Assembly (NCBI GenBank): GCA_003024785.1 | Contig: PUQB01000198.1 | Span: 229,224 to 293,223 of the forward strand | Length of the DNA: 64,000 nt | Source: Selaginella tamariscina | Taxonomy: Eukaryota; Streptophyta; Lycopodiopsida; Selaginellales; Selaginellaceae | Reading direction: 5' to 3' | Shown: positions 1 to 64,000 of the stretch, piece by piece | Numbering within the stretch: the stretch's first letter is position 1 | Layout of the letters: every line of letters starts with the position of its first letter | Translations under genes and position numbers: made by a program | Notes under the pieces: generated by a model | Seen by the model: the letters and a program-made list of their open reading frames with translations, nothing else | What the model was told of the DNA's origin: nothing | Database searches by the model: none

Positions 1-2580
1 CAACTCATATTTGAAGAGGTTCCTTGCATTGGTCCTATTGTAAGAAAAAGGCGATTCATGGGTTGCAGATCTTCCCCTACATGTTTCAGCAAGAGGATGA
101 AGATGGATCCTACATCTTCCGAAAGTGTTACGAGCATTTCCACGATTGACTGCTGCAAGAAGAAGTGTTGTCAGATGGCAGACCGGAATGAAATTACCCA
201 ATGTAGACATGTCTTTCGTACGCTCACCCAAAAGCAAAGGCATGAGTTTGTATATGCTGCACTAACTGGGTGTATTGATGGAATGGCTTCGGACACAGGT
301 TATCAGAGTACATCCATGGTATTTAATAAGGTGGCCATCTGCTTCAAAGCTTGGTACAGTATATATGGGATCCCAAAGACCACGTTCTACCGTCGGAGGG
401 ATGAGTGGTTAGATGGAGCGCGAACCTCAGTACATGGGAACACTGGCTTGGTCAAAACCCGCTCTCACATTATGGCAGCCATAGAGATACTCAAGGCTTT
501 TGTGGAAGCAAATGCAGACAGGATGCCTCACAAATGCCGAACCACAAATGCAGGGGTCAGGGAAAATCTCAAGGTTTTGCCTTCGATCTACACTCAATTG
601 AAGCTGTGTGAACATGTGAACAAGTGCCTCAGCTTGATGGGGCTGCAAGCAATCTGCACTGGTACCTTCAACAACATATGGAATACTCATTTTAAGGATG
701 TGGAGATTGCAAAACACTCTAGCTTTTCCAAGTGTGACACTTGTACATCATTGAAGGCTGCAGAGGCTTGTGCAAAAACCTTGGTGGAGATCACTGCCAT
801 TCAAAAGAAGATGGAGGCCCACATGATTGCACAACAAACTTGCCGGTCTCAGTACTATGCACACCGCATGCTTTCTGTGTCACGCCCATCAGAGTACCTG
901 TGCTTGATCCATGACAAGATGGATCATTCAAAGACCAGCATTCCAAAGCTCGTTGCAACACCAAAGTGCCTTGGAAATGTCATGAAACTTCCGATTTCAT
1001 TGACAGGTGTGCTAACACATGGACACGGTTGTGAATCATATGGACACTTTTCACTTCCACATTGGTCTAGCGACTCCAATTTCACTATTGGGTCGTTGGC
1101 CATGTGTTTCAGAAACCTTGAAGCCCACTCACAGACAAGTCCTATCGGTGATCTCAAAGTGAAGAAACAACACCTTCAACCTTTACATAATGCTCTCATG
1201 AACACGTCTGCACTTGAGGCTACTTGGGAATATGAGAGGCATTGTCAGCAACCTGCACAAAAAACAGATGGCCCTGTTGAGAGTTCAGGTTCAGTGGAGG
1301 GATCTAGCTCAAATAGTGTACATGTGTCCTCAACATCAAATAAGCTTCCTCGTCATTTGCTTTTACAGATGGATAATTGTGCAGGCGAGAACAAAAATAG
1401 GTAAATCATTTTACTTAAGGGTTTCTCAAGCTCATACTTACTTTTATTTTCTAGATATGTGCTAGCATACTTGTCAATGCTTGTTGCCAAAGGTGTGTTT
1501 GAAACAATCACGCTCAGTTTTCTTATGGTTGGTCACACTCATGAAGATATTGATGCGTTCTTCAGCAAGGTCTCCAATCTACAAAAAAGGACAAGTGCAC
1601 TTACCTTACCGCATATGATGAATCTTTTTGAAAATTGCATCTCCAAAAAAAGTTGTGCTTTGCTTGTGACTGAGGTGCCAGACTTCAAAAAATTTCTCAA
1701 GGAGTATATAAAAGAGGGGAGTGATTCTTTAGTTGGTCACCTTGTGCCGCTACAATTCTTTTTCTCCATACGAGATGGTATACCTATTATGCAGTACAAG
1801 TTACGGCCATCAGAGCAGGAGTGGTTACCGAAAGAGGGTTAATGCTCTTCAAAAGTGGAGAGAATGGAAAGCCACTTCTCCCAGAAGGACAACCAGACCC
1901 TATTCCATTGAGTGCCCAGCTCAAGGAACAAGAGGTTATTATTGATGGCATCAAAAAATATGTGGCATGGGTTCAAAAATCGATGCCAAAGAATTCTGAT
2001 AAGGCAACTGGTTACTCAGAACTATATAAGCATGTGGTCACTATTGGGAGACTGTTGTTCGAGAGTTGGAAGGGCCTACTGTCACAAGTACAGAATTGCA
2101 ACACCCTTTTTGGCCTAAAACAAGGTGGCGAGAGGAGATTGAAATGACATCACTGAGCACAGACGACATAGAAGCCAGTAGTGATGTGGAAGTGCAAACC
2201 CCACACTTTGTTGGACAAAGGAACCAAAAACCTAAAGCATACTTTGATTGCTGCAGGATCTTCAAAAACTAATGATGGTTCTCATTACTCCAGATGCGTC
2301 ATATAATCAGCCTATTTGGATGGGTCAAATTATCGACACACCTGAAGTAATCACAAAAAATAGTATTGTTAAGGTTGCATGGTTCAAACCACAAAAAAGG
2401 CGACACGAGAAGGAGAGCGAAAGATATAATGGATGCCTAGAGAAAACATGGTCTCCCAATCAAAAAGACCCAGCATGTTTTATAAATGTTAAATCCATTC
2501 GATATGGGTGGATGTCAAGAAGCGTTGATAAAGTCACGATTAACAAAACTGCAAGGGAATGTATGTTTTCTGAAGCTTAA
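1..2580 (+). pseudogene. DUF7869-like transposase-type gene, broken by frameshifts, open at the left edge
   Basis: The reading frame is already open at base 1, so the true start may lie outside the window; the first in-frame ATG is at 58. Exon 1 runs to 1400. A 54-bp GT-AG intron (1401-1454) joins ENKNR to YVLAY, and the frame continues to about 1835. It then continues in another frame to 2147 (GENGKPLLPEG), another to 2272 and a fourth to 2580 (QPIWMGQI, VKVAWFKP). Motifs seen are HDKMDHSKTSIP, QMDNCAGENKN and MVGHTHEDIDAFFS. Their spaced Asp residues resemble an RNase-H-fold (DDE-like) integrase core as in the DUF7869 families of plants and animals; a Cys-rich patch (CDTCTSLK) may bind zinc. 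Family assignment is from memory of the motifs. All three frame changes equal one missing base, so it is either a decayed mobile-element gene or one carrying assembly errors. Confidence 0.6.
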
Positions 2581-4922
2581 AGCAATTACAAAATTATAAA
2601 ATATCATATATTTAATATTCATAATTATTATAAACTCTTTAATAATAGTACCAAATTGTTACTTAACTATATAAATTTAAAAAATGATATGGAAGATTGA
2701 CTATATTATTATAGGATTTATATATATATTATTACTACTACTACAAATTTTTAATTAATAATGTTATATTTAAATATTAATATTTTAATAACAACATCAA
2801 TATTTATATAATGTACCTCTTATGCTCTTCCTTAATTGTTATATTAGGCAATATATTATATAATTTAATACCTTCTACTTTTATAATGTTATTAATTTTT
2901 GTTCAATGAATGCTATAATTTATTAAAGGGTAGAATACAAAATAGAATATTCTAAAGAATATTCTTTTTCAAACATATATTCTAAAGAATATTCCTTTAA
3001 TATTAGAAAATGCTAATTAAATAGCTAAAATTGCTAATTATTAGGAAATGGGACTATATCCATGGCCCATTTTAGTTACAACACTGCATATTTGGTCTGT
3101 GTTAAACCCAACACCGCGTATGTTTCAGGCACTTTCTCTTTTATATACAGATATATCTACAGAGATTGTTATATACGGGCTATACATACATGAAAGTGTT
3201 ATATACATAGACTTCTATACGAGGAATTCTAACCTACATGAATTGCAATACACGGAAATCTTAATTAAGAGCGATATTTACTCTCTTGTGAATGTAGTTT
3301 CTCTTTGCCAATACAAATCTGGTGGTGTTGATGCTTTATTTAACTACATGCTACATATACGTTATAATTTTTGTTACGATTCTTTTTTTTCACTAACATA
3401 TATTTTCGTTCATATATACATTAATTTAACCCAATTTAGCTTAATTTTTCTAAGCAAAGATCTTTTAAAACATGAGTATTTTAATTAAATCAAATACTTC
3501 ATTTTTAAGTAGATTTCACACTTAATGACTTACATGCAAGGACTTACTAATACTTTCTCATTTCATATATAAACATTAATAACCTTTTAATTCTTTTGTA
3601 AAAGATTTTCATATAAAAAAAATAATAACGACTTTTACTTATATATTTATATCGTTACATTTATTTATTTATCATGGGGATAAAATACCCTTAAGGTGTT
3701 TAAGTTAGGATCTTAAATCATTTTGTATTAGTTAATGGGTAGGAGTACTTTGTGCAAACTTTTCAATAAGTGAAGTATAACATATATAAAATTTATCATA
3801 CAGATTATATTTTTTAAAGGTTGTTATATAGATGGTGTGAAAATGTGAGAATCTTCAACCTTAGTCGCCCATACACATACAGATGTTACATATGTGTTTG
3901 CATATATGTACGATACATATGAAAAGTATTTCATACAATATTATTAGTATTACAAATATATATATAATAAATACATAAAAAACATAAAATTTAAACATAA
4001 GTAAAAAATTTACTTATTTTTATAAGTAAAAAAATAAAAATAAAGAAAGAAATTAACTAGCATAACACAGATTACTACACGAGGACAAAAAAAGACTTGA
4101 CCAGCATGTGATTGTATGGTGACCTGAATTGACAGTGAGGACTTAACATTATGTGATTATATATAGGCGATGTCATGGATACATATTAAATTCTAACATG
4201 AGAAAAAGCCGGTGTGAGGCTAAGATTAGGAAAGTGTACTCTATAGTAGTTTTTCATTCACATGTGAATGCTGTTAGGCCCAACAGCAGGGATAGGGACG
4301 GTCAGACAGGATAATGACTATTATTATACGGAAATGTTTAATAATTAATATAATATCTTTTCTTTTCATATAGAACATGGTATGTTCTAAATATTTTTAT
4401 TACACAGCAGAACTATGCCTTTTGGGGAGAGTCTATATGTACGTTTTAACGTCTTGTTCCTATTAATGCTGAGGTTTCCACGACTTCCTATATACTTGAA
4501 TTTTAAAATTTTAACCACATCTATAATGCTGTGCCAACAAGTACCATGTATGTATGTAGTTTGGATTCGACTTGGCATAAACAGCTTCTATTTAAATAAG
4601 TGACACGGAACGCACTTTAAGTAGCTTTGTATAAGCTTAAGTTTATTCATTCGTTATTAATGAACTGACATTGCAATTCGACATGCTCGATGGAAGACGG
4701 ATCTATGCACAAGAGTACTAAAGCTACATTAGCTTGCTAAGTGTGTTCCATGCCTCTTTTCTAAACTAAAATCTGTTTATGCCAAGTCTTGTTCAAACTA
4801 TTCATAGTCTTGTTGCCTCACAATTCTTATAGATGTTTGTACACACAACATCATTATTGTTCATAGGAAATAACATATATAAGAAGAGTTATTAGTAGTG
4901 GAAACAGTACATAGCCCATTAC
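2581..4922. other. AT-rich spacer without a supported gene
   Basis: No coding region is convincing. A 146-codon open frame at 3048-3488 is hydrophobic and low-complexity, has no recognisable motif, and is probably chance. The notable content is a palindrome cluster at 2945-2995, listed separately. The right end abuts the hAT target duplication. Confidence 0.6.
2945..2995. repeat. Paired GAATATTC palindromes
   Basis: GAATATTCTAAAGAATATTC occurs at 2945-2964 and a near-identical copy at about 2977-2995. The same AGAATATTCT core clusters at both ends of the 8-kb element (7973-8015 and 15832-15885). This cluster may be an end of another mobile element, perhaps the one carrying the DUF7869-like gene. 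Confidence 0.6.
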
Positions 4923-7379
4923 CATAGTTACCGCGAACTTTTCCGACCTACAAACCCGACCTAGCCGACCTAGGTTGCCACAGTTTAAAAAAATTCCCGA
5001 CCTAGGTTGGAGGTTTCAAAAGATAAAAGATAAAGAAATGTAAAAGAAATAAATTAACATAATTCCAAATACAAAAAAAAAATTAACTTACATCATAAAA
5101 AAATAAAAAATTAATAATCTAACTCGGGCTCAGCCACTTCTTCTTCCATGGTTTCTTCATCATCCTCCTCTTCATGTTCTTCTCCTTCTATTGGAGCTTG
5201 AGGAGTAGTCACTACTTCAGGATTCATTTCCATATTTCAAGATAATCTTGTAAATCAACAAGTCTCTGCCACTGAGGTTCAAGTTCAAGTGCTTCTAAAT
5301 CAATCTCAGTATATGTGCAACCATCTCGTTCAACACGTTTAACAAACGTGTGTTTGCATGAATAAAAACCAACATTTTCAAGTTGGATGGTAGCAATCGA
5401 TTACGTCGTTTTGTTTGTATCAAGTTCCAACTATTCCAATTTCTTTCACAAGAGAAGCACACACTCCTTGGCTCAATAAACGAAAAGCACACTTTTGTAG
5501 CTCTGGCATAGCATTCCTATATCTTTCCCACCAGCTCACACCTGTTCTCATCATCTTTGAACGCCTAGCAGCTTCATCACTCATACTAACATTCTCACGT
5601 CTTCGAAATTTCCCCCATTGGTTATCAATTTTGTCATAAAGTTCCATATCCCCTTAACAATATCTACGTAAGTATTGAAGCCAATTTTCAGATGCCATCC
5701 ATTCAATGGTGTGATATCCATATATGCAAGATGCACTGCATAAGCTGCTCCATGCAAAATAGAATGCATCATATCCCAACGTGCAGGTCGTCCACCATGA
5801 CGTTCCTTCATAATGGCCTTGATGCTTGCTATTTTGTTAGCACACAGTATATGTTCATTAGCAACATTATCTAGTCCTTCCATCATACGTTCCATCGCCT
5901 CATAAATTAAGCCACTAGTAGCACCCTCTCGATCAGCAAGCCTCAACACCTTCAAGATTGGAGCAGTTTAAAACAAGAATCTCTTGACAACTATCAAGAA
6001 ATGCATCATCTAAAATTCGTCGTCGGATGCGCAATCCAGTAGCTGTTTTTGACCATTGTGAAGAGTTCCACTCATCACTAAACAACCATCTTCCGTAAAC
6101 CATTCAAAATCTCTGGGTGCATCAGTTGTGAAATCACTATAAACATATATGCAAATCGTGTTTCTGCAGGTTTCAAAGCTCCTTGAGTTGAATTTCCGGA
6201 ATAAGGCAAGCAACCGTGGCTTTTTTGTAATGTACGAAACAATCTCTGTACAACTTTCTATGATCGGAGTTGCCCAATCCAATCTTCCAATATCCTCCAA
6301 TGCCAAATCCAACACATGGCATACACATCGGCCATGTAAGATATGAGGGAATTCTTGTTGCATTAAATTCCCCATAGCCACACAATTTGATGCATTATCC
6401 GTCACAACTTGCACCACATTTTCCACACCAACTTCCATGATCACTTCTCTCATTTGTTCCTAAAGCCCAAGCTCCTGTTTTCTCAACACCACCACTATCA
6501 ATAGCTTTCCAAAAGACGCTACCTTGAATAGATGTCACCATGAAGTTGATTATAGCACGCCTCCGAATATCAGACCATCCATCTGTGACAATGGTGCAGC
6601 CATACTTTGTCCATCCCTCTGAAATTGACCAAGTTTACGATGAACTTCTTCATATTCTTCCTTAAGATGTCTTGTTCTTAAGGATTCGTAACCAAGTACT
6701 CGTGCAGAAGCTCTGGGCCAGCTTCAGAAATTGCTTGCACCATTTTATTCATGCTTCTACTCTTAATGACATTGAATGGAATTGCATTGGCATAAAAGAA
6801 CCTCCGAATTGCATTATTCATCAATTTATACTTTTGATCGTTGAGCATACTAGGGACAGTTCCCTCCCCAAAGCTTCTTTTTTTAGATCCAGAAGGGTTG
6901 CTTGTTGTTGAAGGCCCAACTCTATCAGATCCCATGCTTGATGCAGATGCCTCTTGCATATGCCCACTCTGGCATCTGCTGTTAACTGTGGAAAAGTAGA
7001 TCTTGCTTCATTCTTCACATTTTCTGGCACATTTGGTGAATGACAACAATTAATACTATAGCCAGAACTCCTCCAAGGTGCGCTTTGATCCTTTGTGGCC
7101 CTCCTCCATACTCATTTCCACAAAAATTACATGTCCATCTAGATACACCTTTACCTTTAGCAAATTGCCTTACTTTTTTACATATTCCCATGCCCAATCA
7201 TCCTTCATGATGGTTTTGAATGCACAAAAGTCCCTAAATCCTGCTCAAATTGCTAATTTTTTCCTTGCTCCGTTGATTTCTTTAGGGCTTTTTTTAGGGC
7301 ATTTTTTAATTTCCAAACAATTCCGACCTAGGTCGGAAAAGTTTTAAAAAACCACCGACCTAGGTCGGTGGTAACTATG
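4923..7379 (-). mobile_element. hAT-family DNA transposon with 8-bp target-site duplication
   Basis: The element is bounded by 10-bp perfect terminal inverted repeats, CATAGTTACC at 4923-4932 and GGTAACTATG at 7370-7379. Identical 8-bp flanks CCCATTAC at 4915-4922 and 7380-7387 are the expected hAT target duplication. Subterminal DNA carries repeated CCGACCTAGGTCGG palindromes (7323-7336 and 7355-7368, the second extending to a 22-bp palindrome at 7351-7372) and related degenerate copies at about 4938-5010. Such subterminal motifs are typical hAT transposase binding sites. Length is 2457 bp. It carries one broken transposase gene on the minus strand. Confidence 0.9.
5111..7197 (-). pseudogene. 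hAT transposase (BED finger, DUF659, dimerisation region), frame-broken
   Basis: Reading leftward from 7197 one meets a BED-type zinc finger (WTCNFCGNEYGGG, then RIKAHLGG). A linker leads to the DUF659 region (RRFFYANAIPFNVIKS), the catalytic segment VVTDNASNCVAMG and CVCHVLDLALEDIG. Then come IVSYITKKPRLLALFRK, GRPARWDMMHSIL and the C-terminal dimerisation-like WWERYRNAMPELQK. An acidic tail ends at a stop at 5111-5113. The pieces lie in successive frames; every change that can be placed equals one missing base on the coding strand (about five changes). It cannot encode an active transposase as written. It is the only gene of the hAT element. Confidence 0.85.
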
Positions 7380-7467
7380 CCCATTACATCCATGATTCTT
7401 CTAGCTCAAGTAGCAGCAACCTCCCTCGTACGCTGATTTTGCAGCTTTATTGATTTTGTAGCAATTA

Positions 7468-7656
7468 TCACGGTATCCATATTGTTACCACCTTTGTTCT
7501 TGCAGTTGTGCGCACCAAGTTTTCCATAGATCTTCCCTTGGCAGGCCTTTCGTCGGCATCGCAAGCTGCACCAAAAGCATGGTGGCAGCAGCCATGGATG
7601 ACAAGAGCAACTATGAGAAGATAAACGAGCATTTTCATTGCCATGACGACTTGCAA
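7468..7656 (-). CDS. Possible small secreted peptide
   Basis: A 62-codon frame begins with a short leader and a strongly hydrophobic stretch (MLVYLLIVALVIHGCCHH) ending in AFGA, which looks like a secretory signal peptide with a plausible cleavage site. The remainder (ACDADERPAKGRSMENL) is short and hydrophilic. Two other frames stay open beyond the stop, one giving a Cys-containing tail, so the 3' end may be mis-framed or spliced. A TATA-like TATATAAAT on the coding strand lies at about 7743-7752, roughly 100 bp upstream of the likely start, inside a tandem duplication. No family is recognised. The 8-kb element appears to have inserted into its upstream region. Confidence 0.35.
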   Translation of the reverse strand: MQVVMAMKMLVYLLIVALVIHGCCHHAFGAACDADERPAKGRSMENLVRTTARTKVVTIWIP

Positions 7657-7738
7657 TTGACGTTTCTAATTACAACTAGACAGAAGATGCTTGAACTTTG
7701 ATTGTGTTGTATAACTCAGGCTATTTTCACAATTTATA

Positions 7739-7927
7739 GTACAATTTATATAGAGTGTCAGTCAATCACGGGCACCACGGTAGTGTTCGAATTGATATTT
7801 GCACTGGCGTATACTTTTCAAAAAGATAAGATATGTACAATTTATGTAGACTGATAGTCACTGTCAATCACGGGCACCACGGTAGAGTGTTCGAATTGAA
7901 CTTTTGCACTGTGGAATACTTTTCAAA
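7739..7927. repeat. Tandem duplication, about 97 bp x 2
   Basis: Two diverged copies start at about 7739 and 7836. Both contain TCAATCACGGGCACCACGG, then a TTCGAATTGA-like stretch, TTTGCACTG and ACTTTTCAAA. Copy 1 continues into AAGATAAGATATG. Copy 2 is cut after CTTTTCAAA by the 8-kb element, and the matching AAGATAAGATATGT continuation is found at 15942-15955 beyond that element. Confidence 0.75.
7919..7927. other. Left target-site duplication of the 8-kb element
   Basis: CTTTTCAAA immediately precedes the left inverted repeat and matches TTTTTCAAA at 15931-15939 in 8 of 9 positions. A 9-bp duplication fits Mutator-like elements; an 8-bp one (TTTTCAAA) would fit KDZ-type elements. Confidence 0.7.
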
Positions 7928-7951
7928 GAGTCTCGACAAAAAGAGGGCTTC
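7928..7951 (+). repeat. Left terminal inverted repeat
   Basis: Matches the reverse complement of 15907-15930 at 18 of 24 positions. It is followed by repeated GGGCTTCC and then by AGAATATTCT palindromes (7973-8015). Confidence 0.7.
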
Positions 7952-7972
7952 CGGGCTTCCGGGCTTGGACCC

Positions 7973-8028
7973 AGAATATTCTAAAGAATCTACCAGAATA
8001 TTCTTAGAATATTCCTAAATATTCTTAG
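7973..8028. repeat. AGAATATTCT palindrome cluster, left end
   Basis: AGAATATTCT occurs at 7973-7982 and 7995-8004, followed by AGAATATTCC at about 8006-8015 and a further TATTCTTAGAA. The spacing resembles, but is not exactly, alternating GAA/TTC heat-shock elements. Likely subterminal binding sites of the transposon. Confidence 0.6.
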
Positions 8029-8193
8029 AATTTAGGATTTTGGCTCAGTCAGCAATTAACAACAAAAAATATTTAATCATAGCCATGTTTATACTGTATT
8101 ATTAAAGTTTTATTTCAACACCAAAGAGTACAATTCAACACTTGTCACTTCTTCTTACGATTGAGCAATGCTGCAATTCGTGAACCACCAGTC

Positions 8194-11100
8194 CTACTTG
8201 ACGTCGCTATTGTTGGGTTGGGATTTCCTCTGGCTGGATGTTCTCTTTAATTTGTTCATAGCAATTCTCCCGAGCTCAGGGTTCTTCTTAGTCCCAACAA
8301 TGTTTCTCCCCAGCTCGATAGCTGCAAGCATTGAGGACCCCGTACCACTGCCTATATCCCAGATAAGATCACCTGGCCGGGTGAGTCGTTCTATCACGAG
8401 CTGCATCAATCGAGTGCTCTTCGGTTGGTAGTCCATCCTGCATGTGAAGATAATGGTAAATACTTAAATTGTTGAAATGAAATGCCTACCATGGTTCTTG
8501 GAACCGCTCAGGATTATCAACAAGAATTGTTGATGACAAACGCACGGATTATCGCGCAATCCTCTAGATGCATCTTGGAAGACAAGGAGCAGGATGCTCT
8601 CCTGTTAAAACATCAAAAATCATTAATGAACTTCATGAATAAAGAAAAAAGTACCTTCATCTTGTTGCGGTAGCCCCAACCACGCCCTCTGTAGATGTAG
8701 TACGTTGCAGCAAGTTGAAGGTCCACCACACTTGCAGCTCGAACAACTTGATCCCAGGTGTTTGCTGCAGCAAACACAACCAACCAACCATTTGCAGCCA
8801 TATGCATACCTGCAAACTGGAGTGCTTCATCGAACTTCACTGGATCAAGGTAGAGGTATGGCGTATCACTCGTTGTATTTCCTGGCAAGGTCCCATTTGG
8901 AAGGTCGAAGATCACCAAGTTGAAACCATATTCTCCCGCAATATGCTGGTAGCGAGTCTGGCTGTCAGCTGTATGGTACCTGGCCACCTGTGTCTGAACT
9001 TTTCTATAAGGAACCAGTCTAGCGTCAGGAACCTCCTCTTCCTTCTCATCCGTGAGCACGGCCTGTTGCATCTCCTCGATGTCATCAATCGCCAAGAAAT
9101 TATCACCTCGAGTTGTAGCAAGTGAAGGGACGAATGTGACCAAGTCATCCTTGATGTCCATGGTTCCCTGCGATGGTAGCACTTCAGATAAATTGAAGAA
9201 GGCAGCTGGATCGCGAGTAGTGGAGGTGCCAGCTACTGTATCTGAGGTCTTCTTTGACTGCTGCACAGGCTGACGCCGCTTTGCCTTGGCCTTTGTCTTC
9301 TTAATGAAGTCGACCTCTGCCGGATCCCATGAGATGCATGGGAGATCTTTTGAGTGTTCATTGTAGAGATCCTTCTCCCATGTTGGTGGTTGCCCAGGTG
9401 GATAATCAAGCCAGAACGGTACGTGTACACGCTCGAACTCTGTCAGGCCAGATCTTGTCTTCGACCACATGTGTGGTGCTTCCATGTAATCTGACCAGAA
9501 TACCATAGTCTGTGTGTGAGGCACCTTTCTCGCTGCGACATACCTGTAATGAACATATAGTAGTGTCAGAATGTAACAATGTCAAGAAGATCATCCTTAC
9601 CTCCAAATCATCCTTCTTGCTGTCTCTTCGTGTTCGAGGAACTCTTTCGGCTCTATGGAGTAAGTGAACTTCACACACTCATGGAATGGCTGGAACATCA
9701 CGTTCTTGCATTTTACCCGCACTTCATCGCACCAAGTCGTGAAATCTGTAACCGGCCTGCTCCACTCGCCATCCTCGATGAGTCCCGTGAGAATCTGTAC
9801 TGCCTCCTCTCTGATTGCCCGCCAATACAAATCGATAGTAAACCACCTTATCCACTCCTTATCCTGAACACCCGGCAATCCAAGTGTCTCTTGCTCTCTC
9901 TTCAGATCGAGACGTACCAGTTTATTGAAGTACATGATTCTCGTCTCGTTTGGAATTCTCGCCCTTGAAAGCGCGTACAGCTTTTCCAACCCCATCCATC
10001 TGCATTGTTTCCATGTGATTTGGGTCACCTTGTCGAACCACTCTTCACCCAATGCAGGATCGATGATGGCTAAGATCTTCATCATGCGCTTGTCATGCTT
10101 AATGTAGACCTGTTGTTGCTCCTGGTATTTGTTGCCTTTGGATGCCCTTGCAGCCTTCTCAAGATCATCCTCAATCTCACTCTGTAATTCACAGACGTAA
10201 TCAACTAAGTGATATAAGTGTGAGACGTGGTACCTCAAAAAAGATCTTTGCACAGATCAAATTCGGAAGTGGATGCCAAGCTTGTTGTCCAGTGCGCTTT
10301 CCTTCCACTTTCTTATGTCATCTCGTTCCTTGTCACTGAGCCTGGCCAAGATCTTCGCTGTGCCCTCCTCACTGGTGCAACATGTCTTCACAGATAGCAG
10401 AAGATGTGGCAGTGTGGTTTGCACTGCCGTTGCGGAGGAACTGCATATTTGAAAAGCTCGAAGTTAGTTAATCTAGAGGTCACTATGTTTACCTATTAAT
10501 TTGCTGAAACATTGTCACAAGCTGAAGATTATCCATGACCCCAGCACGGATGAAGCCTGAACGCACTCTCACTGCCCACTGAATCTTATCTTCCGTGTCT
10601 TCTGTGTACAGCTTCTGAAGCACCTTTAGCCTGTGATTACCATCCCAACAGATGAACTTCTTCATCGAAAGCATTGGTGCCCATTGCCGGAACATGTCGG
10701 ACTGAAGCTCCTCCTCAAAAGCCAAATGCTGAGCATACATCGCTTCATCGCTTCTCAATGCTGCCAGATCTGCATCTGTCATGGGGTCCCCAACTTGAAG
10801 GATGAACTGAGTGGTGTTGCGCAAATAACCAACTGCCTTCTTGAAACTCCTAGTCAAAGATTCCAGATCCGCTGGATTGACTCTCCGCACCTGCTCATTT
10901 CCCAGAATTCGGCAAATAGGGACATCCGGTGCCTCTCCATATTCTCGGATTGTGATCTTCGCGAGAAGACGCACTGCACTCTCCGAATGCATGCTGGCTG
11001 CAATGTTGTAAACTTCCTCATTATCTGGCACTTCTGCTTTCCCCTTCTTCTTCTTCTTAGCAGCCTCTGAATCTCCAGCAGCTTTGCGTCGTCTCTTCTT

Positions 11101-11451
11101 GCTCTTGGGTTCATCCTCTTCGTCACTCGACAAAGTCACTGCGCATGAGGCTTGTGTGCCTTCTGTCTGCTCCTGTGTCTCCTGTGGTAAGACATCATCC
11201 TCAACTTCTTCAACAAAGTCTGATTGTTCTTGTTGGGGTTGAACTACATCCTCTTGCTCTCCTGACCAGTCCTGCTGGCTTGCCTGTTCAACTGGAGCAT
11301 CACTTGAAGGTCCTTGTTCCTGAACCACAGCCAGCTTCCTACTTCCTCTCCCACGACCCCGACGCCCTCTCTGAATTGCAGCTCTAGCTTCTGCTTCTCT
11401 CTCAGTAGGCTCCTTCATCTTCTTTTCTTGTAAACGTTGTGAAGAGCGCAT
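8194..11451 (-). CDS. ParB-like domain fused to a permuted (beta-order) DNA N6-adenine/N4-cytosine methyltransferase
   Basis: Five exons are inferred on the minus strand: 11451-10493, 10440-9601, 9543-8655, 8601-8490 and 8437-8194, about 1014 residues. The N-terminus is Glu/Gln-rich with a basic nuclear-localisation-like patch (PKSKKRRRK, KKKKKGK). Residues about 160-330 resemble a ParB/Srx fold, with ICWDGNHRLKVLQKLY as the GxHR motif. A helical middle follows. The C-terminal third is a methyltransferase in beta order: motif IV-like VIFDLPN, then a GYRNKMKESILLLVF strand, then the AdoMet motif WDIGSGTG with AAIELGRNIVG, as in the N6_N4_Mtase family (PF01555). Oddities: motif IV is DLPN rather than DPPY; an in-frame TGA at 10257-10259 sits in an otherwise open exon 2; exon 4 lacks one base to stay in frame. 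Transferring a methyl group to DNA bases is inferred from the fold, not shown. Confidence 0.75.
10257..10259 (-). other. In-frame TGA inside exon 2 of the methyltransferase fusion
   Basis: The frame entering from exon 1 stays open through SDKERDDIRKWK, meets TGA, and stays open again for more than 200 codons to the next donor site. One base change from CGA would explain it, such as deamination of a methylated CpG, or it may be a sequence error. Confidence 0.7.
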
Positions 11452-11534
11452 CTACAAAAGCAATAAGGTTTAAAAAAACTGTAATAAATGTTCAAAGATG
11501 TTTAATAAAAATTAAAAAAACATACTAGCCCTCA

Positions 11535-12084
11535 CAGTCGGCGTGCCGACTGAGAGAGCAGTTGCTGTAAGTCCCAGTCGGCATGCCGACTGGGCCTGGC
11601 AACAAAGGGGCCCAGTCGGCATGCCGACTGGGACTGGCACAAAGGGAGTCCCAGTCGGCATGCCGACTGGGACTGGCAACAAAGGGAGCCCAGTCGGCAT
11701 GCCGACTGGGACTGGCATCAAAGGGAGTCCCAGTCGGCATGCCGACTGGGACTGGCAACAAAGGGAGCCCAGTCGGCATGCCGACTGGGACTGGCATCAA
11801 AGGGAGTCCCAGTCGGCATGCCGACTGGGACTGGCAACAAAGGGGTCAGTCGGCATGCCGACTGGGACTGGCAACAAAGGGAGGCCCAGTCTGGGACTGG
11901 GAACGAAACAAGGCCCAGTCAAAATGCTAGGTGGGACTAGAACAGTCAACCCTAGTCAAAATGCTGACTGGGGCTGGAACAGTCAACCCCGGTCAAAATG
12001 TTGACTGGATCTGGAACAGTCCACCCCAGTCGGCCTGCCGACTGGGACGGACAACGAAGTCAGTCCGAGTCGGCAGGCCGACTC
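11535..12084. repeat. Array of 18-bp palindromes CAGTCGGCATGCCGACTG
   Basis: Eight perfect copies begin at 11575, 11613, 11652, 11691, 11731, 11770, 11810 and 11847, so the period is 37-40 bp. A copy with one central change lies at 11535-11552. Two more variants lie at 12027-12044 (CAGTCGGCCTGCCGACTG) and 12067-12084 (GAGTCGGCAGGCCGACTC). Between 11881 and 12026 the repeat decays into spaced GACTGG and AGTCAA half-sites. The spacer is mostly GGACTGGCAACAAAGGGAG-like. The array lies between the two divergent start codons. It could bind the element's own proteins, act as a promoter or insulator, or be a methylation target; which is unknown. Confidence 0.9.
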
Positions 12085-12219
12085 GGATTTCTTGCAACTG
12101 TGAAGAGATGTAAAAAGATGAAAAGATCATGAGCAGATCATGAAGAAATCAGAAAATACTCACCCCCTCAATGGAAGCCTATTGTGATTAATCCCTGGAG
12201 CCACACTTGCTCCACGCTA

Positions 12220-12310
12220 TGCCCCCAAATGCCCGCTGCTCCACGAAAACCTAGCCGCCCTAGCTGCCCTAGCCGCCCTAATTGCAAAACCCTAGCCGCC
12301 CTAAATCAAT
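12220..12310. repeat. CCTAGCCGCC short tandem motif with telo-box-like AACCCTA
   Basis: CCTAGCCGCCCTAGCTGCCC recurs with small changes between 12250 and 12303 and includes AAAACCCTAGCC, which contains the plant telo-box core. It lies about 260-350 bp upstream of the transposase start and may be part of its promoter or leader. Confidence 0.5.
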
Positions 12311-12567
12311 TAAAAACCAACCTAATTTCTGTAAACATATTGCATGCATGATCGCCACTTGTACATAGTAAAACTTTTTAATTTACAAAAAACCTACCCA
12401 GACGCAGTAAATTAATTTCACTCTTCTACCCAGACGCACGCAATTAATATTATTTTTAATATTTGTCAATGAAATGATTGCCTCACGACTGACAAACACA
12501 TTAACCATCGTGTGTAATATGTTCATTGTCTTTGAATTTTAACTTTTGTTTGTTCCATTTTTGCTAC

Positions 12568-15500
12568 ATGGCAAGAATCAGCTACAATGGTGTTGACAAG
12601 GACTTCCCTGCAGATGAAGATGGTATTGCATTTGTCTTTGAAACAGATCTCAGGTCTGCATTTGACATTCCACCTTGGCAATCTTTTAAAGTGCTGCATT
12701 TGATGTCTGTTGTTGGTGGAGATGCTGCGAATGTTGAGGTAGAACCAGAAGGGGCAAGAGCTAGCAGTTTTGTGTATTACACACTTCTTCCTTCCAAAGG
12801 ACCGCTATTCCGGTTGGAGACAACAGATCGGGACAATTCTATGGTAACAATACTTCGCAATAGTCAGAGATGTAGGATTGGGAAGCAACTGGTGGTCTCG
12901 TCATCGATTCAGCAAGTTGCTGAGGTCCCAGAAGATTGCAACGGAAATGTGATTTACGAGTTGCCAGCACACGAAACAATGAAGGACAAGTACAAAGGGA
13001 TGAATAGGAAGGATGGGTGTGATTACTGGACTCAACGCTGCACAACACATTGGAATGTTCCAGCTCGTGTTAGTCGCAGTTCATGTATTGGCCACATGAA
13101 ATGCGTAAAGGAAACATGTCCGTTCATCAGCTTCAGTAAGAAAGCAAATGACTGCCAATTTAAGGGCACCATTGATAAAGTCCAGTTATCTTCAGATGGT
13201 AGAGTGCTTGGAATGAAGTGTGTGCATTGCAACAATGAGCCCCTTCTAGTGCAGACATGCTCCGTTGTTGCATATTACATAATTCCAGATGATATCACAT
13301 GCACGAGGCTTTTCATCCATCTTGGAGAACATCAACACCCACGTAGACCACCCGAATCCATGGTCTCTAAAGACAGAGCTAAGGAGACAATCAACAAAGC
13401 AGTCGCTGCAACCCCAAGAACTAATCAACGTGTCATAGAGTTTCAAGCAGCACGCAATATAATTTTGGAAAAACTGGTAACAGATTCTGGAGATGTATCA
13501 TACGACAAGGTTCTGTCAGATCTACTACCACTCACAAATCACCGCCGGTAAGCAAAAAAATTATTATTTCCTTTTGGAGATGCTTAACCTTTCCAATGTA
13601 GAACAAGAGAATGGATATCTCAGGCTAGAACAAAGACACTCGTTTCAAAGAAGGTTACGAAGGACTTCTGCAGTTAAAGAAGAAGCTATCAATCCCATTC
13701 ATACATGTTATCCACATACCCGGAATGGACCTCAACGGAGCTGAAGAGCAGCCTTTAATCTTCAAAATGACAGTTGCCGGCCCAGGATCCGGAATAGACT
13801 ACATTAGAAGGTGTCAATCTGGAGGTGATCTCGAACAGCAGTGGGTGGTGCTAGACCACACATATCGTATTGATGATTGGTGTACACTGGGAATACATCT
13901 CTATGATCCATTGTAAGTATTAACATATCTATGTTTTAAAATACTTACTAATATAATGCACTTATGTTTGTGCAGTTTAAGGTCGATGGTGACACTTGCT
14001 TATGGTGACATGATCAGGGAGGATAGTGTGGCGGTGATCAAATTTTTGAACACTATGCTTCAAGTGTGCAGCAAGCAAGGACTTCATAATGTGAACTTTG
14101 CGGGGTTCATGTCAGATGAGTCAGGTGCAATTTGGTTAGCATTGCGTCAAGTTTTCAACAATGGGTCAAAGATGAGGAAGAGAAAGGAGTTGTTTGTTCC
14201 ATTACATGCAGTCAGTGCGTCAAGTTACAAAGAAGTGGATACTTGAGGAACACAGGGAGGAGCACATGAACCTTGCACGCTCATGGCCTGCAGCACTAAC
14301 CAACCAAGATAAGTTGGAACGACGAGTAATGTTGGAGTCATTTTGGGAAGGCAGGTCCAGTAACGTTAGCGCTTTGCAAACATGGCTGTCATGGTGGGCA
14401 AGACATGAAGATCATATTTCCATGACAGAGATAATTGACTTGACAGAAGATGGTGTTGCGAATGTGCCTACCACTAACAACTCCGAAGTTGTTCATGCAA
14501 GAGCACGAAGAGCAAGGCTGACGAAGCGTGTTCCTTTGTTGGAGGCAACAATGTTAGATTTAACAGATGCTGTTTTCCAAAGTGCAAAGGTCAAGGCATC
14601 ATTTGAAGGGAGATATTCAGGCACAGGTCCTTCCATGGAAACTCTTCTGAAACGTGCACAGCAGAAACTTTCAGCGGGAAAATCAGTGTCTCCAACAACT
14701 TTTGCAAATCTTGTTAGTGATGAAGAGCATCTTGCAAGTCCAGAGTTTGCCTCTACAACAAATGTTCGTGTTCGAACCGTTCGTCAACCGTCAACTGGGG
14801 ACCATGGGATTGATGCACTTCGTACACATAGACATGACACACAATATGCAGAACAAGTCATCCCAAATGCACGCAGGAAAAAACTCAAGTTTCAAGATGT
14901 CAATGTCACTGAAAGAGAGACGTTGATGACTCAGTGGGCCATCAGACGCATTGGGGAGGCAAGTCAGGTGAAATGTCTAGGTCTCACTCAGGACGGTAAC
15001 AGCAAGTGTGGCAGACCCATAGGATATCCACATCGTGTACCGGCACCAGGATTTCACGGTAGACGGCAATATACAAATGCATTTGGGAACATTGAGTTCA
15101 CTCATCAGATGTTATGGTTCTGCCCACGCGATTCTTGTTGCTTCAGACGACCATATGCAGGGATTCCTCCTGAGAGTATTCCAGAAGTTCCAGAGGTTTG
15201 GCCAGTTCAAAAAGGAACAAACTTGAATGCAAATGAGGTTGAAGCTCTTCTGAAAGCAGGATTCAAGTTGGAGGGATTTGAAGAAATGGTAGACGACAGT
15301 AGTAGCCGAATGGATCGAACACCATCACCACCAAGAGGAGAGGGAGCACATAGAGTACCAACATACCATGGACGGAGTGTGCGAACACCAACAAGAATGT
15401 CCAAGGAACATGAGAAACATTACAACCAGGCAAAGATTCTTCAAGGTCGGATCAACAACGTGGAGGTGGTTCAAAGAGGGAAGACTGAGGCCTTCATTGT

Positions 15501-15759
15501 CTCTGCAGGCATGCAATCTGCTAAGGTAACAATTTCTACTGTTCCGTCATGCACTTGTGCAACTTTTCAGAAAGCCAAGAACTGGAGCCCCTGCCAACAC
15601 ATGTATTTTGTGTACACTCATGTTCTTGGATTGGACCCAACGATTACTTACTTCTTACAGAGGCGGACCCTTACTCCACAAAGTGCATCGGTTATTGTTG
15701 GTTGCAAGCGCAATGTCGAACCTGCGACTTTTAAGTTTAGTCGGTATAGTAAAGTCTAG
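12568..15759 (+). CDS. SWIM zinc-finger transposase of the 8-kb element
   Basis: Three exons are inferred: 12568-13547, 13602-13912 and 13976-15759, about 1025 residues. The N-terminal half has a GCM/WRKY-like zinc region (CxxC pairs ending in LFIHLGEHQHP). Next comes a likely RNase-H catalytic core: first Asp in WVVLDHTYRIDDW (exon 2 end) and second in FAGFMSDESGAIW (about 14098-14135). The third acidic residue could not be placed. A classic SWIM finger, SCTCATFQKAKNWSPCQH (CxC, 11 residues, CxH), lies near 15546-15600. This order fits Mutator-like or KDZ transposases. Two frame breaks interrupt it: about 13640-13660 (one base missing) and about 14185 (one extra, or two missing). Start ATG 12568 was chosen over 12526 because it precedes the conserved-looking MARISYNGVDK. 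It presumably cuts and pastes the 8-kb element. Confidence 0.75.
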
Positions 15760-15831
15760 TCGGCAAATAATTAGCGTTTTTCACTTGTTGGTCGGCATTT
15801 TATATTGAAAGTTAAAGATAATTACTTGGCA

Positions 15832-15885
15832 GAATATTCTAGAATATTCCCGTTTATTTGACAGAATATTCCTGGATATTCGGGA
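15832..15885. repeat. AGAATATTCT cluster, right end, with perfect heat-shock-element spacing
   Basis: GAATATTCTAGAATATTC at 15832-15849 reads GAAnnTTCnnGAAnnTTC, a perfect four-unit heat-shock element. Further GAATATTCC and GGATATTCGG units follow to 15885. The left end carries the same core with looser spacing. Confidence 0.65.
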
Positions 15886-15906
15886 ATATGCGAAAAGCCC
15901 TTGTAC

Positions 15907-15930
15907 GAAGCCCGGTTTTTGCCAATCCTC
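15907..15930 (-). repeat. Right terminal inverted repeat
   Basis: Reverse complement matches 7928-7951 at 18 of 24 positions. Followed by the right target duplication TTTTTCAAA (15931-15939). Confidence 0.7.
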
Positions 15931-15990
15931 TTTTTCAAAAAAAGATAAGATATGTTTTAAAAAGAATATTCGAAACAAACGACTGCAGAC

Positions 15991-17272
15991 ATGCGCTGTG
16001 GTGCATTCGAGCGCCTGCCAGAGGCCGCGCTTGTGCTCCACATCTTCACTTTCTTGGAGCTCCGAGATGTGTTCAAGCTGAGAGCCGTTTGTAAATCGTG
16101 GTATGATGCTGTGTTATCCCCGTATTTCATTCAACTGTACAAGCAGCCTCTGGATCCATGGGCAGTCTTCCGGGTGCGAACAGAAGAACCAGTTGACAGG
16201 TATCGGATCTCTCTCTTATTCATTGATGATTAAATCCAATCCTCTTGGTAATTCTTCCCATCCAGGTATGAAGATCCTGGGCATACTGGGTGTAATTACG
16301 CTTATTTCGACTACGAAATGAAGTTGGAAAGTCATGTTGAGCTCTGGCGTCCCTACGTAGCGAATCAGCGTAAGAAGTGTGCATTGCCATTGGGCCCATT
16401 AGGCTCACAGTTTGTGGGCTTGTGTGCTCCAATGGGCTTGTCTGTGGGAGGAGGATGGAACACAAGCACTCACTGACTTTAGCTGTGGGGAATCCTATCA
16501 CTAACAGATGGAAGACACTCCCTCCTTCTCCAGTCGACTCTAGGGATGTTCCTCGCCCTGAATATCTTTCCATCTACATGGAAACTGATCCGACCACGAG
16601 TTGCTATCAAGTTGCGGTGCTTTATCAGAGGGTGAATGCCGAAGACGATTTTTCGATTTACGTGGTGCAGTATGAGTCGGAGGCAGGAGACTGGGAGAGT
16701 GGGCCAGCTTTCAGCCTTGGAATCTCTTCTGGATTACCGCTTCGAGGCTATGCATTCTTTGGGAAAGTTGATAACATATTTCCAGTGTATGATCCCCAGT
16801 CCAGAAGCTGGTCACATATTGAAATAGCAAGGCCGGTATGTGACGAGGCGAGAGAGCAAGGGACCGAGTGGGAGAACTGGCTTCTTAATTACGTTGGTGC
16901 TTTCATGTACAAGGGTAAGTGTTTGTGGGCCTCGGTTCTGTTTAAATGGTCAGAGGGTGAGGAAAGTGAAGAACTTGGGTTTGCAATTTGGGAGATGGAC
17001 CAGGTGAAAGCGAGCTGGATTCTTGTGTCTAGGATACTGGGGAAAGACTTGTTGGAGACTAAGTGGGAATCCCATGGGAACAAAGACATAAAACTGCATG
17101 TGGTTGGGACACGGTAGTTATCTCAACCTTCTACAAGAAGGGGACATACGGGGAGTGCCCTCCCGTTGCTTATAACTTGGCAATTTCTAAATGGTACTCT
17201 AGTGTGAGTAAGGAAGAGTCCTCTCCCCACGGTGATATTGAGTGCGTACCCAGCTTAAATGTCAGGCCTTAA
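15991..17272 (+). CDS. F-box protein
   Basis: Exon 1 (15991-16199) encodes an F-box close to the N-terminus: FERLPEAALVLHIFTF, LRDVFKLRAVCKSWYDAV. A 66-bp intron (16200-16265) joins VDR to YEDPGHTG. Exon 2 encodes a beta-rich, Kelch-like region (LAVGNPITNRWKTLPPSP, FPVYDPQSRSWSHIEIARP). It ends with TVVISTFYKKGTYGECPP and a stop at 17270-17272. F-box proteins join SCF ubiquitin ligases through Skp1 and use the C-terminal repeats to bind a substrate; the substrate cannot be guessed. Two breaks, at about 16430-16450 and about 17105 (next to GGG), each behave as one missing base. The sequence on both sides is clearly homologous, so the gene may be intact in reality. It starts 52 bp beyond the right target duplication of the transposon, whose insertion moved its upstream region. 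Confidence 0.8.
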
Positions 17273-18779
17273 AAATTGGTTTAAGAACATTTAAATATAT
17301 TTACTTCCGATTACATTTACTCACACTTAACAATAAATTTCTTATACTTAAGTTAATGGAATGTGGACTTCCTAGTCTTTTAAGGGCCGATTCCCACCAG
17401 GTTAATGAATGAAGTTAATTTAGTGAGAGTGTATTCCAAAAACTATTGAGTTTAATATTTATAGAAAAAGATAATAAATTTTCATTCTCACCAACTTTTC
17501 TATTAAATTAAAAATTATTGTTTCTAATAAATTTAATTTTTTCTTTGTAAAACTTGAATAATTTTTACAATTGATCTTTAATAACCATTAAATTAGTGTA
17601 CAATTGTGAGTGTGTGAAATAATGGAAATCAGGACATTATGTAACTCTATAAATCCGTAATTCATTCATTAATCTTTAATTTGTTTGATATTTTTACTTA
17701 CAAGAGGTACATCTAAAGCTTTTATTTTTGTCAGTGCTAATTATTATTGCTGCTATTTTTGTTAATGCTAGACTTATTTTAGTTATTACACTTGTTCTTA
17801 TAGTTGCCAATGCTACTATAGTTCTAATGCTGGTGTTATTGATTTTAATGTTAGTGCTTTGGTTTTAGTTCCCACATAAGAGAAGTTAGTTCAAGAGAGA
17901 AACCAAATTGGATTAATACTTAATTTAGTTAAAAATTGAGGAAGCAAAATATTTTGAAAGAGTGAGAGATAGTGTTGGCTAAAGAGAAATGGTCTCAAAT
18001 CTCTGAGAAATTTGTTGTTCATAGCTTGTAGAGAGAAGTGAGACAATTTACCTTTATGAGTTTAAATAGTCAATCTTATAACTTAAGTTAGTGTATGTAT
18101 GGGATAACACATGGAATGTCTTTTTAAGTTATTGTGTGTATGTTATAACTTAATTCTTTCTTTTAAAAAAAAAAAATTGTGTATGTAATAACATTTCTTC
18201 ATTATGTTAAGTAATTATGTTTATGTAATAAGGATAATAATAGGGTTAAAGGTAATTAATTAGTTAAATATAAATTTAGGAAATGAAGGGTCTATCTTAA
18301 AAAATAAACTCACCAAGTTAAGAATAACAACTCAATTAAGAGTCATTAAATAATTAAGCCTATGCATGGATAAACTCAATTAAGTAGTTACGGCCACGAG
18401 AAAATGCAAAGCACTGAAAAGCCCATGAATAGGATAAACTCACCAAATTAATAGCAATTGGTTTAAGGTTCAAATTAAGAAAAACTCACCAAATTAAAAA
18501 TAATGGTTTCTAGCTTAAAAGGCTAAAGATAACAATTAAGTTATGGGTCATTAAATAACATGTAAACTTACGAATAATATTTGGGTTAAGAATCTAGTTT
18601 AAAGATAAAACTAGCTAAATTAAGAATAATAATTAAGTTAAGAGTTCAACTTAGGGATAAACTCATGAGAATAAGGATAATAATTGAGTTAATAATTTAT
18701 TAATTATAAATTATTATAAATAATTAAGCCCACCAACGATGGGCATATGTTAAAGTTTTAATATGAAGGGCTAACACGT
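17273..18779. other. AT-rich spacer with degenerate short repeats
   Basis: No gene seen. From about 18240 the sequence is built of diverged variants of GATAAACTCACCAAATTAAG and GAATAACAACTCAATTAAG, the same family as at 20820-21370. Confidence 0.6.
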
Positions 18780-20100
18780 GGCAACATATGGTTGTTAAGC
18801 ATTTGTTGTCAAGTAGTCATCCGACATTAACACCCTATATTAAACATTAAATCTTTGAAGATAACCAATAGGCACGAGACTTAAGGTCCTAACTAAGTAC
18901 CTTAGAATAGCTACCCCTCAAATGCTAGAAGATAACCCAAGTAGACTTTAAAATCTTGCCTCAAAAGACCTAGACATTCTCATGCCCTAACCCCATCAAG
19001 GAGATGTGTCCCACACTGATAGAGCTAAAACATTATCACTTATTCCTTAAAGAATCATCTTCATTTGGGAATACAACCCCTTTTGAGAACAGAAGAACCC
19101 TAAACCACTACTAACCCTTAAGGGTTGAGTGGCCAAATCATACCCTAAACCTAAAGTTAATATTTAATGAGGACACGAGTGCTCTACTTAAGTAAGCTCC
19201 CTAAGGTTAGATTTGAATAACTTTAAGTACACAACCTTGTGAGTGTCTCAAGAATGGGCTCTTGTTAATAAGCTTAGGTCGTTCAACCCTTGGATCCTAA
19301 TGTGAACACCCCTAGCCAAGTATGCCAATAACACATCCAATTACAAGACCTAACCTCCCTTAAGTGGATGTTCAAGGTTTAACACTTTGATGCGAACACA
19401 AGCATGCATACTTGTTAAAGTGGTGTTAAGCCCATGAAACAATTCCAAAAGGTGTGCCTCAGGCGTTGTATTGTGCACTATTTAGGCTAGTGTCACATTG
19501 TCATATGACACTGTTTTTTAAAATGTGAGTTCTTTTGGTATAGCCATTCAAATTCAAGAGTTACACCTGATGTCACGAATTTGGGCACATATGCTACCTC
19601 TAAAACCCCTCTATGAACCCTTAAGAACTTAGTAAAGAGAACCTGTCAATTAAGATCCCATGCTCACAATTGAATAAGAACACGAATATGTCTTGCTTAA
19701 TTACGAGTATTGCGAGAAGGAGGTTAGAGACATGCTGACCCTTGGAATATGTATTACAATAAGACCTCCCATGCACGGATTCACCAACATTAAAGGTAGG
19801 TTACCCCAAAGATGAGACATAGCCCTATCGTTTGGAAGTTGAGGTAACATAATAAAGAATTGTGCTTTAACCACATAAGTTAGAACTTGCACCAGTAAAA
19901 GAATAATAAATTCAATTATGAACCCATAAACTCTCACTACATATCCTACTTAATATATATGATAAACGCCCCCCCTTCCCCTTATTTTCCTGTTTGTAAA
20001 GTGGGCTAGCACAAAATCTCATTCCCAATGGGAAATATACTTGATAAATCAACCCATCAACCCCTAAACCTTAAGTTAAGGGGTTTAGGGTAATTCTCAA
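18780..20100 (-). repeat. LTR-like dispersed repeat, copy A (reverse orientation)
   Basis: Reverse-complement similarity to 53550-55010 is visible over most of its length. Examples are the segment about CATCTCCTTGATGAGG and the C-rich run near 19970, which mirrors the G-rich run at about 53705. It reads like an LTR and leader of a retrotransposon with no coding domain left. Confidence 0.55.
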
Positions 20101-20439
20101 CCATAAGGGTGTTTCTACTCATATTCAACATGTCAAACTCACCAAAAATAATCAATAACCCAATTGGGACACAAAAAACAAGGATAGAGTTTTTAAAATG
20201 GAAGTGATAATTTTGCTTAGAGTTTGTAAATGCCTAACAGCACCTGATCGAACTATCATTAGATACCCAAGTGCACTAAGTAGCATGTTTTTTCTACACT
20301 GAGGGCTTGTTAATACAGTTTATAATCAACCTTCAAAGTAAAGAGCAGCCATAATAAAACTATGATAAGATGTGTACTAGTATTGTATAATAAGTTTATT
20401 GTGTATGTCTATGTGTATATATGTCATGAATGCCCCATC

Positions 20440-20800
20440 AACAGCCATTCTAAATCCTAAACTCACGTGGCACTATTGGGGTTATTTACTTCATCAAAGA
20501 TTATTTTAAATCCTAAACCCGCTTAGCATTATCAGAGTTATTAACCCCATCAATTGCCATCTTAAATCTTAAACCCATGTAGCATTATCAAAGCCATTGA
20601 CTCCATCAACAGCTTAAATCCATGTGACACTATCAGGGTTGTTGACCTCATTAGTTGTCATCCTAAATCTTAAACCCATATGGCATTATCGGAGCTATTG
20701 AGAGTTCATTAATGACCATCTTAATCTTAAACATCAAGGCCATTAAATGCCATCTTAAATCATAAATCCATGTGGCACTATTAGGGCTGCTGGATCATGC
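20440..20800. repeat. Degenerate tandem repeat, about 65 bp x 6
   Basis: Six diverged units share the pattern TTAAATCTTAAACCCATGT, then GGCATTATC, then GTTATTGACCCCATCAA. Not coding. Confidence 0.65.
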
Positions 20801-20819
20801 ATGAATGGCATATATTGCA

Positions 20820-21370
20820 TGGATGCTTAAGGATAAACTTGTCAAATTAAAATAACAATTGAATTAAGGGTAAACTCATTAAGTCAAGGATAACAACTGA
20901 GTGCTTATGAATAAACTCACAGAGTTAAAGATCTAGGTTAAGGGTCCTTAGAAGGAGCTATTGATATGCTCAAGGATAATAACATGGTTTAGGGTTTAAG
21001 GTTTAAGAAATAAACTCATTAGGTTAAGGATAACAACATAGGTAAACCTAAGAGCTTAAGGATAAACTCATCAGATTAAGAATAAGAACTGGATGGAGAG
21101 TCCAACTTAAAAATAAACTCATCAGATTAAGAATAACAACTGAATTAAGGATTCAATTTAATTTAATAGGTTAAGTATAATATTAGATTAAGAATTATTA
21201 AATAGCTACAACTAAGCATGAATAAACCTAAGAACTTATGGATAAATTCATCAAATTAAGAATAACAATTGAATTAAGAAGGATAACAACTAAATTAATG
21301 ATTCAATTTAGGGATAAAATCTTTAAATTAAAGATAATAATTGGGGGTAAGGGTTCAATAATTATTCTTA
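20820..21370. repeat. Degenerate short-repeat block
   Basis: Variants of AAACTCATCAGATTAAGAAT and AACAACTGAATTAAGG recur about a dozen times, as at 18240-18720. Likely an old satellite or leader of the neighbouring LTR-like repeats. Confidence 0.55.
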
Positions 21371-21479
21371 TATAATTAAGCCCAAGGTATGTGTATTAGT
21401 ATGTAATAAGAAAATAGCTCCATTTAGTACAATTAGGTACTTAGGGATAGTCCAAGTGAGTATTCAATGAGTTTACCAT

Positions 21480-21960
21480 GTCGAATAGGGTTAGTTAGGG
21501 CTAACTAACTAACCCTATAGAGTTAAGATTAGGTCTAGAGTCTTGACTCTAAGATAAAAGGGGTTGGCATTCTGTGCTAGCCCACTTAATTAAAGAGCTC
21601 AAGTAGAATATGTGTGTAGGCAAGAAAGAACCCATTATGCCCCTTACTGATGCAAGTTCTAATTGTGTTGTTAAGACACCCCTTTGTGCTGCTCCAATTT
21701 TAAGTGCATAGGGTATGTCACACCCTAAGGGTTACCCAACTCTTATTGTTGGCAAAATTTGTACCTAGTATTTCGCATTTAAAGAATTAGTCAATTCCTT
21801 TCATTTAATAATTAACTTACAAACCTGGGACATTGCCCAAAGTATATGTTTTGCAAGACTATAATGCCTTATTTACGCCAAGTTAGGAATAACATTTGTA
21901 GTTCAACTAGTCGCACTCCTTGAACATTACTAGGAGAGATGCACTTTGTTGCTCCTTTGT
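21480..21960 (+). repeat. LTR-like dispersed repeat, copy B (forward orientation)
   Basis: Shares the order GGCATTCTGTGCTAGCCCACTT, GAATATGTGTG, GATGCAAGTTCTAA and CACCCTAAGGGTTACC with copies at 34990-35690 and 53670-53905. With copy A it flanks the satellite-like block in inverted orientation. Confidence 0.5.
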
Positions 21961-24355
21961 TGCCATGCCAAAGTATTTTGTACAACTTGTGGACCTGTCA
22001 TAGTCTTTGATTTTCTTGTACAAGCTCAATTAATTTTTTCTCTTTTAACTCTCTCAAATTATTGTATATGTGATAATTAAACTCTTTCAAATTATTGTGT
22101 TAGAATATTCTTAGGAGTTTATAGAATGGGAGTTGAAAAGTTAAGGTGGTTGTCATATAAGATTTAAGATGGTAATTGACGATACATGTTTAAGATTTAG
22201 AACAATTGTTAAATATGATTTAGGATAGTTCTTGGATATGATTTAGGATGGGCATTGACAAGACGATTTAAAATGATTGTTGAATAAATTTTAAGATGAT
22301 CGTTAATGGATCGTTCATAACATACAGACACACGTACTGACACATAGACACACACAATAAACTGATTATATAAGATAAGGATGGGTAAAAGCACTAAGCA
22401 AATCTACATATAAAACTCATCAACATGTAGGTAATAACAATCAACCTTTAAAATAAAAAGTAAAATCATTTTAAAAATTATGACATGTTATACGGTTTTA
22501 CTTCTACATAGTCTTAGTTATGCATTTCATATCCATACTTGTATGTTTATAGTACATATGTAGGCCTTTTAGATGTTGTATATTGCTAGTCTTTCACATA
22601 TTTTTCTTATCCCAAGTATCTTTATTTTTTTACCACCTCAATATCATATCTTTTATCTTTTGTCTTCTATAATAACATTTGTTTGATTGTAAAATTTTAA
22701 ATACCACGGTTCACATTAATTACAAGTCTTGTCTTGTCGCAAATATTAGACAAAATATATTCTTACATTGCATTGTATACTCTACACACCTCGTATTCAA
22801 AAATGTTTACTATATATAATCATCTCAAAAGTCACCCAATGTGCAAACATATTAATGAGTTGAAGTATATCATAAGAATCTATCATAATTGAATAAGTTA
22901 AAATCTATTTCAATCTTAACTTCATTTAAAAAAAATTAATTATAAAAATATTTAGATATTACACCACTTAAGATAAAAAGAATGAAATATATACTGAATA
23001 AAACATACATAAAATAATTTTAAATTTAAAATTATATATGTTATTACCATTTTACAAAAATTCCATTTACACAATATTACATTCACACATGTAAATCAAT
23101 GTGAAAATACAATATGTTATTTTCCTATTTTATTTACAAATTGATTAACATGAGATGTTATTAAAATATTTTAATTCTATTGTATATATGTTAGTTTAAA
23201 CAAAGTTTATTGTAAACTAAGTATACTTCAATATCAAAAATATAATATATAGTATGCATATGCTTGTCAATGGATGTACATGTATATTTATATTAAGTAT
23301 ATACTAAGGATATGTGTCACGGATGGTTTAAATTTTATTTTAATTAAATTTATTTTTAAAAATTATAATTGTGAAAAGCTAAAATATATTATTAATATTC
23401 TATATTTAAATTTACTAGGTTTCAATACAAATGATCTGATATATCTCAATTGAATTGGCTTAAGTTTTTTTTTAGATCATTATAAATATTTATCTATGTG
23501 TTTAATGTAAATTGTGGCTTCACATGAGAACAAATGCTCCACCATTTCAATTTTTAATATAAATGTTTTTAAAATATTCTCACAACCTTACAATACGTAT
23601 AGTTTGAAGTAAAAATTGTGTGTTTTAGGTTATCCTCTACTATTCCAAGCTTTAGTTGTACATGTAAAGGTGTAATAAATTATTTTTTTAAGCTCAAATT
23701 ATGTGTGAAAGAAAATATATAAAGCAAGCTCCTTATATATATAGGTATTTATATACTTTAAATAAAAAATTATTAGTATATTGTAATATTATACTATTTA
23801 TTTTTTGAATAGAATTATTACTCATATAAAACATCCACTTCCACCACCAATTAATTTTATTAAGTTAAGAGTTAACTAAATTCTTATCCCACCAATTTAG
23901 TTAAGTTAAAATTTAATAAATTATGTTAATTCAAACTTTACAAGATTCTAATAAATAAGTATCTTCCCACCAAAGTCAAGTTAAATTAAATTTTTTTTAA
24001 AACATTACAAAATTTAATAAGTGCTCTGGGCACACATTAAGTTACCAGATTAAGATTAGGGTTTAAATTGACTTTTAAATTAAGCTATAAAAACAGGAGA
24101 AGAAGTATTATTTACTCTAACTTTAAAAATTAATTATTGTTACTTATTAAACAGATGTTGCATAAAAATATATAATGTACAGTTGCCCTAAACCCTTCAT
24201 GTTAGGGTTTAGTGATCAAATAAGTCGTTAAGTTCAAACTCCCGTAGACATAAGAAAAGCATGCAAAAAATATTTATTTGTAAAAAGGTGATTACTTATT
24301 CGAGTATATACATATATTATAAAAAACTTAAATTTCTGTATGCATGTAATTTTAA

Positions 24356-24392
<37 letters not shown>

Positions 24393-24591
24393 ATATATAT
24401 ATATGTACATTAATTTACTAATGTTTGTATATATATGTTTGCACCGTATAAACTACATTACACGTGTGAGACGTGGTAAAGTTTTCAAATTTGGCGCTTC
24501 TTCTTGTCAGTCTGAGCAAGAATCTTTAGGTTTGTTCTGCAACAGCGGAAAACAAGGATTTGTCACAAGATCAATCAAGAAATCCAAAGAA
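21961..24591. other. AT-rich spacer upstream of the kinesin gene
   Basis: No gene is supported. It contains a small fragment of the LTR-like family near 24180-24240 (TGCCCTAAACCCTTCATG) and an (AT)n microsatellite at about 24355-24403. Confidence 0.55.
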
Positions 24592-25397
24592 ATGCACCCT
24601 CAATCTCCTCCATCAAGATCGTGCACCACTAACAAGGCGCCGCACAAGAATCCCAAGGAGAACAGCAGCAGATTTCCTTTGAATCGCGTCCCTCTGGCAG
24701 AAAGAACAATGGAGATCAACTGCCGTGAGCAGGAACCTGTGAAGAAGATCAATTTGCATGACAGTGGAGTCAAGGTATGATAAACATTGAACAATGTTGT
24801 GGGTTCAGAGAATCCACGATTGTTTAGGTTGTTGTGAGGGTGAGGCCGCTAAATAAAAGGGAACAAGAGGAAGGAGCAGCTAGGATTGTCTATTCTGTTT
24901 CACATGATTGCATTGCCATTGAGCATCAATTATACACATTCGATGGAATTGCTGGCGAGAATTCTACCCAGGTGAGCTATATAAACCAATGTTTTATATA
25001 CGAGTGTGTGTGCGCGCGGCGCGTGCGTGTTGAGTATGAGGTATTAAACTGTTATTATAAATGTATGGGTACGTTTAATACTCCCTGTATGTTACACATA
25101 TACTAAGTATCTTCTAATAAATACAGCAAGATGTATTCGAGCTGGTAGGTTTGCCAATGGTAGAGCATTGTGTTGCTGGATTTAATAGCTCCATCTTCGC
25201 CTTTGGCCAGGTCTCTCTCTTTTCTCTCTCTCTCTCTATATATATATAAAGCGTTAATGTAGACTGGAAGTGGAAAGACTTACACAATGTGGGGGACTGT
25301 CCTTGAACTAAACTCGGGTATGTACTTGAGTGACAATACAGGACTGGCACCTAAGGTGTTCAAGAAACTCTTTCCCTTGATTCAACAGGTGATTCAT

Positions 25398-25432
<35 letters not shown>

Positions 25433-27985
25433 CATGTGTGTGTGGGTATATATATGTATATGTACATATTGGAATATGTTCAGTATACATGACAGGAGGA
25501 ACGAGGTGGTCAGGACGAAGTACATTATGAATGCAGGTGCTCCTTTCTAGAGGTTTGTGCTATGCACACACACAACACACACATGTATCCATGTTATGTA
25601 TGTGCATTCATGTTCTAAGCTAACTCTTTCGACACAGATTTACAATGAACAAATCAAAGATTTTTAGAACCGACGGCAAAGAACCTCCAGGTATTATTCA
25701 GCTTGAAATATACATAATTCGTTTATTAAATTTTGTTAAGTTTTGAATTTCTTGAATAATTTATAGTTTAATAGATAAGAGAAGATGCAAAACTGGGTGT
25801 TTACATAGACAACCTCACTGAAGAACCTGTTTCAAGTGCTGAGGAGGCCAACTGTCTCTTGTTAAAGGTAATATGTGGTTGGTGCAGACATTTGTGTGTG
25901 TGTGTGTGTGCGAGTGCAGATGTGTGTGTCTAACATATGTGACCTCTCATATATAGTTACTAATTAGATTAGTACAGGGTTTAGCAAACAGGAGAGTAGG
26001 TTCCACTGGAGCTAACTACGAAAGCTCACGTTCACACTGTGTTTTTACCTGCATTATAGAACGACATTCAAAGGTTAGCTTTACATTCACATGCATAACT
26101 AAGAGCTCTCTCTCTCTCTCTCTCGTGCGTGCGTGTGTGCGTGTGTACAATTGTATATGGATGTATGTATATATTAACAATATGTTTATTAGAATTTACA
26201 TGATGGAACTAGCAGTATAAAGAGCAGCAAGATTAATCTGGTCGATCTTGCTGGATCAGAACGCCAAAAGCAAACTGGTGCAGCTGGAGAAAGACTCAAA
26301 GAGGCTGGCAATATCAATCGTTCCCTCTCACAACTGGGGTAATACATAAAGATATATGTGTGTGTGTGTGTGTATAGATGTATTTATACATTTATATGCA
26401 TACAACACACATATACATACACATTCATACATGTCATATGTATAATATGTGTCCTTTCGCACAGGAACGTGATCAATATATTAGCAGACATTGCGTTGAC
26501 AGGAAAGCAAAGACACGTACCATACCGGGATTCTCGTCTCACATTTCTTCTACAAGAATCCTTAGGTGGAAACTCTCAACTGGCTGTTGTATGTGCAATA
26601 TCGCCAGCAAGCAGGTTTTTATTTTTCCTCATGTGTGTACGTGCGTGCGTGTAGGCGTGCGCACGTTCATGTATTGGTCCATATACAAGCAGCTTTATAT
26701 GATATTATTATATTATAGTTTTAGTATACTACACACACACACACACACACACACAAACTCTTAATAACATACTCGTGCAGCTGTAGAAATGAGACACAGA
26801 GCACTTTAAGGTTTGCACAGAGAGCCAAAAACATTCAAAACAAAGCGGTTGTTAATGAGGAGACTACTACAGACGCAAACTTCCTCCGTGAACAGATCCG
26901 GCAGCTGAAAGTAAGTGTCAAATTCACACACACACACACACACACACAAGCAGCGTTATATAGACAAACACAAAGTACATGTACACATACACAGAAACAC
27001 AGAACCTATGTAAACAACTGACATTGAACGTTGCAGCATGAGCTTAGAAAGATCAAAGAATTAAAATATACCTTTGAACCAGGCGTTACAAGTACACTTC
27101 CTAATTGGCACAGAGGTGGTATATTATGATATTTACATAATTAAATTATAGCTTAGATATATCTATGTATGTATGTGTATATACAATCCTTTATGTGTGT
27201 GTGTGTGTGTATGCAGAGAGATACATTAGAAGTGCCATTTGATGAGTCGAAGGTGCCCCAAGATTCTTCTCAAAGCAGCGACATAGAAAGCGAGTACAGT
27301 CAAAGTTCAATAGTCAACGATCAAAACTCAACAGTCAACTGCACGAGGTCAACGGCCAACAGTCAACCGGATGTTGACTGGATATCCATAGCCAAAAAGC
27401 TTCAAAAGGAGGTGGAAGAGTACGAGGCTCAAGTTACTTACGAAGGTGAATGCTTACAAGGGTTGCGGCAAGCTCATGCAAAGGTATATGCACATCATAT
27501 GTGTGTGTGTGCGCGCGTGATGTAATACATGAACACATATAGATACTCGAGGAATATACGGATCTTCAGGAAAGCCACGTTACACTATTGGCTCAACACA
27601 GGACTCTACGTGAGAGGGCAAAGCAAACACTTGTAAGACTCAGAAATATTATCTAATTAATTATTAAATGAATTAATTATATTTCAAATTTAAATTAGTT
27701 TAATGCAATGCAGGACATGGAGAAGCATATAACACTTGCTTTATGTCCAATGTGCCACATGGCAAACCGTGTAAGTTTCCAGTTTAACGAGGAAATTAAC
27801 TAGATGTTTAAGTTATGGTATTTTATTTAAATATATTACTACCCCTCTCACACACACGCATGTATTATATATGTGTATATATATATATGCACTATATAGC
27901 AAAAAACGAAAGGGAACAACGACAAGCAAACCATCCGTTACGTTTTTGTCGTGAAGAATTTACGTGTGACTTATTGCAAAATTAA
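24592..27985 (+). CDS. Kinesin-12-like motor protein, short form
   Basis: About 16 exons with GT-AG introns encode a plus-end type kinesin motor: [13 protein letters not shown]-loop [13 protein letters not shown], switch [19 protein letters not shown], switch [15 protein letters not shown] and [13 protein letters not shown]. Exon ends include 24774, 24971, 25210, 25388, 25552, 25690, 25867, 26073, 26338, 26614 and 26910. The wording around MWG and [15 protein letters not shown] resembles plant kinesin-12 (phragmoplast-orienting/PAKRP1). The neck is followed by a Ser/Asn-rich stretch and a short coiled coil ([14 protein letters not shown]), then [11 protein letters not shown]. The total is about 580 residues, far below the usual 1000 or more, so the long tail is missing or unrecognised. 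Exon 6 (25638-25690) is one base short within TTTTT and reads a false stop; restoring the frame gives the expected family motif. Presumed role is cytokinesis or microtubule transport. Confidence 0.85.
25401..25442. repeat. (GT)n microsatellite in a kinesin intron
   Basis: Simple GT run soon after a donor site. Similar TG, CA or CT runs lie in other introns of this gene at about 25894-25914, 26103-26123, 26358-26372, 26729-26754, 26923-26948 and 27195-27210. Confidence 0.85.
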
Positions 27986-28515
27986 ATTAATCTATTTAAA
28001 TAATTTAACAAATAAAAAGTAAATAATATTGTTAAAAGACTGAAGTTAATATATAGTTATTAGCTGATTAGTTAAATATCATTAAAACTAATTACCATGC
28101 GTTTGGTATGTACTTTAGTACATTCTTTTGTAATTGAGTAGATTCTTCACACCTCTAACGTGACCTACACAAACGCACACACACGTGTACACACATAACG
28201 TACAGGTATACACGTCATAATACATATATAATATTCCTTTTTCTTCTAAAAACTGATAGTCATCACTCAATCATGCTCATCGTCGTTTTCACATATAATA
28301 TGTGTTGTGTGTGCGTGAGCACCTACTTAAAGTGTCACACGTCAGCGTATCCGACATGTATAAACGAAAGGAATATACTGAGAATACATTTCTGGAAACG
28401 GACATGAATGTATCATGATGTGCTATATATAATAATTAGTATAATTTATATGTATGATATTTTCTAACTACATATATATACAGTTAAACATACACGCAAA
28501 ACATATCTTCCCAGA

Positions 28516-29213
28516 ATGCTCTCTGCAGTGTGTAGGCATGTTAATCCCGAAGCTATGCACGCAGTGAGAATTGCGCGGTTCAGAGCGTGCAGCTTCCACA
28601 AGAACATACGAAGAGCTACAACTGTGCGGTTCAGGGTGGATGATTCCGAGCATGGTTTAGTTAAACCCGGCAGGTTTAAGGGGCTAAACATCGAGCTGAG
28701 CAGCTGGGGACTGGCAAATATCGATGGATATGGGAACTTCAGGGGCGGAAATGACGATGATGGTAACAATGGGAAAGGAAGACGCGGTGATGGAGATAAT
28801 AGGTACTATTTTGTATTTTATTTTTCATATTTTTTATTTAATTATTTTTTTATATGGATTTATTTAAACGTACAGTGAGGAGAAGAAGTTTTCATACATG
28901 AACTGGAGTGTGATTACGTTATCTGCACTCCATTTGCTGTTTTGCATAATGAAATGTATGAGAAATGGTTCGAGGATTGTGTTCTTTGGAATCGAACTCT
29001 GGCTGATTTCTGTTTGGGCAACTTCTGCACTTTTTATAATCTTGTAAGTTTTTTTTTTTTATTAATTAAAAATAATTTTTACTTCTTTTATTAAATTAAT
29101 AATTTACATACACACATTGCTTCTGCAGAGGTGCAGGTAGTGGTATTTATCTGGATACCTGTCTATTGGGATTGTTTGCTGCCGTTTTAGGGACAGGTAC
29201 GTTGAGTTTTAAA

Positions 29214-29254
<41 letters not shown>

Positions 29255-29391
29255 TAGTATTTTTTTATTATCTGAAAAATCTTTATTAATTAATTAACTT
29301 ATAAGCAGGTGAGACATTTGTTCGTATACATAAACAGTCTTCAAGTTTTGGGGGTAGCAAAAGAGATGAGATTTTACATATTAGAATGTAA
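28516..29391 (+). CDS. Unrecognised four-exon membrane protein, possibly organelle-targeted
   Basis: Exons 28516-28802, 28876-29043, 29129-29196 and 29309-29391 join with consistent phases and end at TAA 29389-29391, giving about 201 residues. The N-terminus is basic and low in acidic residues (HAVRIARFRACSFHKNIRRA), like a plastid or mitochondrial transit peptide. A Gly/Asp/Asn-rich linker (RGGNDDDGNNGKGRRGDGD) follows. Three hydrophobic segments come next: NWSVITLSALHLLFCI, IVFFGIELWLISVWATSALF and DTCLLGLFAAVLGTG. The tail is short and hydrophilic. No family is recognised. It ends 109 bp from the stop of the kinase gene on the other strand, so the two are convergent. Confidence 0.6.
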
Positions 29392-29500
29392 TATTAGATA
29401 ATTACTTTAGAGATTTACATGTGTTGTTTTTCACAAAACACACACACACACACACATGTAGGGACTTGTATGAACGTATGCTGTTTTACAATTAAAACCT

Positions 29501-31400
29501 CTAAACAAAGTGGTTTAAGGGGTATGAAGGTGACAACGGCTCAGGAATAAACTGTGGTAACTCCGATGCACCAGACAGAATATTCGCTACTTCAACCATT
29601 GAAGGCCTTGCTGCTGGACTTCTCTGTATGCATTGCAACGCAAGCATCACGCACTTCCTCGCCTGCTTATATCAGTCAGTACACTCTGTGTGTGTGCGCG
29701 TGCGTGCGTGTGTGTGTCCATAAATGAAAAGCTACAAGAACAGGACATCTACGAACCATTAATAAAGAATATACGGAAAGAACTGTGTACCACACACGTA
29801 CATGTTCTGTATACATGTATATCTCCACACACACACACATGTGTGCATATAAATGCAAAATGGCAAGCGTTACATAGGAAAGTCATATGAAAACAACAGT
29901 ATCCTCTGGGCACTTTAAAATTTGGAAATTATGTATATGTGTTATACAGGGATGGTTAATAATCAATTTAACAGTTAATAATGTTAAATAATATAATCAA
30001 CAATTCTTATGTTTTTAATGAATATCACATGTTATTAATAACATCCCATAACACACACACACACACTACCACTTTATGTGTAATGACAAGTGGTCCAATG
30101 TGTTAAAAGTGCAAGGAAACACGAAAAGTGTTACGAGAAAAACAACACAAGTGTGCTTCCTGTCTTTCGGCAGCTTAAATATTGGACTGTATACGCTACA
30201 CACGTACACACGCACACGCACACGCACACGCACAAGCACGCGTTACCTGCTCCTTTGAGAGCTCCTCACCAAGCTTGTCATCGACAAGCTCAAGAACATC
30301 TCCATGCTGAGCCAAATGCCTTGCCAAAGATGTCAAACTCGCACGCCCAAACTCGCTACTGTTCGAAATAACTTGCAAAGGTCTCCTTCCAGAGACAATA
30401 ACAAGCACCAACACACCAAAACTGTACACATCAGCCTTCTCGCACACATCCTCCGTACAGTACTCAGGAGCCGTATAACATATGGTCCCTCGCATACTAC
30501 TGTGGTTAGTTAACTCCCCACTAAACCACTGCTGTTTAGTAAACTCACCGCTCATGGAAGACCTCCTGTTCGATATACCGAGTTCTTTACTATACTTGAG
30601 CTCCCTGCTCTTGTTAGTGAGATCTTCAAGGTACTCTTCCTTCCACCACTCGCAGCTCTTCGTTAAACTCCCACTAAACCCCACTAAATCCCGATTAAGA
30701 CGATTTTTGCTCCATTGTTTAAACACTTTCCTCATCCCACGTAGCTTTACCAGCTTTGCCACTCTATAAGTCCCTGAAAGCTTCAGAAAACGGTACTTTT
30801 TTGACTTACTTGGCTTTCCCCATTCTCCACTTGTCCATTCCTTACTCTTTATCTCGCAAGAAAGCCAGTCTACTGTATAGTCCCTGGACGACGGGTATTG
30901 TGGTAGCTTGTAGTGCTAGTTTCCCTGTTTTTTACTTGCTCGTTTTCTAGTTTACCACTGTAATGAAATGAAAACTGCTGTGCGTCAATCTCATCCTCTT
31001 TCTCAGTTTGTTCATAATCCTGAGATGAATATATTAAATACTTGCACTGCACACACACGCGCGCGCGCTAACGAACCTCAGCGTACTCGTCGATCACTAT
31101 TGTGTTCTTTGTTCGGGCGAGTCCGAAGTCTGCGAGTTTTGCGTGGAACTCAGCATTAAGTAACACATTGCTCGGTTTCACATCTCCATGTATAACTGGC
31201 GGCTCACAAGTAGAGTGTAGAAAGGAGAGGGCCTTTGCAATGTCCAGAATGATGTTGTATCGCATATTCCAGTTCAACCTGGAGCCTTCGTTGCGGAACA
31301 GCACCTCTTGGAGACTCCTTTTCGACATATATTCATATATAAGGAGCCTTAAACACATACAAACCATTCACTCAGTATCATGCTATGTGCGTGTGCGTGC

Positions 31401-31445
<45 letters not shown>

Positions 31446-31568
31446 GATTCTATATAACAACACCTCTTGGAGACTCCTTTTTGACATATATTCACATATA
31501 AGGCTTAAACACATATAAACCATTCAGTCAGTATTATACTATATATACTTTTTAAGAGTGTGTGTGTG

Positions 31569-31606
<38 letters not shown>

Positions 31607-32586
31607 TCACATGTATGTTGCGCTCTTATCTATATGTATATATTTAACTACATATGCAACACACATTCACATGGATACATCTAAGTACCAGTTAACTAAC
31701 CTTGTATACAACCACCACCAATACGAATGTGTACATACATCTAGACATCTAAATAAACACGCACGCGCGTGCACACGCACACACAACACATATTTGTTAT
31801 GTTCTTACTAGCGTAACATCAATTATATGAACTAAACTCATATAAGTTTTTACTTAACTGTAACTTGGTACATATTATATATATATATACAAATACATTT
31901 ATATATATTTATTTAATTAATTACCTTTTTTTTCTTTCTGAGCAATATCCAATGAGCTTGACAATGTAGGGAGAAGATCCAATACTCGATAGAATAGACA
32001 TTTCATTTTGGAACTCCTTTTCACCTTGAAGGGACGAAGAATCTAAACTCTTCACTGCAGTATATTCTCCATTTCCGAACACTCCCTTGTAAACCGGCCC
32101 AAAACCACCTTGCCCCAGCTGTTTAAAACTATCACAACACACACGCACACACGCACACACGCTTGTGTTCTAGTTGTATTTATAATAACTACATGTGTTG
32201 AGATATGCGGAACACACTATAAGCACATGTATGTAATGTGTGTGTTGTACATGCTTGCAGGTAGTTGGGTGTGTGTATATATATGTAATATTATATATAC
32301 ACATACGCATCGGATTAGAATGTTAATTATCATTAATCACTATGACACACACGCACGCACGCACGCACACACACAATTTTACTTTGTTTTCGGAGCTGAA
32401 GGAATTCGTAGCAGATTTAAGCTCGCGATAAGTGAATTTACGGAGTGCTGTTGGATTAAAAGGGCTTGTTCTTTGAGACTTGAACTTGAAATAGAGTATA
32501 ACAAAAAACAATAAGAAAATTACTAAAAGAATTATTCCTCCACATATTGAAACCACATAGTTTGACATAAAACCATTATTGTACAT
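29501..32586 (-). CDS. Receptor-like protein kinase, At4g25390/At2g45590-like, non-RD
   Basis: Five exons are inferred: 32586-32383, 32118-31925, 31347-31077, about 31019-30247 and 29662-29501. A short N-terminus leads into one membrane span (SICGGIILLVIFLLFFVILYF) with no visible ectodomain, then FTYRELKSATNSFSSENK. The kinase has LGQGGFGPVYKG, the ATP lysine in AVKSL, HGDVKPSNVLL (Gly before Asp, so non-RD), ADFGLAR, APEYC and a subdomain XI ending QCIQRSPAARPSM. About 180 residues are inserted between DFG and APE, as in the Arabidopsis At4g25390/At2g45590 group (recalled from family knowledge). One frame break at about 30890-30905 equals one missing base. Probable plasma-membrane Ser/Thr kinase; ligand and pathway unknown. 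Confidence 0.85.
31300..31548. repeat. Duplicated exon-intron fragment in the kinase gene, about 88 bp x 2
   Basis: CACCTCTTGGAGACTCCTTT and the following 70 bp, covering the start of kinase exon 3 and its acceptor, occur at about 31300-31387 and again, diverged, at about 31461-31548 in the upstream intron. The two are separated by a (GT)n(GA)n run at 31399-31444. Confidence 0.8.
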
Positions 32587-32599
32587 ATTTTTTTAAAAA

Positions 32600-34960
32600 A
32601 AAAACAGAAATAAAACTCACTATTTCTGTGTCCAATTTACTCAAAGAACTTGTACATAATGTACATTACCTTGTAAAATCAATCATACACATATGCCCAC
32701 GCACACACACCTACATATAAAGCGTATGAGAATTATTCTTCATATTGTTCGAGAACCATTTCACACTCTCATGCATCTGCATGTGTAAGGTGAAGATGCA
32801 TTTAGTTAATGAATATATTCTTAGTACTGCATTGGATTTTGTAATATATTAACGCGACATGTATATGTGTATATATACTAAGCTGTGTGTATAATATATA
32901 TATATTTGTCATTTTCTGAATAGAACATGTGTACAGTATGCATGTCTATGTGTAGACAAAAGGTATATTTCGATTGTTCTTAATTAATTTCCTTGTTCCA
33001 AAGACTGACGGACTGTGACAGCCTTCTTCTTCTCGAAACCAACATGAATTAAACTAGATTAAGTTAATTATTATCTAAAGAATTTAATAAAAAAAAATTA
33101 TTTAATTTATATAAAATTCTTTATCTTACTTAATATGGATAAATAAATACTTACTGATCTGGGTGACATGAACAACAAACTAACTGAAGTTTATTAAGAA
33201 AAAATGAATTACTAACCATGCTTTTACTTATTTCATTAAACCGCTTAAAATATAAGTATGATATATATATATGTATACGCTGTATATATTATGGTGGGCC
33301 TTATATACATATATGTGTGTGTGTGTGTGTGTGTATTCAGTATATGATGTTTCATAATTTATTTATTGATAATCATAATTAACACACGTAACCATTGTGG
33401 AGTCTATGTTTGAGTGGGTTTTCTATAATAGTAAAATATTTAAGTATTATTATAAATATTAATTTGTATTTATTAAAAAGTGAAACGTGAATGTTTTTTT
33501 TAAATATTATGAAAATTTAAATATGGAAAGGATACATAGTTTACATTAGAATATTTTTACATAGGAATTTGTGTTTGTCCAGCGATTGAAACTTTACTAC
33601 CTGCATTGATTATAACTATACATTAAATAACATAACCAAAACGCCTCAAACACATGTTATTTGACACGTATAATCACGTGTTAATTATGTAGAAAACATT
33701 AAATAAATAAATAAATAAATTTTTTTATAATTTTTGTTTATATCTAAATTTCCTTAACATAACATATACATGACATGTGCCATTGCCATGTGTTTGCATA
33801 ATGACAATAAGAATAATAGTATAATACTACGGTGCACCACTTTCTAACAAATAAGGAAAATGTAGAGATATTTTTAAATATATTTTTTATACATGTAAAT
33901 TTTAAATATATTTAATTTGTTTATAAAAGGTGATTTCTAAAAGTTTAATATTAAATGACTGGGGCGGGTGCCATTATAGTATGCGTGAGTATCCTTATAT
34001 TTTAATAACAAATGTCGATGTGTCACAATGTGATGTTTACTATACCCTATGTAACAATTTAAATGGTCAATTGGTGGCATGCTAATCATAGGTAGAATAA
34101 GAGTTATCAAATCCCTGCTGGTTCTCTTTTTAAGTGTTGTATCAAGTTAAGTTATGTATTTATTTTACAACTAAACACTCATGTTAATGACAGAAGTCTT
34201 CCTCAATATGAAGAGCCAATACATATAGGTTGTCTATATGTGTGTGTGGGTGTGATGAATATGTGTGTACGAGAAATGTACGTGTCGATGAAAGTATACG
34301 AGTGTGTGTATGTGAAAGAGAGAGACCATTTGTGTTAATAAAAGTTGTATGTGCAGTTGCACGATGCATGTTGATGTGGCAGTCCATACAATTACATACA
34401 CATGGCTATATTGTTTCGTACACATGGCTGTACTGCTCACAAATTTCCCTGTCATTTGTAGAAAATCCATGTTCATGACTTAAAATTATGTGCTAAAAGG
34501 TTATATTATAGTGTCGTACATAATTTGTAAATGTTACAGGAGTTAAAAGATACCTTTTTTAGTCAAGATATACAAAGACCCAAAATGATATAATAATGAC
34601 TATTGATACATGAATAAAATTTAGAGCAACTAAAATATGCACTTTTCACGATCATTGATGTGAGTAACCAAAATATGCACAATTATAAAGTGTTTTTTAC
34701 ATAAAAGAAGACATGATGCACCATCTTCGGCATTGAAGATTTTCTTAAGCAAAAATCAAACTTAATGTTATAGTTTTTATTACGATTGCTCTTTATTTTA
34801 AAAATTAATTATTATTATTTATTGAATTATATTGATGGGTCATAAGTTAGCTTAATGCATTTAAGTATCTAGCAATAATTTGACTTAGTATTATTAAATA
34901 TTTATAAAAAACTCTAAGTGAAATTAACACTTAACATCTAGAAAATTCTCCCCTTTTTTT
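32600..34960. other. AT-rich spacer
   Basis: No supported gene; open frames near 34184-34478 are CA/TG-repeat driven. A (GT)n run sits at about 33314-33334. Confidence 0.5.
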
Positions 34961-34989
34961 GTCTTAATTAAATTCCTAATTGGTTTCTA

Positions 34990-35700
34990 TGAGTTAAATG
35001 AGTTGGATATGATTAGAAACACCCTAGGATTGCCCTAAACCCCTCATAGTAGGGTTTAAGGTAGGTTAAAACATTAAGTCATTTTACTTTGGGACTAGAA
35101 TTCCGTGCCATCCCACTTTATAAAACATGAAAATAGGGGGCTCTATCACATAAAATGAGTAGAGTATGTGTGGTGAAACATGACAATACTGAGAGGTGTC
35201 TAGTTCCTTCCTCCCCACTAACATAAGTTAAGGCCCACCATATGTACCACCCTAACTTTCAACATGTAAGGGTACGTCATACTCTAAGGGCAAGCCTACT
35301 CTTAGTGTTGATGAATTCATGTTATTATAATTGGGTATGCCACATCTAAGAAGTTAACTAACTTCTTAAGCCAATATGGCAAAGGGTCAATTAATGTTTA
35401 TTATGAGGCCTTTGGTCATGATGACCCAAGTCCGCTTGGGTCTTTGCCACATATCCCACAATCTTTACCTAGGTGGTCAACCCATTAGGTTAGAACAATA
35501 ACAATTAAGGCATGAGCTTGGGAAAGGATCTAAGTCTCATGTTTACTTGGGTATCTGAGCTAAATTCTTAGGATCATCTTAAAAGATTTAAGGTTACTCA
35601 CACATGGTGATGATACTAAATGGTCACTTAATAATCACATATTACCACGCATTGGTCTTTTCGGTTAAAACTTTGGCATTTGGTATCAAAGCCTATGTTT
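34990..35700 (+). repeat. LTR-like dispersed repeat, copy C, followed by a primer-binding-like site
   Basis: Homologous to 53550-54100 and 21480-21960. It ends next to TTGGTATCAAAGC at about 35684-35697, one base from the TGGTATCAGAGC primer-binding site for initiator-Met tRNA used by many plant LTR retrotransposons. It may be the 5' LTR of the element whose gag lies at about 38.3-38.7 kb. Confidence 0.55.
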
Positions 35701-38230
35701 CTTAGTCATTCGAGGAGTCAAATGTGGGAAGGCTCAGTCTTAGGCTATTAATTATGGGCTCTATTGTAAAAGGTAGCACTTGGAAAGCAACTTTCATGTT
35801 GCATGCTAGATTGCTTTACCTTATGTTTGCTTATTACTTTACATCATGTTTGCACAAGTTAGTACCATATACTTCTGCAAAGATAGGGTGAGTTAGTTTG
35901 TCTTAGCTTACAAACTAAGTCTTGCAAAGTGGATTATGTAATATTTTAAGTTTACACATTTATGAAAATTTCCTTTTTCTTTAAGGTGTATGAATTTGGA
36001 GTGGCACATGATTTAGAAATATGACGTTGTTTGTTAAGTTTTGCGTAGGTTCAAGGTTCAATGTTAATTTCAGTAATAGTGTTTAAATAGGGAAAGATTT
36101 ATGTTCAAATGTGCATCTTTGACTTCAAGCAAAGGGGCATATTAAACATAAGGGTGAACACTATGTTATGACGGAAAGTGCAAAATGAGTTTTCACAATA
36201 GCAAATGTTTTCAAGTGTAACTCAAGAAGCATACTATAGTGTTGAATTAGGATTCGGTGTGAAAGTCATGTGTATTAACATATAATGAATATGTTAATTA
36301 GATCATTTGAAGTTAGCACTATAGTTATAAGTTCACAATATTTTGATGATGCTAACTATAAATAACATTAAGTGGAATAGTTTGTTAAATTCAAGTTATT
36401 TGATTTGAACAAGTATAACATGAAACTTTAGTTCATTTGAAGTGCACACTTAATACTTGATAATGCCTAGTATGATTTACTAAATATATTTAGTTCTCAT
36501 GGTGGGATCATGAGAAAAACTTGAGAGATTAGCTTGTGGTTGTCAAGAGATTGAGATTGCATTCCTATGGATGTCAAGTTGAGGTAGATGGCATGGTATA
36601 CCAAATATGATACAGTTACAATGTTCAAATATGCGATGGAGATTTTGTTACATGTACTTCCTTAAAGAGTTAGTAATCAGCGGGATTTGAAAGTTAACAA
36701 TAATCAGATTGGTTTATGAACTCTATATCATGGTTGCAAATGTGAGCACTTAGAAAATATATAAAGTATGTAGCTTTAATTTTTTAATTAAGATTTCTTT
36801 TTAATTCAAGGTTTGATGATGTCCTTAAGTTTATTTATGAGATTAACTTAAGGTTTGATGGTGTTCCTTAAATTTAGTGTCGATGTTTTGTAAGTACGAT
36901 GTCAAGTTACTAGGTTATCTCAAGAGTTTGGTCTTCCTTCTTGATAATCATGATCCAAAGTTCTTAGTGTATGGTTCAATATCTGATTTGAGAACATAAG
37001 GTTTTCTTTCACCTCATTTGTTGAAATATTTGTAAGTTTATGATTGTCTCTTTAAATTAGTTTATAAATGACTTGGCAAAGTATAATATAATATATGTTA
37101 AATATTGAGACATGAGCACTCAATATTGTGGCTTGTTATGATCACATGGAGCCATAATCATAAAATATAAAGACTCAAATGATTATGAGTCTGATACTCT
37201 AGTAAGTAGCCTTAATATTGTCATTTGAAACGCGTTTTTAAGTTAGTTAATAATGAGAGGGAGCTTTTGAAGACATTGCTTTGGAAGCTAAATATTTTAA
37301 TCATGTTTGAGAAGTTTAGTTGTATTATGAGATATAATTGAACCATGAGGTTAATATGACACTTTAGTGTTATGATAACATTAGTGTGAAAATTTATATT
37401 CTATTAAATCAACTAGATAAACTAAATATTAATTTGTGATTCCTCTTTATCCTTGAATGGTTGCTTGAAATACTACTAATATTATATTTACATATTAAAA
37501 CTGAAGCTCAGTTTGTATCAACTAAGTTTATATTCACAATAACAGTCCTCACATTTCAATCAGTTGATACTTTTATATTTGCTAATGTAACAACTTATTG
37601 GTAAATTCATAAGTTGAAAGTTGGTTGATGGTGATGAGTACAAATGTATCAATATAGAGAATGCAACTATTTGTGGAATTGAGATTAATTTAAAGGTGTT
37701 TATCAGACACTAATTGTTTGAATTAGTGGATATACTTTATCAATTGTCATAAACCATCAGAATATACCAAGTTGATGATGATGATGGCATATGCTAACAC
37801 TAAATATTTCTTTAAAATATTTTAAGTTAATGCTGATGTTAGTATGTAACACTAAAATATTCTCTTAAAATATTTAAGAGAAGGACCTAATGGTCCAGAT
37901 TCAAATTCAGAACTGGAAGTCTAGATTCAAATTTATATTGGTAGTTCAAAGACACCAAGAAAGGAGAATAAGGTTAGGGTTTTAACATTCTTGTTCACAC
38001 CAGTTGTTGATCGATCTCTTATAATACTATTGAATTAATATATTTTCTTCTTCACTAAATATTCCATTCATACTTTGTTATGGGCTTTAGCCATAATAGT
38101 TGAACTAGAATGCATTTATGTTAGTCGCGGTCTAGTCACACTAAGATAATGGTAGGAATCATTGAACAAAATTGTGCACGCATGTTGGGAAGTTGTAGCA
38201 AGAGAACTAGTGGGTAACAATGAAAATTAG
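35701..38230. other. Non-coding AT-rich stretch, possible retroelement leader
   Basis: No gene recognised. It lies between the LTR-like repeat C and the gag remnant. Confidence 0.45.
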
Positions 38231-38499
38231 CGGTTGACAAGTGAAAATCAATGGTTGATGGCAAAAAACATGAGTTTGCGAGGATCGAGGAATGGCAGAA
38301 TCAGGAGGGTCAAAAGCTGGTGCATCAAGTGGCCGAACTCACACGATAGATCCATTTCTTATAAGGCAAGTCTTCAAGTTCAGGTTTCTCTACACCATCA
38401 CGAGAATTTAAGGTTAGTCTGCCAAAGAGGTTCGATGGCACAAAATCCCAATTTTTGGGTTCATAAACCAGGTTTGCCTAGTCATCTTGATGAACCCCA

Positions 38500-38746
38500 G
38501 TCGTTATATGAACAATCGTTCAAAGGTGGGTCTAGTTGTACTACTACTCATCGGCATTACTCAAGCTTGGTTTGAGCCTTTGTTGAAGAAAGGCTCACCA
38601 TTGTTGGATGACTTCGAACTATTTGTTGAAATTTAAACACTATTTTGGCAACATCGATAGTGTTAAAATGGTAATCAGCAAAATTCGACGACTTCAACAA
38701 GGGAACCGTCCAACATCAATAATGCATTAGAGTTTTGCCTTTTAGC
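38500..38746 (+). pseudogene. gag fragment of an LTR retrotransposon (5' part), interrupted by a nested element
   Basis: Plus-strand translation gives TQAWFEPLLKKGSPLLDDFE and, after frame changes, KIRRLQQGNRPTS and ALEFCLLA. This is the order of a chromovirus gag matrix/capsid region. The match stops at 38746 where the minus-strand Gypsy LTR begins, and resumes at 44240. Confidence 0.7.
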
Positions 38747-39101
38747 TGTCAAGCACGATCCAAAGTAAGGAGGTTTGACTCAGAATAAGACAAAAACTAG
38801 GAACAAGACGAGAACAGGAGGCAAGGAGCAAGACAAGAACAAAATAAGAATGATCATAAAATGACTAGTGTTGATAGTAACTAATTGTACAATAATTAGG
38901 TCGGAGCTTTTATGCTCACAACTCCAATAGCTAATCTAGGCATGAGCTAAAAATATACTTCAAGAGCTAATCTAGTCATGAGCTAAAAATAATGTCCCTT
39001 ATCCTGTAGGTATACCCTCTAAGCACATCTTGTAGGCATATTCTATAGGCATATCATGTATCTCGTATCCTGTATCATGTATCCTATATCGGGTCATGAC
39101 A
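38747..39101 (-). repeat. Left (3') LTR of the chromovirus
   Basis: 355 bp, matching 43868-44239; begins TGTCAAGCACG and ends GGGTCATGACA on the plus strand. Confidence 0.9.
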
Positions 39102-39279
39102 ACACTCCTTTCTAAGGACGAGTTCCACAAGTCTTGTGTCATAGTTCTAACCTGGTGAATTGATTACCTGGGTAAAGATTATGGAATATGTGGGATATGT
39201 GAGCAAAAAGACTCAAGCGTAACTGAGTCATCATGACCAGGGCCCTCTCATAAACACCAATTGGCCCTTTGCTAGTTGG

Positions 39280-42200
39280 CATAAGGGAGAGGGAAAGGTT
39301 GTGACATCTTGGGACCTGGTTTAGCAAGATAACGCCGATGGAATGCAACAACCTTGGAAGAAGCATGGAGTAAATTGGATGCAGGTTTCCAAGTGCGATT
39401 GGTAGGAAAATAACATTTTAATCCACTAAGTATCGAAGTTGACAGCGATGAAGACAAGAATTAAGGATGACTACAACTTCGTACTCAGGTTCATCGTTAA
39501 TGACCATAGGAGGAGAAGGAGAAGAAGCATGACCAAGAAGAGAAGAAGGATGATACGGTTCTACAAAGAGGTGTGAAACACAGGATGAAGTTTCACAGTA
39601 GATGGTAGCTCTAGTCGGAAAGCTACAGGATTGACCTCAACCGCAATCCTGTAAGGCCCAATCGTTGAAAATCCAACTTAGAAGAAGGCTGTTAGTGCGA
39701 ATATGCCAACAAAGAAGCCACACGAGATCATCAATCTTGTATGTAAGCGCCGATTAACGATGAGCATCAGCATGACGCTTGTATTGTTCATGTGCATGCT
39801 GAAGATGAACTCGGAAATCATCTGTGTACCTGACAAAGATGTTGGAGATGATCTTGTATTGTAGAAGTGGAAAAAGGAGAAGCATGAGGAGCAAAGTCAA
39901 AACGTGGATGGTAGCCTGTAAGAGCGAAGAAAGGTGTCTGGCCTGTAAATGCATGAACGGAGTTGTTGTAAGTAAACTCCATAGGAAAAAGGTTTAACTA
40001 GTTGTCATGTTAGTAACTGATGAAGCAGCAAAGGTACTGCTCCAAGGTCTGAATTGTGTGTTCTGACTACCCATCAGTTTCGAATGATATCCTAAAGAAA
40101 GATCTATTTTACTTTGTAGACTCCGGAGAAGCTCTCGCCAAAATCTAGACATGAATTGTGGGCCTCGATCAGAAACAATGCTCTCAGGAAGACCATGATG
40201 TCGGAACACTTCGTAGATCACCAACTTAGCAATTGTCTGGCCTGTAGCCGTCTTGTTACATGGTAAGAAATGAGCATGTTTGGTGAAGCGGTCAACCACC
40301 ACAAGAATTGCATCAAATCCACGAGGAGGAAGATCTGTGAGGAAATCCATAGAAATGGATCTCTAAGGAGCAAAGGGAACAAGAAGAAGACGAAGAAGAC
40401 TAGAGGTGCGTGACGAGGCATCTTCGACTTGTTGCAGGTGTCACAACTCCGTACAAACTTTTCCACAAAACCTCGCAACCCAGGCCACCAATAGTTGTGA
40501 GTCACCAACTCAACTGTCTTGGCAACACCAAAATGTCATGTAGCCGGGGTATCATGATAATCATGTATCACATGATCCTGTAAACATCAACAGGAATGTA
40601 TAGAGAGATCTTCCCGGTACAGGAGTTTGTCCTGTATGGCAAACAATTTGTAGTCTGTATGGGAACTAAAGGAAAAGGAGCTTGCGATGTCAGGATTAAT
40701 GTGTGAGAACACATTCTTTGCCGAGTCGTCTATAGCCAATGGCAAACAGATGTCTTGTAGAAGTGTTGAATTTGCTGAAGCCTAATGAACATGTAGTGCT
40801 ACAAGCCAAAATCAATCAGAACCCAACAACACTTGCTTTTGACAATCATATGCAGGATCACCCATGGTCGGTGCAAGGTAAGAGCACTTAGACAATGCAT
40901 TCACTTTGCCATTCCAAAAACTAGGCCTATAGATGATGACAAAATCAAAATATGATAAAATTCCGCCCAGCTAACATGTCGCAATTGAGAACTTGAGCCA
41001 TTTAAAAAAACTCTAAGTTTTACGGATCACTTGAACAAGATGCACAGCACTTTCAGGAAGTGCCGCCACTCCTGAACGAATCCACAATGGCCTTGAGTTC
41101 CTTATCATGAATCTCGTAATTGATCTCCACTGAAAGGAATTATGAGAGTGAAAGGCTACATACAAGATGGAGTAACTTGTCTTCTCCAACTTGTGATAGT
41201 ATAGAACCTATTGCAAGTCTGAAGCATCTGCTTCAACGAAGAAGGGACGAGAAGGATCAAGATGTGCTAAAATTAAAGCTATCGTGAAGGCGTCTTGAGT
41301 GCTGTGAATGCATGTTCCACGTTATCAGACCAAGAGAAATCCTTGTGGCGCTTGGTGAGTTTTGTGAGTGGAATATATGCTTGGAGAAGTCCGTATGAAT
41401 CGCTTATAGAAGTTTGCAAAACCAAGAAACATTTTACGTCTCGTACAGACTTTGGGCCTCTCCCATTCACGATAGTCTTCACCTTGTGCATGTCCATGGA
41501 AAACGCCAGCAGGAGAGACGATGTAGCCCAAGAACTCCATAGTATCCTTGTCGAAAAAATACTTCTCCAACTTTGCATACAGGCCATGCTCGCGAAGCTT
41601 CTCTAGAACTAGTTGTATATGCTTATATGTGCCACCTGGTCCTTGGAGAAAATCAAAATGTCATCAAGGTAATCACCACAAACTGGTCCAAGAAGTCACA
41701 AAAAATGTCATTCACCATCTGTTGAAACACGGTTGAGGCATTTGTAAGTCCGAAAGGCATCACCATGTACTTGAAATGTCTGTACCTTGTACGAAAGGCA
41801 GTCTTCCACTCATCGCCTGGACGAATCCGTACAAAATTATAGGCCCCTCGTAAGCCGATCTTTGTGAACACCTTTGCTCCTTGTATGTGATTGAGAAGTT
41901 TTGGGATCAATGGCAATGGGTATCGGTTCAAGATGGTGACTTCATTTAAACCCCTATAGTTCACAACCAAACGCAAACTCCCGTCCTTGATGTACTGAAG
42001 AACCTCCAATTTTGTAGGTGATAATGCATAAATCGGTTCGAACGATGAAGTCTTCCCTTCAGCAAGATCGATAGACCGTAAGACTTATGAATATGAAGAA
42101 CTACAGCCTTGTGCTTATAAAAAACGTCTTAAAAGGAGTGATACTTGGATGATAAGGAAGAAGTAGAAGGAGAAGAAGGGGATTGAAAAACATGAAAGTC

Positions 42201-43800
42201 AGATACAGGAGAGGTAAAAAAGGACATAGGAGTTACTTGAAAAGCAAAGAGAAAAAGGAGCAGGATCAGTGGCAAGTTCATGCATATAATAGTAAAACTC
42301 GGAGAGGAGAAGGAGGGAGCTGAATGAAAGAGAGGAAGGATCTCGGGGGATGGAACAGAAGCAGAGTAATGAAAAGAGCAGGATTGGGAAAAACCTATGC
42401 AGATATTAACAAGTGTACAAAATGGAAGAATCCTGTACAGAAGTCTGTGAATGCATAAGAGTGAGGAGAGCCTGTGAATGTGCTGACGAACTGACAGAAG
42501 GTGGATCTTGTTGAGGAAGAACCTTTAACACTAATATAGGATTGGAAAACCCTGTACAGGAATTTGTGAACTTACAGAGTGGAGAGAGCCTGCGGATGTG
42601 TTGATGAACTAACATGAGGTGAATCCTGTCGAGGAGGAATTTTCAACATTGATATAGGAACAGGCACGGTCAATTATATAGCTTGTACTGCTTCAGACAC
42701 TAAGGTCATATCTTGCACGCAGGAAGGTACATGATTGATCTTAGCTGTCGGAGAGGACAACGTGAGTGTCCTAGACCTCCAATCGATTTGAGGATTTGCA
42801 ACCACGAACCATGGCATACCCAAAACGATGGGAGTCGTCCGAGTCTTGATTAAGTTGAAGGAAATCGAATAGTTGAATGCGCCATGAGTGCAAAAGAGAG
42901 GTGTGGTAGCATGGGTAACTGCACTAGAAACAATCAAAGGACCATCTGCAACCTCTACAGGAACTGCACGCTTCAATTTCACCACCAGAATGCCATGCTG
43001 AGTTGCAAAAGTGTCATCCATGAAGCATACATTTGCACCAGTGCCTAACAGGGCAAACTCCCTGAGTTCTTGATTATTGAGGCGAATGTGTATAGGAAAC
43101 TTGAGTGATGGAATGGTATGAGCAGCATCAATAAAGCCTGCACCTATGTCCAACAAAGCGGCTCCTTGATGAAGTGGACATTGAAGTTTTCCGACTGAAC
43201 TTTAGCTTTAACTTCACGCATCTTAAATTTCCTGGCTTTAATTCTGCCATCTTGTGTCCTGCTTTACCACAATACAAGTATAAGTTCTCACTGCGACGAC
43301 GTTGCTTCTCAGCAATTGAAAGTGGGCCACGCTTGTATTTATCAACCTCCATAGGAACACTTCAGAAGGTGTTGTAGGAACATATGTTACATCTACAAGA
43401 TTGGCTTGTAGGAACTGCAGACAGGATTTTTCCTAACGACACTCGAACAAATAATTGTCGTAACGAACGGCCTATTGCATGATCTCCGCTAAGGTTTGGG
43501 CATCTGGTAACATAAGGAGAAGGTCCTTCACGTCATCCTTCAACCTAAAACGGAAGTGTTCAATCAATGTAGTCTCGTCCTATGGAATGTTCATGCAAAG
43601 TTGCTGAAATTCGGATGCATAGACGGAAACTGGTCGGAATCCTTATGTAAGCTTCCATAACTTTGTGCATGTAGAACAGTACTTATCGGGATCTCCAAAG
43701 CAGGCTTCAAAGGTAGCCACGAATCCTTCAAAGTCTTCCATCAATGAGTCGTCACGCTCCAGCAAAGGGGAAACCCAAGCTTTGGAAATCCAACTAGTAA
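39280..43800 (-). pseudogene. gag-pol polyprotein of the chromovirus, multiply disrupted
   Basis: The coding order gag, protease, reverse transcriptase, RNase H, integrase and chromodomain is preserved on the minus strand, but the frame is interrupted repeatedly. The protease shows LGTGAN where DTGA is expected. Several stops in gag sit where CAG, CAA or TGG would be expected, fitting C-to-T decay. The RT YxDD region is frame-broken near 41660. Confidence 0.85.
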
Positions 43801-43867
43801 AGATGCCAAGAGGCCAACCTATTGTGCATCAGTAAGTAACGGCATGGTTGCATGTGGATCAAAAGCC

Positions 43868-44239
43868 TGTCAAACTATCAAGCCACAATCCAAGAGCAAG
43901 GAGGCTTTACTCAAGAGCAAGACAAGAACTAGGAACAAGACGAGAACATGAGGCAAGGAGTAAGATAAGAACAAGATAAGAATGATCATAGAATGATTGA
44001 TGTTAATAGTAACTGATTGTACAACAATTAGGTCGGAGTTTTATGCTCACAACTCCAAGAGCTAATCTAGGCATGAGCTAAAAATATACTCCAAGAGCTA
44101 ATCTAGTCATGAGCTAAAACTAATGTACCTTATCCTGTAGGTATATCTTGTAAGCATATCCTATAGGCATATCATGTAAGCATATCCTATATCTCGTATC
44201 CTATATCATGTATTATGTATCTTATATTGGGTTGTGACA
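43868..44239 (-). repeat. Right (5') LTR of the chromovirus
   Basis: 372 bp; begins TGTCAAACTATC and ends GGGTTGTGACA on the plus strand. Slightly longer than the left LTR because of extra TATCC-type units (AAGCATATCCTAT). Confidence 0.9.
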
Positions 44240-44640
44240 TTGGCATGCAACATGCCATGGGATGAAGAAGTTCTAATTGACCAATTTCATCAGGACTTCG
44301 TAATGATGTTAAAAACCCTCTTCTAACATTCCATGAGGACCCAGTAAGTAAGTCTCTCTGAGGTTATCAACCGTACTGTAAGGTGCAATAATCGATTATT
44401 TGAACATCACTCTAAACAATTTCAATAATCCCATTCAAGAGAATACACTTAGGCGGCAGCAATGGCTTCACTCCTTGTAGCACCAATGGTAAACCATGGC
44501 TAAGCTCCATTTCTGACTCAAGACCAATCCCCATGGAGTACGAGGTCACACAAGCTTGATGCTGAGGTCCCCTGATCCTAGCTAAGAAGTAAGTCGTAGG
44601 ATTAATGGTTTATGTCTTTAATATGGGAGAAAACTTTAGC
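44240..44640 (+). pseudogene. gag fragment (3' part) continuing after the nested chromovirus
   Basis: Plus-strand translation gives CNMPWDEEVLIDQFHQDF and then, past a stop, EVINRTVRCNNRLFEHH, the expected continuation of the gag cut at 38746. It fades near 44640 into repeats. Confidence 0.7.
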
Positions 44641-45240
44641 AGGATAAACCACCAGGAGTTGGGGTGGGCTTTAAGGCTTCAATGAGGAATCCAACATGGT
44701 CTTAAAGAATGCCTTGGTGGGATAATCCCGTGAAAGCCTTTTCTAAGATTCCTTATGAATATTCTAGATTCCTACCCTTGATGGGATTTATCCTGCAAAG
44801 GCTTCTTGTGGCCCCTAGCAAGATTTATCTCAATAAAACCCCTAAGCCGTCCTACTTCCTTGGCAACCGGGGGATTCATCACAATGAATCCTCCTCTAAG
44901 GTCCCCTATGGGATTAATTCTACTGAAACTTTCTTATCTTTCTTGGTTCCCAATGGGAATTATATCATCAACTCATTTAGAAGGATAAATCTCATTGAAG
45001 CCTTCTTATCCTCCTTGGTGGGATTTATCCCATCGAAGCTTTCTTGCCTTAGGGAATGTTAGAACCATCCTCCCCTAATTATTCGGTGTGGATTATCCAA
45101 TCGAAGTCTTCTAACTTAGTATTTAACATGGAAAAAGCTTAACAATAATTTGAAATTAAGCTTCATAATTCTGAATATGTTCCCAATTACATACTAGCCT
45201 TTGTGCATATGAAGATCAATATTTAATTGGGATCATCCTT
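44640..45240. repeat. Large inverted repeat, left arm, with GGGATTTATCC array
   Basis: Reverse-complement similarity to about 49230-49700. Inside, a motif like TTGGTGGGATTTATCCCATC followed by GAAGCCTTCTT recurs at irregular 45-80 bp spacing between 44705 and 45050. Confidence 0.75.
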
Positions 45241-45500
45241 AGATTGTGAAGTCTGAGTCTAATAAGTTTGAGTCGAAATTGTTATAAAGCTTCTCTCACA
45301 TTAAACTACTATAAACATCTTATTGTGATTTTTAAGTCTTTTACGAATATATTTTATATTAATGAATCAACACAATAACATCTATTAAACTAAAATCTAT
45401 ATGCAATCTTACAGTATTTTTTTGTTTTTAAAGTCTCTCATGAATACACTTTTATATTCATGAATTAACACAATCAACAGCTTATTCATCTTGTTAATGA
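45237..45500 (+). repeat. Direct repeat, first copy
   Basis: GATTGTGAAGTC...AAGTCTCTCATGAATACACTTTT matches 49863-50120 in the same orientation over about 260 bp. Confidence 0.75.
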
Positions 45501-45555
45501 TGTTTGATGTATTGTTGAAGATATGTGTAGACAATCGTGCATACCTATCGTTTTC

Positions 45556-45775
45556 TCTATAACCAACAAAGAGCTTTTAAATATTTGAATTTTAAAAACT
45601 CAATTGCTTTTTCCTTATTCAAGTATTCTTTACAACAAAAAAAAAGGTTTTTAAAGATTTAAATTTTAGGAACTCAATTGTTTTTCCCTATTCAAGTATT
45701 CTTTATAACTAATAAAGAGTTTTTAAATATTTGAATTTTATGAACTCAATTGCTTTTCCCTATTCAAATATGACG
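45556..45775. repeat. Tandem repeat, about 75 bp x 3
   Basis: Three copies of a unit containing TTTTTAAATATTTGAATTTT, ACTCAATTGCTTTT and CCCTATTCAAGTATTC. Confidence 0.8.
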
Positions 45776-48700
45776 CATCATCTACAAGTATATTACATAT
45801 CTATATTCTTTTGTATATCATGTTAACTTTAAATTTTATACACATATAATATTAATACTATTGAATTGTAAATATAAATTGTGATATTCTATTTGAATTT
45901 ATTAAGATGTATATATAAGCTTTTTATATACTTTATATTTTTAACATGTAGTTATTTTAATTTTAAAGACATATGTGTATAAAAGTAATTAAAAGTTTAA
46001 ACTTTGTACTATCAAGGAAATTATGGTTTACCCAACTTAAAATGTGGGATGTTTATTAAAGCCTATTTAATAAAGTCAATAATTTATGAATTAGTTGATA
46101 TTATTATTATTACTCTTATGTTCATGTTCATGCATAAATAATCAAAAGTATTTCCTTGTCTAAAGTGCAGGTTAAAAATTAAAAGTATATATGAAATTTA
46201 TATATGTTATAACAATATTATGTTATAAATTCAAATCGATATTATAGTTCATATTAAATGATATTAATATATTATGTATGTGGAATTAAAATTAATAAAG
46301 ATGAATACATTATGCAATTTACTTGTCAATGAAGAGTTATATTTAATATGGAATAAACAATTGAGTAAATACTAGAGTATAGGGAAGAAACAATTGAGTA
46401 TCTCAAAGTTCTAAAAGCATCAATATTAATTGTGAAGGTAATGTATGATGTATAAGTATTTATATTTACATATATTTTCTTAACAAGTTGTGTTTTAGTT
46501 AATTTATAAATTTGTTTTATTTTGTAATTTATTTCAAACCCATCCAATTCAAATGAAGTAATAGTGCAACTAAAGAGTCACAACCCATTAAACCAATGGC
46601 GTTCATAATTTTAAAACAAGCCATAGTAAAAAAATAACAAAAACCAATATTGAATCTATGCAAAACTAATGTACACGACTCTTGACGAGGTACCTCCTAC
46701 TAAATACAAGGAATGGTACATTCACTAGAGCAATATTCCAAACCCTCCAATAGAAACTTGAATTGACAAATTACACATAGTAAATAAATTAGTAATCAAG
46801 CTTACCATTTTAAAACCCAGCAAAGCTATAGCAAGTTTTCATCAAATTAACTAACTATAGTTTTGAATCTATATTATAAGGTATCGGTTTGTTAATATTA
46901 ATTTATTTCAGTAAACTTGGTTATAAATGCATAGAAACTACATATAGTTTCTTATGTTAGTAAATGATATAAAATACTAGAATAGAAATAGTGATATAGT
47001 TCACTAACTTTATTTAGTTATTTAGATAACCTATGATAGTTAGAAATATAATTATTTAGTAATGATAGTAGGTATATTAAATAATGATATAATAAATTAA
47101 TAATTAACTCAATATTATTAATAATAATTACATTAATCAACACTTTGTAAAATATTGACATGCTCAATATAGTTCTATGACATATAAGGAGGTAGTTTAA
47201 ATTTGTTTTTGCTTTTCTTATGTTGCTCACACTTATGTTGCTCTCTTGTTCTTCTTTTTGTTGTTGGGAGTACTCCTCTTGTTGCTGTTGATTTGTGCTT
47301 GGGACAAATCTACATAATCTCTTTCTCTCACACACACACATGAAAAATACATGAATAAAATAAGTTTATAAACTTTATACTTAGAAGAGACTATCCCATT
47401 TAACAATTTTAAGCTCGTTCTCAAGTAATCATGTATCCCTTGAGGTCTACTGTTTCTTTCAACTTAACAATACATCAAAATCCTACATATATACCATTCA
47501 TAATAAACTACACACAACAAAGGTAATTGATTTAAGTAAGTGTGTATATATATACATATATTATATATATCAAATGATACATGTGTTAGCTTATATGGTT
47601 ATGGTGCATGTGTGTGTTGAAGATTTTATCCATCTTTTATGAAAAATATAATATTTGTTGTAAATGACGTAAAGAGCCTTCTTCACAATTAAATAAGTGT
47701 ATTATCTCTCATATAAAATCACATATTGTGTGTGTCTCTTTCTCTTTCTCTCTATATATAGACATACAGACACACCATTAGTGTATGTAATTGTGTATGT
47801 GTAAAGGATACATGTCAAATAAAGTAATCATATATTTATGTGTATATGTATATGTACAACAAAACAAAAGGGATTACATCTATATAAGCATACATACATG
47901 TTATTCATAAGTATTATCCCAAGATCATATCTATACATATGTATATATTGTGCTATGTACAAAGAGATCCATAATTCTAGCCATAATAAACCTAAAAGAG
48001 GTAAAACAAAGCCTCTTTACATAATTATTGCAGATAACAAAGTTTTTGTTCATATAATAATAATTAATTATGTATATTAAAAATTTAAAAAGATAATTGA
48101 CACATTTAACGCTTAACAACTACCTTAGATAAAAGTGTGTTAACTTCATACTCTGGAAGTGTAACTTGTGAATGAATAAGTATGCATTAGGATTCGTGAA
48201 GAATATGTGGGTAAACACATAATATATGTGTATGTAAGGCATGTAATTATGATTTAGGTATGTTCATTTCCCCAAGGATGTCACATATAAATCCCATACA
48301 TAAACCTTTGTAAGTGTAGAAAGGGTATAAAAAGTATTTTTTGTCGTACATACATATATAGTGCATGTAAAAAATAATGGTCTTGAGATAAATGGCTTAC
48401 ACATTTTAAGTAAAACAATATGGCATTTATGAAGTAATTTAGAGTAAATTTATAAATGTAAAGGATAAATAATGAAATTCTTACCATTGTATTTAAAGGG
48501 GTTGATTTTTTTATTAATTTAGACATATATATAAGTGAAGGGTATAAATAAATAAAAATGTAAGCATAGGTAAGGGGTTATGGTTTTACAAAATGACCTA
48601 CATACAAGGGATTTTCTGTAATATGTAATTGCATAAAGGATACTTCTTTCACTTTCAAACTTGCCATAAAGCATGTGGAGTACTATTACACACATTTATT

Positions 48701-49229
48701 ATACATTGCAGTTATCATATATATCATACATGTGTTATAATATGTATGATATATGTATTTGTGTGTGTATAGTTTGTAAATGAAATCTAGGGTTAGGGAT
48801 ATTAGGATGGAGGCAAAGCTAGGGGCAAAGTAGGGTCCACATAACAATTTGAAATTAGATATGTGTCTGTGGATGTGTATTCACGTTTATTATTAAATAT
48901 TTATAATATCTTATCCCATATATGCAATGTATGGAGCGCTTTCACAATCCAGGTCTTTTTTCTATTAATGGTGATTATTAATTAAAACTTGATTAATTAA
49001 TAAATATTAAAAACTAGGGAAAAACACGTATTTAAAGTATACAAAATCATATATAAATAAAATACATTAACCTTGAAAGACATTTTAATTTATATCCTTT
49101 AAATGCATATAAAATCATTAAAATGATTTACTTAATTAACTTGATTAATAGAAGGGGCTGGATTGTAAAAACTAGCCAAATATATAATGTGCATACTTAA
49201 TCAACAAAAATGTATATGTCTATATGTGT
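45776..49229. other. AT-rich spacer, no gene supported
   Basis: Only short low-complexity open frames are present, with no motif. Several small ATA-rich and CA-rich microsatellites occur. Confidence 0.5.
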
Positions 49230-49700
49230 GGATGTATCCCAATTAAATATTGATCTTTATGTGCACAAAGGTCAGTATTTAATTGGGAACATATGCAAAA
49301 TCATGAAGTTTAATTTGAAATTATTATTAAACTTTTATCATGTTAAATACTAAGTTAAAAGACTTCAACTAAATAAACTGCACATAATAATTAGGGGGGA
49401 TGGTTCTAAGATTTCCTAAGGCAAGAAAGCTTTGGTGGGATGAATCCCATTGAGGAGAAGGCTTCAGGGAGATTTATCTTGCTAAAGGAGTTGATGGAGA
49501 ATTTCAATAGAATTAATCCTGTAGGGGACCTTAAAGGACACTGTCCAGGAAGGTAGGACAGTTTCATCGGGATCCTTAGGGCCACAGAGGAGGCTTTGGC
49601 ACGATAAATCCCACCAAGGGCGAGAAGGCTTCGATAGGGTAAATCCTGCTAGGAGTTAAGGCTTCAGCGAGATAATATTCTAGATCCTTACCATAAATAT
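49230..49700. repeat. Large inverted repeat, right arm
   Basis: Reverse complement of 44640-45240, including the GGGGGATGGTTCTAAGA end and the GATAAATCCCACCAAGG motif. Confidence 0.75.
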
Positions 49701-49862
49701 GCAAATTTATTGACATATATACATTTTTGTTTTAGAAATACATATATTTGTGTACACTAAGTGTGTATATTACATTATACATTATGCACACTATGAATGC
49801 ATCAGATAAGACATTATATTTCATATATAACATATACATACATTACAATGTGAATACATCTT

Positions 49863-50120
49863 TAGGATTGTGAAGTCGGAGTTTAATAAGTTTAAGTCGA
49901 AATTGTTATAAAAACTTCTCTCATATTATATTATATTTATAAACAGTCTTATTGATTTATATTATCATTAAAGTCTTTCATGAAACACTTTTGTATTAAA
50001 TGAATTAACATGATCAACATTTATTAAACTAAAATCTATATGTAGTTTTACCATATTGTTTTATTTTTTAAAGTCTCTCATGAATACACTTTTATATTCA
50101 TGAATTAACATGATCGACAA
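49863..50120 (+). repeat. Direct repeat, second copy
   Basis: Matches 45237-45500. The pair places the inverted repeat arms between or beside direct repeats, suggesting a rearranged element. Confidence 0.7.
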
Positions 50121-50434
50121 GGATTTACTTAAGGTCCAAATGTAGGATTGAACCAAATTATACAAAGAAAATTTAGAAGAAGTACAAAAATCTTCATGGG
50201 GAACCATACATTGAGGAGTGCAATATCAAAAATCATGCAACACATCAAACCTCGCAACATGATGGAGGTATATTGTGTTGGATTCCTTTTTCAGGAGGTA
50301 AATCCGATTCGATCAGCATTCTCCAAAACAATAAGAAAGTTGAAGAAAACATGGACTTCTTAAGGACTATGGAGAAGATTGTTGCACACTCTACATGGAA
50401 TTTTGCAAGATGGAGGAAGAAAACTGAAACACTT

Positions 50435-50915
50435 GAGCGGGTAGGAAGGTTTGTAGCTAACTTGGGAAGAAGGTTTGTAACTAACTTGGAAGAAGGTTGC
50501 ATAGGAAAAAAATATTTACCGAGAAGAAAAAAATAAAGGAAAAGGTTTTAGAAAAAAAAAAAAAAAAGAAAAAAGGAAAAGGAAAAAGAAAAAAAAAAAA
50601 AGTCCTGAAAGGAAAAGGATGGCGTGGCAAGAAAGGAAGGGAAGGAGAGGGGTCTTCATGTTTGTTCTCTTGTATTCATGTTAGGAAAGAAAGTGCATAT
50701 TATAAATTTCTTATGTGTAATTTATATATACTTTTAATGAATGTGTCTAGTAAGGTAATAACTCTTGCCATTGATTTTAAAAATTAATCATTGTGGCACC
50801 ATAAAGAAGTGATTTAATATATTGGAGAGTATATAAATGAGAAACGTTTAGCCTGTCTTAATTATTGTGTGAATGTATTTGTTGAATAGGAAAAGGTAGG
50901 TTTTTCCATTTAACA
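50435..50915 (+). repeat. Left LTR of the second element
   Basis: Similar to 55411-55876, with long A/G runs at about 50520-50660. Confidence 0.65.
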
Positions 50916-51779
50916 TTGCATTATTGGAATTCATTGGAATGAGGTGTTGAAATGATTAAATGATTAAATTTTAATTATATAAATGGCTCAAAAGGTGTAA
51001 GCCGAATGTATATGGTAAAGAATAAATGGAACCTTGGAAAAATTATTATCCTGATTTGTCATTAGTTAATTAGAGGAATCAAAGGCAGGCTCTAGAGTGA
51101 TTGCCCAACAACAACCAGAATTTGACGAGAATAAACATTATAATATCCTTGGGAAAATAATAGAGGATATCATAGAAACAATACAAAAATCTAAGGCTAA
51201 GTGGAGACAATATCAAACAGTTAGTCTAGAGGAGATTGTGAGAGGAAGGTAATGAGTGCCTATTTAAAACATATTGAAAATACAAGGAGAAGGACTTCTT
51301 GAGAGGAAGAGAGGAATGTGAAAGATGAAGTACACCAGAAGAAATAATTATTTCAAATATAGCACTTTTCTCAAAAATGTTTGGGGGTACAATGATGCAT
51401 TTTTTACAAGAAAGAAAGAGAATCCAAAAAGACATTTACAACAATTTAAAGAGATTATTAAAAGTTGTTTATATTTTATATATTGAAAAAAAATTGCATG
51501 TGATTGGTATTATAATCTTAAAAATTTAGAGAAACTTAGAAATATTCTTCAAGATAAAACAAAAAAGATAAATGAATAAAACCATACCAAGATTTAGCAT
51601 TAATTATTAAAAAAAGATATAGATGATCTTATTAATCAATTAAAAATTTATAAAAAAAAAAGATAAGGTAAATAGAAAAGATTACAAAAGAAAAGCTAAA
51701 AATATACGGGAGGAAAACGGAATTTTTTGATGATGAAGAAGATAGTAAAGGTTCATAAATATCCAATGAATTAAAAAAA

Positions 51780-53370
51780 ACATTGACTCAATTGATGAAA
51801 ACTTTAAAAAGAATGATAATTAAGAAGAAGTTAAAGGTAAAAATATGGTGCATTAAGTGTAATAATTCTAGCCATATAGTGGAGAAATGTAGGTTACAAT
51901 TGTATACAAGTCAAATATGTGAAAAAGAACAACATTTGCTTGAGAATATAAATATTTCTAAATTAAAATGTTGTTCATATAGAAAGAGAAATAAGATCTT
52001 AAAAGGTTACCTTTAAAAAGGAACCATGGAAATGATATGATGTTCCTTATGAAATAAAAATGGTAGATTGTACATAAAAAATAAAAAATGTTTCTTATTA
52101 AAATTGAAATAATAGATATTATGGGAGAAAGAAATGATGCTTTTATGAAAATAAAGAAGAAAGATATTATGAAGGAAAAAATGGTCCATATATGGACAGT
52201 AGAATAATAAACCTTATATAGAAAGAAACAACATACAATATATAGGAGAAGGAAGACATTATCAAGGTCAAATAAGAAGAAATGATTAATATAATATAGA
52301 CAAGGACCACAAGGTAGGAATTTTTCTTTTCATGTTTGTTATATATGTGGTAAAATTATAAAGATGGATAATGGATATAACATAATTAATTGAAATGGAT
52401 AAGAGAAAAGAAGAGTATCACTTTTCAATTGAATGAAAAAGAATTTTTTCTAATGTAAAAGAGAGTGAAATTAAAAAATCAACTTGTTGTTAGGACAATG
52501 ACCTGTTCAAAAGCAAGGAGATGTCAGAAACAAGAATTCTTCAGAACAAAAGAAAGAAATTATGTATACCTATCATATGATAATACACAAAAAAGGGAAG
52601 AGATGAAAACCCATCTCTAAGAACAAGATCTCTCTAAGTATATTTTGAATCATGATTAAGAATTGAGAAATATATCAAAGATTTAAAATAATTGATTCTA
52701 TTTTAGGGAGGAATATTCATGTGAAACTGAATTTTGGTAAAGCAAATTTCAGATGATTTAGAGGAATAAATGGCTTAGAGTGCACTCAGTCAAGAAAAAT
52801 AATTACATTGGAACAATTAATACAAATTGTCTCATATATTAAAAATTAAAATTTAAAAATGTTAAATATTATTTCAAAACCTTTACCTACTCATACAAAG
52901 TAGGAAATTCATTAAATAGAGAAACATGATGAAAAAAAGGGATTATGATGAATATGAATTTAGCATCACAATACATGTGGGTAAAAACAAGATAGAAGAA
53001 GCTTTTATAGATCGAGGTTTGGAATGAGCTTTATTAAGGAACATACTTGTAAGAAATAGGTTTAGATCCTATTGAGTCTGCTCCTTTTAATATAAAAATG
53101 GCTGATTAGAGAAGTGTTAAGCCTGTCAGTATAGTGAGAGGAGTGACAATATATGAAAGATCTTTAAATATAAGTGTTACTCATTGCCTACAAATGAAAG
53201 AAAAAGATATTGTATATACTATATTATTAAGCAAACCATGGTTAAAATCTGTCAAGGTTATACAAGACTAGGGAACATGAAAGATGATGCTAGCAGAAGG
53301 AGAAGGTAAATTAGTGATTTATAACAATATTAAGAGGTATGTTAAAAAGGAAACTCGACCTCTTGTTTTA
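51780..53370 (+). pseudogene. gag zinc knuckle and protease remnants
   Basis: A CCHC knuckle (C-x2-C-x4-H-x4-C) lies near 51855, and a retropepsin-like AFID with downstream PWL lies at 52960-53250. Frames are interrupted throughout and no longer protein survives. Confidence 0.6.
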
Positions 53371-53549
53371 AAAGGATATGATTAATTTAATGAAATAAAT
53401 AGTCAGAAGAGGTAAAATTTTGAAAGCATATCCTAATCTGAAAGTTTTGACAAAAGTAGATATTATAGTTTTTATTATAACATGACCTTTTATTTTGGAG
53501 GTTAATTATTGTACCTACTATTATGTTGACGGACCCTATATGTAATGAT

Positions 53550-55030
53550 AAACAGCCCCACTTAATCACTTAGGACCCACCCCTAATTTTAATGTCCTAG
53601 TTAATTGGTTAATGCAGATGAGTTCGGGTTAAGTTAAGCTCATCTTGTTAACTAACTAAGGGGTTAACTAATTCCGTGACATCCCACTTACACATATAGG
53701 AAAAGAGGGGGGAGGGCGCTCTGTCACATAAATAAGGTAGAGTATGTAGAAGTGAGGGTTCTTAGGTTCATGACTGAGTTTGTTACTCTTCTCTTAATGC
53801 AAGCTCTAGCTTGTGTCGTCAAGGCACAACCCTCTGTTGTGCCGCCTTAACTTCTAAATAATAAAGGTACGTCCCACCTTTGAGGTAACCTACCCTTAAC
53901 ATTGGCAAATCCATGCTTGAAAGGTTTTGTTAGACTGCACGTTCCAAGAGTCAAGGTTGAGGCTTGTTTCTAGCTTCCTCCTCCACATCAAATTAAGACT
54001 AACACTCACAGCTAAGCAGGACACATTCGTGTCCTTGTTCAACTTTGGGCGTGGGACCTTGGCTAGTAAGTAAGGGATCACAAAGGGGTTCTAGAGTTGG
54101 CATCGGAGAGTTACATTCATGGCACTTAGTGCAACTCTAATCTAAGGGGCTAAGGCATGATAACCCACATCTGAGAAATAGTGTCACATGAAGATGTGAC
54201 GCTGGGCCAAATGACACATAATACAACATTTAAGACACACTTTTTGGGTTGTCTTATGGGGTTAATGCTGAAGGGTTGGATACTCTAGTAAGCAGGTGTG
54301 CTTGTGTCCTCATTAAGGTGCTAAACTTTGGGCATTAGCTCAAGGGAGGTTGGGTCTTGTAATTAGGTGTGTTAATTGCACACTTAGCTATGGGTTTCTC
54401 CTTGGGATCTAGGGGTTGAATAATTTAAACTCATTAGTAGAAGCCCTTTCATGAGGCACTTGTGGGGTTGTGTACTTAGGGTTATCCAAACCTAACCTTG
54501 GGAGTTTGCCTAACAAAAGACTTATGTTTACCTACAATGCATACTCGTATCCTCACTAAGTACTAGCCCTAGTCTGGGGTATGACTTAACCACTCAAACC
54601 TTAAGGGTTAGTCATGGCTTAAAGTACCCCTTGTCGCCTTAAAGGGGTTGTACTTCTGATGAGGGTGATTTCTCAAGGAGTAAGTGACGATGCCTTACCT
54701 CTGTCACTGGGTATGTGTAAGGCACATCTCCTTGATGAGGTTAAGGCTTGAACCTATCTAGGTCTACTGGGATAGGAACTTAAAGTTTACTTGGGTTATC
54801 CTATGGGGTTTGGGGGTTAGTCATTCTAGGGACTTAAGATAAGACCCTAAGTCTTGTGCTTATTTGAGCATCTGAATTAGGCTTTAAGGGTTATCTTGGA
54901 AGACTTGGCATTGCTCACACAGGAAATTAACGTCGGAAGGAAATCTGGTAGCCACATGTTGCCAAGTGTTAACCCTCCGGGTTAAAACTCTGACAATAGA
55001 CCTTTATATAAGCTGAAAGGAAAAAAAACT
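53550..55030 (+). repeat. LTR-like dispersed repeat, copy D, nested in the second retroelement
   Basis: Longest copy of the family also seen at 18780-20100 (reverse), 21480-21960 and 34990-35700. A primer-binding-like TTGGCATCGGAGAG lies at about 54097-54110 after the LTR-like part, followed by leader sequence without coding domains. Confidence 0.6.
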
Positions 55031-55410
55031 ATCAACAGGAAGAAGATAGGCATGAATTACATGAAAAGTTCTATAAATAATCCCGTATAAGATGATTTAC
55101 AAGAATAATCTCCAGAGTATATATGTATATTACAGATCCTTTAGAACAAGTGCATATAGGCACAAAAACTAAGCCAAAGGAACATGAAAAGAAAAACTAT
55201 TCAAAATAAAGAAAAGCAAATGGTAAACTTAAGGAACAATATAAAGAAAATCAAGTGTTGCAACTTAAGGTATCAATTCTAACCAAGAACTCAAAAAAAG
55301 AGCAACAATTTTGGAAGTATAAAGAAAAGAATCCACAGTACCATGAAAACAACATCCAAAGAAAGGAGTGATTATTATCATGAAGACACAACAAAATAAA
55401 AAGGGGACAA

Positions 55411-55876
55411 TGTCAAAGGTATAAAGTTGGGAGCATAAGACATTCTATTATGGAGAGAATAAGTGTAGGAAAGTCTTAATTAACTTGGAAAGAAAGTTGC
55501 ATATGAATAAAAAGGGAAAGGAAAAGAAAAGGAAGTCTTAAAAGGAAAAGTATGACTTAACAAGAGAGAAAGGAAGTTAGGCAAGATAAGAAGGGGGAAG
55601 GAGAGAGGGGCCTCCACATTTGTTCTTTTTGTGCTAGGAAAGAAGATGCATATAATAAGATCTCTTAAGTGTAATCTATATATACTTCCGATGGATGTGT
55701 CTAGCAAGTCAAAAGTCAAAATTCATTTTTGTCCTTGATTTCAAAGACTAATCATTATGGCATCGTAAAGAAGTGATTTAATATATTGAAGAGTAAATGA
55801 ATGTGAAAATTTTTTGTCTTTCCTAATTATTTTGTGAAGGTATCTATTAATAGAAAAAAGGAATTTTCCATTCAAC
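55411..55876 (+). repeat. Right LTR of the second element
   Basis: 466 bp, preceded by polypurine AAAAAGGGGA at about 55399-55408. Confidence 0.7.
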
Positions 55877-58800
55877 AGAACCTCATTGTCAATGAAAATT
55901 ACTATATCAATTTGGGAAGGTGGACCTTGAGACCCTAAAAAGGAATCAAAGACTTAAAACACCTTCACACTTAAAGTGAAAGTCCAACAATGTGAAAATG
56001 CCAATTGGTCTTTATGGATAACAACCTCATTAAAAAACTCCAAAATCGTTAAATTGCACCTTGTTACCTACAACTCTTTCAAGTTCAAACATAAAAATGA
56101 CAACACCCTGTTACCTATAATTCTTTCAAGTTTCAAAGATGAAAATGACAACAAAGTGACTAACAAATTGTTAACTTACATGTTGCAGATGAAAAATGGC
56201 CCTTACAACAATATAATTTCATCATTCAAGACCTCATTCACAAATTATAACCAAAATTATCCAATCTACTCTTAAAACTCAAATTGGTTAATGATACAAG
56301 CTTGGATGACAAGCTTATAAAACACAAAAGACCAATAAATTACTCACACATTTAAGGAGATTTAAGCAGCTTCACGAGAGAATTTACTTAAGTAAAAAGA
56401 GTACGTTGTCACTACACATGGGCTTTGGCTTTTATAAAGGGAAAACCCCCAATCAAAAGGGAATTCAATCCATACATGGTTATTTAAATGTAAACATTTA
56501 TTCAACAGATTAACTTAATTTAAGTCTTAGATACAACCTACAAGCATATATTTAGTAGTTTGCATTCATTGTATATATTCTTATATAATTAAAAACTATT
56601 AAAATATATAATTTTTACTTAAACAATACTAATTAAATAATATAAATGTCAAGTTGTTAGTTATATTCGCTGTCCATGTAATAAAAAGAACTCGATTGAT
56701 TTAGGTGACTTATATCAATGATATGTAATAGTGTCTATTTTACGTTCGTTGACATATACTTCCACTAGCCATTCACACAAACCCATGTTGTTGCTGCATA
56801 ATTGGTGGTAGCACATGGAGTGTAGTTAATGCCCTTGCGTCGTATAAATTTGTCCCCAAATTTTTTGGAATGCACCTAAAAATCTTCTGCCTTACCAAAT
56901 TGATGATGCATACTAGCTTTGTTCCTACCTTCTTGTTCTCCATTTTTGTGAATCTTTCCACCTCTGTGAATTTTCACCTCCTTCACATTCAAAATAGTGC
57001 CTTCCTATGACTATTCTCATCATCCTTTACAAACATTACAGATAGCTTACCTGGTTTCCGACTCCACCGTTGTTACTCTTGAGAAGGGAGCTAAGACCAT
57101 CTTCAAATGCAGTTGCTATCGTAATTTGCATTTCATGATAAATCCCCAAAGCCATTACAAAGTTGAAACTCTTACTTCACTACAAAAGACAAAAAACCCT
57201 ACCAAAAATATGAAGAGGCAACCTACTGTAAAATAATAGACTAAACTCACACTAGATATCGTAGTAGTGATTGTTAGAATTTTTTCTGCAGAGTCATTAT
57301 GTTGCAAAATTAATTGTTGTTTAAAGCTTTTCTTCAACGCTCCTTTTGTATTAGTGATAATTAATTAAAATTAACAAATACAAAAAAAAAAAACATGTCT
57401 TTCAAAATAACTTATATATAACCTTTAGGTTTTTTTTTAATCTATATATTCTAAATACACATTGAAAAGTAACCTACGTATTTACCATAGTTACTTTACA
57501 ACATAAAATCATTAAAATAATTAACTTAATTTAGTGTGATTTAAAATTAATAAATATTAAAAATTGGGAAAATAATATATATTTAAAAATAACTTATATA
57601 TATCAGATCAGGTATAAAAATGAAATGCATTAACTCTAAATCATTAAAATAATTAATTAAATTAATTATGATAAAGAGGGAGGGGCAAACTAGCCCATTA
57701 TTGCACTGTCACGGTGTGATGTATACATGTGAATGCACAATGGCAACGTGTAAAGTGTTTTGTGTGATGTATACATGCGGATGCACTTAACATTGAATGA
57801 GTGTGGTTAAAGAATATAAATGAATATGGATATAACTAGGAACAATGTAATACTTTCACAATTGATTTATAGAAATTTAAATTCAATTTATAATTAAAAT
57901 TTTGATCCAATGGTTTCTGTTAATTTTCAAAATTCATAACCCTATTTAAAGTCACGGTGTAAAGCTTTAAAGGACCACTCCATGTTCTATTGAGTGTGTA
58001 GAGGTCACAGTGGATGCCACCTTAACAAATGATGTGCATATTTAGATACAGCATTAACTTTTAAAATAATATACTTAATTTTATTATAAAACGTGAATTT
58101 TACTCAAAAATGTTTACAAAGTTGACGGTGTTAAGGTCACGGGTGACCATATATATTTATATTGCATATTTAGTATGAAGTCATACTATCCTTAATAAAT
58201 TTATGAGTACAACTGTATCAGAATATCAAGGTTTTGAGTCCCATGTGCACTGCCGTATATGCAACGTTCATTAATTAATCATCTCATGTGATGTAAACCC
58301 AATATAGTATAACTGCACTGACATGTTAACACATATATACAGTCCAAAGCAACACATTATTTATTAAATATTGTATTGAAAAAAGTCTTTATAATAAAGA
58401 ATCTGTTTATTCTAAAAACAAATAAAAGTATTAAAATGCTATCAAGTGGGAAGTTTAAACTTCAAATTAGATTAATCAAAACTATTGATACTCAAGTATA
58501 TTGAATCTTTAGGTTGTGTAATCCAATATTAATGATATACCTATTAAATCCTTTGTATAAAACAGACAGTAAAGTTATAACTAGAGAAAAACTTTCTTTA
58601 ATTAATTAGTTAATTCTATGCATATATAAATATGTGTGTGTGTCTGTGTGTGTGTGTGTGTGTGTGTTTTACATCCAATATAATAATAATTTTAATACTC
58701 TACATTAAATAAGAAACATATACAATTGTGAAATAGAAGGATTATAATATAATTTATGAAACATGATACTATATTCTATAAATTAAATATGTATGCTAAT

Positions 58801-59052
58801 TATGTACATGTAACTACATGAGGATGTAAATATGATGATGAATAATATATTGTTTGAAATATAAGTATAATATTAAGTGATTATATGTTCGAATACAATA
58901 TTTAATAAATAATGTATATCGTATAATCTAACGGTAACTAATGAGAGTTCTGATTCTTACATTGGACACAGGACAGACCTGAATAAGCTGTCCTCTGTTG
59001 CGGCACAGTTTAGCTAGAAAGAACAGTTCGATTATCAAGCTAGATTTCCCCC
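55877..59052. other. AT-rich spacer
   Basis: No gene is supported. A 47-bp unit (GTTACCTACAACTCTTTCAAG) is duplicated at about 56060-56160, and a (TG)n run lies at about 58635-58668. Confidence 0.5.
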
Positions 59053-61196
59053 ATGGCAGATGTGGAGGATCTGGAGGCTAATCATTACAAGCTCCCTCTA
59101 ATCAATGCATGCTCCCCAAAGTTTAGATGGGGCCGCTTGATATGGCACTTGATTACTAGTCTCCTCGTCCTCGCACATGTAGCTGCATTTGCTAATTATC
59201 TCCTTTTCAAGGTTTTCTTGTATGGGAGAGAACGCCGAGATCTCATACGAAGGCCGTGGTTGATTCTCCTCCTTGTCTGCGAGTTTGCTTACTTTATGGC
59301 TACCGCGATTGCTGCAGTGGATCTTACGTTGCCTCCCAGGTTCCGACCAAAGCCAACTCCTCCTGAACTGCAGCAGTTTCCCACCGTCGATATTCTCCTT
59401 CCCTGCTGTAAGGAGCCGACGGATGTCCCTCAAGACAGCATCCTGGCTGCACTCGCCATGGACTATCCAAAGGACCGGTTCCGTATATTGGTGCTCGATG
59501 ACGGAGGGGATGACGACCTCAAGGCTTACTGTGAAGGGTTGCTTACAGAAACTGCTGTGGTGTACCTCCGTCGAGAGAAGGTAAGTAAAAATGACAGATA
59601 TATTTTAATAAATATTAACCATCGGATCTGCTTACGTGGAATCTTTAAACATTTTTAAAATATAGAATATACAAAAGAATTTTGCCACCCACATTTATAA
59701 TATATGATAATGGATATAGATGATCAAAGCATTTCGGTTTAATCTTTGTTTATATATATAGATTCCTGGAGTTCCACATAACTTCAAGTGCGGGAACTTA
59801 AACTACGGACTGGAGTATTCAGGAGCCGAGTTTGTGGTGATGATGGATGCGGATATGCTTCACCCCTCGTTTCTTAAGGCGCTCCTACCTCATATAGTGA
59901 GGGATCCGCAAGTGGCATTTGCCCAGATACCTCAGTCATTCTACAACTTGCCGGTCGGAGACCCGCTCAACGACGCATGTGTATTTGGATACCAGCGCGT
60001 GATGGTACACAGAGACACGTTCAGTGCTGTACCATGCGTGGGAACTGGAGCGATCTTTAGAAGGAAACACCTAGACGAAATCGGCGGGTTCCAGCCTATG
60101 TCTATCACTGAAGACACCATGACTGCATTTATGCTCTTCAACCGTGGTTTTAAGTCAGTTTACCTCAACCGTAAGCTCCAGGTTGGTTGTTAACACACAT
60201 GTATACACACACGCACTTAGCTCTCTGTTTAGGGTGGTCTTACACCATGGACATTCGAAGGCTACATCAAGCAACGGAGGAGATGGTGCTCAGGTGCGAT
60301 CCAACAGATGTCAGCAACATGGAAAGAGATGCTCGGCCAAAGAGCAAGCTGTCCTTCATTCTCAAGGTGTCTTACTTCTGGCACACGGGATATTACTACC
60401 TCTCCGTGGTAAACATCATCATGTTGCTCATCTTCCTCTTCGTGCTCGCATTCCGCCTCGACCTCACTGTGGGCACCTCCGAAGACAGCCGGCTCATAGT
60501 TTGCATTTCTATGTTGATCATTCTCTGGCGGCTGATGTGGATATCGGTATGGATCGGTGTGCCGCAGTCGGTACAGAACCGTAACCGGGACGAGTCTCAT
60601 TTCTGGTGGATGACACCGTACTTCTTCAAGACAATATGGGAGTCCATCTTCTCTTACTCCTCCACCTTCAACTTCACCCCTACAAGCAACATAGATCGTG
60701 CCTCAGCAAATGCCAGGCTCAAACAGAGCCCATTTATGAAGCATCTCACCAAGCTACAGCATGTGAGAGTGCATATTCTCTATGTCACCATAGTCGTGGC
60801 ATTGGTAAGCTACCGCATCTACCGGATCGCATCCAACGGTGGCAAGGACTGCAAACAAGACTTCTTTGTGGTTGCCATGTCACTCTTCCTCCTCTCCACG
60901 TGTGCACACATGATGGTACCAGTCATGTACCTGTTGTGTCCCCCAAACTTCAAGCCGTCACAGAGGAAAACGCTATTGCAGTACAAAGATGGGTTGCTCA
61001 ATTCTCTGAGGGTGACTTTGTTGCCAAGTGGCACTGGTCAATCATTCTGTACGAGGGAATATCCTACGTCACCATCTTCTTCTGGTTGGGTACACTAGTT
61101 GTTCTTCTTACGGAAACAGACAGAAAATGGTGCAAAGAAAATGGTGCACATATACAGACATTTGTACAGGCACCAGCTTTCACGTTAAAGATGTGA
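59053..61196 (+). CDS. GT2 processive beta-glycan synthase, moss AGlcS / fungal mixed-linkage glucan synthase-like
   Basis: Three exons (59053-59580, 59762-60181, 60233-61196) encode about 637 residues. Two N-terminal membrane spans lead into a GT2 domain with all processive-synthase motifs: LVLDDGGDDD, the DxD in VMMDADMLHP, SITEDT and the QxxRW motif IKQRRRW. Several C-terminal membrane spans follow (YYYLSVVNIIMLLIFLFVLAF, IFFWLGTLVVLL). Lack of plant CesA zinc fingers and the wording VPHNFKCGNLNYGL resemble the fungal Tft1 and Physcomitrella arabinoglucan-synthase branch; this placement is from memory. It should polymerise a sugar nucleotide into wall glucan at Golgi or plasma membrane. 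Two breaks (about 60333 and 60990, at GG and GGG) each equal one missing base; sequence on both sides is well conserved, so the real gene is probably intact. Confidence 0.8.
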
Positions 61197-61781
61197 TCCT
61201 CAGCTTTCACCATGTAATTATAATATGCATATGAGATTGCCGTGTAATATTAATAGTTATATTATGATTATGTTAACAACCTTACACAACGTAAACATCA
61301 TGTAAATTTAATATATTTTTTATAAAATATGTCATATAGGAATAGATCCCGAGAAGGAAATGTCGGACGAAACTTCTGTAATATATTGGATGCATCATAT
61401 ATGTATTCTATATTCATCATACAGCTGTACGTATATGCATATGGATGTATGATTATTAATCTACATTAAGTGTTAATATCTATAATCATGCAATGCTTTA
61501 CAGAATCGTATTGATGATGACCACGTCATTCTTTAGTATCGAATCCCGTATTGCAATAAACTACTATAATCATCTAAATTACTGATATTATTTGGTGTAT
61601 ATCTAATTAAGATTAAATTTTATGAGTGTATGTTTGTATATTATTTTACAAGGAGACCATACAATGTTTGCATGCTGATATTTAGAATATGTTTATAACA
61701 CTTAGTCATCACACTAACCTTCTGAACACCTGTTTTATATATATATATATACATATACATATATAGATATGTATATGTGTA

Positions 61782-61787
<6 letters not shown>

Positions 61788-61846
<59 letters not shown>
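61788..61846. repeat. (TG)n(AG)n compound microsatellite
   Basis: GT run followed directly by a GA run, 30 bp from the TL17 stop. A similar compound repeat lies in a TL17 intron at about 61962-62022. Confidence 0.9.
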
Positions 61847-61847
<1 letters not shown>

Positions 61848-61875
61848 ATAAACCTTTTAATATCTTCAATTTACT

Positions 61876-61959
61876 CTAATCACACAATAGCGTGTCCCTT
61901 GTTGCATTGCCTGTGACTGGATTCACCCTGAAAACCACATACAAATGAACCTACATATA

Positions 61960-62020
<61 letters not shown>

Positions 62021-62280
62021 AGCTCACCCATTAGCACTTTTGCAGAGGTACACACGCTGATCTTCTCGCCAAAAACATCAGTGAAATCTGAAATTTTATA
62101 AATCTAATATGGACCTTATATTACGATATAAATTTTTTATGTAGAAAACATACCTGCACCAGTGATGTTTGCACCCTTGAAAGAGGTGTTTCCAGTGACG
62201 AGGGCACCTTCTAAGTTCGCATTTGTAAAGTTTGCCTGAACAAAAAATAATCATGTAATGTAAGTATATCTGAAAATATG

Positions 62281-62321
<41 letters not shown>

Positions 62322-63240
62322 GGAGAGAGAGAACCTTATTTGCATCAGCCAAAGAAAAGTCAGCTCCACGAAGGTCTGCATCTGTGAAGTCTGCACCTGC
62401 ACAGTATCGGTAAAATCTTTTAGTACAAGACGTGTATACAGAAGTTATGTACACACAACTCTGTGCGTGCGCGTGTGTGTGTTCATAAAACCTGTTAAAT
62501 TTGCATCAAAGAAGCTAGCTCCAAACAATTTTGCACCTCTGAAGTTAGCTTGACGTAAAATGGACTAGAGAAGCTAAAGAATTTCAGTCACTCGATAAAC
62601 ATCAAAGCATTAACACAAGAGTACATATACCTTGTGTTATGTATGGGTGTGTACCCCCCCCCCCCCCCCACACACACACACACATATGTATATATTGAGA
62701 GAGAGAGAGAGAGAATTATATACATACAGTTTTGAAGTCTTGCTTTGTCAATGTTCGGCCGCTGAAGTCCTTTCCCGTGAGATCTTGGCCTCTAGTCACT
62801 TCAGAGCCATATGGACCACCTCCCTTGCCAAAATGTACATATTAAACATTCAACACCAGAATAAAATAATCAACAGTTTATGTGTTTGCTTATACTATAC
62901 AAAGACATACGTATACTGTGTAGTACAATATGTCAATACAATTTATGTTTAATTAAAGTTTGATTCACCTTAAACGCAAGAGCTGGGTCGGAGTAGAAGA
63001 GCAATGCTACAGAAATAACTGCAATACCTGCTTTGCTGACTTGTGCAGCTAATCCGTGACATTGTTCCCGTTTTTCTTCTTGAATCTGTACATATCCACT
63101 TAAAACGTTGTTTCTAATTACTTATGAATTCATACCTGTTGGACACTGAAATGTAGAGGTTTTCTAGCACCCACAAGTCTATTTGAGATAATTGCAGCAT
63201 GGAAATGTACAGGAAGAGAGCAGAAACACGAAGAAGACAT
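61876..63240 (-). CDS. TL17: Thylakoid lumenal 17.4 kDa-type pentapeptide-repeat protein
   Basis: Eight exons are inferred with matching phases: 63240-63136, 63085-62969, 62823-62728, 62564-62492, 62396-62335, 62235-62154, 62087-62028 and 61927-61876. A Ser/basic transit peptide is followed by a hydrophobic lumen-targeting segment (AGIAVISVALLFYSDPALA) with an ALA cleavage site and no twin Arg, so Sec-type import is likely. The mature part starts FKGGGPYGSEVTRGQDL. Pentapeptide repeats follow (ILRQANFRGAKLFGASF, ADFTDADLRGADFSLA, ANFTNANLEG), and it ends in RVYLCKSANG and a C-terminal TGNATRDTLLCD, closely like Arabidopsis TL17. Its function in the lumen is poorly known. Exon 7 is one base short at a five-T run (62071-62075 on the plus strand as A's). 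The start codon is only 45 bp from the divergent tRNA-Asp. Confidence 0.92.
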
Positions 63241-63285
63241 TATCAAGACAGGATATCCCTACTTTGCAAACGGTGACAGCGTTGA

Positions 63286-63357
63286 GTCGTTGTAGTATAG
63301 TGGTGAGTATTTCCGCCTGTCACGCGGACGACCCGGGTTCGATCCCCGGCAACGGCG
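63286..63357 (+). tRNA. tRNA-Asp (GTC)
   Basis: A 72-nt cloverleaf without intron. The acceptor stem GTCGTTG pairs with CAACGGC (one T-G pair). The anticodon stem TCCGC/GCGGA encloses CTGTCAC with anticodon GTC at 63319-63321. The T arm GGGTTCGATCCC is canonical (B box), and the A box is TAGTATAGTGG. The 3' CCA is not encoded and TTTTT follows at 63364-63368, a Pol III terminator. It closely matches plant nuclear tRNA-Asp. Confidence 0.97.
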
Positions 63358-63428
63358 TAAACAATTTTTAGGGCTGAATTATTACATATTTTTGACCTAG
63401 AAATTATTTTCACACACATATCAGTTAC

Positions 63429-63627
63429 TCTGTATATATGTGTCTAGAATGACGCTTGACACGAGCATATACATACACAGCATTTCAATTTGCATGCGTG
63501 CGACACGTGTGTGTACAGAAGTGTGTGTATATATACGAATACAAAGCCTGTATATATATGTCTAGAATGACGCTTGACACGAGATATACATACACATCAT
63601 TTCAATTTGCATGCGTGCGACACGTTC
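63429..63627. repeat. Tandem duplication, about 82 bp x 2
   Basis: CTAGAATGACGCTTGACACGAG, then ATATACATACACA and CATTTCAATTTGCATGCGTG, occurs at about 63429-63513 and 63547-63627. Confidence 0.9.
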
Positions 63628-63713
63628 ATGTTATGATAAATATTCCCTGATTCGAAATAAATAAATAGATAAGTTGTATACCTAAATGGAGACGAAGGAG
63701 AGAGAGAACCTTT

Positions 63714-64000
63714 GAGTTGAAACAGCTCAAAGCCACGGCCAACAAGGAGCTTCTCGCCAGGCAAAATACCTGTAGTGAAATGCATATATAGCTGCATGTG
63801 AACAAATATGCATATGTACACACTGCACACACACGCGCACACACACACATGAAATACCTGTTTGAGTCACAGACTTTTAAATCCCTGTCTCGTTTTTCAG
63901 CATTTTCACGGTATGCAGTTCCCTCGTATTTGGGATGTGATACGAATTGTACTCCTTTCATAGTCAACAATACCGCCTGTGCATAGTATATTCTATTACA
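63714..64000 (-). CDS. Unrecognised gene, partial, running off the right edge
   Basis: Two minus-strand exons look coding. The upstream one (about 63995-63870) reads MKGVQFVSHPKYEGTAYREN and AEKRDRDLKVCDSN; the second (about 63770-63714) reads ILPGEKLLVGRGFELFQLK, with CAG and GT-type borders. The exact donor of the first exon is uncertain. No family is recognised and further exons must lie beyond the window and possibly to the left; no stop could be assigned. Confidence 0.5.

Follow-up and report, generated by a model that had tools for sequence, protein, structure and literature searches.

The described elements closest to the locus analysed here are the VANDALs of Arabidopsis, which are Mutator-like elements (MULEs) with a transposase gene, the accessory gene VANC and a variable non-coding tandem array near the genes; the available passages of PMC5735166 describe the targets of VANC as non-coding stretches of VANDAL DNA in which a motif is arrayed in tandem and units are gained and lost. 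The Selaginella tamariscina element shares this plan; those passages do not present VANC as a methyltransferase, however, and in our element the array motif is a palindrome and the putative array-binding and anti-silencing role is assigned by analogy. Other kinds of transposon-borne methyltransferases are already known (PMC5890265, PMC3627910). SymbioLINE, SymbioDIRS and KnitGypsy-Dnmt, as well as DIRS elements with Dam-like enzymes, likewise carry their own DNA methyltransferase gene, but these retrotransposons encode C5-cytosine or Dam-like enzymes (PMC5890265), while ours is a DNA transposon with a domain of the beta-class PF01555 type. Giant-virus Mariner elements with a methyltransferase and an endonuclease also combine a transposase and a methyltransferase in a DNA transposon, but they belong to another superfamily, are virus-borne and encode Methyltransf_26 or C5 enzymes (PMC3627910). 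Phytophthora MULEs with a SET domain and fungal TET/JBP transposons are DNA transposons with an epigenetic-modifier gene, but this cargo is a histone methyltransferase or a dioxygenase, not an amino-methyltransferase, in the available parts of PMC6446971 and PMC12730594. The sequence-only reading of this DNA knew of no well-described plant transposon with such a cargo, and our literature search and the MULE table of PMC6446971, in its available part, agreed.

The results of our analysis make it very probable that the locus is a Mutator-like transposon with a beta-class amino-methyltransferase-like cargo gene and a palindrome array between two divergent genes. The element is about 8 kb long and occupies positions 7928 to 15930 of the window (the whole 64-kb stretch of DNA that was analysed), beginning with GAGTC at 7928 and ending with CCAATCCTC at 15930; these boundaries, as first proposed, were exact to the base. 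The target-site duplications, CTTTTCAAA on the left (7919 to 7927) and TTTTTCAAA on the right (15931 to 15939), agree at 8 of 9 positions. Nineteen places in the organism's own genome, the window copy included, were scored, and the 9-bp duplication is perfect in 9 of the 16 copies in which both ends were located; it is these sister copies that prove the ends of the element. Scores lower than 9/9 are biased upward because the right end was free to slide by up to three bases, and they were 8/9 in L022 and L027, 7/9 in L013 and L014, 6/9 in L019, 5/9 in L023 and 3/9 in L012, despite both genes of L012 being open. The left end of L024 is altered, and L009 (at a contig end) and L021 (a fragment) were excluded from this scoring.

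Terminal inverted repeats, a feature of MULEs, are present and are short and imperfect. The left repeat (24 bp, 7928 to 7951, plus strand) leads into subterminal repeats of GGGCTT and AGAATATTC, and the right repeat lies at 15907 to 15930 on the minus strand. The outermost 24 bases of the two ends of copy L014 agreed at 17 of 24 positions (5e-5 when 24-mers are drawn at random from the element), and local alignment of its outer 120 bp gave a score of 50, whereas the best of 500 base shuffles reached 46. The inverted ends and matching flanks that had been claimed were thus both recovered, and 135 left ends were found genome-wide at three mismatches or fewer.

Marker sites numbered 208 for each of the two genes in the 300.7-Mb S. 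tamariscina genome. Pairing was performed on the first 100 of the 208 methyltransferase sites listed and on 96 of the first 100 of the 208 transposase sites listed, the last four, on C639, being left out as they lay beyond the methyltransferase list. A paired transposase site was present at 84 of these 100 methyltransferase sites, at a spacing of 3.8 to 5.5 kb for 81 pairs and of 11 to 12 kb for three, while 16 methyltransferase and 12 transposase sites were unpaired among those listed. Methyltransferase copies standing apart from the transposase, which the sequence-only reading had named as evidence against itself, were not met with as far as tested: transposase DNA was found at five of the six lone methyltransferase sites examined, and another lone site (C58) was the internally deleted copy L020. 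Together with the presence of the array in all 18 aligned copies, the pairing supports the proposal that both genes and the palindromes travel together.

The 19 copies were selected by scoring from 1410 candidates, and this sample is therefore biased towards complete copies. Alignment of 18 of them (L021 was left out) showed an identity of about 99.5%, with the methyltransferase gene open in five, the transposase gene open in five and both open in three; the 1017-aa transposase of L015 was counted as complete from its length only. Both genes are frameshifted in the window copy, and the reading of its in-frame stops as mini-introns or nonsense sites was dropped once the copies had been aligned. 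The element is a young, high-copy plant Mutator-like transposon, some copies of which have both genes open.

The two divergent genes that had been claimed were both found, with GT-AG introns of 49 to 63 nt. The transposase gene, on the plus strand at 12568 to 15733, has three exons (12568-13547, 13602-13912 and 13976-~15733) and encodes 1018 aa where it is open; D412, D478 and E602 are its likely catalytic residues, and it contains the motif FHYMQSV and a putative SWIM finger at its C-terminus. It is probably a distant SWIM-type transposase: an alignment could be made to a single remote SWIM protein (124 of 509 residues identical, covering D412, D478 and E602), but the finger itself (E=0.015-0.027) was below the Pfam cut-off. 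A protein database search matched one distant protein, and no MULE model of Pfam was found for the whole transposase (E<=5) or for its core (E<=10). This absence of a MULE profile would suit an element of another superfamily, such as KDZ/Zisupton, and SWIM fingers also occur in superfamilies other than MULE. KDZ elements, however, make 8-bp target duplications, and the element has GAG...CTC ends, which we take to resemble those of maize Mu. The 9-bp duplications found here differ from the KDZ value and fall within the 8-11 bp given for MULEs in the available part of PMC6446971, so that assignment to another superfamily is highly improbable.

The cargo gene lies on the minus strand at 8145 to 11451. 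Its exon model, built from the 18 aligned copies, has six exons (11451-10493, 10440-10254, 10204-9601, 9543-8655, 8601-8490 and 8437-8145), and the protein has 1012 to 1016 aa in the copies with an open frame. Its last ~260 residues look like a beta-class amino-methyltransferase. The first half of the domain (8655 to 9032, minus strand) was located by MAFFT alignment with phage and plasmid enzymes and contains motif IV as FDLPNG in all 19 copies, and the second half (8194 to 8436, minus strand) contains the AdoMet motif I, DIGSGTGS, and matched PF01555 with E=3.5e-9. This match scored 37.4 bits against a cut-off of 26.7 and was limited to profile positions 165 to 220 of 221, at the motif-I end; hhalign gave 98.6% for the C-terminal domain over residues 79 to 233, with motif IV outside the match. 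The MAFFT alignments showed motif IV ahead of motif I, as had been claimed, and the other refuting condition, a C-terminal third that is not a methyltransferase, was not borne out as far as tested, this third having aligned with methyltransferases by all three methods. A protein database search with the read-through cargo gave no match, scanning of viral contigs found no relatives, and Pfam recognised no DNA-binding domain in the cargo.

The cargo could be a working N6-adenine or N4-cytosine DNA methyltransferase, but motif IV reads DLPN and not [DNS]PP[YFW] in all 19 fetched copies, a reading that depends on two MAFFT alignments. Such an enzyme would mark the DNA of the element (its ends, its array or new copies) for protection, transposition timing or escape from silencing. 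The PF01555 match above cut-off, the colinear MAFFT alignment of the whole domain with plasmid and phage enzymes, and the retention of DIGSGTGS and of the aspartate of motif IV argue for it, and the middle positions of motif IV can vary, the aligned phage and plasmid enzymes having DPPY, DIPY or DPAY (one phage DIPY and one DPAY). However, DLPN has lost the aromatic residue and one proline, the HP-T-[QT]KP stretch is altered too, and the PF01555 match covers the last quarter of the profile only. The N4CMT of bdelloid rotifers is likewise a bacterial-type amino-methyltransferase in a eukaryote, but it was horizontally acquired, has SPPY and a chromodomain, and is not described as transposon-borne in the available text of PMC8885841; there, the change of SPPY to APPA abolishes its activity. 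The substrate of the cargo may also be something other than DNA, because the motif-I part is matched to a similar degree by methyltransferases of other substrates (E of 1.2e-3 for ribosomal protein L11 methyltransferase, against 1.1e-3 for CcrM), and all NCBIfam matches of the cargo were far below cut-off. The N6A/N4C assignment proposed earlier therefore keeps its beta-class motif order, while its implication of an active enzyme is weakened by DLPN; catalysis by the cargo is uncertain for that reason, and we consider the active enzyme rather unlikely.

The other half of the proposed fusion, a ParB/Srx-like segment at 10495 to 11034 (minus strand), follows a highly basic N-terminus and was recognised by eye from the motif WDGNHRLKV, which, with its DGNHR, is present in all 19 fetched copies. 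No ParB/Srx model was found in Pfam (E<=10), PHROGs or NCBIfam (E<=5); the matches from tblastn (E<=10), one to a phage and two to plasmids, had E of 2 to 8 and none was annotated as ParB, and a protein database search with this exon gave no match. A single-sequence AlphaFold model of the exon had a pLDDT of 41.6, too poor for use. Of the profiles proposed as a check, PF01555 was thus above cut-off, SWIM below it and ParB/Srx absent, and of the fusion itself the C-terminal methyltransferase domain stands, while the ParB/Srx part lacks profile, tblastn or fold support beyond this motif. Prokaryotic fusions of ParB with a methylase, of which Bce_0392 (PMC5512222) is an example, share the methylase domain, whereas in our element the ParB-like motif at the N-terminal side is claimed without such support, more than 400 residues lie between the two parts, the introns are eukaryotic and motif IV is degenerate.

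As the copies are about 99.5% identical, the conservation of a motif among them counts as one evolutionary data point and is uninformative on selection; variants common to several copies in the methyltransferase gene (4 synonymous and 2 non-synonymous) are too few for a test. Relative to the number of C/G sites, C>T/G>A variants were 3.4-fold less frequent in the methyltransferase gene (12/1581 sites) than in the transposase gene (36/1405; Fisher p=1e-4), as would be expected if cytosines of the former were less methylated, a point in favour of an anti-silencing role; their share of all variants, however, did not differ between the genes (p=0.18), and L020 supplied 13 of the 51 occurrences in the transposase gene. 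A captured passenger, functionless for the element and carried along when one source copy or a few multiplied in a recent burst, would be compatible with the degenerate catalytic motif and with copies too alike for a selection test, and MULEs tend to pick up host gene fragments (PMC6446971, available part). We nonetheless consider it very unlikely, since this gene of six exons and 1016 aa is open as often as the transposase gene (5/18 each) and diverges from it across a structured array.

This array, at 11533 to 12087, consists of palindromes with the core GTCGGCATGCCGAC, mostly every 37 to 40 bp, between the divergent genes. The window copy has 11 units at one mismatch or fewer, with none elsewhere within the 64 kb, and each aligned copy has 7 to 14. 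Its place and variable unit number recall the VANC-target repeats of Arabidopsis VANDALs and may suggest a similar use. The palindromes also bear on a role of the cargo as an accessory protein of transposition, one that would affect the ends or the transposase and not silencing; antisense accessory ORFs occur in several MULE groups (PMC6446971, available part), and the fixed spacing to the transposase among the sites listed agrees with this, but the sequence gives no pointer to the ends and the palindromes sit between the genes, and we judge such a role distinctly unlikely.

The most likely role that we infer for the cargo is that of an element-specific factor acting on the element's own promoter. 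The transposase would cut at the GAG...CTC ends and produce the 9-bp target duplications, while the cargo protein, which has a basic N-terminus and for that reason is expected in the nucleus, would be directed to the element by the palindromes, its candidate target array. There it may lay down an amino-methyl mark or, as proposed because motif IV reads DLPN, bind DNA and S-adenosylmethionine without canonical catalysis. The main effect would be to sustain the activity of the element's bidirectional promoter in the face of host silencing, which would make the cargo an element-specific factor for anti-silencing or autoregulation, comparable to VANC. By analogy with VANC, this role is tentative, and we would sooner doubt it than assert it; the explanation as a whole, structure and VANC-like role together, comes close to an even chance without reaching it.

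A bolder version is speculative and on balance improbable: a cut-and-paste plant transposon would have taken an amino-methyltransferase of bacterial type, whose catalytic motif is rewritten, and made it a self-recognising epigenetic factor. Acting on the palindrome array of its own bidirectional promoter, this factor would add or read a mark other than 5mC in a group of lineages from which the eukaryotic AMT1-6mA pathway is believed to have been lost, and the element would thereby have escaped silencing and reached about 200 copies.

The epigenetic modifiers borne by transposons (VANC, SET, TET/JBP and C5 methyltransferases) reveal how mobile DNA handles silencing, and a cargo of the amino-methyltransferase type in a plant MULE would be a new kind among them. 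The altered active site means that this cargo may control its element in an unusual way. As a young, high-copy family with open-gene copies and a candidate target array, it makes anti-silencing experiments practical.

We searched the window's own genome (G000; 300.7 Mb in 1391 contigs, with the window on contig C502) at the DNA level for copies of the element at 7928-15930. The search scored 19 places, including the window copy, whose main pieces were 97-99% identical, and all 19 copies (L009-L027) were fetched with their flanks. Eighteen of them, all except the fragment L021, were aligned; when gaps are ignored, they are 99.3-99.7% identical to the window copy. The element has the ends GAGTC...CCAATCCTC, and 17 of the first 24 bases are common to both inverted ends (probability about 5e-5 for random 24-mers drawn from the element); the inverted alignment of the outer 120 bp of both ends beat 500 of 500 base shuffles. 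The flanks of the window copy, CTTTTCAAA and TTTTTCAAA, are alike at 8 of 9 bases. Among the 16 copies with both ends located, the 9-bp target duplication was perfect in nine, matched at 8 of 9 bases in the window copy and L022, and matched at 3-7 of 9 in five others. Duplications of 8-11 bp and SWIM fingers are listed for MULEs (PMC6446971), and the ends, the length of the duplication and the SWIM-type transposase agree with a Mutator-like element. The left end of the copy L024 is without the GAGTCCCGAC start, yet this copy is flanked by the direct repeat CATTCCCCG.

The neighbouring genes in the window include an F-box gene, an At3g26010-like beta-propeller gene and a weak match to cellulose synthase, a set that points to a plant genome. 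Within 15931-16233, the ATG of an F-box ORF (15991) lies 60 bases past the right end of the element; MULE insertions tend to fall near gene starts. Immediately left of the insertion site lies a tandem duplication of about 96 bp (7739-7930). An ORF with DUF7869, which occurs in other transposon-like genes, was found at 58-1404, and one matching a retroviral-type aspartyl protease, perhaps a retrotransposon remnant, at 42674-43156.

Pfam searches of the plus-strand protein, the transposase, gave the SWIM finger as sole match, below its cut-off. The single distant relative recovered by protein search (P0001; E 2e-16, 24% over 54% of the query) is itself a SWIM protein, barely over the cut-off (20.8 versus 19.6 bits). 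The BLASTP alignment of the two covers 509 columns and spans D412, D478, FHYMQSV and E602, the putative catalytic residues and C/H region. In the copy L020, about 680 bp of this gene are missing, including the first of these Asp residues, yet its two ends are present and its 9-bp duplication is perfect.

Splice sites were predicted from the aligned copies (GT-AG, introns of 49-63 nt), the least certain being that of the 49-nt second intron of the methyltransferase-like gene. With this splicing, the minus-strand gene is open in 5 of the 18 copies (1012-1016 aa), the plus-strand gene in 5 of 18 (1017-1018 aa), and both in 3 of 18. Compared with the majority of copies, both genes of the window copy differ by small indels and substitutions, and frameshifts in the remaining copies may reflect decay or assembly error.

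Marker searches allowing up to three mismatches, for which a reversed-pattern control gave no sites, counted 208 transposase sites, 208 methyltransferase sites and 135 left ends genome-wide; a degenerate pattern for DGNHRLKV gave 212 matches. Pairing was assessed among the first 100 of the 208 sites of each marker. A transposase site lay downstream in the correct orientation within 13 kb for 84 of these 100 methyltransferase sites. The median distance within pairs was 4389 bases (81 pairs at 3.8-5.5 kb and three at 11-12 kb), and 16 methyltransferase and 12 transposase sites remained unpaired. Five of six inspected lone methyltransferase sites (L028-L033, from the 16) hold transposase-gene DNA; the exception, L028, ends at window position 10047. 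Both genes therefore travel together as far as sampled, and this answers the main refuting condition of the sequence-only reading, methyltransferase copies lying without the transposase or ends.

That reading had described the cargo as a fusion of a ParB-like domain and a DNA methyltransferase. The last 260 or so residues do look like a beta-class amino-methyltransferase. PF01555 scored 37.4 bits, above its cut-off of 26.7, but the match is confined to positions 165-220 of the 221 in the profile; the DNA methyltransferase family phrog_67 matched at 4e-12. Among structures, MboIIA matched at 5e-4 and CcrM at 1e-3, and ribosomal protein L11 methyltransferase was just as near (1.2e-3). Against five enzymes, three from phages and two from plasmids, hhalign gave a probability of 98.6% (residues 79-233). 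The alignment of the cargo with two enzymes of Curtobacterium plasmids was colinear, beginning at VITDPPY and running to the end. In this alignment motif IV of the cargo is FDLP-N, in which the Asp is kept and PPY is replaced by LPN. FDLPNG and DIGSGTGS were found in a reading frame in 19 of 19 fetched copies, which count as a single observation because the copies are so alike. In the rotifer N4CMT, a change of SPPY to APPA abolishes activity (PMC8885841). On the activity of the enzyme, the sequence-only reading was too confident.

The ParB/Srx identity of cargo residues 145-320 is unproven. WDGNHRLKV in this segment resembles a ParB/Srx motif by reading; searches of Pfam at E<=10 and of PHROGs and NCBIfam at E<=5 yielded no ParB/Srx model, nor did one emerge after a presumed insertion was cut from the segment. 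The three tblastn matches (E<=10), one in a phage and two in plasmids at E 2-8, carry no ParB annotation, and AlphaFold gave a pLDDT of 41.6 for this exon alone. The N-terminus (140 residues) is charged and contains stretches such as KSKKRRRK and KKKKKGK, which would fit a nuclear signal.

Comparison of exon substitutions showed 23 variants in the methyltransferase-like gene and 60 in the transposase gene, of which four synonymous and two non-synonymous, and three and five, respectively, were shared, numbers too small for a selection test. Per C/G site, C>T/G>A variants were 3.4-fold rarer in the cargo gene (12 per 1581) than in the transposase gene (36 per 1405; p=1e-4; 18 copies, L009-L020 and L022-L027; 8145-15733). 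Their share among all variants did not differ significantly between the genes (p=0.18), and L020 alone gave 13 of the 51 transposase-gene occurrences. The deficit is compatible with reduced cytosine methylation of the methyltransferase half, but is no more than a hint.

Transposons with epigenetic or methyltransferase genes include VANDALs and SET-bearing Phytophthora MULEs, fungal transposons with TET/JBP genes (PMC12730594), retrotransposons with C5 methyltransferases and DIRS elements with Dam-like enzymes (PMC5890265), and Mariner elements of giant viruses (PMC3627910); ParB-methylase fusions are described in prokaryotes (PMC5512222). The word "methyltransferase" is absent from the main text of PMC6446971, and titles and opening lines of abstracts in the literature searched gave no MULE with PF01555-type cargo, which does not establish absence from print.

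The anatomy first read from the sequence (inverted ends, matching flanks and two divergent genes) was right. All 18 aligned copies carry 7-14 palindrome units between the two start codons. The core of the palindrome is GTCGGCATGCCGAC, and it frequently reaches 28 bp (AGTCCCAGTCGGCATGCCGACTGGGACT). All 11 units of the window copy (at most one mismatch) lie at 11537-12069, with none elsewhere in the 64-kb window, and whole-element counts in the other aligned copies never exceeded those of the array. This anatomy is like that of the VANC targets of Arabidopsis VANDAL21, short motifs multiplied in tandem in non-coding DNA with unit numbers that vary between copies (PMC5735166); the cargo may bind the palindromes. 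The element represents a genuine Mutator-like family of recent age, which has a methyltransferase-like cargo and, between its genes, a palindrome array.
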